64,000 bases of DNA from Alphaproteobacteria bacterium LSUCC0684 (lineage in GTDB: Bacteria; Pseudomonadota; Alphaproteobacteria; Puniceispirillales; UBA1172). Position numbers and translations under genes: made by a program. Where the stretch lies: the NCBI GenBank assembly GCA_041228335.1, contig CP166130.1:1574638-1638637 (forward strand). The letters run 5' to 3'. The first letter of the stretch is position 1, and the number at the start of each line of letters is the position of its first letter. The notes beneath the pieces were generated by a model. It was given only the letters and a program-made list of their open reading frames with translations, was not told the DNA's origin and did not search any database. This document shows, one piece after another, positions 1-64,000 of this stretch.

Positions 1-890
1 ACCAGCGCAAGCCCGATCATCATCAGCCCCAGCGCAAGCCAGACCCACCAGGAATGGGTTTCACCGAAAATATACATCCCCCAGAACACCCCCGAAAGAG
101 TGACAAGATACCCGGTCTGGCTGGCAAAAACCGGCCCGAACATGCTGACGGACATCACGAACATGGTATAGGCGACGACGGATATCAGGGACAGACCTAT
201 CACCGCATATTCCATGCTGCCGAAAGGAAAGCTGAAGACAAGAAGGCTGTCGTTCCAGCTGGCCAGCGGGAAAAGCATCAGGGCCGCCATCACGTTCATG
301 CCAAGCGACATGCGGATGGGGCCGATGCGCGAGACTGCCCGTGCCGCCAGCACCAGATTCTCGCCTGAATAGCTGAGCGAACTGATGCAGGCGAGAAGGA
401 TCCAGGGTATCGCCGCACGATCCGGCAGGCTGTTCTGCGGCAGGGCTATGAGCGCGATGGCCGCAATACCGCAAAGCAGGCCGGCAAATCTCTTGACCGA
501 GAACCGCTCCATGCCAAGCGGCACCGACGCGCCGTAAGTCATCAGCGGGATCAGCGCAATGGTGATGGAAAGCACGCCTGCCTGAACATGGGGAGCCGAA
601 TAATAGAAAAGCGAGCCGGGCAGGACGGCGCCAAGTATTCCGATGATCGTGATCAGCCGGAGATGGTTGCGCAGCTCAAGGACAGATTTGCGCCGGACCA
701 GCGAGACCACCAAGAGAACGGTCGCCGAAAACATCGCCTGAAAAAGCGCAATCCCCAAGGGCGCTCCGCCGCTTTCAACGGCGATCTTGCCAAGCGAGAA
801 AGACAACCCCCAGCTTACCCCCATGATGGTCAGAAATACCCAAGGGAGCAACTGCTTCCAGCGTATCCTTGAACGTGCCGTCAAAATCAT
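1..890 (-). CDS. EamA/DMT-family transporter, C-terminal end cut by window edge
   Basis: Reading leftwards from an ATG at 890, an open frame of 296 codons runs off the window edge without a stop. The product is almost entirely hydrophobic, with about ten predicted membrane helices in two similar halves. The first half begins near FLTIMGVSWGLSFSLGKIA and the second holds GVFWGMYIFGET. This two-times-EamA layout is typical of drug/metabolite exporters of about 300 residues, so only a few C-terminal residues are probably missing. No clear ribosome-binding site precedes 890 and no better in-frame start was found upstream. It lies 86 bases downstream of the iron-binding protein gene on the same strand and could share its transcript. 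The substrate cannot be inferred. Confidence 0.8.
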   Translation of the reverse strand, partial: MILTARSRIRWKQLLPWVFLTIMGVSWGLSFSLGKIAVESGGAPLGIALFQAMFSATVLLVVSLVRRKSVLELRNHLRLITIIGILGAVLPGSLFYYSAPHVQAGVLSITIALIPLMTYGASVPLGMERFSVKRFAGLLCGIAAIALIALPQNSLPDRAAIPWILLACISSLSYSGENLVLAARAVSRIGPIRMSLGMNVMAALMLFPLASWNDSLLVFSFPFGSMEYAVIGLSLISVVAYTMFVMSVSMFGPVFASQTGYLVTLSGVFWGMYIFGETHSWWVWLALGLMMIGLAL

Positions 891-976
891 CGCCGATACA
901 CCAGAAAATTTCCTGCATGAGGTTGATGATCTGAATATGGCACAAGATGGAATAAATTCCAGCCCGGAAAGATTTT

Positions 977-1993
977 TTACCAGCCCGTCCGGTTGATGAT
1001 CATCTGGGCGGCGCGGGAATATTCCGCCAGCGACTCGATCGGCAAGGTGTCGACCCTGAAACTGCCCCATGACGCCACTTCACTATCTGCCGAAACCGCC
1101 GGATTGACGGGATATTCAAAATTCACGCTGGCATAGATCGACTGGGCCTCTTTTTCGGTCAGCCATTCAAGAAAGGCCCGGGCCTCTTCTGCCCGGGGGG
1201 ACGTCCGGACGATCCCGCCGCCGGAAATGTTGATATGCTGGCCACGATCTTCCTGATTGAGAAAGACAAGACGGATGCTTTCAGCCCAGAGTTTCTGTTC
1301 CGGGTTGTCGGTGTTGAATTTCATGTTACCGTAGTAATAGGTATTCATGAGCGCAACATCACATTCACCGGAAAAGATGGCCTTTGCCTGGGCCCGATCA
1401 TTCCCTTGCGGCTTGCGGGCAAGATTGGCCACCAGCCCCCGCGCCCATGCTTCGGCTTCGGCTTCGCCATGATGGGCAATGAGCGAGGCCAGCAAGGCCC
1501 GGTTATAGACATGGCTGCCTTTGCGTGAACATACCCGGCCTTTCCATTTCGGATCAGCAAGATCCTCGATGCGGGAGATGCTGCCTTCGGCAACACGATC
1601 CTTCGAGACGGCGAGTATCCGGGCCCGGGTCGAGAGTGCAATCCAGCGGCCCTCCTTTTCACGCAAGTACTGTGGGACATTGCGCTCAATCACCGGGGAG
1701 CTGACCGGAGCAAGCAGATCAAGCTCCGCCAGTTCCACAATGCGCGACACATCACTGGTCAGCACGATATCCGCCGGTGACGACGCGCCTTCGGCCTGAA
1801 GCCGCTGGGCCAGCCCCTGCGGCGCGTGAACGACGTTGAATTCCGTTCCTGTCTTTTTGCCATATGCCTCAAGCAGCGGCGCAAGCAACTGGGGGGCGCG
1901 GTAGGAATAGATATTCAGCGTCCCGGCAAAGGCCGGTGCGACAACGCCCAAGGCCAGAAGAACTGCCAGAACCAATCGACGATACAGGTGCAT
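977..1993 (-). CDS. Fe(3+) ABC transporter periplasmic substrate-binding protein (FutA/FbpA/AfuA type)
   Basis: A 338-residue periplasmic ferric-iron-binding lipid-free protein. Residues 1-23 form a signal peptide ending AFA, and the mature protein starts GTLNIYSYR, the usual first strand of FutA/FbpA proteins. The run MNTYYYGN near residues 218-222 supplies the clustered tyrosines that bind Fe(3+) in this family. The ATG at 1993 is preferred over a longer reading from 2032 because GGAGAGGG sits just upstream and because the extra codons would lie inside a Fur box at 2012-2030. No permease or ATPase gene of the same transporter is next to it, so the membrane components must be encoded elsewhere. 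Expression is probably repressed by iron through Fur. Confidence 0.9.
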   Translation of the reverse strand: MHLYRRLVLAVLLALGVVAPAFAGTLNIYSYRAPQLLAPLLEAYGKKTGTEFNVVHAPQGLAQRLQAEGASSPADIVLTSDVSRIVELAELDLLAPVSSPVIERNVPQYLREKEGRWIALSTRARILAVSKDRVAEGSISRIEDLADPKWKGRVCSRKGSHVYNRALLASLIAHHGEAEAEAWARGLVANLARKPQGNDRAQAKAIFSGECDVALMNTYYYGNMKFNTDNPEQKLWAESIRLVFLNQEDRGQHINISGGGIVRTSPRAEEARAFLEWLTEKEAQSIYASVNFEYPVNPAVSADSEVASWGSFRVDTLPIESLAEYSRAAQMIINRTGW

Positions 1994-2011
1994 GATGCCC
2001 TCTCCATAGGT

Positions 2012-2030
2012 GAGAATGATTATCAATCTC
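2012..2030 (-). promoter_or_regulatory. Fur box (operator) upstream of the iron-binding protein gene
   Basis: The 19-mer GAGAATGATTATCAATCTC is a near-palindrome that matches the classical Fur consensus GATAATGATAATCATTATC at 15 of 19 positions, by direct comparison. Its proximal edge lies 19 bases upstream of the chosen ATG at 1993, where a repressor would block transcription or initiation. It resembles enterobacterial Fur boxes more than the RirA or Irr boxes of rhizobia. Confidence 0.75.
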
Positions 2031-2142
2031 ATTTAAACAACTGAATTTGTCAACACCCAAATTTCCATCAAGCGAGATAAAATTCCGGCCGGATTTTCCC
2101 CTTTGCGAGCGGGGAGGATTCAGATCGACACCGGCCGCCGGT

Positions 2143-2577
2143 TCAGATGCCAAAACCCGGCTCAAACCCTGCCGGTGCAAGTTCAAGGGTTCTGAAATCA
2201 AAGGCAGGCGCGACAATATTGCTGGCGAGAACCCAGCCGGACTGGCTCGACGCCGCCTGCCAGGCCCCACGCGGAATGATGAGTTGAGGACGCTGGCCTT
2301 TGGCGATGTCCATCCCGAGGCGATGCGTCTGGACAGGGCCATCGCCTTCCCTGACATAGAGGGACAACACCGATCCTGCATGCCAGGACCAGACTTCATC
2401 CGCATCCCTGATCCGGTGCCAATGGGCTGTCTCCCCTTCTTTGAGAAGAAAATAGATGACGGAAACCTCCCCCCGGCTGCCAGCGGGGGAATTTCCGGTG
2501 AAGGTTTCAAGATACCAGCCCCCTTCGGGATGTGCCTTGAGGCCAAGCTGGTCAATGATATCGTCTGCTTCCATCAT
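2143..2577 (-). CDS. Cupin_5 (DUF985) family protein
   Basis: A 144-residue protein of the DUF985/Cupin_5 family. It begins MMEADDIIDQLGLKAHPEGGWY; the HPEGGWY motif is the family's characteristic opening. HWH (about 52-54), E61 and H66 form the cupin metal-ligand pattern H-x-H...E...H. The family is a single-domain beta barrel, and some members have been linked to sugar or dTDP-sugar epimerase-like folds, but no reaction is firmly established. A longer frame reaches 2667, but the first 30 residues do not look conserved and would run into azlD, so the start at 2577 is preferred without a strong ribosome-binding site. It lies 80 bases downstream of azlD on the same strand. Confidence 0.8.
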   Translation of the reverse strand: MMEADDIIDQLGLKAHPEGGWYLETFTGNSPAGSRGEVSVIYFLLKEGETAHWHRIRDADEVWSWHAGSVLSLYVREGDGPVQTHRLGMDIAKGQRPQLIIPRGAWQAASSQSGWVLASNIVAPAFDFRTLELAPAGFEPGFGI

Positions 2578-2656
2578 GTCGTTCCAGATATTCACATAAA
2601 CGAAGGATGACCCTTCTTTTTTGAAAATATACCCAGAATGGCGCGCAAGAAAAGAC

Positions 2657-2989
2657 CTATATGCCAAAGAATGACGCCAGCAGAAACGCCCCCAACCCGG
2701 CTGCCACCGCCACTATCATGTTGCCGCGCCAGAGCATGACTCCAAGAGCCACGATCAGCGCCGCCAGCCGCCAGCTCAGTTCGGTCGTCGCCACAAGCCC
2801 GCTCGGGAAGACGACAATCAGCATCATGACACCGGCAACCATGGCATAGGCTACGCCATTGATCCATTGCGACCAGAGGCTATCCTGGGGGATGAGGTCT
2901 CCGATCACGACGCCGAGAAATCGCCAGACAAACGTGCCGATAAATGCAAGAAAAACGAGAAGCCAGAGGTAAAGCTGATCTGCCATCAT
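2657..2989 (-). CDS. azlD: AzlD family branched-chain amino acid export subunit (pair 1)
   Basis: A 110-residue hydrophobic protein with four predicted membrane helices, the size and layout of AzlD, the small subunit of AzlCD exporters. It contains TFVWRFLGV near residue 20 and ends LGAFLLASFFGI. Its ATG at 2989 overlaps the TGA of the upstream azlC in an ATGA arrangement, so the two are translationally coupled. AzlCD pairs export branched-chain amino acids or analogues (known for azaleucine in Bacillus and for BrnFE); the substrate here is inferred from family only. Confidence 0.87.
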   Translation of the reverse strand: MMADQLYLWLLVFLAFIGTFVWRFLGVVIGDLIPQDSLWSQWINGVAYAMVAGVMMLIVVFPSGLVATTELSWRLAALIVALGVMLWRGNMIVAVAAGLGAFLLASFFGI

Positions 2990-3729
2990 CCCGCCCCTTT
3001 ATCCGTGCCGCGCCAGAGCATCACCAGCGTCCCGCCAAGCAGGCCGGCGGCGAGAATCGCCCATTCCCCGATCAGCGGAAACAGGATCGGGCAGAGCACG
3101 CCGCCGGCCAGACCCGCCAGACGATTACGCACCCGGCGCGCGTTGATCACCATCATCAGGATATAAAGCGGCGTGATGACGAGTATCGCGCGCAAGACCT
3201 CCTCCGGCACCAGATCGGCCATGGTGAACCCTGTCACGGTACCGATGAGCCCGGCACCGAAAATCATCCCGCCCAGACCGGAGAAATACGAGATCAGCAA
3301 TGGCGGCGGGTAGCGATCTTCCACCACGCCAAGCTGAACCCAGGACGTGATGGCAAGCATCTGGACCAGCAGCAGCCGCTTCCAGAACGGCAGGGGATGA
3401 TGCCTGAAGCCCATCATTTCAACGCCAGAGATGGTCATCAGCAGCATCCGCATATTGGCAAGGGTGACGGCGGTGAAAATCACCAGCGCCGATGCCCCTG
3501 CCATGTGCAGCGACGCCATTGCCACCTGCCCGGGCATTCCCCAGACAAGGATGGTGGTGGCCAGCGTCTCCGCCATGCCGAACCCCGCTTCCTTGGCGAT
3601 CGCGGCAAACCCCACCATGGTGGAAAAAATGCTGATCGCCGGAATACCAAGCGCATCACGCATCCCGTCCTTTCGCGCCCGGACCATAGGCGACCGGGAC
3701 AGATCAGGTGATGCGGCCGAAGAAGTCAT
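2986..3729 (-). CDS. azlC: AzlC family branched-chain amino acid permease subunit (pair 1)
   Basis: A 247-residue inner-membrane protein, the large subunit of an AzlCD exporter. After a hydrophilic N-terminus, RDALGIPAISIFSTMVGFAAIAKEAG opens the AzlC domain, followed by MPGQVAMASLHMAG and NMRMLLMTISGVEM, which correspond to the conserved G-Q and N-R-(H/M) segments of the family. It overlaps azlD by four bases. The sequence is clearly diverged from the second AzlC at 57800-58516. The start at 3729 is an ATG, but an internal ATG around residue 15 or 23 is also possible. Confidence 0.87.
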   Translation of the reverse strand: MTSSAASPDLSRSPMVRARKDGMRDALGIPAISIFSTMVGFAAIAKEAGFGMAETLATTILVWGMPGQVAMASLHMAGASALVIFTAVTLANMRMLLMTISGVEMMGFRHHPLPFWKRLLLVQMLAITSWVQLGVVEDRYPPPLLISYFSGLGGMIFGAGLIGTVTGFTMADLVPEEVLRAILVITPLYILMMVINARRVRNRLAGLAGGVLCPILFPLIGEWAILAAGLLGGTLVMLWRGTDKGAG

Positions 3730-3970
3730 GACAGGTATGCTCTCAAAAAAAGCTGGCGGAAAAACATGGCCGGAACGAAATGCCGGAATTCATATTGACC
3801 CAGATGAAGAGATAAATTCAAGCCGTCTTTGAAATGCACCCTATAAAACAAGCGCCCGAAGGATATCTGCTGAAAAACCGCGCCCCTCTCCCCCTCAGAA
3901 GAGTTGCCGTCCTGCTTTCGCGTGTGGTATGTCTTGGCCATCATTGACGTATTCTTGGCAGGAGATATGG

Positions 3971-4597
3971 ATGAAAGGCACGGCGCCCACGATCATCGTG
4001 CATGATCATGATCTGCCCGATGGCCTCGATCTCGGCAACAGCGTTGCGATCGATACCGAAACCATGGGGCTCAATCATCTCCGGGACCGGCTCTGCCTTG
4101 TGCAGATTTCATCCGGGGACAATTCGGCCCATCTTGTGCGGATACATCGCGACCGGAAACCTGCCCCGAACCTTGCCCGGATGCTCGCTGACCCGGAGAT
4201 CGAGAAGATTTTCCATTTTGCCAGATTTGATCTGGCCGCACTGATCCACGGCATCGGCCCTGTCCATGGACCTATCTTCTGCACCAAGATCGCCTCCAAA
4301 CTGATCCGCACCTATACCGACCGCCACGGGCTGAGCGAGCTGGTGCGGGAAATTCTGGGCATGGAATTATCCAAGCAGCAGCAATCTTCGGACTGGGGCG
4401 CGGAAAACCTGACACCAGAACAGGAAACCTATGCCGCATCGGACGTGCTGTATCTGCACCAGATCAAGGCATCGCTTCTTGAACGGCTTGAACGCGAAGG
4501 CCGCCTTTCCGAAGCTGCCGCATGCTTTGCCTTCCTGCAAACCAGGGCGGAGCTTGACCTCAGCGGCTTTGAAAGCATGGATATCTTTTCCCACTAA
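3971..4597 (+). CDS. rnd: Short ribonuclease D (DEDDy 3'-5' exonuclease)
   Basis: A 208-residue 3'-5' exonuclease of the RNase D family. The DEDDy catalytic set is visible: D28 and E30 in AIDTETMG, D87 in HFARFDLAAL, and Y154/D158 in YAASDVLYL. It has only the exonuclease domain; the HRDC domains of enterobacterial RNase D are absent, as is usual for the short alphaproteobacterial version. The ATG at 3971 follows AGGAG at about 3960-3964 with good spacing, so it is chosen over the ATG at 3929. It probably trims structured RNA 3' ends such as tRNA precursors. lptC follows after 30 bases on the same strand. Confidence 0.9.
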   Translation: MKGTAPTIIVHDHDLPDGLDLGNSVAIDTETMGLNHLRDRLCLVQISSGDNSAHLVRIHRDRKPAPNLARMLADPEIEKIFHFARFDLAALIHGIGPVHGPIFCTKIASKLIRTYTDRHGLSELVREILGMELSKQQQSSDWGAENLTPEQETYAASDVLYLHQIKASLLERLEREGRLSEAAACFAFLQTRAELDLSGFESMDIFSH

Positions 4598-4627
4598 ACC
4601 CAACGGCCGAACGGAACATCCCGATCC

Positions 4628-5335
4628 ATGACCGAGACAACACCACCCGAGACCACCAAGGCCGAGGCCGCAGGCACCGATAAATCCTTCAGCTTCGCGC
4701 CACGCAAGCGGGACAGGTCATCGGCAAAATCCATGGTCGAAGCCTCACGGCGTCACCGTGCGATACGGGCCGGGCTGATCCTCGGGGTTGGCGTTGCCGT
4801 CATCGCCATTGGCGGTCTTCTCGGCCTCGGCAAGAAGGCAGATATCAAGGTGCAGATCAAGGCAGAGACCGCGACAACACCGGAAAGCCGCAATGTCGAG
4901 CTCAAGGGAGCCAGTTACAAGGGGGTGACCTCCGGCGGCAATGATTTCATCGTTCTTGCCGAAACGGCAACAGAAAACCCGGACAGACCCAATCTGATCA
5001 ATATGGACTCGCCCCGCGCGCGTGTTGATACCGCAAGCGGCAATCCCATCACCATCCGGTCTAATGAGGGAGAGTTCTTCCGTGATGAGAACAAGGTAAA
5101 TCTCAGCGGCCGTGTGGTGATTGTCCGCCCTGATCTGGGATACACGCTGCTGACCGAGAAAGCCGATGCCGACCTCGATACAGGCCGCATGACCTCGAAT
5201 ACCGAGGTCCGGGGCTACGGGCCAAAAGCAAATATCCGTTCCAACGGGATGATCATCGACGACAAGGGCAACGATTTAACCTTTCTCGGCCACGCCATTC
5301 TTGTGCTCAATCAGGCAATCCGGGTCAACGATTAG
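4628..5335 (+). CDS. lptC: LptC, LPS export inner-membrane tether
   Basis: A 235-residue LptC-type protein. A charged cytoplasmic N-terminus is followed by one membrane helix at about 46-67 (IRAGLILGVGVAVIAIGG), then a periplasmic beta-jellyroll carrying repeats such as GNPITIRSNEGEFF and VNLSGRVVIV. LptC links the LptB2FG extractor to the periplasmic LptA bridge. The N-terminal tail is longer than in E. coli, common in alphaproteobacteria. The stop codon overlaps the AGGAG that serves lptA, so translation of the two is probably coupled. lptF and lptG are not in the window. Confidence 0.88.
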   Translation: MTETTPPETTKAEAAGTDKSFSFAPRKRDRSSAKSMVEASRRHRAIRAGLILGVGVAVIAIGGLLGLGKKADIKVQIKAETATTPESRNVELKGASYKGVTSGGNDFIVLAETATENPDRPNLINMDSPRARVDTASGNPITIRSNEGEFFRDENKVNLSGRVVIVRPDLGYTLLTEKADADLDTGRMTSNTEVRGYGPKANIRSNGMIIDDKGNDLTFLGHAILVLNQAIRVND

Positions 5336-5349
5336 GAGATACTTCAAGC

Positions 5350-6171
5350 ATGTTCAGGGAAAACCGCATCCAAAGCCTTTTCATAAGCATCCTTACCGTC
5401 ATCCTCCTTGGCCTTGCTGCCATTACCCCCGCCATCGCCCAGACAAGCGAGACCGATCTCACCGTTGAAGCGGATGAAAGCCTGAAATGGCTGCGGGTGG
5501 AAAAGCAATATATCGCCACCGGCAACGCAATCGCCAGACAGGGCGGCATGACCCTGAAGGCCGAGGTCATCACCGCCCATTATGTCGAGGAAAACGAAAC
5601 CGGCACACCCACCGCTGATGCAGACGAGATCAGCATTTCCCTTATCATCGGCGACAAAAATGCCGAATTCACCCGCCCGGGCGTCATCGCAACAGCCGAC
5701 AGAATCGAATATAACCTTGCAACCGAGCAAATCATCCTCACCGGCGGCAACCCGAAAATCGACAATAACCGCAACACGCTTGAGGCCAGCGAAAGTCTCA
5801 ATTACGACCGCGCAAGCCGACTTGTGACCGCCATCGGCAACGCCGAGCTGATCCTGACCAATGGCCGCGAGCTCAGAGGTGATCGCATTGAGGCGGTGCT
5901 CAATGAAGATGAAACCGACTTCATCACGATCATGGCAAAGGGCAAGGCCGAAGTCATCAGCCCCGGGGTGGCCGGAGCACGTGAGGGCAAAGCCGATCAC
6001 ATGATCTATGACCAGACCACCGGCATCGCGAACCTGACCGGCAATGTCACGCTCAAGGACAACACCAATATCATGACCGGTGACAAAGCCGTGATCGACA
6101 CTGTTGCGGGCACATCGACCCTGTCATCCGAAGGCGGCCGCGTCGGCGGGGTGTTCACGAAAACGAAATAG
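5350..6171 (+). CDS. lptA: LptA, periplasmic LPS bridge protein
   Basis: A 273-residue protein with a signal peptide (residues 1-30, ending PAIA) and an OstA-like periplasmic domain. It carries repeated strand signatures such as YIATGNAIARQGG and ANLTGNVTLKDNTN, with a typical C-terminal DKAVIDTVAGTSTL. LptA oligomers carry LPS from LptC to LptD across the periplasm. It is longer than E. coli LptA (about 185 residues), and a middle segment (about 85-215) looks like an extra OstA repeat. It follows lptC by 14 bases and precedes lptB by about 130 bases. Confidence 0.88.
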   Translation: MFRENRIQSLFISILTVILLGLAAITPAIAQTSETDLTVEADESLKWLRVEKQYIATGNAIARQGGMTLKAEVITAHYVEENETGTPTADADEISISLIIGDKNAEFTRPGVIATADRIEYNLATEQIILTGGNPKIDNNRNTLEASESLNYDRASRLVTAIGNAELILTNGRELRGDRIEAVLNEDETDFITIMAKGKAEVISPGVAGAREGKADHMIYDQTTGIANLTGNVTLKDNTNIMTGDKAVIDTVAGTSTLSSEGGRVGGVFTKTK

Positions 6172-6299
6172 AATTCCAGCCCTGCCAGCATTATCCGGAT
6201 TGGTCAGGATGATGCGGTTGTATTCATTGCATTTCTTTGATAGTGTTAACCCAAGATCAGGGATAACCTGCGGCGATTGTTTCAAGAGACCACATCCAG

Positions 6300-7082
6300 A
6301 TGAACACCAGCCCCAACCAGGACTTCAGCCAGCCACGATTGGTGCATAGCAACACGGAAATGTCTGGCCTTGTCGCCAAGCAGATCGGCAAGTTCTACGA
6401 CAAGAAGCGTGTTGTCCGCAATGTCACCATCAATGTCAAACGAGGCGAGGCGGTGGGGCTTCTGGGGCCAAACGGGGCCGGCAAGACAACCTGTTTCTAC
6501 ATGATCTCCGGCCTTGTCAAAAACGACGAAGGCAGCATTCTCCTTGACCAGACGGATATCACGGATGTGCCTGTTTTCCGGCGGGCGCAGCTGGGCATCG
6601 GCTATCTGCCGCAGGAAGCCAGCATTTTCCGCGGGCTTACGGTGGAACAGAATATCCGCGCCATTCTCGAGACGATCGAATCCGATCCCGAAATTCGCAA
6701 TATCATGCTCGAAGAGTTGCTGGTGGAATTCGATCTCGGCCACCTTCGGGCGTCAAGCGCGCTGACGCTTTCCGGCGGGGAGCGTCGACGTGTCGAGATT
6801 GCCCGGGCCCTTGCCGCCCGGCCGACCTTTCTTCTACTTGATGAACCTCTTGCCGGGATTGATCCGATTGCCATTTCGGAAATCCGCGAGTTGATCGGCC
6901 AGCTCAAGAATCACGGCCTCGGGGTGCTGATCACGGACCATAATGTGCGCGACACGCTGAATATCGTTGACCGGGCCTATATCATGCATGACGGCCGGGT
7001 CATCATGTCCGGAACCCCTGATGACGTGGTCCGTGACCGCAATGTTCAGGATGTCTATCTCGGCAGCAATTTCACCCGCTGA
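6300..7082 (+). CDS. lptB: LptB, LPS export ABC ATPase
   Basis: A 260-residue ABC ATPase that powers LPS extraction from the inner membrane. Motifs are complete: Walker A GPNGAGKTT (56-64), Q-loop GYLPQEAS (Q105), signature LSGGERRR (from 157), Walker B LLLDEP (178-183) and switch histidine in ITDHNVRD (H214). The LptB-specific GYLPQEASIFRGLTVEQN segment excludes a generic amino-acid transporter ATPase. The first 20 residues are not typical of the family, and an ATG at 6360 (MSGLVAKQIGKFYD) is an equally plausible start. In most proteobacteria rpoN follows lptB; here ptsN does. Confidence 0.93.
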   Translation: MNTSPNQDFSQPRLVHSNTEMSGLVAKQIGKFYDKKRVVRNVTINVKRGEAVGLLGPNGAGKTTCFYMISGLVKNDEGSILLDQTDITDVPVFRRAQLGIGYLPQEASIFRGLTVEQNIRAILETIESDPEIRNIMLEELLVEFDLGHLRASSALTLSGGERRRVEIARALAARPTFLLLDEPLAGIDPIAISEIRELIGQLKNHGLGVLITDHNVRDTLNIVDRAYIMHDGRVIMSGTPDDVVRDRNVQDVYLGSNFTR

Positions 7083-7191
7083 TCCTCCGTTTAGGATATT
7101 GACATCATCCCTCCGTTCTTCTATCAACGCATCGTTCCTTTAATGGAAAAAATTTACCAATTCAGGCAGGGCCTTTCGTCCCGTTAAACAC

Positions 7192-7671
7192 ATGAAAATC
7201 AGCTCAATCATGACACCTGATGATATTGTCATCGGGCTAAAAGCGAACAGCAAAAAACAGGTCCTGCAGGAAATGGTCCGGCGTATAGCCGAAACCATCC
7301 CCGAGCTTGATCAGCGTGCCGTCCTTGACCAGATCCTGGAACGTGAACGCCTTGGCTGCACCGGTATCGGCGACGGCGTTGCCATCCCGCATGCACGATG
7401 CGCCTTTCCCGCCGAGCTCCGCGGCACCCCTATAGCGATGCTCGCGCTCCTCGAGAAGCCGGTGGATTATCAATCGAATGATGAAAAGCCGGTCGATATC
7501 GTCTTCATGCTGCTGGCACCGGAAAACCCTGGTGGCGAGCATCTGACGGCGCTTGCGCTTGCTTCGAGAATTCTGCGGGTTCCGGCGCGTGCGTCCGAGT
7601 TGCGGGGCTGCACCAACAGCGATGCTGTCTGGACGCTGCTGAATAGCGATAGCGTCTCAAACGCCGCCTGA
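7192..7671 (+). CDS. ptsN: PtsN, nitrogen-related PTS EIIA protein
   Basis: A 159-residue EIIA(Ntr) protein. The phosphorylated histidine is H67 in GVAIPHARC, and DIVFMLLAPENPGGEHL is the conserved region after it. In the PTS-Ntr relay it receives phosphate from EI(Ntr) through NPr and regulates potassium transport, nitrogen balance and stress responses. It lies 110 bases after lptB on the same strand, which preserves the lptB-to-ptsN neighbourhood, but rpoN and hpf, which normally separate them, are missing. No ribosome-binding site is obvious before the ATG. Confidence 0.92.
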   Translation: MKISSIMTPDDIVIGLKANSKKQVLQEMVRRIAETIPELDQRAVLDQILERERLGCTGIGDGVAIPHARCAFPAELRGTPIAMLALLEKPVDYQSNDEKPVDIVFMLLAPENPGGEHLTALALASRILRVPARASELRGCTNSDAVWTLLNSDSVSNAA

Positions 7672-7745
7672 CATACCGGCTTTCTGTACTATAATACTGA
7701 CAATACCTCTTTCCGGATATATGCTGGATCGAGGAGATTACGCAT

Positions 7746-8693
7746 TTGACCACCCGCTTTCCTTCGCTTCACGGCAACATGCTTGGAATTGCCTATATGA
7801 TCATGGCGGTTCTTGCCGGCGTGGTCACCTCGCTTATCATCAAGGAGCTGAGCCCCCTCGGAACGGTGCTGGTGCTTTTGTCGTTGCGATTTGTTTTCAG
7901 CATCCCGCCGCTGGCGCTGGCCGCCTTTGTCGCGCGGGGACGGTCGATGCTGAGTGTCAGCCGCTGGGACCGGCTGCTGATGCGAATCGTTACCGGCCAG
8001 ATCGGCATCATCTTCTGGTTTCTGGCGATTACGCATATTTCCCTCGGGCAGGCAACGGCGCTATTCCAGTCCTCGGCCATTTTTGTGACGATCCTCTCCC
8101 CGCTGATCCTCAAGGAAAAAGTGGGGATCTATCGCGGCTCGGCGGTGTTCATCGGGCTTATCGGCATTTTCATGCTCACCAATCCTTTTGCGGAAAGCCT
8201 CAATATCGGTGCCCTGTTCGGGCTTGGCTCGGCGATTTCCGGGGCGTTTCTCGTTGTGCTGCTGCGCATGCTGGGGCGAACCGATGAACCGGTCACCGTG
8301 TCGCTATGGCATAATATTACCGGCGCCCTGCTTTATCCGGTGCTGGTGCTGATCACAGGAGAGACCGGATATATAAACGGGATTGTGCCGGAGCATCTGC
8401 TGCTACTGGTGATTCTCGGCATCGGGGCATCCTTCGTGCAGATCGGATTCACCTCCGCCTATCGCCATGGAGAGGCGGCGGTGCTGGTGCCTATCCGGTA
8501 TCTTTCGGTGCCGATTGCCGGCCTCCTTGGATGGTGGATCTGGGCGGAAAAGCTGGATCTGATCGAAATCACCGGGATGGTGATTGTGGTGGCGTCGTGC
8601 CTGTTCATCTCCATCCGTGAATATCGGCTCAGCCGCAAGGCCGCCACGCCGCGAATCTCGGTCACCGAAAAAGATCAATCGCAACCGGTGTGA
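7746..8693 (+). CDS. EamA/DMT-family transporter
   Basis: A 315-residue membrane protein with ten predicted helices in two EamA repeats: GVVTSLIIKELSPLGTVLVL in the first, and VRT-type closing motifs such as YRHGEAAVLVPIRYLSVPIAGLLG in the second. A TTG start at 7746 is chosen because GAGGAG at 7731-7736 lies nine bases before it; an ATG at 7779 would lose a short hydrophilic lead. The 3' end overlaps the convergent LysE-family gene by 32 bases. Such transporters export small metabolites; no substrate can be named. Confidence 0.85.
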   Translation: MTTRFPSLHGNMLGIAYMIMAVLAGVVTSLIIKELSPLGTVLVLLSLRFVFSIPPLALAAFVARGRSMLSVSRWDRLLMRIVTGQIGIIFWFLAITHISLGQATALFQSSAIFVTILSPLILKEKVGIYRGSAVFIGLIGIFMLTNPFAESLNIGALFGLGSAISGAFLVVLLRMLGRTDEPVTVSLWHNITGALLYPVLVLITGETGYINGIVPEHLLLLVILGIGASFVQIGFTSAYRHGEAAVLVPIRYLSVPIAGLLGWWIWAEKLDLIEITGMVIVVASCLFISIREYRLSRKAATPRISVTEKDQSQPV

Positions 8694-9273
8694 TCGACGC
8701 CAGCAGCAACAAGGCCATCGTGACATTGAACACCCGCAGGCGGACCGGTGTCCTGATCCACTGGCTGATAATCAACCCGAAAGCAGCCCAGGCCATGGTT
8801 GACAGAAGCGCTATCGCCATGGCGGTGAGCAGCATCATGACAAACTGGCCGAGAAACGGATCATCGGGGGTGATGAAGGTCGATACCATGGTCACCCCGA
8901 CCACCACCCCCTTGGGGTTGATCAGCTGAAAACTGGCGGCCTCCCAGAAATATTGCGGGCGGCCGCGACTGTCGGCGGAGGAACTCCCCTCGCTTCGGGC
9001 AATACCCCAGGCCAGATAGCCGATGAAAATGAGGGCGGCCACGCGAAGCACCTGCTGGGCCAGAGGAAAGATACGGAAAATCTGATCAAGCCCCACCCCG
9101 GCCAGAAGCAACACGCAACCGAAGCCGATCGTCACGCCAAGCATATGCGGCAATGTCCGGATAAAACCGAAATTCACCCCGGAGGATGCCAGCATGATAT
9201 TGTTCGGCCCCGGGGTGAAGGACGCTACAATCAGAAATCCCAGCATCGGGAGATAAAGAGAGGTAAAGGTCAT
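8662..9273 (-). CDS. LysE/RhtB family amino acid exporter
   Basis: A 203-residue inner-membrane exporter with about six helices. ASFTPGPNNIMLASSGVNFGF near residues 18-38 is the signature of the LysE/RhtB/threonine exporter family, and FQLINPKGVVVGVTMVSTF is the conserved middle region. Length is normal for the family. Start ATG at 9273 has a weak ribosome-binding site. It converges on the DMT transporter gene with overlapping 3' ends. Substrate could be homoserine, threonine, lysine or related compounds. Confidence 0.88.
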   Translation of the reverse strand: MTFTSLYLPMLGFLIVASFTPGPNNIMLASSGVNFGFIRTLPHMLGVTIGFGCVLLLAGVGLDQIFRIFPLAQQVLRVAALIFIGYLAWGIARSEGSSSADSRGRPQYFWEAASFQLINPKGVVVGVTMVSTFITPDDPFLGQFVMMLLTAMAIALLSTMAWAAFGLIISQWIRTPVRLRVFNVTMALLLLASITPVAIDLFR

Positions 9274-9398
9274 GATGGTGATATCTTTTCAGGACGGAGT
9301 CTATCACCTGCTCACTTGCCAAGACAACCTCTGAGACTATCTTCGGAAGAAAGAGATGCGGGATTGATCCCGTCCTGACCCCGCTCATGGAGACCGAT

Positions 9399-9821
9399 AT
9401 GAAATTCCCAGCCCTGATCACCCTGACTTTCAGCCTTGTCCTCGGCCTGTCCACCGCCAGCGCTGACGTGATCGGCGAGCGGAAAGCCAATTTCAGAAAG
9501 AATGTCGACGCGCTCAAAGCGATCAACACGGCAATCCCCGAAGGCGATCATGCCGCGGTTGCCGCCGCCGCATCCGTCGTCGCCAACTGGTCCCGGGACA
9601 TGACGGCCTTCTTCCCCAAAGGCTCGGACGAAGGCGACACCAAGGCACGTCCTGAAATCTGGATGGAGTGGGAAAAATTCGTATCGCTTGCCAAAAATGC
9701 CGAAGACAGCGCGCTTGCCCTTGCTCAACTGGCCAAGGCAGGCAACGCCGAAGCCCTGCCCGGCGCGCTCAACACCCTTGGGGCAAGTTGCAAGGCCTGC
9801 CACAACTCCTTCAAATACTAG
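9399..9821 (+). CDS. Cytochrome c' (class II c-type cytochrome)
   Basis: A 140-residue secreted cytochrome. Residues 1-22 form a signal peptide (KFPALITLTFSLVLGLSTASA). The single haem-binding CKACH lies at the extreme C-terminus (about 131-135, followed by NSFKY), the hallmark of the four-helix cytochrome c'/c556 group. The ATG at 9399 follows GGAG by six bases and is preferred over the ATG at 9387. Cytochromes c' bind NO or act in small electron-transfer steps. It converges with a cytochrome b561 gene 35 bases away, suggesting the two may be redox partners. Confidence 0.88.
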   Translation: MKFPALITLTFSLVLGLSTASADVIGERKANFRKNVDALKAINTAIPEGDHAAVAAAASVVANWSRDMTAFFPKGSDEGDTKARPEIWMEWEKFVSLAKNAEDSALALAQLAKAGNAEALPGALNTLGASCKACHNSFKY

Positions 9822-9856
9822 GGGGCTGAACCTGCCATCGGCAAGGGTGGCGAATT

Positions 9857-10546
9857 TCAGTAAAAGCGGTTTCCAAGAAAGCTGAGGAGGTGCATGGCGC
9901 CAATAAGAGCTGCCATCAGCACCAACCCGGCGATCTGGTGACGGCGTGAAACGGGGCGGGCCTGCGGGTCCGTTCCGCCGCTGATCATGGCAGGCACAAG
10001 CCGGATGCCGAAAACAACCCGATAGATCAATATCGCCGCCAGATGCAGAATGATCAGGGCAAAAACAACCACTTCTGCGCGATGGTGAAGCGTGCTGGCC
10101 ATATTGGTGAAATCGCCGACATAGGCGGCCAGCGGCCCTTCATAAAGCACATCGTCATTCGACATCATGCCAAGACCTGCCATCGCGGCCAGCACCAGCA
10201 GGATCACGACGGTGGCATATGCCCCGGTCGGGGCATGGCCGGGGCGATGATCCCTTGCCCCGGCAATCCGCGCGCGAATATAGGAGATCACCGCAGATGG
10301 CGGTACCATGAAGCGGCTGAACCTGGCGTGGTGACTGCCCGCAATCCCCCAGACAATGCGAAACATCACCAATCCTGCCACGGTCAGCCCGAATTTTTCA
10401 TGCAGGAACATATTTTCGATCTTGGCGCTGACGATGGAGCCGATCACCGATGCCATGAGCAGCCAGTGAAACACGCGCAAGGGCAGATCCCAGACCACGC
10501 CTTCCTGCTGGTGTTCCGGCTCGATATGGTCTTCGGTCTTGCTCAT
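9857..10546 (-). CDS. Cytochrome b561 family membrane protein
   Basis: A 229-residue integral membrane dihaem cytochrome b561 of the bacterial type. After a hydrophilic lead, WDLPLRVFHWLLMASVIGS opens helix one and contains a haem-ligand histidine. Further histidines lie in LHEKFGLTVAG, in STLHHRAEVVVFALIILHLAAIL and in the last helix. The start at 10546 is chosen because a longer reading to 10621 would overlap the divergent alkA start at 10598. It probably passes electrons between quinol and a periplasmic carrier, possibly the neighbouring cytochrome c'. Confidence 0.87.
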   Translation of the reverse strand: MSKTEDHIEPEHQQEGVVWDLPLRVFHWLLMASVIGSIVSAKIENMFLHEKFGLTVAGLVMFRIVWGIAGSHHARFSRFMVPPSAVISYIRARIAGARDHRPGHAPTGAYATVVILLVLAAMAGLGMMSNDDVLYEGPLAAYVGDFTNMASTLHHRAEVVVFALIILHLAAILIYRVVFGIRLVPAMISGGTDPQARPVSRRHQIAGLVLMAALIGAMHLLSFLGNRFY

Positions 10547-10597
10547 CCTCGCATCCTGCCGCATTCTTGAGGCAACAGCAAGCAGAGGGGGGGAGAA

Positions 10598-11251
10598 ATG
10601 CCGAGAGTGACCATGCAGCAAGCCCTGATGGGCAGGGATGGCGCGCTCCTGGCGCTGGCCCGGGAAGACAAGGAGATTGCCGCGGCGCTCGAACAGTTCG
10701 GCCCGCCACCTGACCGGACGCTTGAGCCGGGCTTTGCAACGCTGGCCCGTATCATCATCGGCCAGCAGATTTCAACGAAAGCAGCAGCATCCGTCTGGGG
10801 CAGGATGATCGCAGCAGGGCTTGACAAGAGCGCCATCGCCGCCGCCGCACCTGAGCCGATCCTTCGTGAGGCCGGTCTTTCCGGCCGCAAGGCCGAATAT
10901 ATAAAAGGCCTTGCTGAAGCGGTTGAATCCGGAGATCTTGATCTGGCGGCGCTTGCGCATATGGCGGGAGAGGAAGCCAGCCGGAAGCTCACCTCCCTGC
11001 GCGGGATCGGGGCCTGGACCGCCGACAATTACCGGCTTTTCGTGCTGCTTGACATGGATGCCTGGCCCTATAACGATCTCGCGCTGCAGGAAGGCATGAA
11101 AATCCTCAAATCCCTCAATGCTCGTCCCGGTGGCGAGATGATGGCCGAGATGGGGAAGCCGTGGAAACCGTATCGCGGCGCCGGAGCGCTGATGCTCTGG
11201 CATGTCTATGCCCAGCATCGCCATGCCGCCACCGTGACGGATATCGGCTGA
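10598..11251 (+). CDS. DNA-3-methyladenine glycosylase II (AlkA-like, HhH-GPD)
   Basis: A 217-residue base-excision glycosylase. The helix-hairpin-helix LTSLRGIGAWTADNYRLF (about 131-148) is followed by the catalytic aspartate D160 in WPYNDLALQ. RIIIGQQISTKAA near residue 51 is the conserved entry to the fold. It lacks the N-terminal domain of E. coli AlkA and matches the compact yeast MAG/AlkA version. Cleaving alkylated bases creates abasic sites, which is relevant because the convergent neighbour is an SRAP protein that captures abasic sites. The ATG follows a GGGGGGGAGAA ribosome-binding site. Confidence 0.9.
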   Translation: MPRVTMQQALMGRDGALLALAREDKEIAAALEQFGPPPDRTLEPGFATLARIIIGQQISTKAAASVWGRMIAAGLDKSAIAAAAPEPILREAGLSGRKAEYIKGLAEAVESGDLDLAALAHMAGEEASRKLTSLRGIGAWTADNYRLFVLLDMDAWPYNDLALQEGMKILKSLNARPGGEMMAEMGKPWKPYRGAGALMLWHVYAQHRHAATVTDIG

Positions 11252-11258
11252 TATCTCT

Positions 11259-11348
11259 CTAGAACAGATCCATCTGCCAGAACAGATCCATCTGCCAGAA
11301 CAGATCCATCTGCTAGAACAGATCCATCTGCTAGAACAGATCCATCTG
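11259..11348. repeat. Five-copy 18-bp tandem repeat that includes the 3' end of the SRAP gene
   Basis: Five head-to-tail 18-bp units (11259-11276, 11277-11294, 11295-11312, 11313-11330, 11331-11348) differ only in their first two bases on the plus strand (CT, CC, CC, CT, CT). Read on the minus strand each unit is CAGATGGATCTGTTCTRG, encoding QMDLF followed by TAG (three units) or TGG (two units). The unit nearest the SRAP gene is its real C-terminus and stop codon; the other four lie after the stop, in the same frame. Each unit also contains the inverted repeat CAGAT-CC-ATCTG. There are no spacers, so this is not CRISPR. Confidence 0.95.
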
Positions 11349-12026
11349 CGCGGGCGGGGACTGGCCGTGGCGGTCATCTCGCCGGATCAACCCGGGATGG
11401 TTGGCCTTGATGGAACCGACTTCGGCTGATACCGGATGCCATCGGAGTGCCGCCCCATCTTCGGGCCTTGTCAGCGCCTCGATATCAGCCTGCGAGTTCA
11501 AGGGATCAAGCCAGTCCAGCCACTGATCTGCTGCCAGCACCACCGGCGAGCGGTGATGAATTGCGGCAAGCTCGCCTGCGGCCGAGGTGGTCACGATCAC
11601 GCATCGCCTGCGTTCGGCCTCATCCCAGAAGAGGCCAGCCATGGCCATCGGCATTTCATCCGCAGGATGAATAAAATATGGCTGCTTTGGAGCTTTCCAT
11701 TCATACCATCCCGTTGCCACGATGACACATCGCCGATGCCGGGCAGAAGCCGAGAAGGTGGGTTTTTCGAACATGGTCTCAGCCCTGGCATTGATCAGCG
11801 GGCGCTGGCCATGGAGGGAAGTCAGCCCCCATTCCATTTCGTCGAGTTCCGGCCCCTGGCTTGTCTTGATGACCGTATCGACGGCCATGCTCGGGGCGAT
11901 GTTCCAGCGCGGCTCGGCGTTATGGCCCGGGCCGCCTGCCGCAGGGCCGCCGATGCCCGATGACACCAGCCTGAATTTCGCCTTGACCAGATCCGGGGAG
12001 GCGGCATTGGCAAAACGGCCACACAT
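11331..12026 (-). CDS. SRAP-domain protein (YedK/HMCES family) with C-terminal clamp-binding-like motif
   Basis: A 231-residue SOS response-associated peptidase family protein. Cys2, exposed by removal of Met1 in MCGRFA, forms the thiazolidine crosslink to abasic sites in single-stranded DNA. The other active-site elements are the Asn in RWNIAPS, the Glu in GWYEWK and the His in IHHRSPVVL. Longer in-frame starts exist up to 12242, but only the ATG at 12026 puts Cys at position 2. The protein ends QMDLF, a match to the beta-clamp-binding pentapeptide QL[SD]LF, and this end is the first unit of an 18-bp tandem repeat. It faces alkA and is divergent from cysQ. Confidence 0.93.
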   Translation of the reverse strand: MCGRFANAASPDLVKAKFRLVSSGIGGPAAGGPGHNAEPRWNIAPSMAVDTVIKTSQGPELDEMEWGLTSLHGQRPLINARAETMFEKPTFSASARHRRCVIVATGWYEWKAPKQPYFIHPADEMPMAMAGLFWDEAERRRCVIVTTSAAGELAAIHHRSPVVLAADQWLDWLDPLNSQADIEALTRPEDGAALRWHPVSAEVGSIKANHPGLIRRDDRHGQSPPAQMDLF

Positions 12027-12125
12027 GTCATTTATCCTTTCCCGCCCGGCTCTCCATGGGTCAGGCTTAACATGCGGCGGTTGATCTGGCAAATCTGCGC
12101 AAGATGTGCCATGGTAGCGCCTTTC

Positions 12126-12998
12126 ATGAAAGACGTCCCGATGCACCTGTCCCCATCCCAGATCACCCATCTTGAAACCATCGCCATCGATGCCGGCAAC
12201 GCGATCATGCAGATCCGCAAGCGCGGTGTTGAGCGTGACCACAAGGCCGATGGCAGCCCGGTGACGGCAGCTGATCTCGCCGCCGATGAGATCATCACTT
12301 CAGGCCTGCTTGAGATTGCCCCTTCCCTGCCCGCGATCACGGAAGAAACCTATACCGGAGAGGATGATCATGAACCCGGTGAATACTGGTGCGTTGACCC
12401 CCTTGACGGCACCAAGGGGTATATCAATGGCGGCAAGGATTTCACCGTCAATATCGCCCTCATCCGAGACCGGCACCCCGTGCTTGGCGTGATCTATGCC
12501 CCGGCAACGGGAACGCTCTGGGCCGGGGCCGAATGCAAGGCCTGGAAGCGTCAGGCGGATATATCGGGGCAGGACGACCTGCTCACCAAAGCCAGCCTTG
12601 ATGATCTGGGCGCGGCCTTTCCCATTTCAAGCCGGAAGGTGCGCCGGGAAGATCCGGATGTGGTGGCGACCCGGGCGCATCGTGGCCCTGCCCTCGAAGC
12701 CTGGATCGCGCGGATCGGGGCACAGTCTTCGGTGGCGGTGGGATCATCGCTCAAATTCTGTGTCATTGCCGAGGGCGAGGCTGATCTCTATCCGCGCATC
12801 GGCCCGACCATGGAATGGGATACCGCCGCTGGGCAGGCGATTGTCGAAGCTTCCGGCGGCCTCGTGATCGGCCCGGATGGAACCCCGTTCGGCTATGGCA
12901 AACCTGGGCGTCTCAACGGATATTTTGCCGCCATGGGGCAGGTGGACGGCTCGGTTCCATCAGAGTGGATCCCCCCGCATGAGGGCGGCGATGGCTGA
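12126..12998 (+). CDS. cysQ: 3'(2'),5'-bisphosphate nucleotidase CysQ
   Basis: A 290-residue inositol-monophosphatase-fold enzyme that hydrolyses 3'-phosphoadenosine 5'-phosphate to AMP, clearing the by-product of sulfate assimilation. Metal-binding motifs are present: PAITEE (about 70-74), VDPLDGTKGYI (about 90-100, with the CysQ-typical TKGYI rather than TxNF of inositol phosphatases) and MEWDTAAGQAIV near the C-terminus. The start is uncertain: ATGs at 12126 and 12141 are both possible and neither has a strong ribosome-binding site. Its last 8 bases overlap tsaC. Confidence 0.9.
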   Translation: MKDVPMHLSPSQITHLETIAIDAGNAIMQIRKRGVERDHKADGSPVTAADLAADEIITSGLLEIAPSLPAITEETYTGEDDHEPGEYWCVDPLDGTKGYINGGKDFTVNIALIRDRHPVLGVIYAPATGTLWAGAECKAWKRQADISGQDDLLTKASLDDLGAAFPISSRKVRREDPDVVATRAHRGPALEAWIARIGAQSSVAVGSSLKFCVIAEGEADLYPRIGPTMEWDTAAGQAIVEASGGLVIGPDGTPFGYGKPGRLNGYFAAMGQVDGSVPSEWIPPHEGGDG

Positions 12999-13959
12999 GA
13001 TTGTCCGCGCCGGGCCCGAAAATCTCGGAAAAGCCGCCGCGTATCTGCGGTCCGGCCAGCTGGTGGCCTTCGGAACGGAAACCGTCTACGGCCTTGGCGG
13101 CAACGCCACCGATGGCGAGGCCGTGGCCCGAATTTTCAAGGCCAAGGGCAGGCCGGCCTTCAACCCGCTGATCTCCCATCTGCCCGACGTCGAGGCTGCC
13201 TTCGGGCTTGGCAGGCCGACGCCGCTTGCGGAAACCCTGGCTGCCGCTTTCTGGCCCGGACCCATGACGCTTGTGCTTGACCAGCGGGAGGGATGCCCGG
13301 TCTCACCGCTCGCCACCAGCGGTCTTGACAGCATTGCGCTGCGCGTCCCCGGGGCAGCACAGGCGCGCGCCTTTCTCCATGAAGCGGCAATGCCGGTTGC
13401 CGCGCCTTCGGCCAATCGGTCAGGCCGGATCAGCCCGACACGCGCCCTTCATGTGGCCGATGAGCTTGGTGATGCGCCTGAACTTGCCCTCATACTGGAT
13501 ACGGGCCCGTGTATCGAGGGGCTTGAATCAACGGTCATCGATGCCCGCGGCAATGCGCCTGTCATCCTCCGGCCCGGCAGTGTCACGGCCGAGATGATCA
13601 AAGAGGTAACTGGGCTTGAGATCCATGCTCCGGGGGAAGATATCCTCAGCCCCGGGCAGCTCGCAAGCCATTACGCCCCGCGCACCCCTGTTGCGCTGAA
13701 CCAGCCAGAACCGAAGGAAACCGATGCCTGGATCGGCTTTGGGGAACACCATGCCGGCCGGGCCCGGGCAATGTTTTCATTCAGCGAAACCGGTGATCTC
13801 ATCGAAGCGGCGGCGCGCCTTTATGATATCCTGCGTCAGGCTGATGCGGCCGGTGCTGAACGTATCGCCATTGCGCCTATTCCGCAAGGCGGGATCGGGA
13901 CTGCGATCAACGACCGATTGGCCCGGGCCGCGGCGGATACGGCGCCGCTTTCTGATTGA
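12991..13959 (+). CDS. tsaC: L-threonylcarbamoyladenylate synthase (Sua5/TsaC)
   Basis: A 322-residue enzyme making threonylcarbamoyl-AMP for the t6A modification of tRNAs. The YrdC domain shows FGTETVYGLGGNA (27-39), KGRPAFNPL (52-60) and PSANRSGRISPT. The extra C-terminal Sua5 domain (about 210-322, from SPGQLASHYAP) marks the long Sua5 form rather than short TsaC. The ATG at 12991, behind GAGGGCGGCG, overlaps the cysQ stop by 8 bases; a longer frame exists upstream but would lie wholly inside cysQ. Confidence 0.93.
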   Translation: MAEIVRAGPENLGKAAAYLRSGQLVAFGTETVYGLGGNATDGEAVARIFKAKGRPAFNPLISHLPDVEAAFGLGRPTPLAETLAAAFWPGPMTLVLDQREGCPVSPLATSGLDSIALRVPGAAQARAFLHEAAMPVAAPSANRSGRISPTRALHVADELGDAPELALILDTGPCIEGLESTVIDARGNAPVILRPGSVTAEMIKEVTGLEIHAPGEDILSPGQLASHYAPRTPVALNQPEPKETDAWIGFGEHHAGRARAMFSFSETGDLIEAAARLYDILRQADAAGAERIAIAPIPQGGIGTAINDRLARAAADTAPLSD

Positions 13960-14006
13960 TTGGTGCCACACCTGAGTTATGCTCAAGCCAAGGAGCGGAG
14001 AACGTG

Positions 14007-15452
14007 ATGATGCAACCTGAAAAAGACAAGATCCTGCCTTTGCTCAGCGCCATAACAGGGGCAAGACATGTGCTGACGGAAGAGGCGGATACCGCGCCGT
14101 ATCTGACCGACTGGCGGGGCCATTACACCGGCCGGGCCATGGCGGTTGTGCGCCCGGGAAACACGGAGGAAGTGGCCGCGATCCTGCGCCTGGCCAACAA
14201 GGAAAGCCTGCCGGTTGTCCCGCAGGGAGGCAATACAAGCCTCTGCGGCGGCGCCACCCCTGATGCGACCGGCCGGGCCATCCTTATCAGCCTCGCCCGG
14301 ATGGACCAGATCCGAAATCTTGATCCATATAGCCGCACCATCGTGGTGGAAGCCGGATGCATCCTTGAGAATATCCAGAAGGCCGCCGAGAAGGAGGGGT
14401 TGCTGTTCCCGCTCAATTTCGGCTCACGGGGAACCTGCCGGATCGGCGGCAATCTTTCGACCAATGCAGGCGGGCTCAATGTCGTTCGTTACGGCAATGC
14501 CCGCAGTCTTTGCCTTGGGCTCGAAGTGGTTGTTGCCGACGGGCGCGTGATGAACCTGCTCTCGCCACTCAAGAAAGACAATACGGGATATGATCTCAAG
14601 AATCTCTTCATCGGTGCCGAAGGCACGCTTGGGATAATCACCGCCGCCACGCTCCAGCTCTTTCCCCAGCCGAAAGTCGTTGCCACCGCCTTTGCCGGAC
14701 TGCGCGACATCGAAGCGGCGATCGAGCTGCTCAACCGTTGCCAGGAAGCCAGCGGCGGCACCGTCACCGCGTTTGAACTGATGCCGCGATCCATTCTTGA
14801 AAATGTCCGGCGGCATTTTCCCGATGCGGGGTTCCCCATCGCCGACCCGCCGCCATTTTCGGCCCTGATCGAGATCACCTCCACCGCCGCCGGCGATGCC
14901 CGGCCAGCAGATGACGGCAGCCTGCCCTTGAGACGCATGATGGAAACCCTGCTGGCAACGGCGTTTGACGACGGGCTGGTGACGGACGCCACTATCGCCG
15001 CAAGCGAAACCCAGCGGCAGATGATCTGGTCGGTGCGCGAACTTACCCCTGAAAGCGAGATCAAGGCCGGGCCCGCCTATAAATCGGATATTTCCATCCC
15101 CATCGAACATATGTCGAGTTTCTATGCCAGGGCAGCCCGGGAGGCAGAGGCCATCGCGCCGGGGGTCAAGGTATTCGGCTTCGGCCATCTCGGTGACGGC
15201 AACCTGCATTACAATCTTTCGATCCCCGAAGACGGGCATCCGGATTTTCCTTCACTTTACCCCCGGTTTGATGCCATGCTGTCCTCGCTGCTGCGCGAAT
15301 ATGGCGGCTCGATCAGCGCCGAACACGGGATCGGGCAGAAGAAACGTGCCATGCTGCATCAGACAAAGGACCAGACCGCGCTCGATCTGATGGCGGCGAT
15401 CAAAGCAGCGCTGGACCCGAAAGGAATCATGAACCCGGGCAAAATTCTATAG
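14007..15452 (+). CDS. FAD-binding oxidase, D-2-hydroxyacid dehydrogenase (D2HGDH/GlcD-like)
   Basis: A 481-residue flavoprotein of the FAD_binding_4/FAD-oxidase_C family. VPQGGNTSLCGGATPD (about 71-86) is the FAD pyrophosphate-binding segment; GTCRIGGNLSTNAGGLNVVRYGN is conserved in the D-2-hydroxyglutarate dehydrogenase branch; GHLGDGNLHYN and SISAEHGIGQKKR in the C-terminal domain are substrate/metal-site motifs. Compared with GlcD at 53116-54603 it is the typical D2HGDH-like paralogue. Likely substrates are D-2-hydroxyglutarate or D-lactate. Start ATG at 14007 follows GGAG. Its stop overlaps the ribosome-binding site of the next gene. Confidence 0.85.
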   Translation: MMQPEKDKILPLLSAITGARHVLTEEADTAPYLTDWRGHYTGRAMAVVRPGNTEEVAAILRLANKESLPVVPQGGNTSLCGGATPDATGRAILISLARMDQIRNLDPYSRTIVVEAGCILENIQKAAEKEGLLFPLNFGSRGTCRIGGNLSTNAGGLNVVRYGNARSLCLGLEVVVADGRVMNLLSPLKKDNTGYDLKNLFIGAEGTLGIITAATLQLFPQPKVVATAFAGLRDIEAAIELLNRCQEASGGTVTAFELMPRSILENVRRHFPDAGFPIADPPPFSALIEITSTAAGDARPADDGSLPLRRMMETLLATAFDDGLVTDATIAASETQRQMIWSVRELTPESEIKAGPAYKSDISIPIEHMSSFYARAAREAEAIAPGVKVFGFGHLGDGNLHYNLSIPEDGHPDFPSLYPRFDAMLSSLLREYGGSISAEHGIGQKKRAMLHQTKDQTALDLMAAIKAALDPKGIMNPGKIL

Positions 15453-15461
15453 GAGGCAGCC

Positions 15462-16016
15462 ATGCGACATGCGGAGCGGATCCCCGACATACTTCGATTC
15501 TGGTTTGAAGAGACCGAACCGATGCAGCGCTTCAGGAAAGATCCTGATTTCGACGCAGCCATCAAAGACAGGTTCGAGCCGCTGGTGAAAAAGGCCCTGG
15601 CAGGGCAGCTCGATGCCTGGGCGGAAAACGCCGACGGCCTGATGGCGCTGATCATCATGCTTGACCAGTTCACCCGCAATATCTATCGCGACACCCCGCT
15701 CGCCTTTGCCGGTGACGAGATGGCGCTGGCCCTGTCACGGAAAGGCGTCGTGCGCGGCTATCTCGACCAGTTTGACGACCCGGACTGGCGGCAGTTTCTC
15801 CTGATGCCGATGATGCATGCCGAAGATCTCGAGGTGCAGGAAAAATCCCTCCCTCTTTTTGAGAAATACACCGCCGAACGCGTCCATGAATACGCGATCA
15901 AACATAAAGTGATTGTTGAACGATTCGGGTATTTCCCGCATCGAAACGAAATTCTTGGCCGCCCGCTCAGCGACGAAGAACGGGAATTTCTCAACGGGCC
16001 GGATTCGTCTTTCTAG
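15462..16016 (+). CDS. DUF924 family protein
   Basis: A 184-residue soluble, mostly helical protein of the DUF924 family. Typical features are ILRFWFEET at the N-terminus, MIIMLDQFTRNIYRDTP-like sequence near residues 65-80, MHAEDLEVQEKSLPLFEK and FGYFPHRNEILGR, which gives the family its TPR-like fold. No reaction is established for the family. A strong AGGAGG precedes the ATG and overlaps the end of the upstream FAD oxidase, indicating an operon. It converges on the GT9 gene 25 bases away. Confidence 0.87.
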   Translation: MRHAERIPDILRFWFEETEPMQRFRKDPDFDAAIKDRFEPLVKKALAGQLDAWAENADGLMALIIMLDQFTRNIYRDTPLAFAGDEMALALSRKGVVRGYLDQFDDPDWRQFLLMPMMHAEDLEVQEKSLPLFEKYTAERVHEYAIKHKVIVERFGYFPHRNEILGRPLSDEEREFLNGPDSSF

Positions 16017-16041
16017 ACTTGCGCCCGGGTTGCGGCTGAAG

Positions 16042-16950
16042 CTACAGATTTCGGGCAATTTCAAGCACGTCTTCGGGCTTTATCGACCTGATATCCTCCT
16101 CCTTGATCCAGCCTGCCCGCGGCCCCACCGGCGCCGACATCGCCGGATCGGTATGACGCGACATCACCATGACCGTCGGCGCGCCAAGGCGGGCGGCAAG
16201 AAAAACAGGGCCGGTGTCATTCCCCACCACCAGTCTGGCCGAGGAAAGCAGCGCCGCAAGACCGCGCAGATCCGTCTGGCCAATCAGATCTTTTATGTCT
16301 GGTGCTTTTGCGAGAATGGCATCGCCAACCGCGCGATCAAGCGAGGTGCCCACCAGCGCCGGCTCATAGCCCTCATCGGCAAGTTTCATGGCAAGGGCGG
16401 AAAACCGTTCCGCCGGCCAGCGCTTGGCAGGCTTGGCGGGCGAACATCCCGGGATCAGGACCGCAAGTTTTGATGATGGCTCTTCCGCCGTGGTTTTCAG
16501 CCAGTCCATCGACGCCACGGCATCCGGGCAGCCACCAAGACGTGCCGTCAGCAGCATCCGGTCACGATTGTTCATCCCCGTCATATCCGGCAGCGGATGA
16601 CTGGCACGGGCCGGCAGGCCGACAAACTCAACGCCGCGCGGGATCAGGTAACGGAAATAGCGGATGGTCCGGCGCGACGACTGGAAATCATAGATACGGT
16701 CCCAACCCTGCCGGAAGAGCTGCCGCAGCCGGATATATTCACGCAGCGCGAAAGGCCCGGCGCGATGATCGATATGCACCGCATCGAAAAACGGCATCTC
16801 TTCAAGGAAACCGGCAAAGCCCGGGCTTGTCAGCACCGCGAGATGATCACCTTCATGCCCGGCGCGGAGGCTGGCAAAGCCGTCAAGGGCCTGGACAATA
16901 TCCCCCAGCGCACCATGCTTGATCACCAGTATCCGCCTTGCCTCTGCCAT
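16042..16950 (-). CDS. Glycosyltransferase family 9 (heptosyltransferase-like)
   Basis: A 302-residue GT-B glycosyltransferase of family 9, the group that adds heptoses to LPS core. ILVIKHGALGDIVQALDG (7-24) is the N-terminal GDxxxxxP-like acceptor loop; IPGCSPAKPAKRWP (167-179) is the conserved linker and LVVGNDTGPVFLAARLGAPTV (240-260) the donor-binding motif. The histidine usual after GP in this motif (GPMHLAAA) is replaced by phenylalanine. No ortholog-level assignment to WaaC, WaaF or WaaQ is possible. It lies downstream of asnB on the same strand, 58 bases away. Confidence 0.85.
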   Translation of the reverse strand: MAEARRILVIKHGALGDIVQALDGFASLRAGHEGDHLAVLTSPGFAGFLEEMPFFDAVHIDHRAGPFALREYIRLRQLFRQGWDRIYDFQSSRRTIRYFRYLIPRGVEFVGLPARASHPLPDMTGMNNRDRMLLTARLGGCPDAVASMDWLKTTAEEPSSKLAVLIPGCSPAKPAKRWPAERFSALAMKLADEGYEPALVGTSLDRAVGDAILAKAPDIKDLIGQTDLRGLAALLSSARLVVGNDTGPVFLAARLGAPTVMVMSRHTDPAMSAPVGPRAGWIKEEDIRSIKPEDVLEIARNL

Positions 16951-17008
16951 CTTCGGGTTACTTTCTGAAAAACGGGTGCATTATCTTAATACCATCCAGT
17001 AAATTGAC

Positions 17009-18772
17009 CTAGCGCGCCGCAAGTATATCTCTAATCGGCTGATCTGCTGCAACTCCACCTATATGGATCTGATGCCAGAGCGCATAAAAGAGCAGTCTCC
17101 AGGCCAGCTGCCCCTGGCCATGCGCTGCTTTGCGGATGACCGGCTCAAGGGCGCCTTCACGAACAAGGCTCGAAAGACCCGGTTGAAGCCTGAGCAAGGG
17201 GACAAGCGTATCGGCACGCTGGGCGATCCATTCGCCAACAGGGACCGTGAAGCCGCGCTTTCTTGAAAATGCCTCTGCTTCGGGAAGTTCCCGGTGCAGC
17301 CACGTCTTTAACAGAAACTTGCCTTGCCTTGAGTTTATCTTTTCTCGCCGCGGCAGATGATACCCATAGGCGGAAAGTTCCCGGTCGATAAAGGGTGTCC
17401 GCCCCTCCACGCCGTGGCGCATCAAACACCGGTCCAGTTTGATGAGGAGATTATCGGGCAACCATTCTTCTATGTCCCGGGCCTGCACCTGCCTGAGGCT
17501 TGCATCCGGCTCCAGTATTCTTTGGATGAGCGGAATACCCTTATCTGCTCGCTGATACATATCCTGACGGAGAGACTGGGCGAGGTCAGGCTGCAGGATA
17601 TCAGCCCGGAGAGCAGGCCCCGGGCGGCGCATGGGTTTTGATCTGAAGATGCCTGTGGCCGACCGGTACCGGCCATACCCGGCAAAGAATTCATCCCCGC
17701 CCTCACCGGAAAGAATGACTTTGACATCCTCGGCCGCTCTCTTTGCCAGATGAAGCGTGGGAAGAATGGCATAATCCGCAACCGGATCATCGCAAGCCAA
17801 TGCCGCGAGTCCTGCGATACGGTCAAAATCATCTGCCCCGAACGGAACGACGCTATGCCGCGCGCCAAGCTTTTCGCAAAGATGTGAAGCCAGACGGCTT
17901 TCATCCACGGACCGGCCCTGGCCTGCAGTATCAAAGACCACTGTATAGGCATTGACCGGGGCGGTGTTCAGCCGCGCCATCATCGCCAGAATACAGGCGG
18001 AATCAACACCGCCAGAAAGAAACATGCCATATGGCACATCCGAAAGAAGATGCGCCTGGATGGAGGATTCCAGCATCCTGTCCAGCCGCTGAAGGCTGGC
18101 TTCTTCCGACATATCCGTTTCAAGAGGCCGGTCGCGATGACGAGAGATGATGCTGCCTGCCTGAATTTCAAGCACTTCACCGGGCATCACTCTCCTGACG
18201 TTTTCAAATGGGGAGACTGGAGCATATTGCCGGTCAAGGATATAGGCGCCCTGCAAGCGGGACGGTGCCTCATCTCTCAGCAATCCGGCCTCACGCAAGG
18301 CACGTATTTCAGAGGCAAAAAACAGCCCCGCCGGGGTTTCGATATAGTAAAGAGGCTTGATGCCGAAAGGATCACGGGCAAGCAATCCACGGTCATTGCC
18401 CTTGTCATAAAGAGCAAGCGCGTACATTCCCCGCAATTTCCTGACAAAATCCGGGCCTTCCTTCTGCCACAGGGGAAGCGCAACCTCACAATCTGATCTG
18501 CTTTCAAACGCATAGGACAAATCATGACGAAGGTCTTCATGATTATAGATCTCGCCATTTGCTATCAGCATGTGATTGCCTTTGACAAAGGGCTGGGCTC
18601 CATCCGCCAGATCAATGATCGAGAGGCGCGTATGGGCAAATCCCGCCTGACCCAACCGGCGTTCACCTTCCCCGTCCGGCCCGCGATGCTTCAGCGCCTG
18701 CCGCATCCTGCCGAGGCAACCCCCGGGATGAGGTTGCCCGGGCTTGAGAAAATATCCGGCAATTCCACACAT
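17009..18772 (-). CDS. asnB: Asparagine synthase (glutamine-hydrolysing), envelope-cluster type
   Basis: A 587-residue class II amidotransferase. Cys2 in MCGIAGYF is the glutaminase nucleophile; KHRGPDGEG (about 28-36) and NGEIYNH (about 73-79) complete the N-terminal domain. FLSGGVDSACILAMM contains the PPi-loop SGGVDS (about 253-258) of the AMP-forming synthetase domain, and GEGGDEFFAGYGRYR follows. The ATG at 18772 overlaps the TGA of the upstream glycosyltransferase (TGATG), so translation is coupled. Copies embedded among glycosyltransferases often amidate sugars or uronic acids in surface polysaccharides rather than make free asparagine; which applies here is inference. Confidence 0.88.
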   Translation of the reverse strand: MCGIAGYFLKPGQPHPGGCLGRMRQALKHRGPDGEGERRLGQAGFAHTRLSIIDLADGAQPFVKGNHMLIANGEIYNHEDLRHDLSYAFESRSDCEVALPLWQKEGPDFVRKLRGMYALALYDKGNDRGLLARDPFGIKPLYYIETPAGLFFASEIRALREAGLLRDEAPSRLQGAYILDRQYAPVSPFENVRRVMPGEVLEIQAGSIISRHRDRPLETDMSEEASLQRLDRMLESSIQAHLLSDVPYGMFLSGGVDSACILAMMARLNTAPVNAYTVVFDTAGQGRSVDESRLASHLCEKLGARHSVVPFGADDFDRIAGLAALACDDPVADYAILPTLHLAKRAAEDVKVILSGEGGDEFFAGYGRYRSATGIFRSKPMRRPGPALRADILQPDLAQSLRQDMYQRADKGIPLIQRILEPDASLRQVQARDIEEWLPDNLLIKLDRCLMRHGVEGRTPFIDRELSAYGYHLPRREKINSRQGKFLLKTWLHRELPEAEAFSRKRGFTVPVGEWIAQRADTLVPLLRLQPGLSSLVREGALEPVIRKAAHGQGQLAWRLLFYALWHQIHIGGVAADQPIRDILAAR

Positions 18773-19812
18773 CAGCGTTGCACACCTTGAAGAAAATCGA
18801 GCCAGTCCGATACAACCTTTTCCGGCCGGAACGAGTTGTGCCATGTCTGATGGCCGGCAACGGCAAGTCTTAGCTGAAGATCCTTGTCTTTCATCATATC
18901 CAGCATCGATGCGGCAAGAGCGCTGGCATCATCGACCGGCACGATAATCCCATCATCTCCATGGCTAAGAATCTGCCTGGCGCCATCGGATGAGGTTGCA
19001 ATGACAGGTTTTCGCGCACTCAAGGCTTCGGCAATGACATTGCCGAAGGGTTCGTGCCGCGACGGGCAGATGAATATGTCCGCCGCCGCCAGAATGCTCA
19101 AGGGCGAATCCTGCCAGCCAAGAAACCTCACTCTTTCCAGTATCCCGAGGTTCACCGCATGGGTTCTGAGCGCGTCGCGCTCTGGTCCATCACCGGCAAG
19201 CCACAATATTCCGCCAGGAAGCCGGGCAAAGGCATCAAGTAACGTATCAAAGCCTTTATTTCGGTGCAATCGGCCCATGGCAACAAACAGAGGAACATCC
19301 GGCGGCGTCTTCCACGCTTGCCGCGATGCCGCCTCGCCGGTAAATTCAGGCACGAAATTGACCTGATGATGCACGCGATCTTTCGGCCAGCCTCTGGATA
19401 TCAGCCAATCTGCAATGGCTTTGGTGTTACCGACCAGCCAATCGCAATGGCGATAGTATTTCAGATCATAATACCCGCCAAGACGTCCAACAAGGCACCA
19501 GGGCCCGGGCTGGACAAAACCGGTTGCCCTGTTCATCCAGGTGAGGACCACGCCCGGGTCAGCTTTGCTGATCTGGTTGTGCAGTTCTGCCTTATCCAGC
19601 ATGGCCAGAAGAGGCCGCATTCTATTGGTGCGGACGTCAAGACCCATATCGCGCAACCGAGCAACACGCTGCGGCCATGGCTTGACAATGATCTGCTGAT
19701 CCACCTGGTGATGATGAAACTGTTCAGCCAGACGTTCGAAGAAAAGCTCGGCGCCGCCATTTTCAGCCCCTGCCATGACCTGAACAAGCGAGAAATCTCC
19801 CTGGCCAGGCAT
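18772..19812 (-). CDS. Glycosyltransferase family 4
   Basis: A 346-residue GT-B glycosyltransferase. AGAENGGAELFFERLA (about 14-29) is the N-terminal glycine-rich loop; LFVAMGRLHRNKGFDTLLDAF (about 176-196) opens the donor domain; and PSRHEPFGNVIAEALSARKPVIAT (about 250-273) is the EX7E retaining-glycosyltransferase motif. The ATG at 19812 follows a GGGTAAGAG ribosome-binding site; one extra TTG codon precedes it. Its stop overlaps the asnB start by one base. Together with asnB and the GT9 gene it forms a minus-strand surface-glycan cluster opposite lptD. Confidence 0.88.
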   Translation of the reverse strand: MPGQGDFSLVQVMAGAENGGAELFFERLAEQFHHHQVDQQIIVKPWPQRVARLRDMGLDVRTNRMRPLLAMLDKAELHNQISKADPGVVLTWMNRATGFVQPGPWCLVGRLGGYYDLKYYRHCDWLVGNTKAIADWLISRGWPKDRVHHQVNFVPEFTGEAASRQAWKTPPDVPLFVAMGRLHRNKGFDTLLDAFARLPGGILWLAGDGPERDALRTHAVNLGILERVRFLGWQDSPLSILAAADIFICPSRHEPFGNVIAEALSARKPVIATSSDGARQILSHGDDGIIVPVDDASALAASMLDMMKDKDLQLRLAVAGHQTWHNSFRPEKVVSDWLDFLQGVQR

Positions 19813-19977
19813 CAACTCTTACCCTGCGACACTGGCAGAGATCTGCACATGGGGAAATTATCGACAAAACAATTCATTAATTTACACCCATCGCCATCTG
19901 CCTTCCATGCAGGTTCCGGGAAGTTTATCGGCGTTTTCATTCAATTCCCCTATGATGGCACGGCGGGTTTTGTTACA

Positions 19978-20005
19978 TTGTATTCAAAAATATATAGACT
20001 ATGAT
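19978..20005 (+). promoter_or_regulatory. Candidate sigma-70 promoter for lptD
   Basis: TTGTAT at 19978-19983 and TATGAT at 20000-20005 are separated by 16 bases, 35 bases before the lptD ATG, within the divergent gap 19813-20040. The sequence around it is AT-rich compared with its surroundings. The rest of the gap shows no gene. Confidence 0.45.
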
Positions 20006-20040
20006 CCAACTCCACCACCAAAAGATGCCCGGCACCTCCC

Positions 20041-22233
20041 ATGACCTATCCTGATTTTTCAAAAATTCTCTCTTCAGGCTGTCGGCGTGTCCGGGTCGTG
20101 GTGATGGCTGTTCTGACACTCATCACCCTCTCCGGTGCCGGATGGGCGCAGAACTCCGGCGACGCACCGATCGACTTTTCGGCCGATGCGGTCTCATCCG
20201 ATGCTGAAACAGGCGTCTTGATCGCCACGGGAAACGTGGTGCTGGAGCAGCAATCGATGCGGCTCACCGCCGACCGCGTGGAATATGACCGGAACAAGGG
20301 CGAGGCGGTTGCAACCGGATCTGTCATCTTCATCGACAGGGAAGGCAATACCCATTATGCCGACCATCTTCTCCTTGATGGGGATTTTTCAACCGGCTTT
20401 GCGGAAGAGGTGATCAGCCGTCTTCAGGATGGATCCTGGCTGAGCGCCGACAGGGCCGATTTCACCGATAAAAGCAGAAAAGTCTTTGACCGGGGCCGGT
20501 TTACCCCCTGCAAATGTGATTTCAAGGGCGGTGCCACCCCGGCCTGGGAAATACGCACGTCGGAAACAATCCATGTGGCGGAAGAGACAAAACTTGTCCA
20601 CAAGAATGTGCGGATGCAGATTTTCTCCGTGCCCATCATGTATTTTCCGTATCTGTCGCATCCGGACTGGACGGTGCGCCGCCAGACCGGGCTGCTTCAA
20701 CCCCGGATTGCCATTTCTTCCGATGTCGGTTTGATCTATTCGCAGCCCTATTATATCGTGACAGGCGATACCCATGATCTTGAGATCACGCCCTATCTTT
20801 TTGGCACGGATGGAAATGCGGTCAATGCCAGATATCGGCGGTTATGGGACAAGAGCGATCTCAATGCCAGAATTACCGGCGGCCGGCTCAATACTTTCAA
20901 GAAATCAAAAGAGGATGTTTTCGGCGTTGATGCAACCCTGAACACCATTCTCGGTGATCATTGGAAGACACATGTCCGTCTCTATCGTGCCAGCCAGGAT
21001 ACATTCCAGCGGCGCTACAAGTTTGAAGATGATGAATACCTGAAATCCTATATCACGTCCGAGCGGATTGATCCCTTCAGATACAGCCGTGTTGAAGCCT
21101 ATGATATTCAGGATCTGCGCAACAACAAGGGGCCGGAAAAGGAACCGGTCATGCTGCCATCGGTTTTTCACGAAAGATACCTGCCCACAAGCCGGGAAAA
21201 CCTCTCTCTCCGGCTTCGCTTGAGCGCCATCAGCCTGCATAATGACGATTATACCGATATTCGCCGCTGGTCATCGGAAATCTATGGGTATGAAGAATTT
21301 CTGACCGGATATGGCGTCTTTTCCTCCGAAGGACGCCTGGTGGGCCAGTACCGCGATATTGAGACCGCAACCGGAAATTCGGGATATACAGGCGAGCTTG
21401 GCCAGGCCAGTATCGCCGCCGGGGTCGGCTGGTCCCTGCCGATGACGGCCAGGGTCATGGACAGATTCATGTTTCTGGAGCCGAAAGCCAAATTTGTCTC
21501 CATCAGATCCAGTGACCGCACCAACAAGATTCCGAACCGCGACAGTTCGGATTTCAGGCTTGATGAAGCCAATCTTTTCCTCCTTCACCGTCAACAGGGT
21601 GAAGATTTCATGATCTCCAACAGCCGCGTTGATCTTGGTGTTTCCGTGTCGCTTGAAGATAAAATTCTCGGCAATGTGGATGGATTTCTCGGCTCATCGA
21701 TACGATTGTCCGGCAAATCTCCGGACGGACTCAACGCCACCAATGAGCGTGACCGCATTTCCGATATTCTGGCAAGTATTGCCATCAAGCCCCGAAAATA
21801 TCTGGATTTCTCCTTGTCCGGGCGATTCCATCCAAGAGAATTTGATCTTAACGAAACCAAAACCAGCGCGTCGCTCAGCCTCGGGAAAACACGAGTATCC
21901 GCGACCTATAACCAGCTGGCAAAATCCTATTTCAGCGCCGCCAGCACCGAAAAGGAACAGCTGATCCTGACAGCCGAGCAACAACTTCCCGGAAACTGGA
22001 GAGTGAAGATCACCCAGGAATATGACCTGTCCAACGATACAAGGAAGCTCAAGGATTCGATGGTTGACTTCAATTATGGTGGCGGTATTCAGGATTGCCT
22101 CACCGTCAGTATCGGCTACACACGCGACACGCAATCCGACCGCGATATCAAACCTGTTGATGAAATCTTCCTGTTGTTCAGTTTCAAATATCTCGGGGCG
22201 ATCAGCACCTCGGATCTCGGGCGCAGCAATTAA
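20041..22233 (+). CDS. lptD: LptD, outer-membrane LPS assembly protein
   Basis: A 730-residue LptD/OstA protein. A signal peptide ends at GWA (residue 36). An LptA-like jellyroll follows, with IATGNVVLEQQSMRLTADRVEYDR-type repeats at about 60-85, then a large beta-barrel whose strands alternate polar and aromatic residues up to the C-terminus. With LptE it inserts LPS into the outer leaflet. Mature cysteines are C157 and C159 (PCKCDF) and C686 (IQDCLT); E. coli has four that form two disulfides. surA, pdxA and ksgA, the usual followers, are absent. A hairpin terminator lies 39 bases downstream. Confidence 0.93.
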   Translation: MTYPDFSKILSSGCRRVRVVVMAVLTLITLSGAGWAQNSGDAPIDFSADAVSSDAETGVLIATGNVVLEQQSMRLTADRVEYDRNKGEAVATGSVIFIDREGNTHYADHLLLDGDFSTGFAEEVISRLQDGSWLSADRADFTDKSRKVFDRGRFTPCKCDFKGGATPAWEIRTSETIHVAEETKLVHKNVRMQIFSVPIMYFPYLSHPDWTVRRQTGLLQPRIAISSDVGLIYSQPYYIVTGDTHDLEITPYLFGTDGNAVNARYRRLWDKSDLNARITGGRLNTFKKSKEDVFGVDATLNTILGDHWKTHVRLYRASQDTFQRRYKFEDDEYLKSYITSERIDPFRYSRVEAYDIQDLRNNKGPEKEPVMLPSVFHERYLPTSRENLSLRLRLSAISLHNDDYTDIRRWSSEIYGYEEFLTGYGVFSSEGRLVGQYRDIETATGNSGYTGELGQASIAAGVGWSLPMTARVMDRFMFLEPKAKFVSIRSSDRTNKIPNRDSSDFRLDEANLFLLHRQQGEDFMISNSRVDLGVSVSLEDKILGNVDGFLGSSIRLSGKSPDGLNATNERDRISDILASIAIKPRKYLDFSLSGRFHPREFDLNETKTSASLSLGKTRVSATYNQLAKSYFSAASTEKEQLILTAEQQLPGNWRVKITQEYDLSNDTRKLKDSMVDFNYGGGIQDCLTVSIGYTRDTQSDRDIKPVDEIFLLFSFKYLGAISTSDLGRSN

Positions 22234-22271
22234 TCAGGCGCGCCTATACCTTAAAGATCGAGGCTTTCCCT

Positions 22272-22307
22272 CCCGGGCCAAGTTTTATTGGCAGGGCCCG
22301 GGGTTTT
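22272..22307 (+). terminator. Rho-independent terminator after lptD
   Basis: An eight-base perfect stem CCCGGGCC (22272-22279) and GGCCCGGG (22295-22302), with a 15-base loop, is followed by TTTTT at 22303-22307. It lies 39 bases after the lptD stop and just before the convergent peroxiredoxin gene. Confidence 0.8.
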
Positions 22308-22341
22308 TGGCAGGACCATGCGCAGGGCCGGAATTTCCCTG

Positions 22342-22902
22342 TCACCCGCGGGTGCGAAGATGCTTAAGGACCCAGGCCGGATCTGAATTACTGGGGAAGA
22401 CCGGGTAATGCACCGCTTCGATGACGCCATTGCCGGCAATGATCGTCACGCGTTTGAGCAGGTCCATCCCGTCAACCGAAAACAAGGGCAGTCTCAAGGC
22501 TGATGAAAATTCCATCTCGATATCACTCAGAACAGGGAAAGGCAGATGAAGTCGTTCTGCCATCTCCTGCTGATAGTCTCTGTCTTGCGTGCTGAGCCCG
22601 AATATCTCCGCGCCCAGTTCCCTGATTTCAGCGCTACTGTCCCGAAACGCGCAGTTCTGCGGGGTGCAGCCTCTTGCCCCGGGAATATCATCCCAGCCTT
22701 CCGGCAGCGCAACACCTGGCTTGCCGGTCATGGGATAGCAGAAGATGACAACCTTCCCCGCCACGCGGGCAGGATTGACCATGCCGCCCCTGGTGGACGG
22801 AAGCTCGATATCAGGAAGATTTACCCCCATGAGGTGATCACAGGCCCCGTCATCTTCGGGAACGGGCAGATTTTCCGGAAGTTTTTCGTAATTTGCGGAC
22901 AT
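22342..22902 (-). CDS. Peroxiredoxin (AhpC/TSA family, Bcp/PrxQ-like)
   Basis: A 186-residue thiol peroxidase. The peroxidatic cysteine is C79 and a possible resolving cysteine C84 in GARGCTPQNCAFRD, the C-x4-C spacing of Bcp/PrxQ enzymes. FCYPMTGKPGVALP before it matches the redoxin fold, and VLSDIEMEFSSALRLP is the conserved region after. It reduces peroxides using thioredoxin or a similar donor. The gene starts 12 bases after the glmS stop on the same strand, so it is probably cotranscribed with glmS. Confidence 0.87.
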   Translation of the reverse strand: MSANYEKLPENLPVPEDDGACDHLMGVNLPDIELPSTRGGMVNPARVAGKVVIFCYPMTGKPGVALPEGWDDIPGARGCTPQNCAFRDSSAEIRELGAEIFGLSTQDRDYQQEMAERLHLPFPVLSDIEMEFSSALRLPLFSVDGMDLLKRVTIIAGNGVIEAVHYPVFPSNSDPAWVLKHLRTRG

Positions 22903-22913
22903 GTCTTTTATCC

Positions 22914-24731
22914 TTACTCCACGGTAACGGATTTTGCGAGGTTGCGCGGCTGGTCGACATCCGTTCCCTTATGGACCGCCGTCAGGTAGGACAGCATCTG
23001 TGCCGGGATCGACAACAGGATCGGCGCCACGGCAGGGTGGCAATCCGGCACCGGAATGACCGGCCCGAGTTCGGCCGCCGCCGAAGCTGCGCCCTCGGTT
23101 GCAATGGTGATCACCGACGCCCCTCTTGCCCGTGCCTCCATCAGGTTGCTGACCGATTTATCGAGATGTTCGCCCGAGGTCATCATGGCAATCACCGGCA
23201 TGCCCTCTTCGATCAGCGCGATCGGGCCATGCTTCATTTCCCCCGAGGCATATCCTTCGGCATGAATATAGCTCAACTCCTTTAATTTGAGCGCCCCTTC
23301 AAGCGCCAATGGATAGAGAAGCCCGCGCCCCAGAAAGAGACAGGAAGACGCCCGGGAAAGCATCGGCACATGGGCCTCTACTCCCTCCATCAAGCTCAAC
23401 GCCTTGCCCACCAGCCGGGGGAGCGCCATCAGGCCTTCTTCGATGGCGGCCGCGTCCTGTTCCGAAAGGACCCCGCGATCACGGCCAAGAACAACCGCCA
23501 TCCCAAGCAGAACAGTCAACTGGGCGGTAAATGCCTTGGTGCTGGCAACCCCGACTTCAGGGCCGGCATGGGTGAGCAGCTGGATATCTGTCTCACGATA
23601 GATCGTGGATTCAGGCACGTTGATAACGCCCAGCGTCCGGACACCTTTTTCCGAGGCGTAGCGAAGCGCCATCAGGGTATCCAGACTCTCCCCGGATTGC
23701 GAGATACCTGCCGCCAGATCAAGATGCCTGACCGAAGGCTGACGATACCTGAATTCGGATGCGATTTCCGTCACCACCGGCAGATCGGCCAGCGATTCGA
23801 TCCAGTATTTGCCGATCATCGCGGCGTTATGCGATGTCCCCGCCCCAAGCAGAAGCAACCCCTTGAGGGCCGCATGATCCCCGAGATCCATCGCAAGATG
23901 ACCGCTATTGTCGGTGATGCTGGCAAGGGTGTGGGAAATGGCATCGGGCTGCTCGTGAATCTCTTTCAGCATGAAATGCTGATATCCTTCTTTCGAGACC
24001 AGATGCGGGTTGGAGGGAACGCTCACCACCGGACGTTGCGCCGGTCTGTTATCGGCGCTCCGGATATCCACATGATCTTTCGACACCACGCCAAAATCAC
24101 CATCCTCAAGGAAAATAACCCGCTGTGCCAGTCCGCCCATGGCAATCGCGTCCGAGCCGATATAATTGGCGCCATCACCAAGGCCGACCGCCAGGGGCGA
24201 CGCGTTGCGCGCAATCGCGATCTGCCCGGGAAAGGCGAGAGACAATACGGCAAAGGCAAAAGCACCTTTGATGCGCTCCAGCACCGCCGCCGTCGCGTCG
24301 ATCAGGGTTTCATGTTCCGCCATCGCTTCGGAAAAGAGATGGCAGAGCACTTCGGTATCGGTTTCGCTTGAAAAGATGTGGCCGCGGGAGGCCAGTTCAT
24401 CCTTCAACTGCCGAAAGTTTTCAATGATCCCGTTATGGACGACCGCCACGCTGTCGTTTTCGGTCATGATCGGGTGGGCGTTTTCCAGCGTCACCCCGCC
24501 ATGGGTGGCCCAGCGCGTATGCCCGATCCCGACCGACCCGGAAACCGGCTCTTTTTCAAGTAACTGGCCAAGGGCCCTGAGTTTGCCGACCGCACGTCGG
24601 CGAACGAGCCGCTCCCCCTGATGCATGCAGATGCCGGAAGAATCGTAGCCGCGATATTCCAGCCGCCGAAGCGCATCATAAAGGGCTTCCGATGCCTCGG
24701 CATCTCCTATGGCTCCAACAATTCCGCACAT
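22914..24731 (-). CDS. glmS: GlmS, glutamine-fructose-6-phosphate aminotransferase
   Basis: A 605-residue enzyme making glucosamine-6-phosphate from fructose-6-phosphate and glutamine. Cys2 in MCGIVGAIGD is the glutaminase nucleophile; GIGHTRWATHG and NGIIENF complete that domain. Two SIS isomerase domains follow (LLLGAGTSHNAA; LGRGLLYPLALEGALKLKELSYIHAEG), and the C-terminus DQPRNLAKSVTVE is invariant in GlmS. It is divergent from glmU, which uses its product two steps later; glmM is not present. Confidence 0.97.
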   Translation of the reverse strand: MCGIVGAIGDAEASEALYDALRRLEYRGYDSSGICMHQGERLVRRRAVGKLRALGQLLEKEPVSGSVGIGHTRWATHGGVTLENAHPIMTENDSVAVVHNGIIENFRQLKDELASRGHIFSSETDTEVLCHLFSEAMAEHETLIDATAAVLERIKGAFAFAVLSLAFPGQIAIARNASPLAVGLGDGANYIGSDAIAMGGLAQRVIFLEDGDFGVVSKDHVDIRSADNRPAQRPVVSVPSNPHLVSKEGYQHFMLKEIHEQPDAISHTLASITDNSGHLAMDLGDHAALKGLLLLGAGTSHNAAMIGKYWIESLADLPVVTEIASEFRYRQPSVRHLDLAAGISQSGESLDTLMALRYASEKGVRTLGVINVPESTIYRETDIQLLTHAGPEVGVASTKAFTAQLTVLLGMAVVLGRDRGVLSEQDAAAIEEGLMALPRLVGKALSLMEGVEAHVPMLSRASSCLFLGRGLLYPLALEGALKLKELSYIHAEGYASGEMKHGPIALIEEGMPVIAMMTSGEHLDKSVSNLMEARARGASVITIATEGAASAAAELGPVIPVPDCHPAVAPILLSIPAQMLSYLTAVHKGTDVDQPRNLAKSVTVE

Positions 24732-24844
24732 GGCAAACTCCGATCCATTTGATGCTTTCAGTTTTAGTTATTTTTCAGCGCGGTATCAATGCTTTGGATG
24801 AGTATATTCTTTATTAACCTTTCCAAGGAAGGTATAAAGAGGGC

Positions 24845-26203
24845 ATGGAATTCGCGTCGGTCATACTGGCAGCGGGCGCGGGCAAGCGGATGAAATCAAG
24901 CCTGCCCAAGCCCCTGCATCGCCTCGGGGGCAAACCCATGCTCTCCTGGGCGCTGGAAGCGGCCCATCTTGCCGGGGCATCACGGCAGATTGTTGTCATG
25001 CCCAAGGACGCGCTGGCGGTCACAAAATTTCTTGATACCTACCGAGATATCACCGGGCTTGATATCATCCCGGCGGTGCAGGACCCGCCTCTCGGCACCG
25101 GTCACGCGGTGGAGGCCGCGAAACCCGCCCTCAACATGTTCAGCGGCGTCATTCTTGTCGCTTTTGCCGACACCCCGCTGGTGACAGCAGAAACCTACCG
25201 CCGGATGGCGGATCATCTGCTTTCGGTAGATGACGCCGCGGTTGTGTGCCTCGGCTTCGATGCCGATGATCCCACCGGATATGGCCGGCTGATCACGTCT
25301 TCATCGGGCCAGGTTGAGGCCATTGTCGAGGAAAAGAACACAAATCCTGCCGAGGCCGCGATCCGTTTCGTCAATGCCGGTATCATGGCGATCAGGGCGC
25401 CGCTTGCCTTCGAGCTGCTTGAAGACTGCCCTTTTAATGAGGTCAGCGGTGAAAAATATCTGACCGATATTGTCGCAGCTGCACGGGCAAAGGGGCATGC
25501 CGCGCTCTGTCTCAAGGCCGAGCAGGCCGAGGTGATGGGGATCAACAGTCGTCATGATCTGGCCCTTGCCGAAGCAGAGCTGCAAAAACGGCTCAGATGG
25601 GCGGCGATGGAGGCGGGCGCAACGCTGATTGCACCTGAAACCGTCCATCTTCATTACGATACGGTTCTTGAGAAGGACGTGATTATTGAGCCGCATGTGG
25701 TCTTCGGCCCCGGGGTTATTATCGGCGAAGGCAGCGAGATCAGGGCTTTCAGCCATCTTGAAGGCGTGCGGACCGGCGCCTGCTGCATCATTGGCCCATA
25801 TGCACGCCTGCGCCCGGGAACGACGCTTGGCGAAGGCGTCCGTATCGGCAATTTCGTTGAAACGAAAAACACCACCATGGGGGATCTTTCCAAGGCCAAT
25901 CACCTGACCTATCTCGGCGATACCACCGTCGGAACGAAGGCGAATATCGGCGCCGGGACGATCACCTGCAATTACGACGGCACCAGCAAGCATTCAACCC
26001 ATATAGGTGATGAAGCGTTTATCGGCTCCAACACGTCGCTTGTGGCGCCGGTCAGCGTCGGTGACCGGGCCATGATCGGCGCCGGCAGCACCATCACCGA
26101 GCCCGTCGAGGCGGACAGCCTCGCGGTTGCAAGAGCCGAGACCAGACACCTTTCCGGCGGGGCCAAGCGTTTCCGCGAGAAGAGACGAGAAGATGTAAAA
26201 TGA
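24845..26203 (+). CDS. glmU: GlmU, bifunctional GlcN-1-P acetyltransferase / GlcNAc-1-P uridylyltransferase
   Basis: A 452-residue bifunctional enzyme that makes UDP-GlcNAc. The N-terminal pyrophosphorylase has AAGAGKRMKSSLPKP (9-23). The C-terminal left-handed beta-helix carries hexapeptide repeats, NFVETKNTTMGDLSKANHLTYLGD with the catalytic H353, and GAGTITCNYDGTSKHSTHIGD. AGAGGGC directly precedes the ATG. The TGA overlaps the hldE ATG (ATGA at 26200-26203), so the two sugar-nucleotide enzymes are coupled. Confidence 0.96.
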   Translation: MEFASVILAAGAGKRMKSSLPKPLHRLGGKPMLSWALEAAHLAGASRQIVVMPKDALAVTKFLDTYRDITGLDIIPAVQDPPLGTGHAVEAAKPALNMFSGVILVAFADTPLVTAETYRRMADHLLSVDDAAVVCLGFDADDPTGYGRLITSSSGQVEAIVEEKNTNPAEAAIRFVNAGIMAIRAPLAFELLEDCPFNEVSGEKYLTDIVAAARAKGHAALCLKAEQAEVMGINSRHDLALAEAELQKRLRWAAMEAGATLIAPETVHLHYDTVLEKDVIIEPHVVFGPGVIIGEGSEIRAFSHLEGVRTGACCIIGPYARLRPGTTLGEGVRIGNFVETKNTTMGDLSKANHLTYLGDTTVGTKANIGAGTITCNYDGTSKHSTHIGDEAFIGSNTSLVAPVSVGDRAMIGAGSTITEPVEADSLAVARAETRHLSGGAKRFREKRREDVK

Positions 26204-27639
26204 CCGGCAAAACGAAACTTACCCCGGGGGAGATTTTCACCCGCATCAGCACGGCGAGACTGGCCATTGTCGGCGATGTCATGCTCGATCAGTTCATCTC
26301 CGGTCATGTTGAGCGCATCTCTCCCGAAGCGCCGGTGCCGGTGATGTCACGCGCAAGTTCGGTCGCCATGCCGGGAGGCGCGGCCAATGTCGCGCGCAAC
26401 CTCTGTCATCTCGGGGCCCGGGTCTCGCTGATCGGCGTCACCGGCCATGATGAAGCCGCCGCCATGCTAAGGAAGGCGATCGCAACAGAACCCGGCATCC
26501 GTTTCCGTGCCATTGCCGACAGGAAAAGGCCGACAACCCTCAAGACCCGATATTCCGCCGCCGGCCAGCAGATGCTGCGGGTGGATGAGGAAGACACAAC
26601 CGAGATTTCCGCTGCCATCGCGAGAAAAATCCTCGCGGTTGCGGAAATAGAGATCAACAAGGCAGATGCCCTCATCCTTTCGGATTATAACAAGGGCGTG
26701 ATCACCCGTGATACAGCCCGGGCCCTGATACGCCTTGCCCGCAAAGCAGGTATCCCTGTTCTTGTCGATCCCAAGAAAACGGATGCGGGCATATTTTCAG
26801 GGGCGAGCATCATCACCCCAAATCTGGGCGAGCTCAGGCAGATGACCGGGCTTGCCCTTGCAAGCCGGAATGAAATTGCCCTTGCAGCACGCAAGATGGC
26901 CTCCTCCCACGGTATAGGGCAGATCCTCGCCACCATGGGGGCAGAAGGAATGATGCTGGCGGATGCCTCATCTCCCCCGTTCGTGATCGCGTCGATGGCA
27001 AGGTCGGTCTTCGATGTATCCGGCGCAGGCGACACGGTGATCGCGATGCTTTCAGCGGCGCTCGCCGTCGGCACGGAAAGCATGGAAGCGGTCCGCCTTG
27101 CCAATGCCGCGGCGGGGATAGTTGTCGGCAAGGCAGGCACGTCTTCGGTAACGCCGGGTGAAGTCCTCAGCGAATTGGTGGCTGGCGGTGCCAGCGATGC
27201 GGCACGATTGCGTGATGAGATCTTGCGCTGGCGGCAGGAAGGGCTCCGCATCGGCTTTACCAATGGCTGTTTTGACCGGCTTCATCCCGGGCATATCCGG
27301 GTGCTGGAAAAGGCCGCTTCCTGCTGTGACCGGTTGATTGTCGGCCTCAATTCAGACATCTCGACGAGGAAGCTCAAGGGCGAGGGTCGCCCCCTGCAGG
27401 ATGAAGACACCCGCGCCGCCGTGCTGGCAAGCCTGCCCATGGTCAGCGCCGTTGCCATCTTTTCGGAAAAAACCCCGGCACGGCTCATCCGCCGGATCAT
27501 GCCTGACCGGCTGATCAAGGGCGGAGATTATACCGCCGACCAGATCGTCGGGGCTGATCTTGTCCGCGCCAATGGCGGCAAGGTCATTGTCGTGCCGATA
27601 CGCGAGGGGTATTCCACCACAAGGCTGAGCGGGCGCTGA
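26200..27639 (+). CDS. hldE: HldE, bifunctional heptose-7-phosphate kinase / heptose-1-phosphate adenylyltransferase
   Basis: A 479-residue fusion making ADP-D,D-heptose for LPS inner core. The PfkB-type kinase half (about 1-325) has GDVMLDQFISGHVERISPEAPVPV near its start and FDVSGAGDTVIAML (271-284). The nucleotidyltransferase half begins GFTNGCFDRLHPGHIRVL (352-369), with the TNGCFD...HPGH motif. Length matches the E. coli fusion. It is translationally coupled to glmU. gmhA, gmhB and hldD are not in the window. Confidence 0.95.
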   Translation: MTGKTKLTPGEIFTRISTARLAIVGDVMLDQFISGHVERISPEAPVPVMSRASSVAMPGGAANVARNLCHLGARVSLIGVTGHDEAAAMLRKAIATEPGIRFRAIADRKRPTTLKTRYSAAGQQMLRVDEEDTTEISAAIARKILAVAEIEINKADALILSDYNKGVITRDTARALIRLARKAGIPVLVDPKKTDAGIFSGASIITPNLGELRQMTGLALASRNEIALAARKMASSHGIGQILATMGAEGMMLADASSPPFVIASMARSVFDVSGAGDTVIAMLSAALAVGTESMEAVRLANAAAGIVVGKAGTSSVTPGEVLSELVAGGASDAARLRDEILRWRQEGLRIGFTNGCFDRLHPGHIRVLEKAASCCDRLIVGLNSDISTRKLKGEGRPLQDEDTRAAVLASLPMVSAVAIFSEKTPARLIRRIMPDRLIKGGDYTADQIVGADLVRANGGKVIVVPIREGYSTTRLSGR

Positions 27640-27650
27640 CGATCAGGACA

Positions 27651-27671
27651 AGGGGGCGTCCATAGCCCCCT
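27651..27671. terminator. Hairpin between convergent hldE and sbmA
   Basis: A perfect seven-base stem AGGGGGC/GCCCCCT with loop GTCCATA lies between the two stop codons. There is no T-run on the plus strand and only a weak TTGTCC on the minus strand, so it could be a bidirectional Rho-assisted or 3'-end-stabilising hairpin. Confidence 0.5.
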
Positions 27672-27689
27672 GCCCCGGCATGTCCCGTA

Positions 27690-28943
27690 TCAGAACGCGC
27701 TGTCCTTGCCGGACATGAAGTCCCGGTCAATTTTGGACAGAGGCTTGTCATCAAGGACGCTTTCAAAGGCTTTCAGGCGCTTGTGAATGGACAAGAGTTC
27801 AATGATCGTCGGCCAGGAATTGACGATATACTGGAATGAATTGGACACCTGGCCGAAGGCCGTCAGGATCTGCTGAAGTATGCCAAGCGTAATCGCGCCG
27901 GAGACGATTGTCGGGATCAGGATAAAATACGAGAAGATATTATCCGCCTGAATATAGAAACTCCGGGCCACGTTGAAATACATGTAATGGAAATAGAGCC
28001 GGAAATAATTTTTCCGGACATTTTCAAAAAGCTCTTTCACCGTCATCGGCTCGGCCCGGGCCGGATCATCCTCTCCATAGACAAGCTCTTTTCGGAACGC
28101 GGCTTCCACCCGCTGATTGCGAAACTCGAGCCCGGGAAGTTTCACGCCGACCGCGGCGAGGAAAACAGTGCCGAAAATCGACCAGAAGATCGCCGCATAC
28201 AGCAGCGGATCAGGAATTTCGCCGACAATCGGCAATTCCTTGACATAGACCGAAAGCGAGAAGAGAACCGGCAGGAAGGCAAAAAGAGTCATCACCGCGT
28301 CGACCACCGACACCCCAAGACCTTCCATGATCCCGGCAAAACGCATGGTATCTTCCTGGATACGCTGGGAGGCCCCTTCCACCGTCCTAAGCTTCGACCA
28401 GTGGGAGACATAGTAATCATTCATCGCTGTCCGCCAGCGGAAGATATAGTGGCTGACAAAAAACCGCGTGATGACAAACACCGCGATGAACAGAAATGCT
28501 ATTTCAGCAAAGGTGATGATATAGGCATAAAGATCCCAGGCCGTGACATTGCCTTTACCGGTGAGCGCGTCCTGAACCGCATCGAAAAACGGACGCCGCC
28601 AGTTGTTGATGGCAACCGAAACCTGAACGCCGAAATAGGTGCTGAAGAGAATGAGCGATGAGCCGAGGATGGACCACATCTGCCAGCGATGCGGCGCGAC
28701 AATGAACCAGAACGCGGCAAAAATCAACGTGATCAGCCCGTAATAGATATAAAACCAGATGAAATCCGATGAGGCAAAATAACCAAGCCCGATGATGGGC
28801 TCTGCCCCTTCTTCGGGGAAGGTGAACCCGAGCGCCGTGCCGACATCCTGCCCGGCCGTATACCAGAAAAGAACGGTAACCGCCGACCAGAGTACAACAC
28901 TTGAAAAGAACAGAAGAGGTTTCGGGAAAAACGACTGAAACAT
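27690..28943 (-). CDS. sbmA: SbmA/BacA-family peptide transporter
   Basis: A 417-residue inner-membrane protein of the SbmA/BacA family, which imports proline-rich peptides, microcins and related compounds using the proton gradient. Family-typical stretches are [21 protein letters not shown]-like sequence around 160-180, [32 protein letters not shown], and [21 protein letters not shown]. There is no ATPase domain, which separates it from the BacA-like ABC fusion proteins. In rhizobia BacA protects against host peptides; a free-living role is less clear. It starts 4 bases after the rpoN stop and ends the mre-mrd-rpoN gene chain. Confidence 0.9.
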
Positions 28944-28947
28944 GAAG

Positions 28948-30267
28948 TCACTTCCTTTCGGGTTTCATGGAATTCGCATCGAGGCGGCCACGCCAATTGG
29001 GCAATCCGGCCAGTTGACGATACTTCGCAATGGTCCGGCGTGCAACGATGATCCCTTCACGGCCAAGTTTTTCAGCCAAGGTATCATCGGAAAGCGGCAT
29101 AGATATGTCCTCTTCGGCCACAAGCCTTGAGATATGGGCGGAAACCGCCCGGCCCGCCACCTGGCTTCCATCAGGTTGACCAAGCCCCACCGCAAAAAAA
29201 TCCTTGAGCGCAATCATGCCACGCGGGGTCTGGCAGAGTTTGTCGACGACAAGACGGCTGATCGTGCTCTTGTGGCATCCCATCTCTTCGGCCAGATCCT
29301 GCATGCGATACGGCCGTATTCCCGCATCTCCCTGATCAAGGAATTCCTTCTGCACCCGAAGCAGAATAACACCGGCTTCAAGCAACATGGCCGAACGCTG
29401 GCGAATAGCGGCATTAAGCCAGCCGGCTTCTTCCCTTGCCTTCTTGCGGAGCAGGCGGGTGGCTTCATCCTCCTCGCCGTCGTCTTCAGGCATGAGCTCA
29501 ACCCGGGGCAGGCTTGCCTGATTGACGGCAATACTGTAGCCATGTTCGGATTTTTCAATGATCAGATCAGGCCGGAAGATATCCCCCCGGTCCACCAGAA
29601 ACCCGGCACCCGGGCGGGGGTTGCATGATCTCATCCCAGCCAGCACCGCTTCGATCTCTTGCGGATCAAGCCCCGTGATGCGGGCAAGCCCCGCAACCCC
29701 TTCTTCGGGAAGAAGATCAAGATGCGCCAGCACCGCGGTTGCGGATTCCGTCAGCCTGCCCTGATCGGCAAGCTGTATCCTGAGGCATTCGGCAAGGTTG
29801 CGGGCAAAGACACCGGCAGGTTCAAGTTCATGAAGCCGGGCCATCAGTTCTTCAAATGCCGCCTCATCCATGCCCATGGAGCGGGCCGCCTCGACGCCCG
29901 AAGGATCAAGCCAGCCCGCGGGCGAAACATGCTCAACAAGCGCCATCGCCACCGCCCTTTCCGACGGGTCGCGGAGAGACTGGTTGATCTGGCGAAAGAG
30001 ATGTTCTGCCAGGGTGACAGGGTGAAGCGCTTCCCCGGAGATATGCCCCATATCAAGCGGGATATCCTGCCCATGCCCTGAAAGGGGGTGGTCTTCAGGC
30101 AGGGTGATATCAAGAAGCGGGTTGGCGGATTGAAGATCTTCGGCAAGGCGGCTGATGCCAGCGCCTCGAAGAGAGAGAACGGCAATCGACTGCCGCATCC
30201 GCGGGGTCAGCGCAAGACGCTGTTTTGCCTTAAGCCCTGCATGAGGCGAAACCCCGAGCCGCGCCAT
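28948..30267 (-). CDS. rpoN: RpoN, sigma-54
   Basis: A 439-residue sigma-54. Region I is [18 protein letters not shown] with NPLLDI; the core-binding region contains PAGWLDPSG and [19 protein letters not shown]; the C-terminal RpoN box [10 protein letters not shown] (about 409-418), which reads the -24 element, is intact and followed by [10 protein letters not shown]. The acidic region II is short, giving a compact protein. The ATG at 30267 overlaps the rodA TGA; a TTG one codon earlier is possible. Its position after rodA is unusual, since the normal lptB-rpoN-hpf-ptsN arrangement is missing it at 7083-7191. Confidence 0.95.
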
Positions 30268-31412
30268 CAATCCCGGCTTTCGTGATCATATATCACGGCG
30301 CTGATCACCAGCCCCATGGCAATGAACACCGTTATCATCGCAGTCCCGCCATAGGAAATCAGCGGCAGGGGCGAGCCAACCACCGGCAGCATCCCCGTCA
30401 CCATGCCGATATTTACAAAAAGATAGAGAAACAGCATCATGGATATGCCGAAGATCATCAGTTTGGAAAACCGGTATTTCAGCTGCAGGCCGGTGCGCAA
30501 AAGCAGCGCAATCAGCCCGATATACAGCCCGAGAATGGCAATACAGCCGATGAAGCCGAATTCTTCACCGATCATGGTAAAGACAAAATCGGTCTGCTTT
30601 TCGGGCAGGTAATTCAACCGGCTCTGGCTGCCCTGAAGATACCCTTTACCCAGAAAACCACCACTGCCGAGGGCGATCTTGGCCTGGGTGATCTGATAGC
30701 CTGCCCCGAGCTGATCTGCGCCGGGATTGAGGAAGATGAGAATCCGGTCGCGCTGATACTGATAGAGCTGGGACCAGAGAACAGGTATTGCGGCAAGTGC
30801 AAATCCAAAAATTCCCATCACCATCCAGCGCGGCATGCCGGCAATAAAAACCACCGCCGCGGCTGAACCGAAGAGCATGACCGAGGTCCCGAGATCAGGC
30901 TGGATCAAGACCAAAGCAAACGGCACCAGCGCAATGATGAAAGCCGGAACATAGGTCAGGACCCGGCGGAGCAATTCAGGGTTGATGGTATGAAAATAGG
31001 CGGCAAGGGTGAGAATGACGGCAAGTTTTGCCGGCTCAGATGGTTGCAGATTAAAGCCGCCGATACTGATCCATCGCTGCACCCCCTCCCCGGTGCCAAT
31101 GAATCGAAGGGACACCAGAAGCAGGATAGACCCCGCCCATCCGACAGCGGCCAGTTTGCGGTAATACCAGATCGGCACCGCCGCAATCCCCGCCATCAAT
31201 ACCAGTCCAAGACCAACCCGGATCAGATGACGTGACGCCCATGGCGACCAGCTGCCGCCCGCAGCGGAATAGAGCGCAAGTACCCCGATGAGGCCCAGCA
31301 CGATCAGGATAAGTATCATGGACAAGGGGATCTTGCGGAGACGCTGTAATGCGGAAACCGGCGGCGCCAGCGGATGCGCAAGATGACGCGATGGCATCAG
31401 GGCGGGTTTCAT
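30267..31412 (-). CDS. rodA: RodA (MrdB), elongasome peptidoglycan glycosyltransferase
   Basis: A 381-residue SEDS-family protein with about ten helices. WISIGGFNLQPSEPAKLAVILTLA is the conserved catalytic-region loop, LIQPDLGTSVML and LSGGSG-like GLGSGGFLGKGYLQGSQSRLNYLPEKQTDFVFTMIGEEFGF follow, and PVVGSPLPLISYGGTAM is the SEDS signature near the C-terminus. It polymerises lipid II together with PBP2 for rod-shaped growth. It overlaps mrdA upstream and rpoN downstream by one base each. Confidence 0.95.
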   Translation of the reverse strand: MKPALMPSRHLAHPLAPPVSALQRLRKIPLSMILILIVLGLIGVLALYSAAGGSWSPWASRHLIRVGLGLVLMAGIAAVPIWYYRKLAAVGWAGSILLLVSLRFIGTGEGVQRWISIGGFNLQPSEPAKLAVILTLAAYFHTINPELLRRVLTYVPAFIIALVPFALVLIQPDLGTSVMLFGSAAAVVFIAGMPRWMVMGIFGFALAAIPVLWSQLYQYQRDRILIFLNPGADQLGAGYQITQAKIALGSGGFLGKGYLQGSQSRLNYLPEKQTDFVFTMIGEEFGFIGCIAILGLYIGLIALLLRTGLQLKYRFSKLMIFGISMMLFLYLFVNIGMVTGMLPVVGSPLPLISYGGTAMITVFIAMGLVISAVIYDHESRD

Positions 31413-33358
31413 CAGATCCCCTCCTTCAATATGTGATTCATCACCTTGCTTGCAATCGGCGCTGCAACCGAGGAGCCGCCGCCGCCATGCTCGACAATAA
31501 CGGAAATCGCGTATTTCGGCGCATCATACGGGGCATAGCCGACAAAAAGCGCATGATCGCGAAACTTCCATGGCCGGTCGATATTGTCGATGATGCCGCT
31601 TTCCCGCTCAGCCTTGGTGATGGCCTTGACCTGTACTGTTCCGGTCTTGCCGGCAAGGGGATATCCCTCATCGGTGAGATCATGATTCCGGGCCGTTCCC
31701 AGTTTGCCGTTCATCACCCGCCGCATGCTGCGCTGGATGATTTTAAGCGCATAGGGATTGATCTCCAGATCCGCGAATTCGGGCACCTCGCCTTGAGCTT
31801 CCATCACCGTTGGTTCAACGGCTTTCTTCCCGTTGGCGAGGCGCGCCGTCATCACGGCCAGTTGAAGCGGCGTTGACAGCACATAGCCCTGGCCGATCGA
31901 CGCATTGACGGTTTCCCCGAGGGTCCAGAAACTGCCGATGGCCTTTTCCTTCCAATCCTTGTCGGGAACAAGCCCGTTCTTCTCCCCGGGCAGACCTATT
32001 CTTGTCTTCTGGCCGAGGCCGAGCCGATGTGCCATTTCAGCTATTCGCGCAATCCCTGTCTTAAGGCCGATTTCATAAAAGAACACATCACAGGACTGTT
32101 CAATCGCCTGCAATACATTGACCGTGCCATGCCCCAGTTTCTGCCAGCAGTGAAAATCCTTGTTGCCGACGGTCTTATGCCCGGGGCAGAAGAATGTTGT
32201 TTTTTCGCTGATAACGCCGGCTTCAAGCGCGGCCAGCGCCACCAGCATCTTGAAGGTTGAACCGGGGCTGTACTGACCTGAAAGCGCGCGATCGAGAAGT
32301 GGGCGCCGCTTGTTTTCAATCAGCGCTTTCCATTCCGCTGAACTGATACGCCCGGAAAAGACATTGGGATCAAATGTCGGGGAGGAAACAAGGGTGCGAA
32401 CGGCACCGGTATGGATATCCATGACCACCACCGAACCTGTTTCCGGCGGGATGATGCGGCCCTTGCTGTCTTCAAACAAGGTCGTTTCCGCCGCCGGGAT
32501 CAACCTGGCCAGATCAGGATTGGCCGAAAGCGCACGCCTGACCTTGGGGTGAGAGCGCGGAAGAGATTTGTGCGGCCCCTGTTTCAGCCATGCCAGCGCC
32601 TGATGCTGGCAATCAACATCAATCGTGAGCCGGATATCCCTGCCGGTACTGGGTTGATCATCCACCGCGGTGCGAATGGGACGGCCAAGAGCATTGACAA
32701 GTATGCGCTCCCGGCCCGGGGCCCCGCGCAGGACCTGCTCCTGCGCCTTTTCCACCCCTGTCTTGCCGGTGAAAAGAGAGGCAAGTTCAGGGGTGATCAG
32801 CCCCTTGTTGATTTCATCCTTGGTGACGCGGTTGACATATCCCGTCAGATGCCCCACCAGAAGCCCCTGGGGATAGACACGCTTTTCCACTTTGGCAAAA
32901 CTTACCCCCGAAAGTTCGGGGCTGCGCACCACAAGCCTTGAAACCTCCCGCTGGGTCAGGTCGGAACGGATGATAATCGGCAGAAAAGACGACTGCCCCG
33001 AGGCTTCTTTGAGGATGGCGGCTATTTCTTCATCGCTTAACTCGATCAGGCGGGCGAGCTGACGCAAGGACCGTTCGAGATCACGGGTGTAATCCGGGAT
33101 GATGCTGAGCGCGTAGGCTTCGGCATTACCTGCCAGCAGCCTGCCGCGGGTGTCGAAAATCCGCCCCCTTGACGGCGGGATGATGCGAAAATCATATTTG
33201 TTGCGTTCCGAGAGCCGGTTATAGGTCAGCCCTTCCTGAATCTGGAGATAATAGAGTCTGGCAGCAAGACCGCCGACAAGGAGTGCCTGTGCGCCACCAA
33301 GGATCAGGGCCCGGCGGCTGATCATGGTTTCATGGAGACGCATATTCCTGGTGATCAT
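31412..33358 (-). CDS. mrdA: MrdA, penicillin-binding protein 2
   Basis: A 648-residue class B PBP, the transpeptidase partner of RodA. One membrane anchor lies at about 16-34, then the dimerisation domain with PPSRGRIFDTRGRLLA. The active-site serine is S367 in SPGSTFKM, SCD is at about 422-424, and KTGT at 571-574. The ATG at 33358 overlaps the mreD stop; upstream residues in a longer frame (to 33592) lie inside mreD and are not family-like. A segment of about 35 residues near 262-300 (LPRSHPKVRRALSANPDLARL) looks like an insertion before GSVVVMDIHTGAV. Confidence 0.95.
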   Translation of the reverse strand: MITRNMRLHETMISRRALILGGAQALLVGGLAARLYYLQIQEGLTYNRLSERNKYDFRIIPPSRGRIFDTRGRLLAGNAEAYALSIIPDYTRDLERSLRQLARLIELSDEEIAAILKEASGQSSFLPIIIRSDLTQREVSRLVVRSPELSGVSFAKVEKRVYPQGLLVGHLTGYVNRVTKDEINKGLITPELASLFTGKTGVEKAQEQVLRGAPGRERILVNALGRPIRTAVDDQPSTGRDIRLTIDVDCQHQALAWLKQGPHKSLPRSHPKVRRALSANPDLARLIPAAETTLFEDSKGRIIPPETGSVVVMDIHTGAVRTLVSSPTFDPNVFSGRISSAEWKALIENKRRPLLDRALSGQYSPGSTFKMLVALAALEAGVISEKTTFFCPGHKTVGNKDFHCWQKLGHGTVNVLQAIEQSCDVFFYEIGLKTGIARIAEMAHRLGLGQKTRIGLPGEKNGLVPDKDWKEKAIGSFWTLGETVNASIGQGYVLSTPLQLAVMTARLANGKKAVEPTVMEAQGEVPEFADLEINPYALKIIQRSMRRVMNGKLGTARNHDLTDEGYPLAGKTGTVQVKAITKAERESGIIDNIDRPWKFRDHALFVGYAPYDAPKYAISVIVEHGGGGSSVAAPIASKVMNHILKEGI

Positions 33359-33879
33359 CTGCCTCTCCGCCAGACAAGAGAAAGGTTGGAAGATAATATT
33401 GTCAGCCAGTACAGGATCGGGAACAGCAGCACGGTTGACGCGAACTGGAACAGAACAGGCCCGATGGCCGGAAAATGACCGGTGTAAAGGACCAATACCA
33501 GCAGACCATAGATCTGGACAACCGCCATCACCAGGCCGAATTCGGACCAGACAGTCCCGGCATCGGCATCCGCGAGCCTCACCCGGCGCCACATCACCGC
33601 CGCCTGAACGATCACCATAAGGCTGACGGTATAGCCAAGCGGGCTGCCCTGAACAAGATCATAGACAAGACCGACGATGACAACCATCGACGTTGGCAGC
33701 GCTGCGGGCAATTGCAGGGTCAGAATGAAAAGCATGATCAGCATGATCCGCGGCACGCTGCCGAAAAATATCGGCATATGACCAAGCGCACTTTCAGCAA
33801 AGGCCAGGGTCAGCATCCCGACAAACCCGATCACCTGCGGCAGAAGAAGCGGGCCTTCATGTTCTTCATGCGGTGTCAC
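33355..33879 (-). CDS. mreD: MreD, rod-shape membrane protein
   Basis: A 174-residue hydrophobic protein with five or six predicted helices, placed between mreC and mrdA. It starts with GTG at 33879 inside a GTGA overlap with the mreC stop, and its own stop overlaps the mrdA start (ATGA). VGLVYDLVQGSPLGYTVSLMV matches the conserved glycine-containing segment of MreD. It is weakly conserved in general; the call rests on length, topology and gene order together. Confidence 0.9.
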   Translation of the reverse strand: MTPHEEHEGPLLLPQVIGFVGMLTLAFAESALGHMPIFFGSVPRIMLIMLFILTLQLPAALPTSMVVIVGLVYDLVQGSPLGYTVSLMVIVQAAVMWRRVRLADADAGTVWSEFGLVMAVVQIYGLLVLVLYTGHFPAIGPVLFQFASTVLLFPILYWLTILSSNLSLVWRRGR

Positions 33880-34838
33880 GGTCTTTCTCCGGTGGACGGA
33901 ATTTCATTTTCAGGGCTGCGCTGGCCGAGGGCATTGATACCTTCAAGGGTGAAGCCCTGTTCGTCTTCTGGAAGTGTCCGGAACGTCTGATCGTAAATAT
34001 CATCAAGAGCAAATCCGGGATCTTCCGGCGTGGTCAGAACAGAGACAAAACCCAGCCGCTGAAGATCAACCACCGGGCGTACCTTGATCATATCGGAACG
34101 GACTTCGGAAATACGCCCAACAGGTATCCCGGGCGGCAACACGCCGCCATGACCGGATGTCTGAACAAGATCATCAAGATTAGCCGTGGCCTCGGCTGGC
34201 AGAAACCTCAGATCAAGCTCGGTACTGTTGAGCCCGGCTGTTGTCGCCGGCCAGGACGACGCCGACAGGATGACCGGGATCATGGCGTTGATATCCGTCA
34301 CCAGCAGAACCTGGCTGTGCTTGGCGCCAACACTCACCACGATGCCCACCAGCCCGTCGGTGGTGGTCACGGCGTTGCCTTTCCTGATGCCGGCATAGGC
34401 GCCCGCGTTGATGAGAACGGAATGCGCAAAACTGTCCGCGTTCACGGCAATGACCCGGGCAGCGACAGGTGTTGTCCCGCCTGGAATGATCACGCCGCTG
34501 ACCGATCTGAGCTGCCGGTTTTCGTTTTGCAGAATTTCAGCCTTGCGTCGCCACTGGCGCAAACGTTCCACATCTTCCTTGAGGCGGATGTTTTCTTCAC
34601 GGAGATTGGCCACGGCCTGCATGCTGCTTACCATCGCATAGACGGCCCGGAACGGCACGGAGACAACTTCGGCGATCGGCGTGATAAATCCGGTGAGGCC
34701 AGTCCGGGCAGAATTGATCGCGCTGATATCCACCTTGCCAAGAAGCAGCATCGCAACGCAAGCGACAAAGATCAGGACCTGTCTGGTGATCCCGCTCGAT
34801 TTCGGGCTACGTTTACGACTGCCCTTGGTTCTGGCCAT
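33876..34838 (-). CDS. mreC: MreC, elongasome scaffold protein
   Basis: A 320-residue bitopic protein with one membrane segment near 17-37, a coiled coil at about 75-100 (NLREENIRLKEDVERLRQWRR) and the periplasmic MreC beta domain with ITPDSFAHSVLINAG-like and VGIVVSVGAKHSQVLLVTD stretches. The tail after about residue 265 is hydrophilic. MreC couples cytoplasmic MreB to PBP2 and RodA. It lies 8 bases after mreB and overlaps mreD by four. Confidence 0.95.
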   Translation of the reverse strand: MARTKGSRKRSPKSSGITRQVLIFVACVAMLLLGKVDISAINSARTGLTGFITPIAEVVSVPFRAVYAMVSSMQAVANLREENIRLKEDVERLRQWRRKAEILQNENRQLRSVSGVIIPGGTTPVAARVIAVNADSFAHSVLINAGAYAGIRKGNAVTTTDGLVGIVVSVGAKHSQVLLVTDINAMIPVILSASSWPATTAGLNSTELDLRFLPAEATANLDDLVQTSGHGGVLPPGIPVGRISEVRSDMIKVRPVVDLQRLGFVSVLTTPEDPGFALDDIYDQTFRTLPEDEQGFTLEGINALGQRSPENEIPSTGERP

Positions 34839-34846
34839 AGTCTGCC

Positions 34847-35908
<1,062 letters not shown>

Positions 35909-36044
35909 CTAGAATTGCATGGCCGTTTTCACGGCGGATCGTGGCAAAACCATCGACCTACCCCATCTTTAATACAGAAATGTGGCTAAATCCAGCACCA
36001 TGACGCGAATTTATCACGTTATGGCGCTGAATATATATGGAAAC

Positions 36045-37630
<1,586 letters not shown>

Positions 37631-37640
37631 TGTCATCTTC

Positions 37641-39443
37641 CTAAACCAGAACCATGCCTTCTTCGGAGACCGGTGCTGCCACCTTGTCCTGCGGCCCGAG
37701 AAGCATTTGATTATGCGCCGCACCCGACGGGATCATCGGGAAACAGTTTTCTTCCTTGGCAACACGGATATCGGCGAGAACCGGGCCGTTGGTTGCGAGC
37801 ATTTCATCAATCACGCTGTCGAGATCATCAACGCTTTCCGCGCGAAGGCCGGTCATGCCAAAACAATCCGCAAGCTTGATGAAATCCGGCAGGGATTCCG
37901 AATAGCTTTCGGAATACCGCCCGCCATGGATCAACTCCTGCCACTGGCGGACCATGCCCATCCATTCGTTATTGATGATGAACACCTTCACCGGCAGATT
38001 GTACTGCGCGAGGGTTGAAAGCTCCTGCATGTTCATCATGAACGATGCTTCGCCCGAAATATCAATCACCAGCCCGTCCGGGTTGCCGATCTGAACCCCC
38101 ATGGCCGCCGGAAGGCCGTAACCCATGGTGCCGAGCCCGCCCGACGTCATCCAGCGGTTCGGGTTCTCAAAGCCGAAATACTGCGCCGCCCACATCTGAT
38201 GCTGGCCGACTTCGGTTGTCACGAAGGCATCCATGCCTTTCGTCTTTTCCCAGAGGCGGTGGATGGCATATTGCGGCTTGATGATCTTGTCGGACTGATC
38301 ATATCCAAGGCAGTTGATCGACTTCCAGCTGTTGATTTTCTTCCACCAGGCGTCAAGCGCGGTTTTGTCCGGCGCAAATTTTATCGCCTTGAGTTCCTTG
38401 ATCAGCATCTCGATCGCCTCACCCGCGTCGCCGACAATCGGCAGATCGACCTGAATGTTCTTGTTGATGGAGGACGGATCAATATCGATATGGATCCGCT
38501 TTGAGCCGGGAGAAAACTCACTCGTCTTGCCGGTCACCCTGTCGTCGAAACGGGCACCGATATTGAGCATCACATCGCAGTTATACATGGCCAGATTGGC
38601 CTCATAGGTGCCATGCATCCCCAGCATGCCGAGAAAATGGCTGTCCGATGCCGGCAGGGTACCAAGCCCCATCAGGGTCAGGGTTGTCGGAAATCCGGTA
38701 AGGGCTACAAGTTCACGAAGACGGTCGGAGGCTTTCGGACCGGCATTGATGATGCCGCCGCCGCCGTAGATCACCGGCTGCCTGGCCGAGGCCAGCATTT
38801 CCGCCGCCTCGCGGATCAATGCCTTATCGGGTGTTGTCCGCGGCTTGTAGCGGCGTGTCGTCTCCTCAACCCGGGCCGGGGTCAGGGTGACATCGGCAAG
38901 CTGGATATCCTTGGGCAGATCAACCACCACCGGCCCTGGCCGCCCGGTCGAGGCGACGTGGAAAGCCTCCCGCAGCGTGGCGCAGAGCCTGGTGCTGTCC
39001 TTGACCAGATAATTATGCTTGGTGCAGGGGCGGGTAATGCCCGTCGTATCGGCTTCCTGGAACGCGTCATTGCCGATCAGATGCGTTGGCACCTGCCCGG
39101 TCAGACATAAGACAGGGATCGAGTCCATGAGCGCATCGGTAAGCCCGGTCACGGCGTTCGTCGCCCCGGGGCCGGAGGTCACGAGAACGACGCCCGTCTT
39201 GCCGGTGGAGCGGGCATAGCCCTCGGCAGCGTGAACCGCCGCCTGCTCATGGCGAACCAGAACATGGCGGATCGCGTTGCTTTTGAAAATCGCATCATAG
39301 ATAGGAAGGACTGCCCCGCCGGGATAGCCGAAAATGACCTCAACGCCCTCATCTTCCAGTACCCGGAGGATAGCCTCGGCGCCGGAAATGGTCATGGTCT
39401 CTGCCGCGGTATCGCTGGCGGTATTTTCGGTCTTGCCGGTCAT
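37641..39443 (-). CDS. ilvB: IlvB/IlvI, acetolactate synthase large subunit
   Basis: A 600-residue thiamine-diphosphate enzyme catalysing the first common step of branched-chain synthesis. GYPGGAVLPIYDAI and the cofactor-activating glutamate in LVRHEQAAVHAAEGYARSTGK lie in the N-terminal domain; GEASFMMNMQEL...INNEWMGMVRQW is the diphosphate-binding motif. The usual GDG is GEA, a form I recall from alphaproteobacterial enzymes. The ATG at 39443 follows AAGGAGAG. It begins the ilvBHC set downstream of miaA. Confidence 0.97.
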   Translation of the reverse strand: MTGKTENTASDTAAETMTISGAEAILRVLEDEGVEVIFGYPGGAVLPIYDAIFKSNAIRHVLVRHEQAAVHAAEGYARSTGKTGVVLVTSGPGATNAVTGLTDALMDSIPVLCLTGQVPTHLIGNDAFQEADTTGITRPCTKHNYLVKDSTRLCATLREAFHVASTGRPGPVVVDLPKDIQLADVTLTPARVEETTRRYKPRTTPDKALIREAAEMLASARQPVIYGGGGIINAGPKASDRLRELVALTGFPTTLTLMGLGTLPASDSHFLGMLGMHGTYEANLAMYNCDVMLNIGARFDDRVTGKTSEFSPGSKRIHIDIDPSSINKNIQVDLPIVGDAGEAIEMLIKELKAIKFAPDKTALDAWWKKINSWKSINCLGYDQSDKIIKPQYAIHRLWEKTKGMDAFVTTEVGQHQMWAAQYFGFENPNRWMTSGGLGTMGYGLPAAMGVQIGNPDGLVIDISGEASFMMNMQELSTLAQYNLPVKVFIINNEWMGMVRQWQELIHGGRYSESYSESLPDFIKLADCFGMTGLRAESVDDLDSVIDEMLATNGPVLADIRVAKEENCFPMIPSGAAHNQMLLGPQDKVAAPVSEEGMVLV

Positions 39444-39502
39444 GGCCTCGTCTCTCCTTAGCATACAAGCGTCATGTCTAAATCAATCCAAAAACAAAGC
39501 AA

Positions 39503-39524
39503 GCAAAACGCCTGGTCTCCCAGG
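39503..39524 (-). terminator. Possible terminator or attenuator hairpin between miaA and ilvB
   Basis: On the minus strand CCTGG-GAGA-CCAGG (39524-39511), a five-base stem with a GNRA tetraloop, is followed by CGTTTTGCTTGCTTTGTTTTTGG. It lies 75 bases after the miaA stop and about 70 before ilvB. It could end miaA transcription or attenuate ilv expression. The stem is short, so confidence is limited. Confidence 0.4.
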
Positions 39525-39598
39525 GGTCATGCCTGCGCCGGATGATGCTGAATTTCAGTATCGTAATGATCTTGTTTTTTCATATGTGCCGCGTGACG

Positions 39599-40549
39599 TC
39601 AACCCTTAAAAACAACTTTTGACAAGATTTTATCAAAAAAACTTTCCGAATATTGCTCACCGAACCGGGATTTTTCACAAAACATGGCTGAAAACTGATG
39701 CCGGAACCAGGTGATCTGCCGTTTGGCGTAGCGGCGGGTGTCGCGGCAGGCAAGTTGGGCCGCCTCTTCCTGCGACAAGAGGCCCCGGGTGAACTCCAGC
39801 AGCGGCGGCAGGCCGACGGCTTTCATCAACGGCAGGGACGGATCAAGATCACGCGCGGCAAATCTTCTGGCTTCGTCAATCGCGCCGTTTTCCAGCATCC
39901 GGGGAAGGCGGGCGTCAATTCTGGCGTAGAGTTCCGCCCGCTCCGGCATCACCAGCACCGTCTGAAACGGGCCGGGCAGCGCGCCTTCGGGCGGGGCCTG
40001 CTGCAATTCGCTGAGCTTCTGGCCGGTGGCCATGGCGACTTCCATGCCCCGCACCAGCCTTTGGCTGTCGCCGTCCTCAAGCCGTCCGGCAAGGTCAGGG
40101 TCGTAGGCGGCCAGCTTTTCCCGAAAGGCCCTGCCCCCAAGTTCACGATGCAAGGCGGTGGCCTTGTCGCGGATTTCAGGCGGAATATCGGGAAGAGGCG
40201 TGATACCGGAAAGCGCCGCCCTTATATAAAGCCCGGTGCCGCCGACAAGTACCGGCACGCGCCCCCGGCCACGGATTTCAGCGACGGTCTTGCGTGTCAT
40301 GTCGAGCCAGCGCGCCACCGAGCAGCGCTCGGCGCCATCAAGGACGGCATAATTGTGATGTGGCACCGCCTCTCTTTCCGCCATGGAGGGAACAGCGGTC
40401 AAGCAGGGCAGGTCACGATATACCTGCATGCTGTCGGCATTGACGATCTCGCCATCACCCCGCATCGCGAGGTTGAGCGCCAGCGCGGATTTACCGCTGG
40501 CGGTGGGGCCGGCAAGAATGATGACAGGGCGATTTTCTTCCATGGACAT
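39599..40549 (-). CDS. miaA: MiaA, tRNA dimethylallyltransferase
   Basis: A 316-residue enzyme adding the dimethylallyl group to A37 of tRNAs reading UNN codons. The P-loop is ILAGPTASGKSALAL (about 11-25), followed by GEIVNADSMQVYRDL and VLVGGTGLYIRAALSGI. DTRRYAKRQITWFRHQ is the C-terminal tRNA-contact motif. The start is either the ATG at 40549 or one at 40543; the latter has better ribosome-binding-site spacing. It is divergent from serB. Confidence 0.95.
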   Translation of the reverse strand: MSMEENRPVIILAGPTASGKSALALNLAMRGDGEIVNADSMQVYRDLPCLTAVPSMAEREAVPHHNYAVLDGAERCSVARWLDMTRKTVAEIRGRGRVPVLVGGTGLYIRAALSGITPLPDIPPEIRDKATALHRELGGRAFREKLAAYDPDLAGRLEDGDSQRLVRGMEVAMATGQKLSELQQAPPEGALPGPFQTVLVMPERAELYARIDARLPRMLENGAIDEARRFAARDLDPSLPLMKAVGLPPLLEFTRGLLSQEEAAQLACRDTRRYAKRQITWFRHQFSAMFCEKSRFGEQYSESFFDKILSKVVFKG

Positions 40550-40579
40550 ACCCTAGCCGATACGCCATAAGAAGTGATC

Positions 40580-41464
40580 ATGCAATATGTCGCGATCCTC
40601 ACCACGTCCGAGACCACCCCCCTGCCCGTATCGGCAGAGACAGATCTTGCCCGGGCGCTGAGCGCGCAAGGGGCGGAGGTCGGCGATGGCCACCTCCTCT
40701 GGCCCGGGCTTGCGGTTGAGATTCATATTGAGTGTAGATCACCGCTTAAAGGCGCGGAGCTCAACCTGCCCTTCCCGGCTGATATCAATATTCTGCCTTC
40801 GGCAGGGCGGCGGAAATCTCTCCTGATTGCGGATATGGACAGCACGATCATCACGTCGGAATCCCTTGATGATCTGGCCCGCCTCAGCGGCAAAGGTGAC
40901 GACGTCGCGGCGATTACCGCCAGATCCATTCGCGGCGAACTTGATTTTTCCGCGTCCCTCATGGAACGGGTCCGGATGATTGGCGGCCAGCCCGACCACC
41001 TGATCCGGCAGATCATCAATGAGGTTGAATACACCCCCGGGGCCGAGGTTTTGCTGGCCACGATGAAAGCCCATGGCGCCCATGCGATCCTGGCATCGGG
41101 CGGATTCACCTTCCTGACACGGATCGTTGCGCAAAAACTCGGTTTTGATGAGCATTACGCTAATGAGCTTATCATCAGGGACGGGCTGATCACCGGTGAG
41201 GTTGCGCTCCCCATCCTTGACCAGAACGCCAAGGCGACACGTCTTGAAGTGGCGACACGCGAGCTCGGCCTCCGCCCGGATGACGTCGCCACGATCGGTG
41301 ATGGCGCCAATGATCGGGGCATGACCATGGCAGCAGGGCTTGGCGTTGCCTATAGAGGAAAGCCGGCCCTTAAAGACGTGGCCGACGCCTGCCTTGACCA
41401 CGCGGATCTGCGCGGCCTCCTGTGGCTGCAAGGATATGACAAGACCGAAATGGTGCTGCCCTGA
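40580..41464 (+). CDS. serB: SerB, phosphoserine phosphatase
   Basis: A 294-residue HAD-superfamily enzyme for the last step of serine synthesis. The nucleophile motif is LIADMDSTIITSES (DxDxT/S), then ASGGFTFLTRIVAQKLG and GDGANDRGMTMAAGLGVAYRGKP, the DGAND metal motif of SerB. An N-terminal ACT-like region of about 75 residues precedes the phosphatase domain. The ATG at 40580 behind AAGAAG is preferred over a GTG at 40574. A good terminator follows. Confidence 0.94.
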   Translation: MQYVAILTTSETTPLPVSAETDLARALSAQGAEVGDGHLLWPGLAVEIHIECRSPLKGAELNLPFPADINILPSAGRRKSLLIADMDSTIITSESLDDLARLSGKGDDVAAITARSIRGELDFSASLMERVRMIGGQPDHLIRQIINEVEYTPGAEVLLATMKAHGAHAILASGGFTFLTRIVAQKLGFDEHYANELIIRDGLITGEVALPILDQNAKATRLEVATRELGLRPDDVATIGDGANDRGMTMAAGLGVAYRGKPALKDVADACLDHADLRGLLWLQGYDKTEMVLP

Positions 41465-41528
41465 GGCTTGCCTGAACACCCCCGGGCTGGGGCATGATCA
41501 GGTGATGGAAACTGCCCCCATGAACGAG

Positions 41529-41556
41529 AAGGGCGACCCGAAGACCGCCCTTTTCC
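41529..41556 (+). terminator. Rho-independent terminator after serB
   Basis: Stem AAGGGCG (41529-41535) with CGCCCTT (41546-41552), ten-base loop, ending in a TTTTCC run. It lies in the convergent gap between serB and the htrA gene. Confidence 0.7.
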
Positions 41557-41589
41557 TTATTCATGATCTGGCTTTGTGCCAGGGGGTGT

Positions 41590-43065
41590 CTATTCGAGGG
41601 GGATTGCGACAAACCGCTCCCGGCCGCCGCGACGAACCAGAAGAAGGACCGAGGATTTCTTCTGCTCCCGCGCTTCCCTGATGCCTTCGGTCAGATCCTT
41701 GACCATCATGATCTGGGTCTGGCCGATCCGCCGGATAACATCGCCCCTGGTAATTCCGCGTACCGCCGCCGGGCTTCCATCGACAACTTCGGTGACGATG
41801 ACGCCGTTGAGCGGATTGCCGTTGACTTCCTCAGGCAACTCGTACTCCTTTCTTGCCGCATCATCGATCGGCGCGACAGAAAAGCCGAGGCTGGCGAAAT
41901 CATGGGGGCTGTCCTGCCGCTGGACCCCGCCTGAAAGCAGGCCGTTCTTTTCCGCCTGTTCCAGCTCACCAAGGGTGATTTTCAGAGTCAGGGGCTTGCC
42001 TTCACGCAGGACATCGACCTCGACTTCCTTGCCGATCGAGGTCTCGGCGACAATGCGCGGCAGGCTACGCATATCCTCAATCACCTTGCCGTCAAAGCGC
42101 AGCACCACGTCACCGGCGCGGACGCCGCCCGCATCGGCGGGACCATCGGGATGAACCGATGACACAAGGGCGCCGTTTTCATTTTCAAGGCCAAGGCTTT
42201 CGGCGATATCCGGGGTGATTTCCTGAATGAAGACCCCGAGCCATCCCCGGCGGGTGCGGCCATATTCCTCAAGCTGGGTTACCACATTGCCGGCAAGATT
42301 GGAGGCAATCGCAAAACCGATCCCGACCGACCCGCCGGTCTGCGAGAAAATGGCGGTGTTTATCCCGACAACCTCACCATCAAGATTGAAGAGCGGGCCG
42401 CCGGAATTGCCGCGGTTGATCGACGCATCGGTCTGAATGAAATCATCATAGGGGCCGGAGCCGATATCCCTGCCCCGGGCAGAGACTATGCCCGCGGTCA
42501 CCGTGCCCCCAAGACCAAAGGGGTTGCCGATGGCCAGCACCCAGTCCCCGACACGCAGCTTGTCGCTGTTCCCGAAGGATACCGCCTGAAGCTCCTTGCC
42601 CTTGGGATCGATCTTGAGCACCGCGATATCGGTCTTGGGATCGCGGCCGAGAAGTTCGGCATCATAGGTCTCATCGTTCCATAGCGTCACGCGGATTTCA
42701 TCCGCTTCTTCGATGACGTGGTTGTTGGTAACGACAATTCCTTTCGGATCCACAATGAAGCCGGACCCAAGAGCCTGGGCCTGGCGCTTGCTGTCACGGT
42801 TGCGGAATTCTTCAAGAAAATCCTCAAACGGCGAGCCGGGCGGGAATTGCGGGAAATTGTTGTTCTGATTCTGAATAACGGTGGTGGTTGAGATATTGAC
42901 CACCGCGGGGCTGAGCTGTTCGGCCAGATCGGCAAAACTTTCCGGGCGGTCCGCCGCGGATACGGGAATGATCCAGGCCACCATGAACAACATTGCCATC
43001 GTCCCGACCGCAAGACGCATCCGGGCAAAGGAAAATATATGGATTGGTGTCGTCAGTAGCATCAT
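41590..43065 (-). CDS. DegP/HtrA (Do) family periplasmic serine protease
   Basis: A 491-residue envelope protease. An N-terminal signal sequence or anchor (about 17-37, ending VSAA) is followed by the trypsin-like domain with H116 (TNNHVIEE), D146 (TDIAVLKID) and S221 (NRGNSGGPLF), and two PDZ domains (about 245-340 with GVFIQEITPDIAESLG, and about 400-490). The start at 43065 follows AGGAGAAG; the longer frame to 43149 has no support. It is third in hflK-hflC-htrA, a common proteolysis cluster in alphaproteobacteria. It could be named degP, degQ or mucD, which sequence alone does not separate. Confidence 0.94.
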   Translation of the reverse strand: MMLLTTPIHIFSFARMRLAVGTMAMLFMVAWIIPVSAADRPESFADLAEQLSPAVVNISTTTVIQNQNNNFPQFPPGSPFEDFLEEFRNRDSKRQAQALGSGFIVDPKGIVVTNNHVIEEADEIRVTLWNDETYDAELLGRDPKTDIAVLKIDPKGKELQAVSFGNSDKLRVGDWVLAIGNPFGLGGTVTAGIVSARGRDIGSGPYDDFIQTDASINRGNSGGPLFNLDGEVVGINTAIFSQTGGSVGIGFAIASNLAGNVVTQLEEYGRTRRGWLGVFIQEITPDIAESLGLENENGALVSSVHPDGPADAGGVRAGDVVLRFDGKVIEDMRSLPRIVAETSIGKEVEVDVLREGKPLTLKITLGELEQAEKNGLLSGGVQRQDSPHDFASLGFSVAPIDDAARKEYELPEEVNGNPLNGVIVTEVVDGSPAAVRGITRGDVIRRIGQTQIMMVKDLTEGIREAREQKKSSVLLLVRRGGRERFVAIPLE

Positions 43066-43169
43066 CTTCTCCTGATAATGACGTAATGCATATGTTTCGC
43101 CTGAAAAAATGGCAGGGATACGGCCATAATCAGTCATATCCCTGCGCAATTCGCCTGAAACCAGGCAGG

Positions 43170-44042
43170 TTATCTGGCTACGCCGGATTTATTGCCGAAG
43201 AAGCGGAAGAATTCGCTGTCCGGCGAGATCACAAGTGAGGTTCCATCCTGGCGGAAGCTTTCGCGATAGGCCTGCATGGACCGGTAGAAGGCGAAGAATT
43301 CCTCATCCTCGCCAAAGGCATCGGCATAGATACGGATGGATTTCGCGTCACCCTCACCACGTTCGATTTCGCTTTCGCGGCGGGCTTCAGCCAGCATAAC
43401 TGTCCGCTGCTTGTCGGCATCGGCGCGGATTTTCTGGGCTTCTTCCTCACCGGTGGCGCGGAATTCCTTGGCTTCACGCTCACGTTCGGATTTCATCCGG
43501 TTGAAAATATTCTGGGACGTAGCATCGGGGTAGTCCGCACGCCTGATCCGGACATCGACAATCTCAAGCCCGAGGCTTTCCGCCGAAAGATTAACCTCCT
43601 CCCGGATGGAGCGGATAATCTCACTCCGGGCATCCGAGAGGATGCTGAGCAGGGTTTCACCCCCGAGCACACGGCGCACGGATGAGTCGATCATGGCATC
43701 AAGACGCTGTTCAACACCGCGAACATTCCGGACGGTCTGATAAAACAGCAGCGGGTCCATGATGCGGAACCGGGCATAGGTATCGACTTCAAGTCGCTTC
43801 TGATCGGCGAGGATGACTTCCTCGCTGTCGGAAGAAACCATGGAGAGTACCCGGTTTTCATAAAAGACGACGTTCTGGATAAAAGGCAGTTTCCAGTTGA
43901 GCCCGGGCTCCTGAATGGTTCGCTTGGGCTCACCAAACTGAAGCACAATACCCTGCTGGGTCTGCTCAACAACAAAAAGACTGTTGATACCGAGAAAACC
44001 AAGAACAACAAGAACGATAATCGAGACGGTAGATGTTTTCAT
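43170..44042 (-). CDS. hflC: HflC, FtsH protease modulator
   Basis: A 290-residue SPFH/band-7 protein with one N-terminal membrane helix (STVSIIVLVVLGFLGINSLFVV), then QTQQGIVLQFGEPKRTIQEPGLNWKLPF typical of HflC, and a charged coiled-coil MKSEREREAKEFRATGEEEAQKIRADAD. With HflK it forms the large periplasmic cage around FtsH. The ATG at 44042, 10 bases after the hflK stop, has AGGAAA upstream; a longer frame overlaps hflK. Confidence 0.94.
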   Translation of the reverse strand: MKTSTVSIIVLVVLGFLGINSLFVVEQTQQGIVLQFGEPKRTIQEPGLNWKLPFIQNVVFYENRVLSMVSSDSEEVILADQKRLEVDTYARFRIMDPLLFYQTVRNVRGVEQRLDAMIDSSVRRVLGGETLLSILSDARSEIIRSIREEVNLSAESLGLEIVDVRIRRADYPDATSQNIFNRMKSEREREAKEFRATGEEEAQKIRADADKQRTVMLAEARRESEIERGEGDAKSIRIYADAFGEDEEFFAFYRSMQAYRESFRQDGTSLVISPDSEFFRFFGNKSGVAR

Positions 44043-44052
44043 GACGGGTTTC

Positions 44053-45150
44053 CTACGGGGTCTTCTTGTTGATTTCAGGAAGGGCGAGATACGGCACCAC
44101 GCCAGGGCCACCTGTACCCTGATCGATGATCACCTTGTCGACATTGGAGAGAATTTCCTCAAGGGTTTCGATATAGATGCGTTCCTTGGTCACGTCCTTG
44201 TTGGCAAGATAGGCCGAATACACCTGACGGAAGCGTGACGCATCACCTTCGGCCTGGCTGACCACCTGGGCGGCATATGCCTCAGCTTCGGCAATGATGC
44301 GCGCGGCTTCACCTCGGGCCCGGGGCACGACATCGTTGCGGTAGGCTTCCGCCTCGTTCTTGAGCCGGTCCTTGTCCTGACGCGCACGCTGAACTTCGTT
44401 GAAGGCATCGATAACGTCACGAGGGGGATCGACGGCCAGAAGCTGCACCTCACGAACAATCACGCCGGCTTCGTATTCATTCAGCAGATCCTGCAGGCGG
44501 GTCTTGGCTTCGGACTGGATCTGCTGGCGGCCATCGGTGAGGGCAAACTGGATATCGACGCCGCCGACAATTTCACGCATCACGCTTTCAGCGGCAACCT
44601 TTGTCGTTTCTTCCGGATCGGCGAGATTGAAAAGGAACTGCCCGGCATCACCAATACGCCAGAAAACCACGAAATCAATATCAACGATATTCTCATCACC
44701 GGTGATCATCTGGCTTTCGGAAGGGATGTCACGGCGGGTATTGGCCCCGCCCCGGCCCAGATTCTGAAACCCGATATCGATACGGTTGTCGCGGGTGACC
44801 TCAGGGGTCAGGACGGTTTCTATCGGATAGGGAAGATGATAATGGAGGCCGGGCGACGTTGTTGCCGTCCATTCTCCAAAACGCAGGACCACGCCCTGCT
44901 GCTGCGGATTGACGCGGTAAAAGCCGGACAGAAGCCAGAGCGTAAAAAGCACAAGGAGAATAAGCTGGATCGTACGCTTGCTGCCGATACCGCCTGGAAC
45001 CATTTTGGTGAAGCGTTCCCTGCCTTCGCGCAACACGTCATCGAATTCCGGGGGGCGATTGCCACCGAAGGGTGATCCTCCACCTGGCTTTTTCGGTCCA
45101 CTTCCCCATGGGCCGCCGCCATCGCCATTTCCTTGATTGTTCCAGGGCAT
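44053..45150 (-). CDS. hflK: HflK, FtsH protease modulator
   Basis: A 365-residue SPFH/band-7 protein. It opens MPWNNQGNGDGGGPWGSGPKKPGGG, the glycine-rich cytoplasmic lead typical of HflK, then one membrane helix (IQLILLVLFTLWLLSGFYRV) and NPQQQGVVLRFGEWTAT. The ATG at 45150 has GCGGAG at good spacing and is preferred over 45180. It is divergent from mrp with a 180-base shared upstream region. Confidence 0.94.
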   Translation of the reverse strand: MPWNNQGNGDGGGPWGSGPKKPGGGSPFGGNRPPEFDDVLREGRERFTKMVPGGIGSKRTIQLILLVLFTLWLLSGFYRVNPQQQGVVLRFGEWTATTSPGLHYHLPYPIETVLTPEVTRDNRIDIGFQNLGRGGANTRRDIPSESQMITGDENIVDIDFVVFWRIGDAGQFLFNLADPEETTKVAAESVMREIVGGVDIQFALTDGRQQIQSEAKTRLQDLLNEYEAGVIVREVQLLAVDPPRDVIDAFNEVQRARQDKDRLKNEAEAYRNDVVPRARGEAARIIAEAEAYAAQVVSQAEGDASRFRQVYSAYLANKDVTKERIYIETLEEILSNVDKVIIDQGTGGPGVVPYLALPEINKKTP

Positions 45151-45330
45151 CTGTTTCTCCGCTTCTTGATCCTGCGACATGATGCACCGGCCGTGACAGC
45201 GAGTAAATCATATCAGAACCTTGTCATATCCTATCGCTCTTTACATATTTGTATTAAGACGGTTGATTTCAAGCACAATATCAAGCGAAGTTTTCGATTT
45301 TCAACAGGTTTTCCTTTTTCAGGGGCAGGC

Positions 45331-46452
45331 ATGACACAGACACTTTCTCAAGAAGACGTACTCAAGGCGCTCTCCTCGGTTTCACTGGATGGCGAGGTGA
45401 TTGACCTTGTCGCAAGAGGCCAGATTTCAGGAGTAATCATCAAGGAAGGTCATATCGGCTTCAGCCTTGAGATCGATCCCGCCGATGCCAGCGCTGCCGC
45501 GCCGCTGAAAAACGCCGCCGAAAGCGTGGTGCTTGCCCTGCCGGGGGTGCTTTCCGCCACCGCCATGCTCACCGCACACAGCAAGCCGAAGCCTCAAGGA
45601 GGCGAGGCGCCTTCCCAGGGGCACACGCATCAGGGGCATCACCATGGCGGCGAGAACGACATGCATCAGCCGGCAACGCATGTCATCGCCGTTGCCTCGG
45701 GCAAGGGGGGCGTGGGCAAATCCACCACCGCCATCAATCTGGCGCTGGCCTTCCAGTCCCTTGGCAAGACCGTGGCCATTCTGGATGCCGATATCTATGG
45801 CCCGTCCCTGCCCCGGCTGCTGGGGCTGAACCGCAAGCCCACCGCGGAAAACAACAAGCTGATCCCGCTTGATGCCTATGGGCTGAAAGCCATGTCCATC
45901 GGGTTTCTGGTCGATGAAGACGCGCCGACCATCTGGCGCGGCCCCATGGTCATGTCCGCGCTGGAACAGATGCTCCGGGATGTCGCCTGGGGCGAGCCGG
46001 ACATTCTGGTGATCGACATGCCGCCGGGAACGGGCGATGCCCAGCTTACCCTGTCGCAGCGGGCGAAACTTGCCGGCGCGGTGATCGTTTCAACACCGCA
46101 GGATCTGGCGCTGATTGATGCCCGCAAGGGGCTGAACATGTTCCGCAAGGTCAATGTGCCCGTGCTGGGGATCATTGAAAACATGAGCTATTTCATCTGC
46201 CCGTCCTGCGGGGAGAATTCACCCATCTTCGGCCATGGCGGCGCCGAAGCGGAAGCCCGCAAACTCGGCCTGCCCTTTCTCGGCAAGATCCCGCTGGAGA
46301 TGGAAATCAGGGCGACGGCCGATGCCGGCACGCCGATCGTCGCAAGCCAGCCGGAAAGCAGCCATGCCGAAGCCTACCGAAAGATAGCCGAAACCCTGCT
46401 CGCAAGCCTGCCGGAAAGCGCCAAACCAGCGCCGAGGATCACCATTAATTAA
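45331..46452 (+). CDS. mrp: Mrp/ApbC family Fe-S cluster carrier ATPase
   Basis: A 373-residue P-loop NTPase that carries and delivers [4Fe-4S] clusters. An N-terminal MIP18/DUF59-like domain (about 5-82) is joined by a linker to the ATPase domain, with the deviant Walker A GKGGVGKST (124-132), DADIYGPSLPRLLG and DMPPGTGDAQLT. The bridging cysteines are C290 and C293 in FICPSCGE. The linker (about 98-112) is rich in histidine. The ATG at 45331 follows AGGGG; a longer frame from 45133 enters hflK and is rejected. Confidence 0.93.
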   Translation: MTQTLSQEDVLKALSSVSLDGEVIDLVARGQISGVIIKEGHIGFSLEIDPADASAAAPLKNAAESVVLALPGVLSATAMLTAHSKPKPQGGEAPSQGHTHQGHHHGGENDMHQPATHVIAVASGKGGVGKSTTAINLALAFQSLGKTVAILDADIYGPSLPRLLGLNRKPTAENNKLIPLDAYGLKAMSIGFLVDEDAPTIWRGPMVMSALEQMLRDVAWGEPDILVIDMPPGTGDAQLTLSQRAKLAGAVIVSTPQDLALIDARKGLNMFRKVNVPVLGIIENMSYFICPSCGENSPIFGHGGAEAEARKLGLPFLGKIPLEMEIRATADAGTPIVASQPESSHAEAYRKIAETLLASLPESAKPAPRITIN

Positions 46453-46492
46453 TAGCCGGCAAATTAATGGCCGGGTGACGCGGGTATCTGCC

Positions 46493-47029
46493 CTATCGAT
46501 ACGGCTCAGGATGGAGGCGTTCGAGCGTCACATAGGCATAAGATGGCAAATCTCCTTCAGCCGGGATCGTCTCACGGCTGGTTTCCCGCCAGTCCGAAGA
46601 GATGATTTCAGGAAAGCGGGCCGCGCCTTCGGGGGAAAGATCAACCTCGGTGAGCTCAATCCTGCTGGTCTGGGCAAGAAACGTGCAGTAGATATCGCCG
46701 CCACCGAAAATGATGATCTCCTGCCCGCGTGATGCGTCTTCACCGATCCATTCCGCCGCTGCCTTCAGCGCCGCTTCGGCATCGTGAACGGGGATGACGC
46801 CTTCGGGATTAAAGTCAGGCGAGCGTGTCAGGACGATATTGGCCCGCCCCGGCAAGGGACGGCCGATGGACTGGTAGGTTCGCCGCCCCATGATAAGCGG
46901 CTTGCCCATGGTCAGCGCCTTGACCCGCGGCAGATCACCCGGCAGATGCCAGAGCAGTTTTTCCCCGTCGCCAATGACGCTATTCCGTGCCATCGCCACC
47001 ACCGCCACCAAGGGATATTTCGCCCCCAT
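46493..47029 (-). CDS. folA: FolA, dihydrofolate reductase
   Basis: A 178-residue DHFR. VVAMARNSVIGDGEKLLWHLPGDL is the substrate-binding entry (with the D/E position in LPGDLPRVK), MGRRTYQSIGRPLPGRANIVLTR the cofactor loop and IIFGGGDIYCTFL the conserved GG turn. Its ATG overlaps the thyA stop by one base (TGATG), so the enzyme that regenerates tetrahydrofolate is coupled to the one that oxidises it. Confidence 0.95.
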   Translation of the reverse strand: MGAKYPLVAVVAMARNSVIGDGEKLLWHLPGDLPRVKALTMGKPLIMGRRTYQSIGRPLPGRANIVLTRSPDFNPEGVIPVHDAEAALKAAAEWIGEDASRGQEIIIFGGGDIYCTFLAQTSRIELTEVDLSPEGAARFPEIISSDWRETSRETIPAEGDLPSYAYVTLERLHPEPYR

Positions 47030-47823
47030 CAGACCGAAACCCTTGCCGGAATATGGGGATGGGGATCGTAATCCTCGATGACGATATGATCGGCGGTGAA
47101 ATCTTCAAGCCGGGCGGGCGGATCGACAAGTCGAAGCCTCGGCAAGGGCCGCGGCGAACGGGTGAGTTGCTCGCGCGCCACATCAAGGTGATCAAGATAG
47201 AGATGCGCATCACCCATGGTGTGAATGAAATCCCCGACGCCAAGGCCGGTCACTTCGGCCACCATATGTGTCAGCAACGCATAGGAGGCGATATTGAACG
47301 GCACCCCGAGAAAGACATCGGCGCTGCGCTGATAGAGCTGGCAGGAAAGCCGCCCCTCCGCAACATAGAACTGAAAAAGGGAATGGCAGGGCGGCAGGGC
47401 CATCCGGCCAACCTCGGGCGGGTTCCAGGCGGAAACGAGCAGGCGTCTGGAATCAGGGCTTTTCCTGATCATCTCGACAACATCGCCGAGCTGATCAATC
47501 TCGCGGCCATCCGGCGCCTCCCAGCGGCGCCACTGCTTGCCGTAAACCGGGCCGAGATCGCCATTCTCATCCGCCCATTCATCCCAGATCGTAACCCCGT
47601 TATCGTTAAGATAGCGGATATTCGTATCGCCGCGAATAAACCAGATCAGCTCATGAATGATCGATTTCGTATGCAGTTTCTTAGTGGTGAGAAGCGGAAA
47701 CCCGTCCCGAAGTGAATAACGCGACTGCCAGCCGAACACCGATATCGTTCCCGTGCCGGTGCGATCTTCTTTTCTGGTGCCGTTTTCCAGTATATGACGA
47801 ACAAGATCAAGATAGGCGTGCAT
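47029..47823 (-). CDS. thyA: ThyA, thymidylate synthase
   Basis: A 264-residue ThyA, the same length as the E. coli enzyme. The catalytic cysteine is C146 in [33 protein letters not shown] closes the folate site and the protein ends [11 protein letters not shown]. The ATG at 47823 with AGGTGG upstream is chosen over a GTG four codons earlier. It forms an operon with folA, and its upstream region is shared with the divergent tmRNA promoter. Confidence 0.96.
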
Positions 47824-47918
47824 GACAAAATCCACCTCGCGTTAAAGACCCAGTCTAGCGTGAGCCCCTACCGCCTGACCACCGAAAATTATGCCCAAGG
47901 TTAAATCTTCCGATGGTC

Positions 47919-47947
47919 TTGGAATTCCGTTCAATTGGGAGTATCAT
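47919..47947 (+). promoter_or_regulatory. Sigma-70 promoter of ssrA (tmRNA)
   Basis: TTGGAA (47919-47924) and TATCAT (47942-47947) are separated by exactly 17 bases, giving a transcription start near 47954. The position fits the expected 5' end of the acceptor piece of the permuted tmRNA. Confidence 0.65.
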
Positions 47948-47953
47948 GCGGTC

Positions 47954-48290
47954 GTGCCGGTCGCACCGGCTATGACGATAAACGCATTATGAAATAAGCA
48001 GAGCGGACCCGGGGGCAGTGCCCGGCGCCTCCACCATATCAAGGCCGGCCCGAAATGGGTTGCGCCAAATCCCGAGGGGGCGAACCAGGATCGACGCATG
48101 TGGTAAAGATAATGTTTTCGTTCGGCATGGCACCACCGATATCGGGCCATTGAGTAGTTGCAAATGACAACACTGCTCCGGTTGCCGTTGCTGCTTAACA
48201 GCGGTTGCGATAACCACTTTTAAAGTCCAGTCAAGTTGAGCCTTGCTGGCGGGGTTTTGGGCGCACCTGGCAACAGAAGCGTCCTCTCTT
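47954..48290 (+). ncRNA. ssrA: tmRNA (ssrA), circularly permuted two-piece form
   Basis: The gene carries the tRNA-like 3' half before the 5' half, the permuted form of alphaproteobacteria. The acceptor piece has a T-arm in CCCGGGGGCAGTGCCCGG (48008-48025) and ends CGCCTCC-A-CCA at 48036. After about 39 bases of removed spacer the coding piece starts at 48076 with GGGGGCG, which pairs with CGCCTCC (one G-T pair), followed by GGATCGAC of the D-loop region. The tag frame GCA...TAA (48160-48198) encodes ANDNTAPVAVAA. The tag stop lies in the loop of GCTG-CTTAA-CAGC. It rescues stalled ribosomes with SmpB. The 5' end is placed from the promoter and the 3' end (48260-48340) is approximate. Confidence 0.92.
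48160..48198 (+). other. tmRNA proteolysis-tag reading frame (ANDNTAPVAVAA)
   Basis: GCA is the resume codon, preceded by TAGTT as in the conserved upstream resume signal. The twelve codons give ANDNTAPVAVAA before TAA, so the full tag is A plus this peptide. The end VAA/AVAA is the ClpX-recognition degron and AANDN the SspB-binding part. Confidence 0.92.
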
Positions 48291-48395
48291 GCCGGTGATG
48301 ACGTTCTGGCGCAGTTCATGTGAAGATATCGTTTATGTCTGGTTGCATTGGTGATCTTGTGGTGGCAGACTAAAGATACGACACCGGGGGAAACC

Positions 48396-48893
48396 ATGAG
48401 CGAAGGCAACAGTTTTACACCACAGATCAATTACGAATTGCTGGTTGAAACGGCCTTGCGGACCGTTGTCAGCTCGTCACTCAAGATCGTCGAGCAGAAC
48501 GGCCTGCCCGGAAACACCCATTTCTATATCACTTTCCTGACCGAATACCCGGGGGTTGAAATCCCCGACCGGCTGAAAGAAAGCCATCCCGAAAAAATGA
48601 CGATCATCATCCAGCATCAGTACTGGGATCTCCATATCGGGGAAAAGGATTTTTGCATCACCCTTTCTTTTGGAGGGCAACGCGAGAAACTCACCATCCC
48701 CTTCATGTCCATTCTGGATTTCAATGATCCATCCGTCGGCTTCGGGCTGCAGTTCGCCCATGAGGCCGACACCGAAGATGACCAGGAAGATCCGGATGCG
48801 CCAGGTGACACGGAAGATACCGCCGCCGACAACAGAGCGGAAAGCCAGGGGGCTGATGTCGTCTCGCTCGATACATTCCGCAAGAAAACCTGA
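48396..48893 (+). CDS. sspB: SspB, ClpXP adaptor for ssrA-tagged proteins (alphaproteobacterial type)
   Basis: A 165-residue adaptor of the SspB-alpha (DUF1321) family. INYELLVETALRTVVSSSLKIVEQNGLPGNTHFYITFLT opens the tag-binding domain, and GVEIPDRLKESHPEKMTIIIQHQYWDL and LSFGGQREKLTIPFMSI complete it. An acidic linker follows and the C-terminus DVVSLDTFRKK is the ClpX-docking tail. SspB tethers ssrA-tagged proteins to ClpXP. It lies about 100 bases after the tmRNA that makes its ligand. A longer frame starts at 48348, but 48396 matches the family start. Confidence 0.93.
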   Translation: MSEGNSFTPQINYELLVETALRTVVSSSLKIVEQNGLPGNTHFYITFLTEYPGVEIPDRLKESHPEKMTIIIQHQYWDLHIGEKDFCITLSFGGQREKLTIPFMSILDFNDPSVGFGLQFAHEADTEDDQEDPDAPGDTEDTAADNRAESQGADVVSLDTFRKKT

Positions 48894-48926
48894 AATTGCC
48901 ACCCTAGAGATTTTGCAGGATCAAGC

Positions 48927-50531
48927 ATGTCGTTCACCTATTCGCCCATGTTTCCCACCGCAGGCGCCGAAACCGAATGGGAAAAGATCACCGAAGATCA
49001 TGTCAGGGAAGTCACCCTTGACGGAGAGACATTCCTGCGCGTTGACCCGGCCGGGCTGACGCTGCTGGCCGAGAGGGCCTTCAAGGATATCTCGCATCTT
49101 CTGCGGGCAGGCCATCTTGCCCAGCTCCGCGCCATCCTCGATGATCCGGAGGCTACCAGAAACGACCGTTTCGTTGCCCTTGAAATGCTCAAGAATGCGG
49201 TGATTGCGGCGGACCAGGTGCTGCCCATGTGCCAGGATACCGGCACCGCCATCATCAGCGGCACAAGAGGCGAGCGTGTCCTGACCGGCGGTGATGATGC
49301 CGAGGCGCTTTCACGAGGCGTCTACAACACCTATCTCAACAACAATCTGCGCTATTCCCAACTGGCGCCGCTGACGATGTTCGATGAGGTCAACACCCGC
49401 ACCAATCTGCCCGCGCAGATTGATCTCTATGCCGGCAAGGGGCAGGAATATCATTTCACCTTCATCCAGAAAGGTGGAGGTTCGGCGAACAAATCCTTCC
49501 TTTTTCAGCAGACAAAGGCGCTGCTCAACCCGGACGGGCTGAAGACATTCATTGACGGCGCCATCCGCTCGCTTGGCACCGCCGCCTGCCCGCCCTATCA
49601 CCTCGCGGTGGTGATAGGCGGCACCTCGGCCGAAACGACGATGAAAACAGTCAAGATGGCATCGGTGCGGGCGCTGGATTCGCTCCCCACCGAAGGCAGC
49701 GAGGCCGGACATGCCTTCCGTGATCTCAACTGGGAGGAAGAAATCCTTCAGATGACCCGAAAGATGGGCATAGGTGCCCAGTTCGGCGGCAAATATTTCT
49801 GCCATGATGTCCGGGTGATACGGCTCCCACGGCACGGCGCCTCCTGCCCTGTCGGGATCGGGGTAAGCTGTTCGGCAGATCGCCAGGCCATGGCCAGGAT
49901 CACGAAGGACGGTATCTTCATCGAAAGGCTGGAACGTGACCCTGCCCGCTTCCTGCCGGATATCACCGTTGATGAGAAAGATGATGCGGTTGCGATCAAC
50001 CTTAATCAGCCGATGAAGGATGTGCTGGCAACGCTTTCAGCCTACCCGGTCAAAACCCGGCTCAGCCTGACAGGCACATTGATCGTGGCCCGGGATATCG
50101 CCCATGCCAAACTGCTTGAACGGCTTGAGGAAGATGGCGACCTGCCTCAATATTTCAAGGATCATCCAGTCTATTACGCGGGCCCGGCCAAAACACCGGA
50201 AGGCCTGCCCTCGGGAAGTTTCGGGCCGACAACCGCGGGCCGGATGGATGCCTATGTGGATCGATTCCAGGCCGCAGGTGGTTCCATGATCATGCTGGCC
50301 AAAGGCAACCGCAGCCGGGCGGTGCGGGACGCCTGTAAAAAACATGGCGGGTTTTATCTCGGCTCCATCGGCGGGGCTGCCGCAAAACTGGCCATGGATG
50401 CGATCCGCCATGTCGACGTGCTGGAATATCCGGAACTCGGCATGGAAGCGGTATGGAAAATCGAGGTTGAAAATTTCCCCGCCTTCATCATCACCGACGA
50501 CAAGGGCAACGATTTCTTCAGCCTGGACTGA
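48927..50531 (+). CDS. Class I fumarate hydratase (FumA/FumB type, [4Fe-4S])
   Basis: A 534-residue iron-sulfur fumarase of the single-chain class I type. The three cluster cysteines are probably C102 (PMCQDTGTA), C221 ([14 protein letters not shown]) and C315 ([10 protein letters not shown]). TIGRMDAY-like [18 protein letters not shown] and [12 protein letters not shown] in the C-terminal beta domain are conserved. It interconverts fumarate and malate in the TCA cycle and is oxygen-sensitive, unlike FumC. AGGA precedes the ATG. It is transcribed with sspB or alone, and converges on glcF 18 bases away. Confidence 0.93.
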
Positions 50532-50549
50532 CCGGGACTTGAGCGATGT

Positions 50550-51869
50550 TCAGCTGGCGGATTTCAGGCCAGGCGTTTTCACGCCCGCAGGCTTCGGCCC
50601 GCCCGTGGCCCAGTCAAGCAGCTGCACCGTATGAAGGATGGGGGCGGTGCTTGCGCTTAATTGATTGATACAGCCGATATTGCCTGCCGCAACGATATCC
50701 GCCGCCGCCGCATTGATATTCCTGAGTTTCCTTGCCTTCAGCCTTCCGGCAAGCTCTGGCTGAAGGACGTTATAGGTTCCGGCTGAACCGCAGCAGAGAT
50801 GGGATTCCGCGACTTCCCGCACCTCAAAACCTGCCCGGCGCAGAAGATCCTTCGGCGGGGTCCTGATCTGCTGGCCATGCTGAAGCGAGCAGGCGGCGTG
50901 ATAGGCAACGCTGAGCCCTCGGCTTCGCTCCATATCCACCTCACCAAGGCCGATATGATCGAGAAATTCCGTGATGTCCATCGCCATCGCCGAAACCGCC
51001 GCGGCATCAGCGGCAAGACCCTCATCACTCGCGAAATGATCACCGTAGTCTTTCACCGTTGTGCCGCAGCCGGAGGTATTGATGATGATCGCATCGAGCC
51101 CGCCATCTCGTTTTTCATCGGCAAAGGCGCGGATGGTGGCTGCCATGGATTTTTCCGCTGAAACTTCATCACCGGTATGCTTGGCCACCGCCCCGCAGCA
51201 GGATGCCATCCGGCGCACCACCACCTCGACACCACGCCGATTGAGCAGCCGGATGGTCGCGGCATTGATGGACGGGTCGATCGCCCGCTGGGCACATCCG
51301 GCAAGAAGCGCGACGCGATGGCTCGGGGTGCCGCTTGCTGCCGGGTAGATCACATCCCGGCTTCCCACTTTATCAAGCCGCGGCATCCTTGCCGGCACCA
51401 CATCAAGCATGGCCCTCAGTGACGACGGCAGAAAGACGCGGAAAGGCCGGGCAAGCCAGCCCAGCATCAGCATCACGTAAGCCCGGCCCGCATGGGGCAG
51501 AACCGAGACAAGCACCCGGCGACGAAGGTTTTCCGCCCATCCAGGGCGGCGCGCCTTGTCCGCATGGCGGCGGCCGATATCCACAAGATGCATGTAATCC
51601 ACCCCCGAAGGACAGGTCGACATGCAGGAAAGACAGGTCAGGCAACGGTCAAGATGATGACCGGCTGTGTCGGCATTTTCAAGATTGCCTTCGAGCAGAT
51701 CACGGATAAGCCAGATCCGCCCCCGGGGGCTGTCACGTTCATCCCCGGTTTCAACATAGGTCGGGCAGGTCGCCGTGCAGAAGCCGCAATGAACACATTT
51801 CCTGAGGATACTGTCGGCGCGGGCAATGTCAGGTTCTTTCAGCTGGCTTGTGGTGAAATTCGTCTGCAT
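50550..51869 (-). CDS. glcF: GlcF, glycolate oxidase iron-sulfur subunit
   Basis: A 439-residue protein with two [4Fe-4S] motifs at the N-terminus: C25/C28/C31/C35 (CVHCGFCTATCP) and C76/C79/C82/C86 (CLTCLSCMSTCP). Two CCG domains follow (ASCCGAVAKHTG and HLCCGSAGTYN). It passes electrons from the GlcD/GlcE flavoproteins to the membrane quinone pool. The start is 2 bases after the glcE stop. Confidence 0.94.
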   Translation of the reverse strand: MQTNFTTSQLKEPDIARADSILRKCVHCGFCTATCPTYVETGDERDSPRGRIWLIRDLLEGNLENADTAGHHLDRCLTCLSCMSTCPSGVDYMHLVDIGRRHADKARRPGWAENLRRRVLVSVLPHAGRAYVMLMLGWLARPFRVFLPSSLRAMLDVVPARMPRLDKVGSRDVIYPAASGTPSHRVALLAGCAQRAIDPSINAATIRLLNRRGVEVVVRRMASCCGAVAKHTGDEVSAEKSMAATIRAFADEKRDGGLDAIIINTSGCGTTVKDYGDHFASDEGLAADAAAVSAMAMDITEFLDHIGLGEVDMERSRGLSVAYHAACSLQHGQQIRTPPKDLLRRAGFEVREVAESHLCCGSAGTYNVLQPELAGRLKARKLRNINAAAADIVAAGNIGCINQLSASTAPILHTVQLLDWATGGPKPAGVKTPGLKSAS

Positions 51870-51871
51870 CG

Positions 51872-53116
51872 CTAGACCCCTTTATACATCCGGCCAGGGT
51901 TGAGCAGGCCGAGCGGATCAAAGCCAGCCTTGACACGGCGGGACAGATTATGAAGCGCCGCAGGCTGGGGATGAAAGACCGGCACCTCCCGCCGGACATT
52001 CTCCGGAGCTTCATAAAGGGTGGCATGCCCGCCATATTGCTTGAGCATCCCCCTTATAATTTCAGCGCTGGCATCCCGGCCTTCAGGGTGATTAAGCCAG
52101 ATGAGCCCGCCGCCCCAATCGGCATAGCCGGAACAGTTGGGGCGTGCCATGTATTGATCCAGCAAGACACCTCCGGCGGCGGTCGGACAGGAAATCTTCC
52201 AGATCACGCGATTTGACTGGCGGGGAAGAAGGAGCGTTTCCCGTAATTCCATCTGCAAAAGATCTGATTCCTTAGAGGCAAGGCGCAAGGAAGGCTTTAC
52301 CCGCCTTGATATTCCGATGATCCCATCAGCCCGGTCCCGGATCGATATTTCAAAGCCTTCGATACGGATCACCGCGGCAACACGCTGATCGCTGGCATCA
52401 CGCAAGTTCCCAACCCGGGAATGAACGAGAAGATCTGCCGGAATAATGGCCGCGGAAGATGGCTCATACGGACTTGCAAACACATCACGGATAAGCTCCT
52501 GCGCCATGGCAGCGGTATCGGTGAAATAGATGAGGCTAGCCGCATCTTCAGGTTTCGGCATCGTCTTGATGGTCACGTCATGCATCACCGCAAGCGTTCC
52601 GAAAGACCCGGCCATCAGTTTGGAAAGATCATACCCGGTGACGTTCTTCATCACGCGGCTGCCGGACTGGAAGCTCTCGCCGCGGCCGGATACAGCCTGA
52701 AACCCGAGCAGGTAGTCCCTTGCGGCACCAGCAACCAGCCGCCGCGGCCCTGAAAGGTTCGTTGCAAGAATACCGCCGATGGTCCCCTTTGCCTGATCAA
52801 TCGTCTCGGCACCAAGGGGCGGATCGAATGCCAGCATCTGCCCGGCATCGTCCAGGGTTTTCAGAATTTCTGCAAGCGGGGTTGCGGCTTTGGCCATCAA
52901 CACGAGCTCATCCGGCTCATAGGCCGTGATACCGCTTAAAGCTGATATATCGAGCACACTTTCGGCTTCAACCGGACGGCCGAGACCTGTTCGACTCCCC
53001 TGCCCGCGCAATTCAAGCCGTGTCCGGTCCGTGACGGCTGCGGCGAGCGCATCCTTGAGCTCTTCTCTATCGGTGACCGCAAGCGCCGGGGCGGTATGGG
53101 TTTCTGTCTCGCGCAT
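51872..53116 (-). CDS. glcE: GlcE, glycolate oxidase FAD-binding subunit
   Basis: A 414-residue flavoprotein subunit. LELRGQGSRTGLGRP (about 36-50) is the FAD-binding entry, and TIGGILATNLSGPRRLVAGAARDYLLGFQAVSGRG the conserved second FAD segment; KNVTGYDLSKLMAGSFGTLAVM follows. It lacks the full FAD-oxidase_C domain of GlcD, as expected. Its ATG overlaps the glcD stop (TGATG). Confidence 0.94.
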   Translation of the reverse strand: MRETETHTAPALAVTDREELKDALAAAVTDRTRLELRGQGSRTGLGRPVEAESVLDISALSGITAYEPDELVLMAKAATPLAEILKTLDDAGQMLAFDPPLGAETIDQAKGTIGGILATNLSGPRRLVAGAARDYLLGFQAVSGRGESFQSGSRVMKNVTGYDLSKLMAGSFGTLAVMHDVTIKTMPKPEDAASLIYFTDTAAMAQELIRDVFASPYEPSSAAIIPADLLVHSRVGNLRDASDQRVAAVIRIEGFEISIRDRADGIIGISRRVKPSLRLASKESDLLQMELRETLLLPRQSNRVIWKISCPTAAGGVLLDQYMARPNCSGYADWGGGLIWLNHPEGRDASAEIIRGMLKQYGGHATLYEAPENVRREVPVFHPQPAALHNLSRRVKAGFDPLGLLNPGRMYKGV

Positions 53117-54603
53117 CAGAATCTGGGCAGGTCAGGATGGGGCAGCTGGCCCTGATGCACATGCAATCGGCCAAGTTCAGCGCAGCGGTGCAATACCGGG
53201 AAGACCTTGCCGGGATTAAGCAGATGATCCGGATCAAAAGCACATTTCAGCCGTTGCTGCTGTTTCAGGTCGTCTTCACTGAACATCTCTCCCATCAGGT
53301 CACGTTTTTCAACGCCGACACCATGTTCCCCGGTCAGCACGCCGCCAAGTTCAACACAGGCCTTGAGAATGGCCGCGCCAAATTCCTCTGCCCGCTCCAG
53401 ATCCCCGGGCGTGTTGGCATCAAAGAGGATCAGCGGATGCAGATTGCCATCACCTGCATGGAAGACATTGGCAACCCTGAGCCCGAATTGCTGGCTCATC
53501 CGTGACATGCGGCTGAGCATTTCCGGCAGCTGCCGCCGCGGGATCGTGCCGTCCATGCAGAGATAATCCGGCGAAATACGGCCGATTGCCGGAAAAGCTG
53601 TCTTGCGCCCGGCCCAGAACAACTCTCGCTCTTCTTCGGTCTGGCTGACACGGATCATCGTTGCATCCTTGCCCCTGACAATGCCCGCGACACGTTCGGT
53701 GAGGATTTCCACTTCGGCTTCGGGACCGTCGAGTTCCACGATCAGCAGTGCATCGGCTTCCCGCGGGTAACCGGCTGAAACGAAATCTTCGGCGGCATTG
53801 ATGGCGGGGTTGTCCATCATTTCCATCCCCGCCGGGATAATCCCCTCGGCAATGATGGCGCCAACCGCTTCACCGGCAGAAAGGGCGGAGGCAAACCCGA
53901 TCAGCAGGGCCTTGCGGGTCGCCGGCTTCTGCAATATTCGTACGGTGACTTCGGTCACGATGCCGAGCAGGCCTTCAGATCCGGTCATTACCCCGAGCAG
54001 ATCATATCCGCCGGCATCGAGATGCTTGCCGCCAAGACGCAGTATCTCCCCATCCATGGTGACAAGTTCAAGCCCGAGCAGGTTGTTCGTGGTCAGCCCG
54101 TATTTGAGGCAATGGACGCCGCCGGAATTTTCCGCCACGTTCCCGCCGATCGAGCAGGCGATCTGGCTTGAGGGATCCGGCGCGTAGTAAAACCCCTTGC
54201 CCTCAACCGCATGGGTGATGGCAAGATTGGTCACGCCAGGCTGGGTGACCACGGCACGGTTATCGTAATCAATTTCAAGAATCCGGTTCATCCGGCCAAG
54301 ACCGAGCAGCACGCCGTCTTCGAGCGGCAACGCCCCGCCCGACAGCGAGGTTCCCGCCCCGCGGGGCACGATCTTGATGCCGTTTTCATTGCAATAGCGC
54401 AAGGTCGCGGCAACTTCGGCGGTATCGGCCGGCAGCGCCACCACAAGCGGGGTCTGCCGATACCCGTTCAAGCCATCGCTTTCATAAACGCTCATCGACT
54501 TCGGGTCGGCGACAACCCCGTTCGGGCCAAGCAGTTTCCTGAGGCCGGAGGCGATTTCCTCGCGCCGCTGGATCATCTCACGATCAGGTTCGGGCATCTG
54601 CAT
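53116..54603 (-). CDS. glcD: GlcD, glycolate oxidase catalytic subunit
   Basis: A 495-residue FAD oxidase that oxidises glycolate (or D-lactate) to glyoxylate. VPRGAGTSLSGGALP (79-93) binds FAD; CSIGGNVAENSGGVHCLKYG and VFHAGDGNLHPLILFD are conserved, and GGVLTGEHGVGVEKRDLM marks the C-terminal domain. AAGGA precedes the ATG. It heads glcDEF, separated from upstream rpmJ by a strong terminator. Confidence 0.95.
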   Translation of the reverse strand: MQMPEPDREMIQRREEIASGLRKLLGPNGVVADPKSMSVYESDGLNGYRQTPLVVALPADTAEVAATLRYCNENGIKIVPRGAGTSLSGGALPLEDGVLLGLGRMNRILEIDYDNRAVVTQPGVTNLAITHAVEGKGFYYAPDPSSQIACSIGGNVAENSGGVHCLKYGLTTNNLLGLELVTMDGEILRLGGKHLDAGGYDLLGVMTGSEGLLGIVTEVTVRILQKPATRKALLIGFASALSAGEAVGAIIAEGIIPAGMEMMDNPAINAAEDFVSAGYPREADALLIVELDGPEAEVEILTERVAGIVRGKDATMIRVSQTEEERELFWAGRKTAFPAIGRISPDYLCMDGTIPRRQLPEMLSRMSRMSQQFGLRVANVFHAGDGNLHPLILFDANTPGDLERAEEFGAAILKACVELGGVLTGEHGVGVEKRDLMGEMFSEDDLKQQQRLKCAFDPDHLLNPGKVFPVLHRCAELGRLHVHQGQLPHPDLPRF

Positions 54604-54705
54604 GGGGACATCCTTTTATTCGGTTATAACGTCAATACCGCCTGCGAATCAATCCAAGAGCTTCAGGCATGGCGGGGGGTCATGTCGAGGCCCTTTCTCC
54701 GGGCA

Positions 54706-54731
54706 AACAAAAACCCGGCCTGAGCCGGGTT
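54706..54731 (-). terminator. Rho-independent terminator after rpmJ
   Basis: On the minus strand AACCCGGC-TCAG-GCCGGGTT (54731-54712), a perfect eight-base stem with a four-base loop, is followed by TTTGTTT. It lies 25 bases after the rpmJ stop and insulates glcDEF from rpmJ. Confidence 0.9.
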
Positions 54732-54756
54732 TGCGATTTGATTTCAGCGATGGCGA

Positions 54757-54882
54757 TCAGCCCTGGCGTGCCTTCATGCGCGGGTTCTTCTTGTTGATAA
54801 CGTAAAGACGGCCGCGACGACGCACAACCTGGCAGTTGCGATCACGTGATTTCAGTGTTTTGAGCGAGCTTGCGACTTTCAT
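54757..54882 (-). CDS. rpmJ: Ribosomal protein L36 (bL36)
   Basis: A 41-residue protein read directly from the sequence: [20 protein letters not shown] at the start, then [21 protein letters not shown]. It has the length and ending of alphaproteobacterial bL36, with the single cysteine of the zinc-less (C-minus) form. It is a lone gene with its own promoter (54922-54950) and terminator (54706-54731) rather than a member of a ribosomal operon. Confidence 0.95.
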
Positions 54883-54921
54883 ATCGAATGCTTTCGTTCA
54901 ATTGATGTTCAGGTGTGAAGA

Positions 54922-54950
54922 CGTATAGCGGCTGGAACGGGATGGGTCAA
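54922..54950 (-). promoter_or_regulatory. Sigma-70 promoter of rpmJ
   Basis: On the minus strand TTGACC (54950-54945) and TATACG (54927-54922) are exactly 17 bases apart, about 40 bases before the rpmJ ATG. This is a near-consensus promoter, as expected for a ribosomal protein gene. Confidence 0.75.
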
Positions 54951-55008
54951 GCCCCAAAACCTCTCATCATCCTGACCAGCTGATCCTTCTGTTTCCGCAC
55001 CTTCCTGA

Positions 55009-55650
55009 TCAGGAAATCGCGCAAGCCACGCCTGTTCCCCTGAGCCCGCAATATCCGTTCGGATTTTTATGCAGATACTGCTGATGATAGTCCTCGGCGA
55101 GATAATATGCACCGGCGAGATCAATTTCGGTCGTGATGCTGCCATACCCGGCGCGGTTCAGGGCCTTTTGATACGCCTCACGGCTGGCGCGCACGGCGTT
55201 GAGCTGATCGGCATCATCCGCGTAGATGGCGGATCGATACTGGGTGCCGATATCATTTCCCTGACGCATGCCCTGGGTCGGATCATGGCTTTCCCAGAAA
55301 ATCTGCAGCAGCTCATCAAGGGAAACCGCCTCCGGATCAAACACGACCTCTACCGCTTCGGTATGGCCGGTGCCGCCGCTGCATACTTCCTGATAGGTGG
55401 CGTTCGGCGTAAAGCCGCCAGCATACCCTACCGAGGTTGTCCACACGCCTTTTTGAGTCCAGAAGAGACGTTCAGCCCCCCAGAAACAACCCAGGCCAAG
55501 CAGAATACGCTGCATCCCTTCGGGAAAGGGCGGGATGATGGGATTGCCCAGCACCGCATGTGGCCCTGGTTCAATAATGGGGGATCCGCGGCCGGGCAAG
55601 GCATCTGCCTTTGCGGGAAGTTCGAGTTTCTTCATCAGCATGGAAAACAT
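55009..55650 (-). CDS. msrA: MsrA, peptide methionine-S-sulfoxide reductase
   Basis: A 213-residue MsrA. The catalytic cysteine is C55 in [35 protein letters not shown] and [17 protein letters not shown] are family motifs. Resolving cysteines are C201 and C210 near the C-terminus. The N-terminal 45 residues ([12 protein letters not shown]) match the longer bacterial form. The ATG at 55650 follows AGGAAGG; a longer frame to 55704 is not supported. It repairs oxidised methionine. It follows gph by 62 bases. Confidence 0.94.
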
Positions 55651-55712
55651 CAAGACCTTCCTTTCTTTGCTTTTATATATGGGAGGCCGCCGCGTCTTAT
55701 GCAAGCCTGACG

Positions 55713-56381
55713 CTACCCGGCAAGCGGCGCCACCTGATCGATAAACCCGTCATAGGAGGAGATCACGGCATCGCCGCCGAGATCATGGACATTCACCGCC
55801 GAATATCCCCAATCCACAAGGATGAGGCTTGTGCCGGCGGCGTGCGCTGCCCCGGCATCTGCCTTGCTGTCCCCGACCATGACGGCGCGGCCAGGCACGC
55901 CTCCTGCCCGTTCAACCGCGGCAAGGAGCGAGGCCGGATCAGGTTTGCGTGTCGGCGTCGTATCGCCGCCAACCACCGCATCAAACATCGGCAGAAGATC
56001 AAAATGCCGGAGCACGGCATGGGCGGTGTCTTCGCTCTTGTTGGTGCAGAGGGCGATGCCGTAGCCTGCATTCTTCAGTGCCGACAGCATGTCCTCCACC
56101 CCGGGATAAAGGGTTGTCTTCACCACGGGAGATGCAAGATACATCTTTCGGTAAGACGTGATCGTTGCATCAAGCGTGGCGTCATCGGGGGCAAGATCAA
56201 GGGCGGCAAAACCCCGGATGATGAGATCCATCAGCCCGCCACCGATCAGCATCTCGACGTCATCTTCGGAAAGCGATGGCACGCTTTCGCAATGCGCGGC
56301 AATCGCGGCGTTCAGATGCCAGGCGATATCAGGCGCGGAGTGGACAAGCGTTCCATCCAGATCGAAAACAACAACCGGCAT
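55713..56381 (-). CDS. gph: Phosphoglycolate phosphatase (HAD family)
   Basis: A 222-residue HAD phosphatase. [21 protein letters not shown] gives the nucleophile motif DxDGT at 7-11; [29 protein letters not shown] and [17 protein letters not shown] follow, as in Gph. It hydrolyses 2-phosphoglycolate to glycolate, the substrate of GlcDEF encoded 1.1 kb away. It lies 7 bases after the pgk stop on the same strand. Confidence 0.88.
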
Positions 56382-56388
56382 ATCCTGA

Positions 56389-57612
56389 TCAGCCCCGCAC
56401 CATCAGGGCCGCAACGCCGGGGAGAACCCGGCCTTCCATCCATTCAAGAAAGGCCCCGCCCGCGGTTGAGACATAATGGAAATCCTGCTCCACCCCGGCG
56501 GTGTTGAGGGCCGCGACGGTATCGCCGCCACCCGCAACCGATACGAGCCCGGATTCGCTGCTGCGCCGGGCAACATGCCGGGCCAATGCCACGGTGGCCG
56601 CATCAAAAGGCGGAAGTTCAAAGGCCCCCATCGGCCCGTTCCAGACAAGGGTATGCGACTGATCAACCGCCGCCATGGCCCGGGCCACGGTCAGAGGGCC
56701 GGTATCGAGGATCATTTCATCATCGGCAATCTCGCCTTCGCCGAGCGTCAGGGTGCGTGCCGGTGCCCCTTTCCTGAATTCACGGGCCAGCACGACATCA
56801 TCGGGGAGGATCAACTGGCAACCCGTTTCTTCTGCCCTCGCCATGATTCTGCCTGCTTCATCCGCCATATCGGCTTCGGCAAGAGAGCCGCCGATCCCGA
56901 TCCCCTTAGCCAGCAGGAACGTATTGGCCATGCCGCCGCCAACAATCAGGGTTTCCACCTTTTCAACAAGATGGTTCAGCACCGCCAGTTTCGTTGACAC
57001 TTTGGCGCCGCCAACCACCGCCGCAAGGGGACGTGTTGGTGCCTCAAGCGCCGCCGTCAATGCCGCCAGCTCTTCGGCCATGAGCGGGCCCGGATAGGCG
57101 GGAAGAAACTGTGCCAGTGCCGCTATGGACGCATGATCACGATGGCTTGCGGAGAAGGCATCATTGACATAGATATCCGCAAGTTCAGCAAGAGCGCTGG
57201 CGAAACTCTCCTCGCCCTGTTCTTCCCCGGGATGAAACCGGAGATTTTCAAGAAGAAGAATATCGCCATCCTGCATCTGCCGGGATTTCTCCCGCACCGC
57301 CGAACCGATGCAGTCTTCGGCAAAATCAACCGGCCGGCCCACAGCCTTCGCCAGCGCAGGCGCTATCGGGGCAAGGCTCGCCGACATGTCGCGCCTGCCC
57401 TTGGGACGGCCGAAATGCGCCGCCACAATGACCCGGGCACCACGTGCAGCCAGCGCGGCTATCCCCGGGGCAGTGCGGTCGATACGTGTTGTATCGGTAA
57501 TAACGCCATCGGCCATGGGCACGTTCAGGTCCGTGCGGAAGAAAATCCTCTTGCCGGAAATATCAATATCGTCAAGGGAAGCAAAAAGAGAGGCAGAGGA
57601 GGAGGAGGACAT
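56389..57612 (-). CDS. pgk: Pgk, phosphoglycerate kinase
   Basis: A 407-residue monomeric kinase. GKRIFFRTDLNVPMADGVITD is the N-terminal substrate-binding motif, AVVGGAKVSTKLAVL and the C-terminal VAGGGDTVAALN (nucleotide site) are conserved. It makes ATP from 1,3-bisphosphoglycerate. It is divergent from azlC (57800) and heads pgk-gph-msrA. Confidence 0.96.
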   Translation of the reverse strand: MSSSSSASLFASLDDIDISGKRIFFRTDLNVPMADGVITDTTRIDRTAPGIAALAARGARVIVAAHFGRPKGRRDMSASLAPIAPALAKAVGRPVDFAEDCIGSAVREKSRQMQDGDILLLENLRFHPGEEQGEESFASALAELADIYVNDAFSASHRDHASIAALAQFLPAYPGPLMAEELAALTAALEAPTRPLAAVVGGAKVSTKLAVLNHLVEKVETLIVGGGMANTFLLAKGIGIGGSLAEADMADEAGRIMARAEETGCQLILPDDVVLAREFRKGAPARTLTLGEGEIADDEMILDTGPLTVARAMAAVDQSHTLVWNGPMGAFELPPFDAATVALARHVARRSSESGLVSVAGGGDTVAALNTAGVEQDFHYVSTAGGAFLEWMEGRVLPGVAALMVRG

Positions 57613-57799
57613 TGGCGCTGCTCATGATCGATTACAGTGCTTTCGATCTAGCATGATGCCCCTCAAGAGGCAACCGCACCTTCATCACCCATATTCCCCC
57701 GGACCCGTGATCTTCGCCCGAAAATGGATTTGCATCCCCGAGCCTTCCTCTTGTATTGATGGGGCAGGCAACCACGCCCCCATTGATCGAGGCTTTCCG

Positions 57800-58516
57800 A
57801 TGTCATTGCCAACACCCAGCCGTTCAGAAGAATTCAGAACAGGCATCATGGAAGAAGCGCCTCTGCTGATCGGCATCTTTCCTTTCGGGATGGTGTTCGG
57901 CGTCCTTGGCGTCGGCGCCGGCATGGATCCGCTGGCCGTTTTCTTCATGTCGTCCATCGTCTTCGGCGGGGCAAGCCAGGTCATTTTCGCCCAGATGGTC
58001 ACGGCCGGGGCCAGCGGGATGGTCATTGCCGGGACGGTCGGAATCGTCAATCTGAGGCATGCGCTCTATTCCGCCTCGATGGTTCAGTATCTTGGCCATC
58101 TGGGCCGGGGCTGGCGCATCCTTCTTTCCTATCTTTTGACCGATGAAGCGTTTTTCATCTCCCTCAACCGTCTGGAAACCCGGCCGCATGGCCCTTATCA
58201 GCATTATCATCTGCTCGGCACCGGCCTTACCCTTTGGACGTGCTGGCAGGCCGCTACCGCTACCGGTATTCTGATCGGGGCGACCCTGCCGCAATCCCTC
58301 GGGCTCGGCTTTGCCATTCCGCTGACCTTCATGGCGCTGCTGGCCCCGATGGTGCGGCAGAAACCTGCTCTCGCCGCTCTCATCACCGCAGGCGGTGTTG
58401 CCCTCATGGCACGGAACCTGCCCTGGAATACCGGCGTCATCATTGCCGCCATCGCCGGCATGGTGGCGGGCGCAATGACCGAGGATTTTCTGGCACGAAA
58501 GGATGCAAGGTCATGA
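57800..58516 (+). CDS. azlC: AzlC family branched-chain amino acid permease subunit (pair 2)
   Basis: A 238-residue membrane protein. EFRTGIMEEAPLLIGIFPFGMVFGVLGVGAG opens the domain; VFGGASQVIFAQMVTAGAS and GIVNLRHALYSASMVQYL carry the conserved Q and N-x-RH motifs of AzlC, which are more canonical here than in pair 1. The ATG at 57800 with GAGG upstream is chosen; a longer frame lies antisense to pgk and is rejected. It overlaps azlD by four bases. Confidence 0.9.
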   Translation: MSLPTPSRSEEFRTGIMEEAPLLIGIFPFGMVFGVLGVGAGMDPLAVFFMSSIVFGGASQVIFAQMVTAGASGMVIAGTVGIVNLRHALYSASMVQYLGHLGRGWRILLSYLLTDEAFFISLNRLETRPHGPYQHYHLLGTGLTLWTCWQAATATGILIGATLPQSLGLGFAIPLTFMALLAPMVRQKPALAALITAGGVALMARNLPWNTGVIIAAIAGMVAGAMTEDFLARKDARS

Positions 58517-58824
58517 TCTGGGCTGTCATGATTGCGGCGGGGCTGATGACCTTTGCGGCGCGGTATTCCATGATCGGGCTGCTGGGAGACCGGCCGATAC
58601 CCGAACGCCTGAAACGGCTTCTCGGCTATGTCGGGCCGGCGGTCATGGCCGCGATCATTGCCCCCGAAGTGCTGGTGACCGGCGATATGATCAATGTGAT
58701 GGACAATCCGCGTATCCCGGCTTTCATCGGTGCGTCCATCGTTGCGTTCTGGACCCGCAGCGTTCCGTTGACCATCCTCACCGGGATGCTGCTGCTCTGG
58801 GGAATTGAATTCATCACCGGTTAA
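58513..58824 (+). CDS. azlD: AzlD family branched-chain amino acid export subunit (pair 2)
   Basis: A 103-residue protein with four predicted helices, starting MIWAVMIAAGLMTFAARYSM and including RLLGYVGPAVMAAIIAPEV, the AzlD core. Its ATG overlaps the azlC TGA (ATGA at 58513-58516). The upstream extension of this frame lies inside azlC and is not coding. Confidence 0.9.
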   Translation: MIWAVMIAAGLMTFAARYSMIGLLGDRPIPERLKRLLGYVGPAVMAAIIAPEVLVTGDMINVMDNPRIPAFIGASIVAFWTRSVPLTILTGMLLLWGIEFITG

Positions 58825-58923
58825 GGTTTTCTTCAGCTTTTTCGTGTATCAAGGAAGGATACCAATAAGAGGACGCATGCCGATGCCTGCAAATCCTGGA
58901 GGCAAGATCATGCCCGGAGAACC

Positions 58924-59460
58924 ATGACAAAGACACCACCTTCAAAAAACAGTTTCCACCAGTTCGTGGAATACTGGCGCCAGCGGTTTTTTCTGGCCCT
59001 GACCCTGAAATTTTTTGCCGGGCTTGTCATCGGCTTTGGTCTCGGCGTCTATTTTCTGCCCATTCTGATCGCCGATGAACCGGCGGATATCGCCATTGTG
59101 CAGGCCGCTGCGGACAAGGCCGAACGCCAGGCCGTCTTCCGGCGCGACCTGCCCGGCTCTGATGCTCTCCATTGGGGGGAGGGAACGCTGTATCTTTCAT
59201 CTGATCGCGTCACCCTTGAAGGGGAAGTTTCCCCCGGCCCGGATTACCGGCTTTACCTGGCCCCTTCCTATGTCGAGGATGAGGAAGGCTTTGCCGCGAT
59301 CAAGGCACAATCACTCGAGATCGCCCGCATCAAGGGGTTCAGGAATTTCTCCTATGAAATCCCGGCCGGGCTGGATACCGCCGGATATGCCGCTGTCGTG
59401 ATCTGGTGCGAACGCTTCAGCCAGTTCATCACCGCGGGCAGATTGACCAAAAGGGGATAA
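58924..59460 (+). CDS. Membrane-anchored DM13-domain protein
   Basis: A 178-residue protein with one N-terminal membrane helix (about 24-47, LALTLKFFAGLVIGFGLGVYFLPILI) and an extracytoplasmic DM13 domain (about 75-175). The domain shows HWGEGTLYLSSDRVTLEGEVSPGPDYRLYLAPSY and AVVIWCERFSQFITAGRL, where the single cysteine in VIWC is conserved in DM13. These domains are thought to take part in redox or electron transfer, but no reaction is proven. A GGAGAACC site precedes the ATG. It converges on pssA. Confidence 0.85.
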   Translation: MTKTPPSKNSFHQFVEYWRQRFFLALTLKFFAGLVIGFGLGVYFLPILIADEPADIAIVQAAADKAERQAVFRRDLPGSDALHWGEGTLYLSSDRVTLEGEVSPGPDYRLYLAPSYVEDEEGFAAIKAQSLEIARIKGFRNFSYEIPAGLDTAGYAAVVIWCERFSQFITAGRLTKRG

Positions 59461-59491
59461 AACCGCGCCCATCGGCAAAGAGATTGAACAC

Positions 59492-60274
59492 TCAGGAAGA
59501 CGGTTCGTGTTCGGCTTTCAGGCGATGGAATTTAACAATCGAGACAGGGATCAGGGCAAGATAGACGAGCGCAAGACCGACCCATACATCCCATGGCCGC
59601 GCCACCAGTGCTGCCAGCACCAGCGCAAACAATGCCATCGCCGGCAGGGCGGAGGTTCGCGGCAGGCGGACACCTTTTCCAGCAAAAGTCGGGATCGTGG
59701 AAATCGCCCCGGCCCCCACCAGCGCAAGCCATAGTGCCAGATGCTGCCATTCCAGCGCGGCGGGCCAATCAAACCGGAAACTCGCCACCACCGGGGCAAG
59801 CGCCAGAAACGCCGCCGCCGGAGACGGGATGCCGGTGAAATAGTTGCTCGCCCAGGCGGGCGTATCGTGCAATTCGGAATTGAACCGAGCCAGCCGCAGG
59901 GCGCAGCAGGCCGTGTAGAACATGCAGGCGGCCCAGGCTATCCGCCCGCCTTCTTCCAGTGCCCAGAAATAGAGCAGCAGCGACGGCACCACCCCGAACA
60001 CCACCATATCCGAGAGGCTGTCCAGCTGGGCGCCGAAATTGCTCGAGGTTTTGAGCATGCGCGCCATCCGCCCGTCCAGCGCATCGAGTATGGCTGCCGC
60101 CGCCACCATGATAATGGCCGCTTCCCAGCGATCATGAAGGGCAAATCGGAGCGCCGACATCCCGCAGAGAAGAGCCGAGATCGTCAGGAAATTCGGCAGC
60201 ATCCAGGCAAGGCTGACATTGGCGATCAGCCGGCCGCGCCTTCTCGGTGGAGAGGAATTATCCTTGCCGGCCAT
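59492..60274 (-). CDS. pssA: PssA, CDP-diacylglycerol-serine O-phosphatidyltransferase
   Basis: A 260-residue membrane enzyme of the CDP-alcohol phosphatidyltransferase family. The catalytic motif D64-x2-D67-G-x2-A-R-x8-G81-x3-D85-x3-D89 is complete in ILDALDGRMARMLKTSSNFG and the eight residues after it. About six to eight helices follow. It makes phosphatidylserine, which psd, overlapping it by one base (TGATG), converts to phosphatidylethanolamine. Confidence 0.95.
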   Translation of the reverse strand: MAGKDNSSPPRRRGRLIANVSLAWMLPNFLTISALLCGMSALRFALHDRWEAAIIMVAAAAILDALDGRMARMLKTSSNFGAQLDSLSDMVVFGVVPSLLLYFWALEEGGRIAWAACMFYTACCALRLARFNSELHDTPAWASNYFTGIPSPAAAFLALAPVVASFRFDWPAALEWQHLALWLALVGAGAISTIPTFAGKGVRLPRTSALPAMALFALVLAALVARPWDVWVGLALVYLALIPVSIVKFHRLKAEHEPSS

Positions 60275-60981
60275 CAGCGCGCTGTCCCCGTTGTATTCGC
60301 CTTGGCGCCGCGAGTGTAATCGGCAATCATGGTTTCACCGGCAATTGTCCGCTGACCGGGGATGGCCAGAACCTTTACCGGTTTGGGCAGCCAGACATCC
60401 ACCCGGCTGCCGAAGCGGATGATCCCGTAATGTTCACCTGTCTTGAGCGTATCGCCTTCGGCCACATCACAGAGAATACGGCGCGCCACCAGACCTGCGA
60501 TCTGGATACAGCCGATCACCGGCCCATGGTCGGTCTTGATCACCAGACCGAGACGTTCATTCTCTTCAGATGCCTTGTTAAGGCTGGCATTGAGAAACGC
60601 CCCGGGGAAATAGAATTTGTCGACGACCGTGCCTGACATTGGCGCGCGGTTAACATGCACATCAAAGACATTCATGAAGATCGCAATCCGGGTATAGGAC
60701 GCATCGGGCAGATCCATTTCCGCCGGTGCGGGCAGATCTTCAACGGAAAGAACACGGCCATCTGCCGGGGCGATGACGAGCCCCTCCCTGTCGGGAGTCG
60801 TCCGGACCGGATTACGGAAGAAATAGACACACCATAGAGTGAGGATCAGACCAGGCCAGAAAAAATGCTCCCAGAGCGCGGACAGAATCAGCGTTGCGAT
60901 GGCAAAAATGGAAATGAACGGCCAGCCTGCCGGATGGATGGGCACCAGAACATTTTCCCTGATGGACTGAAAGACATGCAT
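60274..60981 (-). CDS. psd: Psd, phosphatidylserine decarboxylase
   Basis: A 235-residue proenzyme of the short Psd-A type. Self-cleavage between G191 and S192 in IIRFGSRVDVWLP would create the pyruvoyl group. APADGRVLSV and NVFDVHVNRAPMSG are conserved. One or two N-terminal helices anchor it. The ATG at 60981 is preferred over a GTG three codons earlier. It sits between rpe and pssA. Confidence 0.95.
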   Translation of the reverse strand: MHVFQSIRENVLVPIHPAGWPFISIFAIATLILSALWEHFFWPGLILTLWCVYFFRNPVRTTPDREGLVIAPADGRVLSVEDLPAPAEMDLPDASYTRIAIFMNVFDVHVNRAPMSGTVVDKFYFPGAFLNASLNKASEENERLGLVIKTDHGPVIGCIQIAGLVARRILCDVAEGDTLKTGEHYGIIRFGSRVDVWLPKPVKVLAIPGQRTIAGETMIADYTRGAKANTTGTAR

Positions 60982-60986
60982 CGGTT

Positions 60987-61679
60987 TCACCTGCCTGCCC
61001 GGGATGCCGCATCTTCGGCGGCGTTGCGGATAGCGCGGATATTTTCGGCATAGAGCGCCGGATCGTTCTTGCCGAACACCGCTGACCCCGCCACCAGTAC
61101 ATTGGCCCCGGCGGCTGCAACCAGCGGGGCGGTTTGCACTGTCACGCCTCCATCGACTTCGATATCAACGGGTCTGTCGCCAATCATCTCGGCAACAGCG
61201 CTGATTTTCGGGAGCACCGCCTCAATGAATTTCTGGCCGCCGAAACCCGGATTGACCGTCATCAGCAAAACGAGGTCGAGACGATCGATCACATGGGCAA
61301 TCGCCGCAACAGGTGTCGCCGGGTTGAGCGCAACCCCGGCCTTGACGCCAAGATCACGGATGGCCGCAAGCGAGCGGTCAAGATGGCGGCAGGCTTCGGC
61401 ATGAATGGTGATGATCTCCGCCCCCGAATCAGCGAAATCAGCGATATAGGCATCGGGATTGCTGATCATCAGATGCGCATCAAAGCATGTCTCGCTCCGG
61501 CCACGCAAACGCTTGATCACCGGCGGGCCAAAGGTGATGTTAGGCACAAAATCACCATCCATCACATCAAGGTGAATCCAATCCGCCCCCGCTTCCTCCA
61601 CGGCTGAAACCTCATCGCCAAGGCAGGCAAAATCAGCGGAAAGAATAGACGGGGCAATGCGGATCGGACGCGTGGTCAT
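60987..61679 (-). CDS. rpe: Rpe, ribulose-phosphate 3-epimerase
   Basis: A 230-residue TIM barrel. [17 protein letters not shown] is the N-terminal signature, [20 protein letters not shown] binds metal and substrate, [16 protein letters not shown] and [30 protein letters not shown] follow. It acts in the pentose phosphate pathway alongside tkt in this cluster. Between gap and psd on the same strand, 5 bases from psd. Confidence 0.95.
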
Positions 61680-61692
61680 CTCTTTCTTATCC

Positions 61693-62700
61693 CTAGATCA
61701 GGGCCCCCATTGCAACGGCGGTATCCGCCATCCGGTTGGAGAAACCCCATTCATTATCGTACCAGGTCATGATCCGGCAAAGCCCGCCTTCCATGACCTT
61801 GGTCTGGTCCATGTGGAAGATGGAAGATCTCGGGTCATGGTTGAAATCCATCGACACAAGGGGTGCATCGGTATAGCCGAGCACGCCCTTGAGCCTGCCA
61901 TCGGCGGCGTCGCGGATAAGGCCGTTGATTTCCTCGACGCTGGTCGCACGATTGGTGGTGAATTTGAGATCAACCACCGAAACATTCGGGGTAGGCACCC
62001 GCATCGCCACACCATCAAGCTTGCCGTTCAACTCCGGCAGGACCAGGCCAACCGCTCTGGCGGCACCGGTGGTGGTGGGGATCATGCTGGTGGCGGCCGC
62101 CCGGGCACGATAAAGATCCTTGTGCATCGTATCCAGGACCGGTTGATCGCCGGTATAGCTGTGGATTGTGGTCATGAATCCCTGCTCAATGCCGACGGCA
62201 CCATGAAGGACCGCGGCAACAGGCGCAAGACAGTTCGTCGTGCAGGAGGCGTTGGAGACAACCATATGTTCGGCGGTCAGTTTATCATGGTTGACGCCAT
62301 AGACAACGGTCAGGTCAGCGCCGGTGGCCGGAGCCGAGACAAGAACACGGCGGGAGCCGTTTTCAAGATGTGCCGCCGCCTTGTCGCGATCGGTGAAAAT
62401 CCCGGTGCATTCCATGGCGATATCAACACCCATATCACCCCAGGGCAGATCTTTCGGGTCACGGATGGCCGTCACCTTGATCGGGCCGCGCCCAACATTG
62501 ATGGCGTCACCATCCACGGTAACATTCGCCGGGAACCTGCCGTGAACGCTGTCATATTGCAGAAGATGCGCGTTGGTTTCAACCGGGCCGAGGTCGTTGA
62601 TCGCCACCACCTCAATATCTGTCCGCCCGGATTCGATAATCCCGCGAAGTATGTTCCGGCCGATCCGGCCAAATCCGTTAATTGCGACTTTTACTGCCAT
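61693..62700 (-). CDS. gap: Glyceraldehyde-3-phosphate dehydrogenase
   Basis: A 335-residue [22 protein letters not shown] (4-20) is the NAD-binding loop, the catalytic cysteine is C153 in [13 protein letters not shown], and [15 protein letters not shown] is the C-terminal signature. AAGGGGAAG precedes the ATG. It follows tkt by 12 bases in a tkt-gap pair. Confidence 0.96.
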
Positions 62701-62712
62701 GCGTCTTCCCCT

Positions 62713-64000
62713 TCAGGACGTGATGATTGCCACCGCTTTTGCGGCCACTGCCGCGGCGGTGATGTTGAAATGATCATAGAGTTTCGGGCCCGGCGCGGAT
62801 TCACCGAAACTGTTCATGCCGATGAATCCGCCATCGGTGCCGATATATTTCTCCCAGCCGAAACCTGAAGCGGCTTCAACAGCGATCCGGGGCCCTTCGC
62901 CCAGAACAGATTTGCGATAGGCCTCCTCCTGCCGGTCAAAAAGCTCCCAGCAGGGAAGTGAGACCACCGCCGCGTTGATATGATGCTCTGCCTTGAGGAT
63001 GTCTCTTGCCTCCATCGCAAGCGCGAGTTCCGTGCCGGTGGCAATCAGGGTGATATCACGCCTGCCATCTGCCTCAGCCAGGACATAACCGCCAAGGGCA
63101 ACCTTGTTTTCGGATGATTTCTCCCGCCGCAGCGTTGGCGTAGCCTGACGCGACAGGGCCAGTACCGATGGCGCATTCGCAAGGCCGAGCGCCACTTCCC
63201 AGGCTTCGGCCACTTCCACCGCGTCACCGGGACGGAAGACATGAAGATCCGGCGTTGCCCGAAGCATGGCGAGATGCTCGATCGGCTGATGCGTCGGCCC
63301 GTCTTCTCCAAGACCGATGGAATCATGGGTCATCACATAGACAACACGCTGCTGCATCAGGGCGGAAAGACGCATCGCGCCCCGGGCGTAATCCGAGAAG
63401 ACAAGGAACGTCCCGCCATAGGGAACAAGCCCGCCATGAAGGGCAATTCCGTTCATGGCAGCGGCCATCCCGTGCTCGCGTATCCCGTAATAGATATACC
63501 GGCCCTTGAACCTGCCCGGCAGAACAGGGGCTGTATCGGCGGTCTTTGTCAGGTTCGAGCCGGTGAGATCAGCCGAGCCGCCGATGGTCAGGTCGGTGGC
63601 GGCATTCACCACCTCAAGCGTTTTCTGGCTCGATTGTCTCGTGGCCAGTTTCGGCGCGTCCTCTTTGAGCTGTTTAATATAGGCTTTCATCATGCGGGTG
63701 AATTTCGCTGGCAGCTCACCGGAGATGGCGGCAGTAAAGCGCTTGCGCTTTGGTGAGGTTTCGAGCCTTTCAGTCCAGTCCTCGTAATCCGGAACTGATC
63801 GCCTTGCGGCGTTTGTCCAGGCTTCGGCCACATCGGCCGGAATCTCAAAAGGCGGGCTGGACCAGCCCAGCGCCTTGCGGGTTGCGGCAATCTCTTCATC
63901 CCCGAGAGGCGCGCCATGTGTCTTGGCCGTTCCGGCAAGGGTCGGGGCGCCAAAGCCGATGGTCGTCTTGCAGGCAATGAGCGACGGCTTGCGGCTGGAC
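62713..64000 (-). CDS. tkt: Transketolase, C-terminal two-thirds (5' end beyond window)
   Basis: The frame stays open from the window edge to a stop at 62713, giving the last 429 residues. Visible parts are the end of the thiamine domain ([23 protein letters not shown]), the pyrimidine-binding domain with [31 protein letters not shown] (the catalytic Glu region), [21 protein letters not shown], and the C-terminal domain ending with SASGFGW-like [30 protein letters not shown]. It moves two-carbon units in the pentose phosphate pathway. Confidence 0.96.

Follow-up and report, generated by a model that had tools for sequence, protein, structure and literature searches.

The gene for tmRNA (ssrA) and the gene for an SspB-type ClpXP adaptor (sspB) are neighbors on the plus strand of the window, by which we mean the whole 64,000-nucleotide stretch of DNA from the marine Alphaproteobacteria bacterium LSUCC0684 that was analyzed. 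The Rfam model alpha_tmRNA (RF01849) matches positions 47915-48287 over model positions 1-355 of 355 with 258.6 bits (gathering score 50), the product of the downstream gene matches the Pfam SspB family PF04386 with 141.6 bits (E 2.7e-41, cut-off 27), and 108 nt separate the end of the Rfam match from the sspB ATG. The arrangement given by an earlier sequence-only reading, of consecutive, codirectional genes about 100 bases apart, is thus confirmed; the permuted nature of the tmRNA was absent from that reading. Each match is the only one to its model in the 2.70-Mb genome, where smpB is found ~55 kb from ssrA; for clpX, a single match exceeds the cut-off and two weak ones fall short of it. The features of the locus are:

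47029-47823, minus strand: thyA, divergent from ssrA (profile match)
47919-47947, plus strand: promoter-like site of ssrA, TTGGAA, 17 nt, TATCAT (consensus scan, 9 of 12 letters)
47974-48036, plus strand: acceptor piece of the tmRNA, ending in CCA at 48036 (cmscan alignment; 5′ limit from the RF04321 match)
48026-48032, plus strand: 3′ strand of the acceptor stem, CGCCTCC (alignment)
48037-48075, plus strand: intervening segment, predicted to be removed when the precursor is cut (model alignment)
48076-48287, plus strand: coding piece, first letters GGGGGCG (cmscan alignment)
48160-48195, plus strand: codons of the tag reading frame ANDNTAPVAVAA, with the stop TAA extending to 48198 (read from the sequence)
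48252-48284, plus strand: H-type pseudoknot ending the coding piece, with stems S1 (48252-48255/48265-48268) and S2 (48259-48264/48279-48284) (covariation)
48343-48371, plus strand: candidate sspB promoter, TTGCAT, 17 nt, CAGACT (read by eye)
48386-48393, plus strand: ribosome-binding region of sspB, GGGGGAAA (GGGGG before the ATG)
48396-48893, plus strand: sspB, from the ATG to the end of the stop codon, encoding the SspB-alpha ClpXP adaptor of 165 aa (PF04386)
48927-50531, plus strand: class I fumarate hydratase gene, separated from sspB by 33 nt (profile match)

The tmRNA gene and the adaptor protein

Judged by its sequence, the ssrA gene of the window is of the circularly permuted, two-piece kind, with the acceptor piece preceding the coding piece. 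The permuted model RF04321 (tmRNA_permuted) also matched in a cmscan of the window (47974-48198, 136.9 bits), and the ANDNTAPVAVAA frame, which ends in small residues, aligns with the tag part of both RF01849 and RF04321. Despite its 258.6 Rfam bits, this permuted tmRNA escaped ARAGORN, which found none in the window. The acceptor stem, as read from the sequence, has a G-U wobble at the third pair. Two-piece tmRNA processing is known in Alphaproteobacteria, according to the accessible portions of two publications (PMC3985003, PMC2873474), the second of which describes pieces of 214 and 82 nt and an unstable precursor for Sinorhizobium meliloti; the coding piece of the window is similar in length to the 214-nt one. 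Tags were located in 91 of 106 ssrA genes, and the 89 ANDN tags obtained are no evidence of conservation because the search pattern itself required A-N-D/E.

The RF01849 match reaches upstream over the promoter-like TTGGAA/TATCAT (47915-47954), and its score seems to be partly promoter-derived. Since the match starts over the predicted promoter, the tmRNA itself probably begins near 47954. The consensus scan found one such promoter-like site in 46500-50500 against 2.0 expected in shuffles, so that the site is weak when taken alone; a TTGG/TATA-type pair occupies this position in most relatives in the alignment of the window's family. At the other end of the gene, the H-type pseudoknot was assessed by covariation in the 103 of 106 ssrA genes that have CAACAG near the end. 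Standard pairs made up 88.3% of its pairs, compared with 72.4% on average and at most 74.5% in 500 column shuffles, and dropped to 46-63% when the register was slid. The pseudoknot (48252-48284) corresponds to the second one in the coding piece as published, as far as that is described in the accessible portion of PMC3985003.

A profile built from 28 SspB sequences, with that of the window first, matches the PDB entries 2nys (AGR_C_3712p), 2qas, and 2qaz ("SspB Protein"), whose source organisms we take to be Agrobacterium and Caulobacter. The protein ends, after an acidic linker, in VVSLDTFRKK, which is presumably the C-terminal ClpX-docking motif and in which the V, L, D, F, and R columns are at least 90% conserved (n = 28). 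In LSUCC0684, SspB would act as a ClpXP adaptor that binds both the tag and ClpX. We claim membership of the Pfam family and of SspB-alpha and not of the NCBIfam equivalogs NF008764 and NF008769, since the protein scores below their cut-offs (25.1 of 191 and 22.5 of 135 bits). Scores so far below the ClpXP specificity-factor cut-offs suggest that automatic naming may miss alphaproteobacterial SspB. The nearest named relatives, among the best 80 of more than 584 matches, are from the SAR116/Puniceispirillum group. The GGGGG ahead of the sspB ATG is invariant in five aligned sequences and present in most of the larger family alignment.

Gene order across the Alphaproteobacteria

The sequence-only reading held that tag source and tag adaptor are paired, and asked for the conservation of their order. 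The sample comprised 115 alphaproteobacterial genomes, one per family, of which 103 matched PF04386, 105 matched RF01849 above the cut-off, and 101 matched both. In a first count of these 101, 68 had ssrA directly before sspB and codirectional with it, 8 had it in the same order 0.5-4 kb away, 6 had it elsewhere on the same contig (in two cases on the opposite strand), and 19 on a different contig. The final count used 103 sspB loci, that is, 102 fetched regions and the window. Of these 103 sspB-bearing families (one genome each), 69 have a codirectional ssrA immediately upstream of sspB, the 69th being a family in which ssrA is split over two contig ends (G080). The order is kept with 509-3,696 nt between the genes in 8 families, and 3 loci were set aside because less than 410 nt of contig lies upstream. 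In the remaining 23 families the genes are separate: one has them 7.5 kb apart, and the others show no ssrA within the fetched flank, a few of these flanks being short; two of the 23 (G024 and G069) gave no ssrA anywhere in the genome in the RF01849 search. Adjacency is therefore dispensable. All ssrA genes located within the fetched flanks of the 103 loci are upstream of sspB and codirectional with it. The adjacent families have 4-229 nt from the RNA end to the start codon (median 58), and 45 nt or less in 27 of the 69; start codons were chosen automatically, and none was found for one locus.

Within the order to which the window belongs, the genes are adjacent in all 33 genomes that carry both on one contig (window included), with a spacing of 54-194 nt by match ends; a 34th genome (G146) has its two matches on separate contigs, close to a contig end in both cases. 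The pairing was thereby borne out at both depths, in 69 of 103 families and 33 of 33 genomes of the order. The best 80 of more than 584 matches among named loci gave 57 adjacent pairs; in 12 others ssrA is 0.7-3.6 kb upstream, and the remaining 11 loci contain none. The adjacent ones include a Caulobacter sp., Devosia, Kaistia, Magnetospirillum, a Kordiimonadales member, and a Paracaedibacteraceae member.

To compare the pair with its surroundings, the proteins of seven other window neighbors were sought anywhere in the region by phmmer (E 1e-8, which divergent homologs may escape) at the 79 loci with at least 5.5 kb of sequence upstream and 3 kb downstream. At 54 of the 79, sspB has ssrA as its direct neighbor. 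The commonest other neighbors are fumarase, downstream and on the same strand in 28 (and upstream in one more), hflK in 25, and hflC in 23, followed by mrp in 22 (one more on the other strand), thyA in 17 (+1), folA in 14 (+2), and glcF in 2. The ssrA-sspB pair is thus kept better than any of the seven other neighbors tested. Together with the 33-nt gap between sspB and the fumarase gene in the window, the recurrence of fumarase makes a longer ssrA-sspB-fum transcription unit possible. Outside the class, no tmRNA was found within 1.5 kb on either side of sspB in any of the 10 best-scoring of the 65 non-alphaproteobacterial genomes that match PF04386. In the interrupted pairs (15 loci, judged by eye, one without an ORF of 90 aa), the longest intervening ORFs, for example transporters, look unrelated to the pair and to each other.

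The best reading of these counts is that ssrA-sspB is an ancestral, order-conserved RNA-protein gene pair in Alphaproteobacteria. A tree of the 103 SspB proteins was poorly resolved, with 63 of 100 inner branches open and none starred, and adjacency changed 25 times on it, against a shuffle mean of 26.4 (143 of 500 shuffles were as low); with such resolution and a number of changes close to that of the shuffles, the tree cannot count gains or losses of adjacency. Four genomes (G049, G098, G030, and G002; loci L262-L265) have an ssrA over the cut-off without a PF04386 match; G002 is 81% complete. Among these four, G098 has the unusual tag ANESYAIAA, two others have ANDN tags, and no tag was obtained for G049; it may be that loss of the adaptor frees the tag sequence in some lineages.

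Transcription across the ssrA-sspB junction

A scan of the plus strand of the window detected no intrinsic-terminator-like site between ssrA and sspB. The candidate sspB promoter lies 25-53 nt before the sspB start codon, and a TTG-N17-CA arrangement at the same spacing is seen by eye in the window and in three relatives (L033, L034, and L035); it is absent in L036, and in the window it is too weak for the consensus scan. L036, from genus g118 of the window's family, has an ssrA-sspB gap of only ~41 nt. In genus g116 of the same family (L037-L042 and L054), a G+C hairpin followed by T's stands straight after the tmRNA, with TTGAAA/TATAAT-type hexamers before sspB. This type of hairpin is missing in the window, L033, L034, and L035, which makes three states of the junction in the window's family. 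In the window's order, L057 has a hairpin followed by nine T's. Terminator-like sites occur in 14 of 109 adjacent loci (relatives plus named loci, with the window's own locus counted three times), 7 of them in genus g116 and one in L057. The one-per-family set has such a site in only 1 of 69 intergenic stretches, compared with 1.2 or 1.8 expected from two runs that shuffled two-base blocks. Elsewhere, the scan found sites behind 3 of 26 separate ssrA genes, 2 of 9 near ones, and 8 of 102 sspB genes. Because the power of the scan is low, the 1 in 69 is compatible with read-through but is not proof of it, and a sequence scan would not reveal termination by Rho or a 3′ processing step that degrades read-through transcripts.

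The short spacings are the stronger argument for read-through. Where the spacing is 45 nt or less, as in 27 families, a promoter for sspB only would have to lie inside the tmRNA gene, and shared transcription of ssrA and sspB is likely in many lineages. On the other hand, the candidate promoter of the window and the terminator and promoter of g116 argue against obligatory cotranscription here, and sspB of LSUCC0684 is probably served by read-through plus a promoter of its own. The proposal of the sequence-only reading, that read-through from the ssrA promoter could link adaptor supply to tmRNA production, therefore stands in part: the lack of a detected terminator here and the 27 short gaps of 69 favor it, and the promoter-like site and the g116 terminator count against it. 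Of the two observations that the same reading jointly set against its proposal, independent promoters with a terminator between the genes are indicated by sequence in the sister genus g116, whereas a lack of conserved order was not found.

Immediately after the pseudoknot, 18 of the 69 adjacent loci have a T-rich stretch, as do 16 of the 26 separate and 3 of the 9 near loci, compared with ~8% at control offsets; the pseudoknot might thus double as a long-loop terminator. The window lacks such a stretch, with 4 T in 8 letters. The separate group consists of 28 fetched ssrA loci minus 2 with less than 60 nt downstream, and includes 4 families without a PF04386 match and some with sspB on another contig. 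We considered, and rejected, a depletion of these stretches in adjacent loci as a sign of selection for read-through. Base composition confounds the difference between adjacent and separate loci (Fisher p 0.002), or between adjacent loci and separate plus near loci (19 of 35, p 0.009): none of the AT strata reached significance in the second comparison (p 0.51, 0.30, and 0.47), and z fell to -2.0 and -1.8 in a regression that allowed for base composition.

Explanations for the gene pair

We consider it probable, with a fair margin for error, that the locus is an ancestral pair of a permuted tmRNA gene and an SspB-alpha gene, with read-through into sspB and a probable weak promoter of sspB's own in LSUCC0684. 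The gene identities, the permutation, the pseudoknot, the class-wide order, the spacing, and the terminator- and promoter-like sequences of relatives are established, and read-through, promoter use, processing, and adaptor function in this organism are inferred. A single transcript from the ssrA promoter would be cut into the acceptor and coding pieces, polymerase that passes the terminal pseudoknot would continue into sspB, and part of the sspB mRNA would be the trailer of the tmRNA precursor; the rest would probably come from the weak promoter. Linkage would vary by lineage, from obligatory, where the gap cannot accommodate a promoter outside ssrA, to insulated, where a terminator and a promoter intervene.

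A further-reaching version can be put forward only tentatively, and we would sooner expect it to fail than to hold. It supposes that the tmRNA precursor is the 5′ part of the sspB mRNA in many Alphaproteobacteria, that the pseudoknot and trailer set run-on or cutting so that tmRNA synthesis meters the adaptor, and that lineages have switched between coupled and insulated states while keeping the order.

It is rather unlikely that the two genes are neighbors by descent only, with sspB transcribed from its own promoter, ssrA ended by the pseudoknot or by Rho, and no coupling. The TTG-N17-CA site of the window and three relatives would suit such an arrangement, as would the hairpin-T terminator and the TTGAAA/TATAAT-type hexamers of g116, the hairpin with nine T's of L057, and a long-loop terminator made by the pseudoknot and the T-rich stretches behind it, but that stretch is absent from the window, and the gaps of the 27 short-spaced families and of L036 are too small to hold a promoter outside the tmRNA gene. 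Adjacency by chance, or as part of a generally conserved chromosome region, is highly improbable: a minority of families also have fumarase, thyA, folA, hflK/C, or mrp close to the pair, but the seven neighbors tested are much less kept than a pair found in 69 of 103 families, with every ssrA of the fetched flanks on the same side and strand.

All components of the ssrA-sspB locus are already known. Compared by sequence, the ssrA gene of the window shows no difference of substance from the alpha two-piece tmRNA (RF01849; Caulobacter and Sinorhizobium), with which it shares the acceptor piece before the coding piece, an ANDN- tag ending in AVAA, and the terminal pseudoknot. The likeness to the SspB-alpha adaptors of 2qaz and 2nys, also at the level of sequence, consists of the SspB domain, the acidic linker, and the C-terminal basic motif. 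PF04386 also covers the sspB gene of the Escherichia coli sspA-sspB operon (the genome of E. coli, one of the controls, gave a match), but there sspB presumably follows sspA and not ssrA. RNase R and SmpB of Streptococcus pneumoniae are cotranscribed, according to the accessible portion of PMC3534368. As proposed for LSUCC0684 from its sequence, genes of the trans-translation pathway share one transcript there; however, the S. pneumoniae genes both encode proteins, whereas the pair of the window includes the tmRNA itself. No description of ssrA-sspB synteny in Alphaproteobacteria was found in the accessible part of the open literature, and Lessner 2007, Keiler 2000, and Sharkady 2004 may hold one; sspB does not occur in the main text of PMC4287350, and the ssrA of PMC9491525, from its accessible portion, is a different gene.

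tmRNA and SspB work at successive steps of protein quality control, and the placement of a tag-encoding RNA ahead of its adaptor gene across much of the class makes a coupled supply of the two directly testable. We know of no test of joint tmRNA and SspB expression. The natural variants, with short spacing, with a terminator, or with a separate sspB promoter, are ready-made comparisons. Keiler and Shapiro, in a 2003 paper cited in PMC4287350, reportedly found that tmRNA is cell-cycle regulated in Caulobacter. If the coupling is true, SspB would be predicted to be cell-cycle regulated too, as tmRNA is there.
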